This document shows, piece by piece, positions 1 to 14,959 of a DNA stretch of 14,959 nt. The stretch spans positions 1-14,959 of the forward strand of contig RFHX01000193.1 of the NCBI GenBank assembly GCA_003695725.1. The letters are read 5' to 3'. A program made the translations under genes and the position numbers. Under the pieces are notes generated by a model. It did no database searches. It was not told where the DNA came from and saw only the letters and a list, made by a program, of their open reading frames with translations. The stretch's first letter is position 1, and each line of letters opens with the position of its first letter. This stretch comes from J061 sp003695725 [NCBI: Candidatus Schekmanbacteria bacterium]. GTDB taxonomy: Bacteria > Schekmanbacteria > GWA2-38-11.

Positions 1-4
1 AATT

Positions 5-50
5 AAAGTTAAGGATGTGTTGTATTTATCAACTTCATTTTCTTAACTTT
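5..50 (+). promoter_or_regulatory. 9-bp inverted repeat in the leader of the ferritin-like gene
   Basis: AAAGTTAAG at 5-13 is the exact reverse complement of CTTAACTTT at 42-50, separated by 28 nt. The right arm abuts the strong Shine-Dalgarno stretch GGAGAGGAGG at 51-60, eight nt before the ATG at 68. As RNA it could form a stem beside the ribosome binding site. As DNA it could be an operator for a dimeric repressor. No T tract follows, so it is not a rho-independent terminator. The repeat is seen directly; any function is inferred. Confidence 0.35.
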
Positions 51-67
51 GGAGAGGAGGTGGATAA

Positions 68-559
68 ATGGCAAACATTTTATTAAACGGCCTTGCTGAA
101 TCTCTTATAACGGCTTTAGCTAATGAGATAAGGGTAATCGAGTTATATTCGAAGTGTCTGAAGCATGAAATAAGTGATGATATGAAGGATGTGATATCTG
201 CAATAATAAACGCGAAGAAAAGACATATGAAAATGTTGAGCGATTTTTTTGAAAAAAAATTTAATAAAAAACTCGATGATTCAAAGATAAAAGAACTATC
301 CCTTGAAAATATCAAAAGTCTTGCTTTTGAACAATATACGCTCCACCTTCTTGATGTTGCCCTTGGTTATCAGACAAGAGGTAAAGACCATCTTGAAAGG
401 TCGGCACAAAACTTTTCCGACTATAAAGATGTGCAAGCTCTCTTTACTAAACTGATAGAGGAAGAAGAAGAATATATTGCAATGATTGAAAAAGAGATAA
501 AAGCAGAGCAGGGGAAACCTTTCAATGATTTCGAGCTTGATTTGTTCGTGAGAGAATAA
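68..559 (+). CDS. Ferritin-like / rubrerythrin-like four-helix protein
   Basis: This 163-residue, mostly alpha-helical, highly charged protein has no signal peptide, so it is probably cytoplasmic. The helices fall roughly at residues 8-34, 36-63, 78-110 and 118-146, the layout of the ferritin-like superfamily that includes rubrerythrin and related diiron proteins. Helix 1 carries E20 and E25, and helix 2 carries H53. The usual ExxH pairs look altered: the position three before H53 is K50, and the helix-4 position where His is expected is Y136 within an EEEEEY run. A normal diiron site is therefore uncertain, and the protein may bind metal differently or have a structural or stress role. The start is supported by a strong GGAGAGGAGG site. 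It appears monocistronic, since the next gene is 419 nt away. The fold call rests on pattern, not on an alignment. Confidence 0.6.
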   Translation: MANILLNGLAESLITALANEIRVIELYSKCLKHEISDDMKDVISAIINAKKRHMKMLSDFFEKKFNKKLDDSKIKELSLENIKSLAFEQYTLHLLDVALGYQTRGKDHLERSAQNFSDYKDVQALFTKLIEEEEEYIAMIEKEIKAEQGKPFNDFELDLFVRE

Positions 560-978
560 AGAATTCATCATATTGTATCTGTCAAAATAAGATTTTTCTA
601 TCTTTAGGAAATTGTGGTTACCTTTATTGTTTGAGCATATTTTTTGATAATTCGATTGCAAAAGCCAATCATTTACACTGATATCTTGTGATTCAACACC
701 TGAATCTGAGTATAGAGAGATTTCAATGACACTCAATTTGGAAAGTAGTAAAAATTTTATTCAACAGTAGGAAAAGTTTTTTGTCATATAATGAAAAAAA
801 AATGGTATTGAAAGATATTTTTCCGGCGGAGGTAGAACATCAAGATTAAGTAATATTTCAATAAACTTCTTGTCTGTTTTTTGAAAATAATGCATAGTAA
901 TGCTGATGAATCCTGCTCAGTGAAATTCTTCACAAAGATGAAAATTATCGAATAAAGACTCTGAAAAGGAGGAGTCAG
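560..978. other. Intergenic region, no gene supported
   Basis: This AT-rich stretch of 419 nt contains stops in all forward frames and no reverse ORF with a ribosome binding site. It holds a GATTCA-ACACC-TGAATC inverted repeat at 690-706 and a perfect TATAAT at 787-792 that lacks a convincing -35 box. A small hairpin, GTGAA-ATTC-TTCAC, lies at 920-933. Next to the following gene is the ribosome binding site AAAGGAGG at 965-972. A promoter for the downstream gene probably lies here, but I cannot fix its position. Confidence 0.5.
690..706. promoter_or_regulatory. 6-bp perfect inverted repeat with 5-nt spacer
   Basis: GATTCA at 690-695 and TGAATC at 701-706 are exact reverse complements around ACACC. 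There is no T tract, so a terminator is unlikely. It could be a small operator upstream of the secreted-protein gene, but a 6-bp repeat can occur by chance in AT-rich DNA. Confidence 0.2.
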
Positions 979-3900
979 ATGTGCCGTTTTAGTCACATAT
1001 TTCGGTTTTCTATCTTTTTTATTTCATCTTTATTACTTTTAATGCCTCCTGCCCTATCTCATAGTAAAAAAATCACATATTCACCGAGTCTCACTGATTC
1101 CATTACAAGAATATCAATATCACCTTTTTCCAAATATCTCAAATTGGGGAAAAAGCAAAGATTTAGAATCAAACTAAGGGGCTTGGATAATCTGTCCTCA
1201 GAGAGTAAAGAGAGGATAAAGGATATCAAGAGAAGCTTCAAATGGTCAGTAAATGGGATTGAAGGTGGGAATGGTAAATATGGTAAAATCGACAGAAAAG
1301 GCAAATACCGTGCGCCTAAAAAGATAACCGGTAATAATCGTATTATCGTTGCGGCATACAGCCCTGATTTAGGATTGGAGAGCCCTGATGCAGTTGTAAT
1401 TCTTGTTAAAAAGAAAACAGGTAAAGGACGCCTATATATCAAAGCAAGGTGGATGTCAAAGGGGAACAAACGCGCTCTACAGGGAGAAATCCCTGAAGAG
1501 GTAAAAAAAGTAAAAGGCATATTGAAAGATGGCAAAATAGTGATTGAGGAGAAGTTGGTAGATGTAAATGAAAGAAAGATAGAATTTTCATCTGTCCCTC
1601 TTGGCAGGGTATATACGGTTATCCTTCAAGGTATTGATGAAAACGGTGCTGTAATCTATGAGGGAGTCCATAAGAATGTGAAACCAAGACTCCCTGACAA
1701 AAAGCCAAAACCTATTGTTATTGTCTTGAAGACGAAGGAAGGAGAGATAACGATTTCCAATATAACACCGCAGATTGAGAAGATTACCGCAGGGGGCAAA
1801 CAGAAATTTGAAGCAAAGCTCATAGGTGCATTCGACCCTGAAGGTGATGCAATAAAATGGTCAGTTGTAGGCGGTGCGACCGAAGGTCCCATTGGAAATA
1901 TCACCCAGAAGGGACTTTATACAGCGCCGACAACTACATTATCCCCCATTACTGTAACGATTAGAGCTTCTTGGCGCGAGGATGAGAGGAAATTTTCGGA
2001 ATATAGTTTTCAGGTTGTGCCAAATGTTTCAGTTTCTATTTCTCCTTCTTCCACCAGTGTTGAGTCAGGTGGGAAGGTTCAATTCACTGCTTTGGTTACA
2101 GGTGCGTCAGATACGGGTGTTTCTTGGACAGTGGAAGGAGGCGCAGTTAATGGGGCAATAGATGATACAGGACTTTATACGGCTCCTCAGGTTGAAGTAA
2201 CGAAGACTATCAACGTGCATGCAACAAGTGTTGTTGATACATCCAAATATTCAGAAGCTCAGGTCATAGTAAAGCCATTGCCACCTCAGGTTGTAGCAGT
2301 ATATCCAACTGGAGATGCTATAGGAGTGCCGGTAGATACGGTTATTTCAGCTACATTCAGCAGAAAGATGGATAGTTCAACAATAGATTCTTCATCATTT
2401 ATGATAAATGGAATTACAGGTACTATTTCAACCAAAGGGAATACAGTGCTTTTTTATCCAAACAATGAGCTTGAATATGAAAAAGTTTATACAGTTACAA
2501 TTTTTAGCACTATTAGAGATATAAATGGTATTCCATTGGAGAAAAATTATAAATGGTCCTTTTCAACAACAGGCCAGCTTTTTGTATCAGATGCTAATAC
2601 CTTAAGAATTTGTAGTATAAACAATTTTTCAAAAAACAAAGAGATAAAGATTTCATTATCTACAGAAGGTGGATATGAATATGGATACCATATGACAATG
2701 GATAATATAAATAAACGATTATTTGTTATTAATGGAGGCAACGGCATTGAGATATTTGATTTTGCTTCAGGAGAAATAATAAATTGGTCTGCTACAGGAG
2801 GATCTCCTTTGGGAGTAACAGTGCAGAATGATGGAAAAATCATTGTAGTAGATGAACTAACTGAAGATATGAATCGTTATAACCCAGATCTTAGCTTTCT
2901 TGACGATAATGATTATTATAAATTTGACGATCCTGAAGGTGTTGCTTACGACTCATATCATAACCGTATTTATGTTGCAGAACAAAATGATGACAAGATC
3001 TTTATATTTAATGGAACAACTTTAGCTCATATAAACACTGTAAATGTTGACCCAGATAATGCAGACGCACCTTATTGGTTGGTAGTAGATGGAGCTGTAA
3101 ACCGTCTTTTTGTACTTTCCGATGATTATAGTGGTATTTTTGTGTATGATATTATTTCAAATGGAAACGATCTTAAATTTAATAAAAAAATTCCTTCTTC
3201 AGGTGATTGCTATGGTACATTAGCTTTAAGCAAAACAGACCATAAGCTTTTTGCGGTAAATTACTGTAATGATACAGTTGAAGTCTTCAGTACAGAAAGT
3301 CTCAATTTTCTCGGAACAGTTCCTGTCTCATGTACTGGAACAGATCCTTTGATGATTGCAGCTGGAGGCTCTATTCCTGAACCTCCCCCTCAGACTGTAT
3401 TTACAGGCACGCTTTTTGCTGAATCGTTCAGCGGCTCTACAAGTGACAGCGAGGCAACTGCAGTCCGTCAGACATCAGATGGCGGATATGTTGCAGTTGG
3501 CAGAAGCTATTCACCAGCTACAGCCGGTGATATATTCGTAATGAAACTCGATTCCAATGGTTCGATAAATTGGCAAAAGATATTGGATTCATCTTCATGG
3601 GATTATGCGAACGATGTTATCGAAAGTTCCGATGGCGGTTATGTCGTAGGGGGCTATACTACAGCCGGTCCAGCCAGTCATAATGCATTATTGGCAAAAT
3701 TGGATTCCAATGGAAATGTTCAGTGGTCTAATGTCTATGGAGGAAGCGAACAAACTGAAATAAAAAGCGTCCGTGAAACATCAGATGGCGGCTATATTGC
3801 CGTGGGAAGAGCTAATGACAGCACCTTCTGGTTAGCGTGGGCTTTAAAAGTAGATTCAAATGGGATACCTGAATGGCACACGTATCTATTGTCAACTGCA

Positions 3901-4659
3901 GAGAGCGAACTAAATTCTGTAATTGAAGATTCTGGTGGAAATTATGTTGCTGTGGGAAATGCTATTGAAAATGGAGTGAGAAATGTTTGGATTGTCAAAT
4001 TTGGACCTTTTGGAAGTAGCACTCTAACATCCTATAACATTACAAGCGATGATTGGGGATATTCAATAGACAAGACATTGGATGGCGGCTACATAATTGC
4101 AGGACAAAGCTTTTCCTGGAATGGCTTATTGATGAAAGTAAATCCTGATTTCTCAACAGCTTGGCAGAAGAGTTATGGAGGAAGCGGTTTTGACAGATTT
4201 TATTCTGTGAGACAGACAACTGATGGTGGATATGTAGCCGTTGGGTATTCATCCTCTTTTTCTTCTGCAGGAGATAATTCTGCATGGATGATAAAGGTTG
4301 ATGCATCTGGGAATGTATTATGGCAGAAAGAATATTTCTCTCCATTATCCATTCTGGGTGAGGTCTTTCATTCTGTCGAAATGACCGTAGATGGAGGTTT
4401 TATTGTAGCTGGTGCAGGCGATATAGCAGGTAATGATACACAAGAACCGTGGGTACTTCATCTTGATAATAATGGCAATGCAAAAAATGGTTGCATTTTT
4501 GATGTGTTGACGACGAATCTGAGTGTTTTGGACCATACAGCGTCTATATCTTCTGGTGTCAGTTCTTTAGAAGGGAGTCTTGGTGAAGTAAATAATATTG
4601 TACTTTCAGAAAGCAGCTATTCATTGACTGCCAATGATTCATGTGCGACAACTTATTAA
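979..4659 (+). CDS. Large secreted Ig-like / double beta-propeller protein
   Basis: The product is a 1226-residue exported protein. An N-terminal signal peptide (R3, R9, hydrophobic core about 10-22, likely cleavage after A-L-S27) precedes a Lys-rich stretch. Three Ig-like modules follow, each with a conserved Trp (W89, W294, W383) in a W-S/T-V motif and a later G-x-Y-x-AP strand. Between the first and second is a beta-rich segment, about 150-250, that may be a carboxypeptidase-regulatory-like domain. Residues 435-532 read as an SbsA-type Ig-like (Big_5) domain, with P-T/S-G-A-x-G-V-P-V-D near the start and an F-S-x-K-M-D strand. Residues 533-797 form an NHL/YVTN-like propeller (RLFV, RIYVAE and KLFAVN strands). 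A Pro-rich linker (IPEPPPQT) leads to a seven-bladed propeller at about 806-1168. The Cys-containing tail has no LPXTG motif or transmembrane anchor. The start is fixed by AAAGGAGG six nt upstream. A cell-surface adhesion, binding or extracellular matrix role is likely, but no catalytic motif was seen. Confidence 0.8.
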   Translation: MCRFSHIFRFSIFFISSLLLLMPPALSHSKKITYSPSLTDSITRISISPFSKYLKLGKKQRFRIKLRGLDNLSSESKERIKDIKRSFKWSVNGIEGGNGKYGKIDRKGKYRAPKKITGNNRIIVAAYSPDLGLESPDAVVILVKKKTGKGRLYIKARWMSKGNKRALQGEIPEEVKKVKGILKDGKIVIEEKLVDVNERKIEFSSVPLGRVYTVILQGIDENGAVIYEGVHKNVKPRLPDKKPKPIVIVLKTKEGEITISNITPQIEKITAGGKQKFEAKLIGAFDPEGDAIKWSVVGGATEGPIGNITQKGLYTAPTTTLSPITVTIRASWREDERKFSEYSFQVVPNVSVSISPSSTSVESGGKVQFTALVTGASDTGVSWTVEGGAVNGAIDDTGLYTAPQVEVTKTINVHATSVVDTSKYSEAQVIVKPLPPQVVAVYPTGDAIGVPVDTVISATFSRKMDSSTIDSSSFMINGITGTISTKGNTVLFYPNNELEYEKVYTVTIFSTIRDINGIPLEKNYKWSFSTTGQLFVSDANTLRICSINNFSKNKEIKISLSTEGGYEYGYHMTMDNINKRLFVINGGNGIEIFDFASGEIINWSATGGSPLGVTVQNDGKIIVVDELTEDMNRYNPDLSFLDDNDYYKFDDPEGVAYDSYHNRIYVAEQNDDKIFIFNGTTLAHINTVNVDPDNADAPYWLVVDGAVNRLFVLSDDYSGIFVYDIISNGNDLKFNKKIPSSGDCYGTLALSKTDHKLFAVNYCNDTVEVFSTESLNFLGTVPVSCTGTDPLMIAAGGSIPEPPPQTVFTGTLFAESFSGSTSDSEATAVRQTSDGGYVAVGRSYSPATAGDIFVMKLDSNGSINWQKILDSSSWDYANDVIESSDGGYVVGGYTTAGPASHNALLAKLDSNGNVQWSNVYGGSEQTEIKSVRETSDGGYIAVGRANDSTFWLAWALKVDSNGIPEWHTYLLSTAESELNSVIEDSGGNYVAVGNAIENGVRNVWIVKFGPFGSSTLTSYNITSDDWGYSIDKTLDGGYIIAGQSFSWNGLLMKVNPDFSTAWQKSYGGSGFDRFYSVRQTTDGGYVAVGYSSSFSSAGDNSAWMIKVDASGNVLWQKEYFSPLSILGEVFHSVEMTVDGGFIVAGAGDIAGNDTQEPWVLHLDNNGNAKNGCIFDVLTTNLSVLDHTASISSGVSSLEGSLGEVNNIVLSESSYSLTANDSCATTY
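1099..2274 (+). repeat. Three Ig-like modules in the secreted protein
   Basis: This is a protein-level repeat. Each module starts with an S-I/N-S/T-P-type strand and a glycine turn before a K/Q-F strand. It then has K/S-W-S/T-V around W89, W294 or W383, and a G-x-I-x-x-x-G-x-Y-x-AP segment. Modules 2 and 3 (about residues 258-347 and 349-432) are adjacent and more alike. Module 1 (about 43-144) is separated by another beta domain and is more diverged and Lys-rich. Confidence 0.6.
3412..4488 (+). repeat. Seven tandem propeller blades of about 50 residues
   Basis: A D-G-G-Y-V/I-A-V/A-G strand recurs with its Asp (or Ser in blade 4) at residues 834, 885, 936, 985, 1035, 1082 and 1138, giving spacings of 51, 51, 49, 50, 47 and 56. 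Each is followed by a K-L/V-D-S-N-G-x-x-x-W strand-turn-strand. Blades 4, 5 and 7 are the most diverged. The count of seven matches a closed beta-propeller. DNA-level identity between blades is low apart from short GATGGCGG matches, so the duplications are old. Confidence 0.7.
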
Positions 4660-5001
4660 TTCTATGTTTTGCACACTCATTTGTTGTTTTTCATAGCTTT
4701 AATCAAAGTGTAAATAGTTCAAATGGAAGTTCAAATTTAATCGTCTTTTCATTTCCCACTTCGAGATTTAAAATATGATGGAACTTTATGTCCATCTATC
4801 ATTTTGCTTACTCAATTCTTATATACGCCAGTAAATAGCAATTCCCTGCAATTAAGTTTCTCCTGTTGGTTTACGCCAGATATTGTGTCGGATGACAGGT
4901 CTATTGTTGATTCCGATGTAGCTGGCCAATAGGGGCACTCTCTTATTATTGGATACTGGACAGTCGACGGCACGATTGATATACAGTATCACGACTCCTA
5001 T
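4660..5001. other. Gap with possible remnant of the next gene's 5' part
   Basis: No intact gene is seen. The frame of the following ORF is open from 4741 to 4929, is broken by TAG at 4930-4932, and then runs on into the ORF without a start codon until the ATG at 5002. The translated 4861-5001 stretch looks partly protein-like, with W-x-V-D-G-T just before the ATG. A 12-nt-period direct repeat of GTTCAAAT lies at 4717-4724 and 4729-4736. No clear terminator is seen after the large secreted-protein gene. Confidence 0.4.
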
Positions 5002-5499
5002 ATGGAAAGCAATTTTCCTGTCAATGCAAGCCAATGGTATCATAGTGTTGTGAATTTCGTTTCGGCAGGAGGAGGTGTGGTAACAGGTGAATGGATTGTA
5101 TGGAGTATAGGAGCAGCAGGCGCACATTCAGGTCTTGAACCGATTATTCCAGTAACTTATGCCGGAAGCTATATCACCAATACTACAACGCCAAATACTC
5201 ATACACAGGCAACAGCTGACTCTGTGCTAAACAATGGTCTTTCCTATTGCTTCAGTTTTTATATGGATAATTTAGGCGGTTCTGAATCCTGTCTTACAAC
5301 AAAGAGCAGTGCTTCTACATTTTATACGAGTGACCATGGGGGCTCATACTGCCCATCGGGAAATACGGGAGCGGCATGCTGGAATTACGCCAGCGGCAGA
5401 GTGATTAGTTTTTCAACATTGATTTCCTCTCTTGAATTATCAGACCCCTATTACACAACGCTCTTTGTCAATTCCGTAGAATGGGCAGGAAAATGGTAA
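5002..5499 (+). CDS. Hypothetical Cys-containing protein, probably a 5'-truncated remnant
   Basis: This 165-residue ORF belongs to no family I can name with confidence. It has four cysteines (C83, C97, C117, C126) and is rich in Ser, Thr, Gly and Tyr, which suits an extracytoplasmic protein with disulfides, yet it has no signal peptide. Residues 23-31 read GGGVVTGEW. This glycine-rich turn after a hydrophobic strand recalls ThuA-like or class I glutamine-amidotransferase-like folds, but the resemblance is weak. No Shine-Dalgarno sequence precedes the ATG. The same frame remains open upstream to a TAG at 4930 with plausible protein sequence. I infer that this is the 3' part of a longer secreted-protein gene broken by a stop, or a sequence error at that point. 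It could instead be a short gene with an unusual start. Confidence 0.45.
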   Translation: MESNFPVNASQWYHSVVNFVSAGGGVVTGEWIVWSIGAAGAHSGLEPIIPVTYAGSYITNTTTPNTHTQATADSVLNNGLSYCFSFYMDNLGGSESCLTTKSSASTFYTSDHGGSYCPSGNTGAACWNYASGRVISFSTLISSLELSDPYYTTLFVNSVEWAGKW

Positions 5500-5650
5500 G
5501 AGAATAACCTTTAAAAATCTTGTGATTTTCATTTTCTCAAGCAAAAATAAAAAAATCATTCAAATTCCATTTTAAATCAAAAGAGTATGTTTTATTTTTA
5601 AACCTGATTATCCTTTTAATGGATTTTTCTTGAATTTTTAAAGTGCCCTC

Positions 5651-5679
5651 TTGACTATAATTTTTTCATATTCTATTTA
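5651..5679 (+). promoter_or_regulatory. Possible sigma70-like promoter of the cluster
   Basis: TTGACT at 5651-5656 matches five of six bases of the -35 consensus. Seventeen nt later TATTTA (5674-5679) is a poor -10 box. If used, it would leave a leader of about 170 nt before the glycosyltransferase. It is the best candidate in the gap but is weak. Confidence 0.25.
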
Positions 5680-5764
5680 ACAGGCAAGACATAAGCATTG
5701 GAGAGTTGGTAACGCTTTGAATCGTAAGATTATTTTTTTGGAAAATTAATCTTTTTCTTTTGAT

Positions 5765-5795
5765 ATGCCGAAATTTCAAGTGCTTATTTTGGTAT
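5765..5795 (+). promoter_or_regulatory. Leader hairpin upstream of the glycosyltransferase
   Basis: ATGCCGAAAT (5765-5774) can pair over ten positions with ATTTTGGTAT (5786-5795), using two G-U wobbles and an 11-nt loop. No T run follows, so it is not a simple terminator. It could be a leader RNA structure or chance. Confidence 0.2.
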
Positions 5796-5860
5796 GGCAG
5801 AAGATATTTGGAGATAAGAAATCTTTATTGGATAAACAACAAATTTAGCGGAGTAATTGG

Positions 5861-6586
5861 GTGTATAAAGGCAAAACGGTTTCAGTAATTCTTCCTACCT
5901 ATAATGAGAAGGATTCAATAAGGCAGGTTATCAATGATTTTTTTGATACCGGTTATGTTGATGAGGTGGTTGTCGTCAATAATAATGCCGCTGAGGGAAC
6001 AGAAGAAGAAGTAAATAAAACACAAGCCAGACAAATCTTTGAAAAAAAACAGGGCTATGGATATGCTACCCAACGAGGACTTGCCGAAGCCAAAGGAGAC
6101 CTTTTAGTTATTTGCGAACCTGATGGGACATTTATTGCCCATGACATAATCAAACTGCTTGCTTATTCTGAGGATTTTGATGTCGTTTTTGGGACGAGGA
6201 CGACTTCAAAAATGATTCTTGAAGGAGCAAATATGGGATTTTTCCTGAGACTCGGCAATTGGGCTGTGGCGAAAATGATGGAAGTTCTCTTTCTTACAAG
6301 CGCTTTGACAGATGTAGGATGTACGATGCGACTTCTTTCAAGAAATGCTTATGAAAAGATAAAGGACCAATTTACAATAGGAGGCTCGCACTTTGGTCCA
6401 GAATTGATGTGTCTTGTAATAATAAATAAAATAAGTTTTATGGAGATACCTGTAAAATATGCTCCCCGTGTTGGAAAATCGTCAGTAACAGGTGATAAAG
6501 TTGTTGCTTTTTTCTTGGGGCTTAAGATGATTTCACTTATTATAAAGTATAGAATTAAAAGTCTCTTTTCATTAAAGAAGGGTTGA
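5861..6586 (+). CDS. Family 2 glycosyltransferase (polyprenyl-phosphate sugar type)
   Basis: This 241-residue GT-A fold transferase most likely moves a sugar from an NDP-sugar to a lipid-phosphate or glycan acceptor at the inner face of the membrane. The N-terminus has the GT2 strand VSVILPTYNE (residues 7-16), followed by V-V-V-V-N-N-N. The metal/nucleotide motif is E86-P-D88-G, a variant of DxD seen in dolichol-phosphate-mannose-synthase-like GT2 proteins. The later G-C-T-M-R-L-L-S motif also fits that group. There are no full C-terminal transmembrane helices, only a hydrophobic stretch near 217-230, so it is probably peripheral. The start is GTG with GGAG seven nt upstream. It is the first gene of the cluster, 10 nt before the radical SAM gene. 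The donor and acceptor cannot be read from sequence. Confidence 0.8.
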   Translation: MYKGKTVSVILPTYNEKDSIRQVINDFFDTGYVDEVVVVNNNAAEGTEEEVNKTQARQIFEKKQGYGYATQRGLAEAKGDLLVICEPDGTFIAHDIIKLLAYSEDFDVVFGTRTTSKMILEGANMGFFLRLGNWAVAKMMEVLFLTSALTDVGCTMRLLSRNAYEKIKDQFTIGGSHFGPELMCLVIINKISFMEIPVKYAPRVGKSSVTGDKVVAFFLGLKMISLIIKYRIKSLFSLKKG

Positions 6587-6596
6587 CCACCAATTT

Positions 6597-7676
6597 ATGC
6601 CTCTTTTTAATTGGTTTCATATAGGAAGCAATTACCTTTTCAGTAAAAATCCGCTCTACTTGATTTTTCAGATTACATCGAGGTGCAATTCAAGATGTCT
6701 CACCTGTTTCAATTGGAAAATTCTTGATGAAGAGAAAGGAAGAAATGACCTTTCATTAGATGAAATAGAGAAAATTTCTGAAAATTATGGACCACTTTTA
6801 CAATTGACTATTGGCGGCGGAGAGCCTTTTTTGCGTGATGATATCGATGAGATATGCTTTCTTTTCAGTAAAAACAATTCTGTCCAACATATAACAATTC
6901 CTACAAATGCACTGCTACCTGAAAAGGTTGCAGAAAAAATAGAAAGCATTTTGAAAAAGTGTCATTTAAACTATCTTCGTTTAGGCATATCTCTTGATGC
7001 CATAGGTGAAAGACATGACAGGATTAGAGGGGTTGTCGGCAATTATGAAAAAGCAAAGGAGACATACCGACACCTTTTGCCACTGAAGGAGAAATACGAA
7101 AATTTTGGCATAGAAGTAAGCTCAGTCTTTTCAGCTTTGAATAAGGAAATAATGAAGGAAACAATCGATATTGTTAAAGAGGAATTTACTGAAATTGACA
7201 AACATGCAGTTGTAGTAGTGAGGGGCGATGCCAGAAATCCGGAAACAAAGGAAATAACTGCTGATGAATATGCAGATGTCATTGGCTACCTTTACAAGCG
7301 TGAGGAGGCAGAAAAGAGAAAAAGCAGATTTATTCCGGATTTTTTCAAGACTATCTTTAAAATAAATACAGACATTGTCTATAAGAATCTTAAAGGCGAA
7401 AAATGGCCTATTCGATGCCTAGCTGGAAAAAGATTGATTATCATTAAATCAGATGGTGAAGTATTGCCTTGTGAAATTTTGGATGAAGTCTTGGGGAATT
7501 TAAGGGACAATGATTATCAAATGGATAGGATTCTCAATACCGACAAGGCAAAAAGAGTAATAAAGAAGATAAAGGAAACGCAATGCAGCTGCACCTTTGA
7601 GTGTGCTGTCCATGCAAGTTTGATTTTTAATTTTAATAACTATCCTCACATCTTCAAAGAAATGTTGAAACAATAA
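6597..7676 (+). CDS. Radical SAM protein with SPASM/twitch-like C-terminal domain
   Basis: This 359-residue enzyme is predicted to cleave S-adenosylmethionine reductively with a 4Fe-4S cluster held by C30-x3-C34-x2-C37 (S-R-C-N-S-R-C-L-T-C). T-I-G-G-G-E-P supplies the SAM-binding GGE motif. The C-terminus has C274-x17-C292 in the pattern C-x-A-G ... D-G-x-V-x-P-C, then C330-x-C332-x3-C336. This resembles the auxiliary-cluster domain of SPASM/twitch proteins but has fewer and differently spaced cysteines than the classic SPASM motif. Such enzymes modify peptides, sugars or other small molecules. No precursor peptide gene is evident nearby, which argues weakly for a small-molecule or glycan substrate. 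The ATG lies 10 nt after the glycosyltransferase stop, with GAAGGG inside the end of that gene as the probable ribosome site, so the two are probably cotranscribed. Confidence 0.85.
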   Translation: MPLFNWFHIGSNYLFSKNPLYLIFQITSRCNSRCLTCFNWKILDEEKGRNDLSLDEIEKISENYGPLLQLTIGGGEPFLRDDIDEICFLFSKNNSVQHITIPTNALLPEKVAEKIESILKKCHLNYLRLGISLDAIGERHDRIRGVVGNYEKAKETYRHLLPLKEKYENFGIEVSSVFSALNKEIMKETIDIVKEEFTEIDKHAVVVVRGDARNPETKEITADEYADVIGYLYKREEAEKRKSRFIPDFFKTIFKINTDIVYKNLKGEKWPIRCLAGKRLIIIKSDGEVLPCEILDEVLGNLRDNDYQMDRILNTDKAKRVIKKIKETQCSCTFECAVHASLIFNFNNYPHIFKEMLKQ

Positions 7677-7729
7677 TGGTTGGGATATTTACAAAAGATC
7701 CATTTTCGATGGTATATAGCACATTTAAA

Positions 7730-7746
7730 ATCTTCTGAAAGAAGAT
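7730..7746 (+). promoter_or_regulatory. 7-bp perfect hairpin between radical SAM and SDR genes
   Basis: ATCTTCT (7730-7736) and AGAAGAT (7740-7746) are exact complements around a GAA triloop, in the 124-nt gap that is the largest inside the first six genes of the cluster. No T tract follows directly, so termination is doubtful. It could be a processing or mRNA-stability element, or an operator half-site pair. An 11-nt palindrome, TGAAAATTTCA, lies just downstream at 7763-7773. Confidence 0.3.
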
Positions 7747-7800
7747 AGGTTCTTGAAAAATCTGAAAATTTCAAAAAATGAAATGACTTCAAGGTGTTGA

Positions 7801-8784
7801 ATGAAAGTTTTTCTTACAGGTGCGGCAGGATTTATAGGGAATCATTTATTAAATCTGATTATACAAAGAAGTAAATATTCAAATATTGTATGCCCTGTAA
7901 GGGATATGGACAAAATCAAGAGAAAATTTTCAAATGAAAAAGTGTTTTTTTATGAGGGAGATATTTCAGTAAAAGAAGACATAGAAGGTAAAATTAATGG
8001 TTGTGATATTGTTTTTCATCTTGCGGCAAAATCCTTGACAAAGGATAGAAATGAACTTTTGAAAGTCAATGTCGATGGGACTAAAAATATTATCGAGGAA
8101 GCCCTTAAAAGTCAATGTGTAAAGAGAATTATTTATTTAAGCTCCATTTGGGCAGTTGACAGAAGTTTAAAAGATGATTTTTCATTACCTTTATCAAGTA
8201 AATCTGTACCAAATCCAAGGACATTCTATGGAAAAACAAAGCTTGAAGCAGAAAAAATTATTGAAAAAAGCGGCATTCCCTATACCATCCTTCGGCTTCC
8301 GCCAGTTTATGGTCCGGAAAGCAATTTGAATTATTTTTTGTTAAAACTTATAAGAGGTATCGAAAAAGGCAGTAGCATTTATCATTTTCCATTTCCGGGC
8401 AGTGTTAGTTTGGCTTATGTGGAGTCTGTTGCTGATGCCTGTCTTATTGCCGCTGAATCTAAAGAGTTGGAGAATAAAACCATCTTCTTTTGTACTGAAG
8501 AGCGATTGAAAATATTAGATATTTCATCTGAAATTATGCATATAATGGGAAAGAAAAGAAAAAAAGGTGAATTTTTAAAAAAAATAGCTTCTGTCTTTGA
8601 AAAAATTTTTACTTCCTATATAGGCAGGGTTATTATTCCTGTAAAAATTCAAACGCTTTTTTCTGATTATCTTGTCTGTGATTCAGTTGAATTTGAGAAG
8701 ACAACAGGATATAAATCCAAAATATCCTTTAGAGAAGGATTAATTGAAACGATAGATTGGTACAAAAAACAAAAATTCAATTAA
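7801..8784 (+). CDS. Extended SDR: NAD-dependent epimerase/dehydratase/reductase
   Basis: This 327-residue Rossmann-fold protein is of the extended short-chain dehydrogenase type. The cofactor motif is TG7-A-A-G10-F-I-G13 at the N-terminus. D-I-V-F-H-L-A-A-K is the conserved strand-4 motif. S114/S115 (Y-L-S-S) and Y143-x3-K147 (YGKTK) form the catalytic triad. R-L-P-P-V-Y-G-P follows as in sugar epimerases and dihydroflavonol-reductase-like enzymes. It probably oxidises, reduces or epimerises a nucleotide sugar or a related ketone/alcohol; the substrate cannot be told. It is soluble. AAGGTG lies a few nt before the ATG. The methyltransferase follows after 21 nt. The association with a GT2 and radical SAM genes recalls, only loosely, hopanoid-type clusters, but no squalene-hopene cyclase is present here. 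Confidence 0.8.
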   Translation: MKVFLTGAAGFIGNHLLNLIIQRSKYSNIVCPVRDMDKIKRKFSNEKVFFYEGDISVKEDIEGKINGCDIVFHLAAKSLTKDRNELLKVNVDGTKNIIEEALKSQCVKRIIYLSSIWAVDRSLKDDFSLPLSSKSVPNPRTFYGKTKLEAEKIIEKSGIPYTILRLPPVYGPESNLNYFLLKLIRGIEKGSSIYHFPFPGSVSLAYVESVADACLIAAESKELENKTIFFCTEERLKILDISSEIMHIMGKKRKKGEFLKKIASVFEKIFTSYIGRVIIPVKIQTLFSDYLVCDSVEFEKTTGYKSKISFREGLIETIDWYKKQKFN

Positions 8785-8805
8785 AACAATAGGATAAATC
8801 AACCA

Positions 8806-9480
8806 ATGAACCATAAGGAGTTGAATGAGAAAAACAGTATATTCGACTGCCTTTTTACGGCACAGGAGATAGAAAAGAGAAAAGAATTGTGGAAGGTATT
8901 GTGCGATGATTTTTTCAGCAAATTTATAAATAGAGCAGATACTGTTGTTGACCTTGGCGCAGGCTATTGTGAATTTATCAACAACATCAAATGCAGAAAA
9001 AAAATAGCTGTTGACTTGAATCGTCATCCTAAAAAATATGCCAACGACGATGTAGAAGTTATAATTTCGCCGGCAACAACTGTGGCGCAAATAGAAGACA
9101 ATTTTGCCGATGTAGTTTTTACAAGCAATTTTTGGGAGCATATGAGAGACAGAGAAGAGATGAAAAGGACTTTGATTGAGGTTAAGAGAATCCTTAAACC
9201 TTCAGGGAAATTGATAATTCTTCAACCAAATATCCGCTATTCATATAAAGTGTATTGGGATTTCTTTGACCATATAATTCCATTGAGTCACAAAAGTATG
9301 GAGGAGATTTTAAGATTTATGGGATTCAAGATAAAGTATATTCAGCCAAAGTTTTTACCTTACAGCACCAAATCGAAATGGCCTCAAAGCGCTTTTTTGG
9401 TGAAACTTTATTTAAAGATGCCTTTTTTGCATTATATCTTTGGGAAGCAGATGGTAATCGTTGCAGAAAAAGGAGATTAA
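8806..9480 (+). CDS. Class I SAM-dependent methyltransferase
   Basis: This 224-residue protein has the seven-strand class I fold. Motif I is V-V-D49-L-G-A-G53. D70 (A-V-D-L-N) lies at the end of strand 2. A-D-V-V-F-T-S-N-F-W-E111-H112 is the strand-4 acidic region, and I-L-K-P-S-G-K-L follows. The E-H motif and C-terminal F-x-P-x-S-T-K type sequence match methyltransferases common in cell-surface and secondary-metabolite loci. The substrate (O, N or C acceptor) is unknown. The start ATG has AGGAT ten nt upstream, an acceptable but weak site. It sits 21 nt after the SDR gene and 24 nt before the first B12 radical SAM gene, consistent with one operon. Confidence 0.8.
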   Translation: MNHKELNEKNSIFDCLFTAQEIEKRKELWKVLCDDFFSKFINRADTVVDLGAGYCEFINNIKCRKKIAVDLNRHPKKYANDDVEVIISPATTVAQIEDNFADVVFTSNFWEHMRDREEMKRTLIEVKRILKPSGKLIILQPNIRYSYKVYWDFFDHIIPLSHKSMEEILRFMGFKIKYIQPKFLPYSTKSKWPQSAFLVKLYLKMPFLHYIFGKQMVIVAEKGD

Positions 9481-9504
9481 AAAAAATATTTAATTATTTG
9501 AATT

Positions 9505-11007
9505 ATGAAAGTTCTATTTATTTCAAAAGGACAGGAAACACTTGCAATTGAGTATCTTTCATCGGCATTGAAAAAGGAAGGCCATAAGGTTGAGCTTCTT
9601 TTTGACCCCGGTTTGGATGACAATATGGGGTTTTGGGATGTCTCCATTTTAAGAAAGATTAATCCTGATAATGTATTTAAGAAGGAGATTGCACGATTTA
9701 GCCCTGACCTTGTTGCGCTTTCCTGTCCTTTGAATATGTTTCCTTTTGTCAGGAAAGCAGCTGCCCTTGTCAAAAGCGTGGGACAGATTCCTGTAATTGT
9801 AGGAGGCGGCCATCCCACAATTGCTCCTGATTATGTACTTTCCGATAAGAATGTAGATATTGTTTGTCTCGGGGAAGGAGAGGAGCCTCTTGTAGAGCTT
9901 GCAGAAAGGATTGAATCAGGAAAAAGTTATGATGATGTAAAAAATCTTTGGATAAAAAAAGAAAATGGAATAGTAAAAAATCCGATTCGCCCCTTGCTTG
10001 AAGACCTGGATTCCTTGCCTTTTCCTGACAGAGAAATATTCTATAGATACAACTGTTTTTCCGGTAATCTTTACTTTATAGCAGGACGGGGATGTCCCTT
10101 CAACTGCACCTATTGCTGTCAACATTCCTTTCAGAATATATACAGAGGTCTAGGAAAGTATGTACGCCTGAGAAGTGTCGATAATGTGATAGAAGAATTG
10201 ATCGAAGCAGTAAAAAAGTATCCTGCCGAGCATATCCATTCAGAAGATGACACCTTTGCCTTTGACCATAACTGGACAAAGGATTTCTGCAGAGAATATA
10301 AAAAACATATTGGTATCCCCTTTTATTGCCATGTAAGGCCCGGCACATTGACTGAGGAAATCTTGAATGACCTTGCTGATGCGGGATGTGTCGGAGTTTT
10401 TTTTGGTGTTGATTGTGGCAATGAAGAAATGCGGACAACGGTTTTGAAAAGAAAAATTCCAAACGATGTTATTATCGAACAAGCAAAGCTCGTCAAAAAA
10501 TCAGGAATAAAGCTTTCCTGCTCATCGATGTTTTGTTTACCCGGTGAAACGCCTGAGCAGATGTATGAAACATTCAATATGATAAAAGAGATAGACAGCG
10601 ACTATGCTTATGCCACGATTTATTATCCTTTCTATGGGACTGAGCTTTTCGATTATGCTTATGAAAATGGGTATCTTGATGAAGAGACTGTTGCATTAAT
10701 CAAAGATGGCGGTGGCTCTTTATATGGCGAACCTCTTATTAAGAGCAAATACAAGGATACAGCATTGCTATTGAAAAATGTCCTTCCTGCTTATATGAGA
10801 TTTAAAAAATTAAGATCTATTTTTGATTATATTTTAAAGATGAAATCCTGCACCGCTGGAAAAATTGTCAATTTGTTTTTAACTCCCTTTTCCTATGGGA
10901 CTCTTGGCAAACTAAAGCGAAGAGAAATGTTGAGAGTTTTTTTCAGATTTCTATCCTATTGGCTTCGTCTGACGCCTATAAAAAAAATAGCAGGAGGCAA
11001 AGACTGA
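9505..11007 (+). CDS. B12-binding-domain radical SAM protein, first tandem copy
   Basis: This 500-residue enzyme has an N-terminal cobalamin-binding-type Rossmann domain (about 1-140) and a radical SAM core (about 185-400). The B12 domain shows E-Y-L-S-S-A-L-K-K-x-G-H, V-I-V-G-G-G-H103-P-T and a G-E-G-E-E-P segment. No DxHxxG base-off motif is seen, as in many family members. The 4Fe-4S site is C197-x3-C201-x2-C204, with an extra Cys at 205. Class members typically perform C-methylation of sp3 carbons, ring contraction or cyclisation. The C-terminus (about 400-500) is Lys/hydrophobic-rich and may act in substrate or membrane association. No convincing Shine-Dalgarno lies near the ATG (AGGAG is 29 nt upstream), and an in-frame TGA two codons upstream blocks a longer start. 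It is paralogous to the next gene, 3 nt downstream. Confidence 0.85.
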   Translation: MKVLFISKGQETLAIEYLSSALKKEGHKVELLFDPGLDDNMGFWDVSILRKINPDNVFKKEIARFSPDLVALSCPLNMFPFVRKAAALVKSVGQIPVIVGGGHPTIAPDYVLSDKNVDIVCLGEGEEPLVELAERIESGKSYDDVKNLWIKKENGIVKNPIRPLLEDLDSLPFPDREIFYRYNCFSGNLYFIAGRGCPFNCTYCCQHSFQNIYRGLGKYVRLRSVDNVIEELIEAVKKYPAEHIHSEDDTFAFDHNWTKDFCREYKKHIGIPFYCHVRPGTLTEEILNDLADAGCVGVFFGVDCGNEEMRTTVLKRKIPNDVIIEQAKLVKKSGIKLSCSSMFCLPGETPEQMYETFNMIKEIDSDYAYATIYYPFYGTELFDYAYENGYLDEETVALIKDGGGSLYGEPLIKSKYKDTALLLKNVLPAYMRFKKLRSIFDYILKMKSCTAGKIVNLFLTPFSYGTLGKLKRREMLRVFFRFLSYWLRLTPIKKIAGGKD

Positions 11008-11010
11008 TAG

Positions 11011-12489
11011 ATGAGAGTCCTTTTTTTTGCTGTAGGACAGGAGCTTCTTGGCATTGAATATCTTTCATCAGCGCTAAAAAAGGATGGCCATGAAGTTGAG
11101 TTAGCTTTTGACCCGGGCCTCGATAACTTTCTTGGTTTTATCGATGTTGGTGTATTGAAAAAACTCAGCGGTGATAAATGGTATCTTGAGAAGATAAAAT
11201 CTTTCAAACCGGATTTGATAGGTTTTAGCTGCCTTACGAATCTCTATTCCTTTGCCTGCGAGAAAGCGAGGAAAATAAAAGAACATTTCGATATTCCTAT
11301 TGTAATTGGTGGTATTCATCCAACTATCCTACCTGATTATGTAATGGAAAATGGAAATTTTGATATCCTCTGTATCGGTGAAGCAGATGAGGCATTTCCT
11401 GAACTTTTAAGAAAAATGCAAAAAGAAGAAGGTTACTATGATACCAAAAACTTTTGGTTTAGAAAAAATGGGACAATAATTAAAAATGATGTACGTCCCC
11501 TCATACAAGACTTGGATTCACTTCCTTTTGCAGATAGAGAGCTTTTCTACAAGTATGGATGTTTTACGGGCACATTGTACTTTATTTCAGGTAGAGGTTG
11601 TCCTTTTTCCTGCAGCTATTGCTGTCACCACTTTCTGCAGAAAAAATACAAGGGGCTCGGCAAGTATGTGCGAAAAAGAAGTGTAGATAATATTTTGAGT
11701 GAAATAAAACCCTGCCTTGAAAAGTATAAAGTGAAATCACTCTATTCAATGGATGACCTTTTTACGATCAATACCGAATGGATCAAGGAATTTAGTGAAA
11801 AATATCGAAAAATATCGGATTTGCCTATCTATTGCCATGTAAGGCCGGGCACTCTCAATCGGGAGATTGCTAAGGCACTAGCTGATGCAAACTGCACATC
11901 TGTATTTTACGGCATTGATTCAGGAAGCACATACATTCGAAATAATATTATGAACAGAAAAATAAAAGATGAAGACATTATCTCTAATGCCAAGCTTTTG
12001 AAAGAATATGGAATCAAAATTACTACATCTGCAATCTTTTGCCTTCCTGATGAGACAGAAGAGCAGATGTTTGAAACTGTAGAAATAATGAAGAAGATTA
12101 AAGCAGACTACCTTTATACATATATCTATTACCCTTTTCCTAATACAGAATCTTTCAACTATTGTGTAGAAAAGGGACTGCTTGACGAAGAAACTTTGGA
12201 AAAGGTTAAGAATGGAGAAGGTTCTTTTCACAAGAAGCCGCTCATCAAATCAAAGTATGCAGACCTTGCTCAGGTTCTTAAAAGTATAGCACCTCTATAT
12301 GTTAAATTTCCCTTTCTTGCTCCCTTAGTTAAATTTCTAATACGCAAGCGGCTTATTAAATTGAGCGAAATCGTCTTTTTTCTGACAGCGCCTTTTACAT
12401 ATGCGCACTTTGGAAGAGAGAAGATGAAGGAGTTTATTTCTCTTTTCAGAATGGCTCTAATTTCAAAATTTAAAAGAAGAATAGTATAA
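11011..12489 (+). CDS. B12-binding-domain radical SAM protein, second tandem copy
   Basis: This 492-residue protein is colinear with its upstream neighbour. H103 in V-I-G-G-I-H-P-T and the cluster cysteines C197, C201 and C204 fall at identical residue numbers. C205 and the D-L-D-S-L-P-F-x-D-R-E segment before the core are also shared. It is predicted to bind cobalamin and one 4Fe-4S/SAM centre. The C-terminal tail has diverged and is more basic. The ATG lies 3 nt past the previous stop. AGGAGG at 10992-10997, inside the previous gene, is 13 nt upstream, so translational coupling is likely. The pair could act sequentially on one product or as two subunits. A separate substrate for each is equally possible. 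Confidence 0.85.
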   Translation: MRVLFFAVGQELLGIEYLSSALKKDGHEVELAFDPGLDNFLGFIDVGVLKKLSGDKWYLEKIKSFKPDLIGFSCLTNLYSFACEKARKIKEHFDIPIVIGGIHPTILPDYVMENGNFDILCIGEADEAFPELLRKMQKEEGYYDTKNFWFRKNGTIIKNDVRPLIQDLDSLPFADRELFYKYGCFTGTLYFISGRGCPFSCSYCCHHFLQKKYKGLGKYVRKRSVDNILSEIKPCLEKYKVKSLYSMDDLFTINTEWIKEFSEKYRKISDLPIYCHVRPGTLNREIAKALADANCTSVFYGIDSGSTYIRNNIMNRKIKDEDIISNAKLLKEYGIKITTSAIFCLPDETEEQMFETVEIMKKIKADYLYTYIYYPFPNTESFNYCVEKGLLDEETLEKVKNGEGSFHKKPLIKSKYADLAQVLKSIAPLYVKFPFLAPLVKFLIRKRLIKLSEIVFFLTAPFTYAHFGREKMKEFISLFRMALISKFKRRIV

Positions 12490-12490
12490 A

Positions 12491-12985
12491 ATGAAGGAAG
12501 AAGAATTATCCTTTGCCAACAGGTTGAAAGTTAATTTTATCAAACCCTATTTAAGAAAAGAGGACCGCATTATAGATTTGGGGTGCGGTTCAATGTGGCT
12601 TACAAAGTATTTGCGGTCGCAGGGGTTCAACTGTACCGCATTTGACAGCACGCCGCCTGCTGATATAGTGGGCGATATCAAGCATTACCCATTCAAGGAA
12701 TCTTCATATGATACGGCTATTGCCTTTGAGATGATAGAGCATGTTGACTGTATAGACGAAATCAAACATATTCTCAAACCCGGTGGCCTATTATTAGTTA
12801 CAACACCGGTGCCTCATTTTGATTTTGTGTGCAAAATATTGGAATGCCTTTCAATATCGCAGAAAAGGACTTCTCCGCACTCAAACCTGCTTTATCTTGA
12901 AGATATACCAATGAAGCTTGTTGAAAAAAAGGTTTTATTTGGATTGTGCCAATGTGGTGCATTGAGGAATGAAGAGAAGGTCTAA
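12491..12985 (+). CDS. Small class I SAM-dependent methyltransferase
   Basis: This 164-residue protein begins almost directly with the fold. Motif I is I-I-D29-L-G-C-G33-S, D52 (A-F-D-S) follows strand 2, and D-I-x-x-Y-P-F-K-E-S-S-Y-D74 leads to A-F-E-M-I-E83-H84. L-K-P-G-G-L-L-L is also present. It is shorter than most class I enzymes (about 200-250 residues), chiefly in the C-terminal substrate region, so acceptor choice may depend on a partner protein. The ATG starts 1 nt after the upstream stop, with only a weak AAGAAGA purine stretch, so it is probably coupled to the second B12 radical SAM gene. Its substrate is unknown. Confidence 0.8.
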   Translation: MKEEELSFANRLKVNFIKPYLRKEDRIIDLGCGSMWLTKYLRSQGFNCTAFDSTPPADIVGDIKHYPFKESSYDTAIAFEMIEHVDCIDEIKHILKPGGLLLVTTPVPHFDFVCKILECLSISQKRTSPHSNLLYLEDIPMKLVEKKVLFGLCQCGALRNEEKV

Positions 12986-12997
12986 GTAGAAAGTTTT

Positions 12998-13027
12998 TTG
13001 AAATTTCTGTTATTCTCTTTATATAAT
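12998..13027 (+). promoter_or_regulatory. Sigma70-like promoter for the membrane-protein gene
   Basis: TTGAAA at 12998-13003 (five of six -35 bases), an 18-nt spacer, and a perfect TATAAT at 13022-13027 form the best promoter match in the window. It lies in the 106-nt gap before the membrane protein and would give a leader of roughly 55 nt. That gene may be expressed independently or in addition to read-through from the cluster. Confidence 0.5.
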
Positions 13028-13091
13028 CAGTTAAAATTTTAAAAATTCCTTCTGATTGCAGGCAGAATAATTGGAAGAAAGGGTTTTTTTG

Positions 13092-14959
13092 TTGGCTTCT
13101 GAAAGGATAACTATAAAGTCATATCTTCTACTCTTGGCTTTAACAGTAAACTCTCTTTTTTTGAATGGCTATAGATTCGATTACAACATTCTTACCTCAT
13201 GGCTTAGAAAACAGTCAAATCCTGAGCTTTTTAAGAATGATTTTTTTGTCAACACTGTGGACAAGGTGCAGATTAGCTGGTTTTATGAAGTCATAAAAAG
13301 ATTATCGTTTTACATCGACCTTTCAATCCTTTTCTTCTTAGTCCACATTTTTTCGCTTACATTGATGTGTTTTTTCCTTTTCTATCTGGCATATGAATTG
13401 ACAGGGAAAAAAATTATAGGTTATGCATCAGTTTTGATGTTTTCAATGGGAATAAGGCAATGGGTAGCAGGAGCACCGCAGGTTTACTATTTTTTTGTCC
13501 ACCACAGCGCTTTTTCACTTCCCTTTTTTCTTCTCATTCTTACCCTTTTTTTCAAAGGAAAGAGGATTTTGGCGTATTTCCTACTTGGTGTTATGACAAA
13601 TTTTCATCTCTTATTCGATATGTATGTACTTGTTGCCCTATCGATACCATTATTATTGGCAGTATATGAGAAAAGATGCACGATTAAAGAGTTTGTTTAC
13701 TTAATTATTGCTTTTCTGATTCCTGCTATTCCTGCTATAAATCATGCAGTGCAATTTAGTGGAGAGTTTAAAGCAACGCCGGAATGGTTTCGAATTGTTA
13801 GATGGACTATATGGATACATATTCTTCCAAGTAAATGGGGCTTTGAGATAATCAGAAATTTTCTTGTTTATTTCCTCTGCTTTTTTGTGGCTTTTAGAGT
13901 TTATCCCAACAAAGAACATAAAAAAAACGTAGCATCTGTACTTGCGGGGCTTGGCATATTCTGTGCTGTTGGGACATTTTTTGTTGAGGTTGTCCCCACG
14001 CAATTGTTTACTCAGATACAAGTATGGCGAAGCACATGGATTTTCTTTATTTTGAGTATCCCAATTTTTGCAAATTTCATCTATCTTACTTGGAGCGATT
14101 CGCTCATTTCAAAATTTGCCTCTATTTCTACTCTTTTGGTCTTTGGCGGTTATGTAACGACACAATTTAACGACCCTCGTTGTTATTATGAAACACCTTT
14201 TTGGATGCTTCCTTTTTTTATGCTCCTTTCAATAACAGTAGGAGATTTCAATGTCTCTGAAAAATTTAGGAAAGCTTCTTCAATCTTCATCATAATTTTT
14301 TCATTTATAATTTTGGGTGAAACTCTAATTCCTGCCTTCGAAGGAAAATATTTTGATATAGGGGCAAGGAGATTGTTTGTTTTGCTTCTTGCTCTTGGTT
14401 CAGCTCTTTTGTTTTCATGGGATTTTATAAAGAATCTTCCTTCAAATAGGCAGGTGGCAGTTGCTATTTTAAATTTGATAGCTGTTTTTTCAGCGGTAAT
14501 TTTATTGAGAGGTGGAGTTTATTTCCCTTTAAAAGGATATATGGACGGAAGAGAAGGCGATTGGGAAAGAATTCAGTTTTATGTGAGAGACAATACGCCA
14601 ATAGATGCACTTTTTATAGTGCCGCCCTATCTTGCTTATCCTGATTTTAGATTCTATTCAAAGCGTGCAAGCTTTGGAGATTGGGTGGAGGGTGGATTTT
14701 CCGTATATTTGGGTAGTGAATTTGCTGAGGGATGGGCAAGAAGAATGGCAGATATTGGGTTAGATGGAAGAACATTCTTTGATGAAAGTTTTCAGCTCGA
14801 GAGAAAACAATACGCCTCTTTATCGGCGCAGAGAATCATAGAAGCTGGCTATAAATATGGTGCAGACTTTTTTGTGGCTGACAAGAGGAAAGGACAGACA
14901 CTTCCTTTTGAAAAGCTCTATGAAAACAAATCATTTGCATTATACAAGATACCTCTCAC
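13092..14959 (+). CDS. Polytopic membrane protein, GT-C-like (3' end outside window)
   Basis: The frame is open to the window end, giving at least 622 residues. About 13-14 hydrophobic segments fill residues about 10-475, among them ones near 10-25, 72-105, 135-155, 158-191 and 199-216. A soluble C-terminal part begins near 477 (W-E-R-I-Q-F-Y, N-T-P, F-I-V-P-P, F-Y-S-K-R-A-S-F-G-D-W). The first loop has acidic residues (K-N-D-F-F-V-N-T). The layout matches large integral-membrane GT-C-type or DUF6798-like proteins, some of which transfer sugars from polyprenyl-phosphate donors; this is inference by architecture. The TTG at 13092 is preferred, with AAAGGG (13078-13083) at good spacing. TTG at 13089 is possible, and a TAA at 13068 blocks longer forms. 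It is easily missed because it uses TTG and has no stop in the window. Confidence 0.75.
   Translation, partial: MASERITIKSYLLLLALTVNSLFLNGYRFDYNILTSWLRKQSNPELFKNDFFVNTVDKVQISWFYEVIKRLSFYIDLSILFFLVHIFSLTLMCFFLFYLAYELTGKKIIGYASVLMFSMGIRQWVAGAPQVYYFFVHHSAFSLPFFLLILTLFFKGKRILAYFLLGVMTNFHLLFDMYVLVALSIPLLLAVYEKRCTIKEFVYLIIAFLIPAIPAINHAVQFSGEFKATPEWFRIVRWTIWIHILPSKWGFEIIRNFLVYFLCFFVAFRVYPNKEHKKNVASVLAGLGIFCAVGTFFVEVVPTQLFTQIQVWRSTWIFFILSIPIFANFIYLTWSDSLISKFASISTLLVFGGYVTTQFNDPRCYYETPFWMLPFFMLLSITVGDFNVSEKFRKASSIFIIIFSFIILGETLIPAFEGKYFDIGARRLFVLLLALGSALLFSWDFIKNLPSNRQVAVAILNLIAVFSAVILLRGGVYFPLKGYMDGREGDWERIQFYVRDNTPIDALFIVPPYLAYPDFRFYSKRASFGDWVEGGFSVYLGSEFAEGWARRMADIGLDGRTFFDESFQLERKQYASLSAQRIIEAGYKYGADFFVADKRKGQTLPFEKLYENKSFALYKIPL

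What the first reader, a model, noticed from the sequence alone, without database searches (positions are those of the whole stretch)
5861..14959. Unrecognised cluster combining GT2, three radical SAM enzymes, SDR, two methyltransferases and a GT-C-like membrane protein
The genes are co-directional and mostly tightly spaced. Radical SAM/SPASM-like and paired B12 radical SAM enzymes, two SAM methyltransferases, an SDR, a GT2 and a membrane protein resembling a lipid-linked sugar transferase point to synthesis or tailoring of a lipid-linked or surface molecule. I cannot match it to a known pathway; there is no cyclase, PKS/NRPS or precursor peptide in the window.
Basis: partly seen in the sequence, partly recalled or inferred. 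Interest (0 to 1): 0.65.

Follow-up and report, generated by a model that had tools for sequence, protein, structure and literature searches.

The report
Sugar-tailoring radical-enzyme gene cassette
A bacterium from a poorly sampled lineage carries a block of eight co-directional genes that most likely builds a lipid-carried surface sugar and remodels it with three radical enzymes; the set of genes is conserved in a related genus, but what it makes is unknown.

Summary
From 5861 to the contig end lie eight co-directional genes: GT2, radical SAM/SPASM, SDR, methyltransferase, two tandem B12-binding radical SAM enzymes (48% identical to each other), a short methyltransferase, and a DUF6798 protein with 11 hydrophobic segments. 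A second genus of the family has the same eight in the same order (39-86% identity) plus one flavoenzyme gene; there the locus runs on into GT2, GT9, more B12 radical SAM enzymes and YfhO. A third genus of the order keeps GT2, the short methyltransferase, the flavoenzyme and the DUF6798 protein but lacks the middle five genes. So SPASM-SDR-MT1-B12a-B12b behaves as a removable tailoring cassette in a conserved core. GT2 orthologues outside the order sit in glycan-type clusters in 3 of 4 cases. None of four genomes of the order shows a squalene-hopene cyclase, against a hopanoid product. No listed function-specific NCBIfam model reaches its cut-off. Best reading: remodelling of a polyprenyl-phosphate-linked sugar that the membrane protein then transfers; chemistry and product are inferred. 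Adjacent B12 radical SAM genes as such are common, so the pair alone is not a marker.

The parts
5861..6586 (+). GT2 glycosyltransferase, 241 aa, GTG start, polyprenyl-phosphate hexosyltransferase-like; the best-conserved gene of the locus
   Evidence: PF00535; nearest NCBIfam models AglJ and dolichyl-phosphate hexose transferase, both far below cut-off; nearest PDB chain by sequence dolichol monophosphate mannose synthase, E 4e-07; 85% in G001, 72% in G002, 66% in G127, 58% in G096
6597..7676 (+). radical SAM/SPASM enzyme, 359 aa
   Evidence: PF04055 + PF13186; CxxxCxxC at residues 30-37; 60% in G001; the next best of the matches listed for 98 genomes is 43%, on another contig of G000
7801..8784 (+). 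extended SDR (NAD-dependent epimerase/dehydratase/reductase type), 327 aa
   Evidence: PF01370; GxxGxxG and YxxxK kept in G001; 39% in G001, the only match at E<=1e-45 in 59 other genomes
8806..9480 (+). class I SAM methyltransferase MT1, 224 aa
   Evidence: PF08241; DLGAG motif; 70% in G001
9505..11007 (+). B12-binding radical SAM enzyme B12a, 500 aa
   Evidence: PF02310 + PF04055; 74% in G001; model pLDDT 84.4; nearest folds MgmA Z 29.9 and AprD4 Z 29.0
11011..12489 (+). B12-binding radical SAM enzyme B12b, 492 aa, tandem paralogue of B12a
   Evidence: 48% to B12a; sister clade of B12a (99/96); 77% in G001
12491..12985 (+). short class I SAM methyltransferase MT2, 164 aa
   Evidence: PF13489/PF08241; equally short in G001 and G002 (70% and 60% by alignment); matches at E<=1e-25 in 3 of 145 genomes, all of this order
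13071..14957 (+). polytopic membrane protein with C-terminal DUF6798, GT-C-like, cut at the contig end
   Evidence: PF20604; 11 hydrophobic segments; 52% in G001, 37-38% in G002

Best explanation
A lipid-linked glycan locus with a radical tailoring cassette. Proposed working: (1) the GT2 puts a hexose on polyprenyl phosphate at the inner face of the membrane (inferred from family); (2) the SPASM enzyme and the two B12 radical SAM paralogues remodel that sugar, or a short lipid-linked oligosaccharide, at unactivated carbons (C-methylation, dehydration/deoxygenation or ring rearrangement), with the SDR oxidising or reducing a keto intermediate, as the reductase AprD3 partners the radical SAM dehydratase AprD4 (inferred by analogy); (3) MT1 and MT2 cap hydroxyls or amines with methyl groups (inferred from family); (4) after flipping, the DUF6798 membrane protein acts as a GT-C-type transferase that moves the finished sugar to its acceptor, a surface glycan, lipid or protein (inferred). 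Shown: gene content, conserved order, the core-plus-cassette pattern, and the glycan setting in relatives.
For: Same eight genes in the same order in G001, with downstream GT2, GT9, further B12 radical SAM enzymes, methyltransferases and YfhO. G002 keeps GT2, MT2, the flavoenzyme and the membrane protein, then MTc 51%, GT2, B12 radical SAM and GT9 72%, and on the same contig a MurJ-like flippase, DUF2304 and another GT2, but lacks the five cassette genes between GT2 and MT2. GT2 orthologues outside the order: 3 of 4 in glycan-type clusters, one (G096) directly beside a B12 radical SAM gene and one (G074) two genes from one. GT2 is nearest to polyprenyl/dolichyl-phosphate sugar transferases. 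Precedents in print: B12 radical SAM methylases of aminoglycosides (GenD1, GenK) and the AprD4/AprD3 pair (passages of PMC5461906); non-methylating B12 radical SAM enzymes, HpnJ among them (passages of the preprint PMC13142503). B12a's fold matches AprD4, which acts on the pseudodisaccharide paromamine, as well as any other by VIA-align (Z 29.0 against 29.9 for MgmA).
Against: No substrate or reaction is identified. B12a matches MgmA, a methylase of a protein glutamine, as closely as AprD4, and Foldseek's E-values put the tryptophan methylase TsrM first. The GT-C fold could not be modelled. In G000 itself the contig ends after the membrane protein, and the genome shows no close relative of the G001 flavoenzyme (best 36%), MTc, GT9 (best 29%) or GTC3, so the wider glycan setting is seen only in relatives. 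G002, without the cassette, has two SPASM-type radical SAM genes of its own on the other side of its GT2 (25% and 24% to the window's), so SPASM enzymes there need not belong to the cassette. One of four GT2 orthologues outside the order (G088) is not in a glycan cluster. The neighbourhood comparison was not tested statistically and its control is not clean. Upstream of GT2 the window carries an exported-protein gene with no evident link.
Confidence: 0.6

Rival explanations
1. Membrane-lipid tailoring: a hopanoid-, ladderane- or polyprenyl-type lipid is the substrate of the B12 radical SAM pair, and the GT2 adds a sugar head group.
For: B12a's best NCBIfam model is HpnJ (134.9 bits) and it also matches the ladderane model (107.2); the SDR's best is HpnA (82.5 bits).
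Against: All far below cut-off (577.6, 360 and 367.65). No PF13249 (squalene-hopene cyclase N-terminal domain) in 4 of 4 genomes of the order, one of them 70% complete; the control search found it in B. subtilis. Relatives of the locus carry several glycosyltransferases and multi-span membrane proteins.
Confidence: 0.15
2. Protein glycosylation: the lipid-linked modified sugar is transferred by the DUF6798 protein to exported proteins rather than to a polysaccharide or lipid.
For: The GT2 is nearest to dolichyl/polyprenyl-phosphate hexose transferases, AglJ of S-layer N-glycosylation among them; TPR-bearing proteins lie in the same contig of G002; a large exported repeat protein lies upstream in the window.
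Against: No oligosaccharyltransferase family appears for the genes scanned; GT9 and YfhO downstream in G001 fit surface glycan assembly equally well.
Confidence: 0.15
3. Peptide (RiPP) or other small-molecule natural product maturation by SPASM and B12 radical SAM enzymes.
For: SPASM and B12 radical SAM enzymes are common in RiPP pathways (recalled); ApyD is among the best NCBIfam matches of B12a and B12b (121.0 and 141.1 bits, cut-off 750), and RiPP maturases such as WgkB are among the SPASM enzyme's matches.
Against: All of these are far below cut-off; glycosyltransferase and membrane-protein partners are conserved in G001 and partly in G002. Small ORFs under 80 aa were not searched for a precursor.
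Confidence: 0.07

Closest known systems
AprD4/AprD3 (radical SAM diol dehydratase and its reductase partner, apramycin pathway)
   Same: B12a's fold aligns over 401 residues (Z 29.0); an NAD(P)-binding SDR is encoded alongside; AprD4's substrate is a pseudodisaccharide.
   Different: NF033070 scores 90.5 bits against a cut-off of 500; 21% identity; two B12 paralogues plus a SPASM enzyme; no antibiotic genes seen.
HpnJ (B12 radical SAM enzyme of hopanoid biosynthesis)
   Same: Best NCBIfam match of B12a; PMC13142503 lists HpnJ among the non-methylating B12 radical SAM enzymes.
   Different: 134.9 bits against a cut-off of 577.6; no squalene-hopene cyclase domain found in the order.
GenK/GenD1-type B12 radical SAM methyltransferases
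   Same: Domain make-up as described in PMC5461906; class I methyltransferases nearby.
   Different: Not compared by sequence here; gentamicin tailoring acts on a soluble aminoglycoside, whereas here a lipid carrier is inferred.
Bacterial surface-glycan loci with a Wzx/MurJ-type flippase
   Same: G001/G002 versions hold several GTs, methyltransferases, polytopic membrane proteins and, in G002, a MurJ-like flippase.
   Different: The window itself has no flippase, polymerase or priming transferase before the contig ends; a block with three radical SAM enzymes is, to my knowledge, unusual.
AglJ / dolichyl-phosphate hexose transferase (GT2)
   Same: Best NCBIfam matches of the GT2 (78.0 and 66.2 bits).
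   Different: Far below their cut-offs (325 and 375).

Membership tests
B12-binding radical SAM superfamily (B12a, B12b) | PF02310 and PF04055 above cut-off, with CxxxCxxC | tested here: met
B12-binding radical SAM superfamily (B12a, B12b) | binds and uses cobalamin | not testable with these tools
   the closest folds include cobalamin enzymes such as OxsB and TsrM as well as AprD4; needs purified protein
HpnJ (TIGR03471) | score at or above 577.6 bits | tested here: not met
   134.9 (B12a) and 121 (B12b) bits
HpnJ (TIGR03471) | a hopanoid substrate is made by the host (squalene-hopene cyclase present) | tested here: not met
   PF13249 in 0 of 4 genomes of the order
AprD4 diol dehydratase (NF033070) | score at or above 500 bits | tested here: not met
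   90.5 and 58.9 bits
MgmA (TIGR04014) | score at or above 360 bits | tested here: not met
   98.5 and 95.5 bits
Ladderane-type lipid B12 radical SAM (TIGR04072) | score at or above 360 bits | tested here: not met
   107.2 and 90.2 bits
Radical SAM/SPASM | PF04055 and PF13186 above cut-off | tested here: met
   64.9 and 30.4 bits
Polyprenyl/dolichyl-phosphate hexose transferase (TIGR04182, NF041391) | scores at or above 325 and 375 bits | tested here: not met
   78.0 and 66.2 bits
GT2 (PF00535) | score above the gathering cut-off | tested here: met
   66.2 bits
GT-C glycosyltransferase (DUF6798 protein) | GT-C fold | tested here: inconclusive
   model pLDDT 46.6 from three sequences; PF20604 matched; 11 hydrophobic segments
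Extended SDR | PF01370 with GxxGxxG and YxxxK | tested here: met
Flippase-dependent surface glycan locus | flippase and several GTs in the locus | tested here: inconclusive
   met on the G002 contig; the window's contig ends before this can be judged
RiPP cluster | precursor peptide gene | not tested
   ORFs under 80 aa were not listed

The most novel reading that the evidence does not exclude
A dedicated radical-chemistry cassette that rebuilds the carbon skeleton of a sugar while it hangs on a polyprenyl-phosphate carrier: the SPASM enzyme and two duplicated B12 radical SAM enzymes, with an SDR, make a so far undescribed cell-surface sugar (C-branched, deoxygenated or ring-rearranged), which a new DUF6798 branch of GT-C-like transferases then delivers. 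Lineages add or lose the cassette in an otherwise constant core.
Probability: 0.25. Interest if true: 0.75.

Novelty: new variant of a known kind. Interest (0 to 1): 0.42.

Why it matters
Radical SAM enzymes, B12-dependent ones above all, are known mostly from antibiotics, peptides, cofactors and a few lipids (recalled, and in part). A conserved cassette that joins three of them to a polyprenyl-phosphate-type glycosyltransferase and a possible transferase would point to radical editing of lipid-carried glycans as a little-explored source of rare sugars in uncultured bacteria. The core-versus-cassette comparison between genera gives a natural experiment: a similar core with and without the tailoring genes.

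Tried and rejected
Hopanoid product: rejected as the leading idea because no squalene-hopene cyclase domain was found in 4 of 4 genomes. The tandem B12 pair as a unique marker: rejected, since adjacent B12 radical SAM genes are common and the tree shows independent tandem duplicates, e.g. L065 and L088/L095.

GT-C fold by structure prediction: led nowhere (pLDDT 46.6 with three sequences); no fold search was run on that model. Naming the organism: not achieved; the named-genome scan may leave out the window's own genome and near ones.

Neighbourhood tally: near genes (126 scanned, from 72 loci) show Glyco_transf_9 in 10 and Glycos_transf_2 in 8; far genes (96 scanned, from 57 loci, over 6.5 kb away) show Glycos_transf_2 in 3, with Glyco_transf_9 not among the 25 families listed. 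Radical_SAM (14 of 96) and B12-binding (10 of 96) are also frequent in the far set, and Methyltransf_11 is commoner there (9 of 96 against 3 of 126), so the control lies partly inside the same clusters and I draw no statistical conclusion. 'Near' means the closest ORF of 140-900 aa on each side, not always the adjacent gene; two genes are in both sets. Rows dropped: 79 of the 80 loci were considered (L056 left out, identical in sequence to L038 of G089) and 4 of 130 near genes were left out for size. The ORF caller lost the B12 gene to longer overlapping frames in some loci, L053 and L054 among them, so one search's tables undercount.

Literature: seven searches. Among the papers listed (12 of 32, 12 of 58 and 10 of 15; all hits in the others) I saw none on a lipid-linked glycan cluster with B12 radical SAM enzymes; 'DUF6798' is in no paper of that library. 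The library holds open-licence PMC papers only. I saw listings and starts of abstracts, and passages of two papers (PMC13142503, PMC5461906).
Full report
What is there. The window is one contig (G000:C193, 14,959 bases) of a 2.77-Mb genome in 374 contigs, 97.84% complete. From 5861 to the contig end lie eight co-directional genes with gaps of 10, 124, 21, 24, 3, 1 and 85 bases: GT2; radical SAM/SPASM enzyme; extended SDR; methyltransferase MT1; B12-binding radical SAM enzymes B12a and B12b; short methyltransferase MT2; and a polytopic membrane protein with a C-terminal DUF6798. Radical SAM and SDR signature motifs are intact. No NCBIfam model listed for these proteins reaches its cut-off (for the three radical SAM enzymes the best 25 of 42, 27 and 30 matches are listed; the membrane protein matches none).

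Conservation of the block. The one other genome of the family that the search returned (G001) has all eight genes in the same order: GT2 86%, SPASM 60%, SDR 39%, MT1 70%, B12a 73-74%, B12b 77%, MT2 71%, membrane protein 52%. The difference is a 432-aa flavoenzyme (PF01593; NCBIfam PRK07233, 514.2 bits against a cut-off of 252) between MT2 and the membrane protein. The SDR is more diverged than its neighbours, but no other match at E<=1e-45 exists in G001 and its motifs are kept, so it is a fast-changing orthologue or an old replacement.

Core and cassette. In G002 (same order, other family) one contig holds GT2 (72%), and on the opposite strand beginning about 150 bases away MT2 (61%), the flavoenzyme (63%) and the membrane protein (38%), then MTc (51%), a GT2, a B12 radical SAM enzyme, GT9 (72%), another B12 radical SAM enzyme and GTC3 (57%), much as in G001. 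The five genes SPASM, SDR, MT1, B12a and B12b are absent from between GT2 and MT2. Elsewhere G002 has no match closer than 40% to B12a or 33% to the SPASM enzyme at E<=1e-20, and none at E<=1e-45 to the SDR. On the other side of its GT2, however, G002 has two SPASM-type genes of its own, 25% and 24% identical to the window's. The middle five genes thus behave as a unit present in 2 of the 4 genomes of this order returned; whether G002 lost it or the family gained it is open. G003, the fourth genome (70% complete), has no match to GT2, MT2, the membrane protein or the flavoenzyme at the thresholds used. MT2 matches at E<=1e-25 in 3 of 145 genomes, all of this order. The window genome lacks close relatives of the G001 flavoenzyme, MTc, GT9 and GTC3, so GT2 to the membrane protein may be all that this genome has, or the rest fell into an assembly gap.

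Setting in relatives. In G001 the block is followed by a methyltransferase, GT2, B12 radical SAM enzyme, GT9, methyltransferase, another B12 radical SAM enzyme, large membrane proteins and YfhO. The same contig of G002 also holds a MurJ-like flippase, a GT2 with DUF2304, and two TPR-bearing proteins. GT2 matches at E<=1e-35 outside the order occur in 4 of the 145 genomes searched: G127 (66%), G096 (58%), G088 (42%) and G074 (41%). Three of the four lie in glycan-type clusters by blastp, protein starts and a Pfam check of some neighbours: G127 with GDP-mannose dehydratase, GT1/GT4-type transferase, GT2 and polysaccharide deacetylase; G096 with GT1/GT4-type transferase, GT9, a PF00953 transferase and, directly upstream, a B12 radical SAM gene; G074 with GT2, methyltransferase and two B12 radical SAM genes. 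G088's neighbours are a nickel-insertion protein, an AAA protein and another radical SAM protein, not a glycan cluster. This is the main independent support for a glycan.

The B12 pair. B12a and B12b are sister clades (99/96), each pairing with its G001 orthologue (100/100): the duplication is local and older than the split of the two genera (77 rows). B12a's model is good (pLDDT 84.4). By VIA-align its nearest solved structures are MgmA (Z 29.9, 379 residues, rmsd 3.3) and AprD4 (Z 29.0, 401 residues, rmsd 3.3), a tie, then CysS, OxsB and TsrM; Foldseek's E-values put TsrM first. So the fold cannot choose between C-methylation, dehydration and rearrangement. Of 126 near-neighbour genes scanned, 25 are radical SAM and 20 carry a B12-binding domain, so neighbouring B12 radical SAM genes are ordinary.

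How it most likely works. GT2 makes a polyprenyl-phosphate sugar; the cassette remodels it; the DUF6798 protein transfers it. Each chemical step is inferred. Precedents read in passages: GenD1 and GenK methylate aminoglycosides, and AprD4 with its reductase AprD3 deoxygenates paromamine (PMC5461906); HpnJ, OxsB, BchE and PbsB are non-methylating B12 radical SAM enzymes (PMC13142503, a preprint). The SDR beside the radical SAM genes fits the AprD4/AprD3 division of labour, but AprD4 membership fails by score. A hopanoid substrate is unlikely, as no squalene-hopene cyclase domain was found in the order.

Limits. Novelty lies in the combination and in the core/cassette pattern, not in any single enzyme family.

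Noticed in passing
L153, L154, L158, L167 (G000:C282, G000:C318, G001:C7, G002:C18): A flavin amine-oxidase-like gene repeatedly sits next to a B12 radical SAM gene of another subgroup in this order; the copies tested in L153 and L154 are PRK07233 and PRK07208 types above cut-off. A recurring two-gene pair of unknown function.
   Followed up: partly
window 979-4659: A 1226-aa protein with an N-terminal hydrophobic segment, a bacterial Ig-like domain (PF13205), a weak NHL match and sub-threshold delta-60 and beta-propeller matches; probably a surface or exported protein upstream of the cluster.
   Followed up: no
window 5002-5499: A 165-aa ORF without any Pfam or NCBIfam match between the exported-protein gene and the GT2; could be a remnant or a small protein of its own.
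   Followed up: no
window 68-559: A 163-aa ORF that looks ferritin-like by eye; only a weak NCBIfam match to the end of a fused protein with a ferritin domain (18 bits).
   Followed up: no
L065 (genes at 8339 and 9968); L088 (1538, 3069); L095 (10001, 11662): Independent tandem duplications of B12 radical SAM genes in LCP-89 and Omnitrophota: adjacent paralogues arose more than once.
   Followed up: partly
G002:C37:23401-24585 (in L037): The match to the G001 GT9 gene is 72% identical and has one stop codon inside the matched open frame.
   Followed up: no
window 12998-13027: An 11-of-12 sigma-70-like site in the 85-base gap before the membrane-protein gene; overall such sites are at chance level, but it would allow separate transcription.
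   Followed up: no
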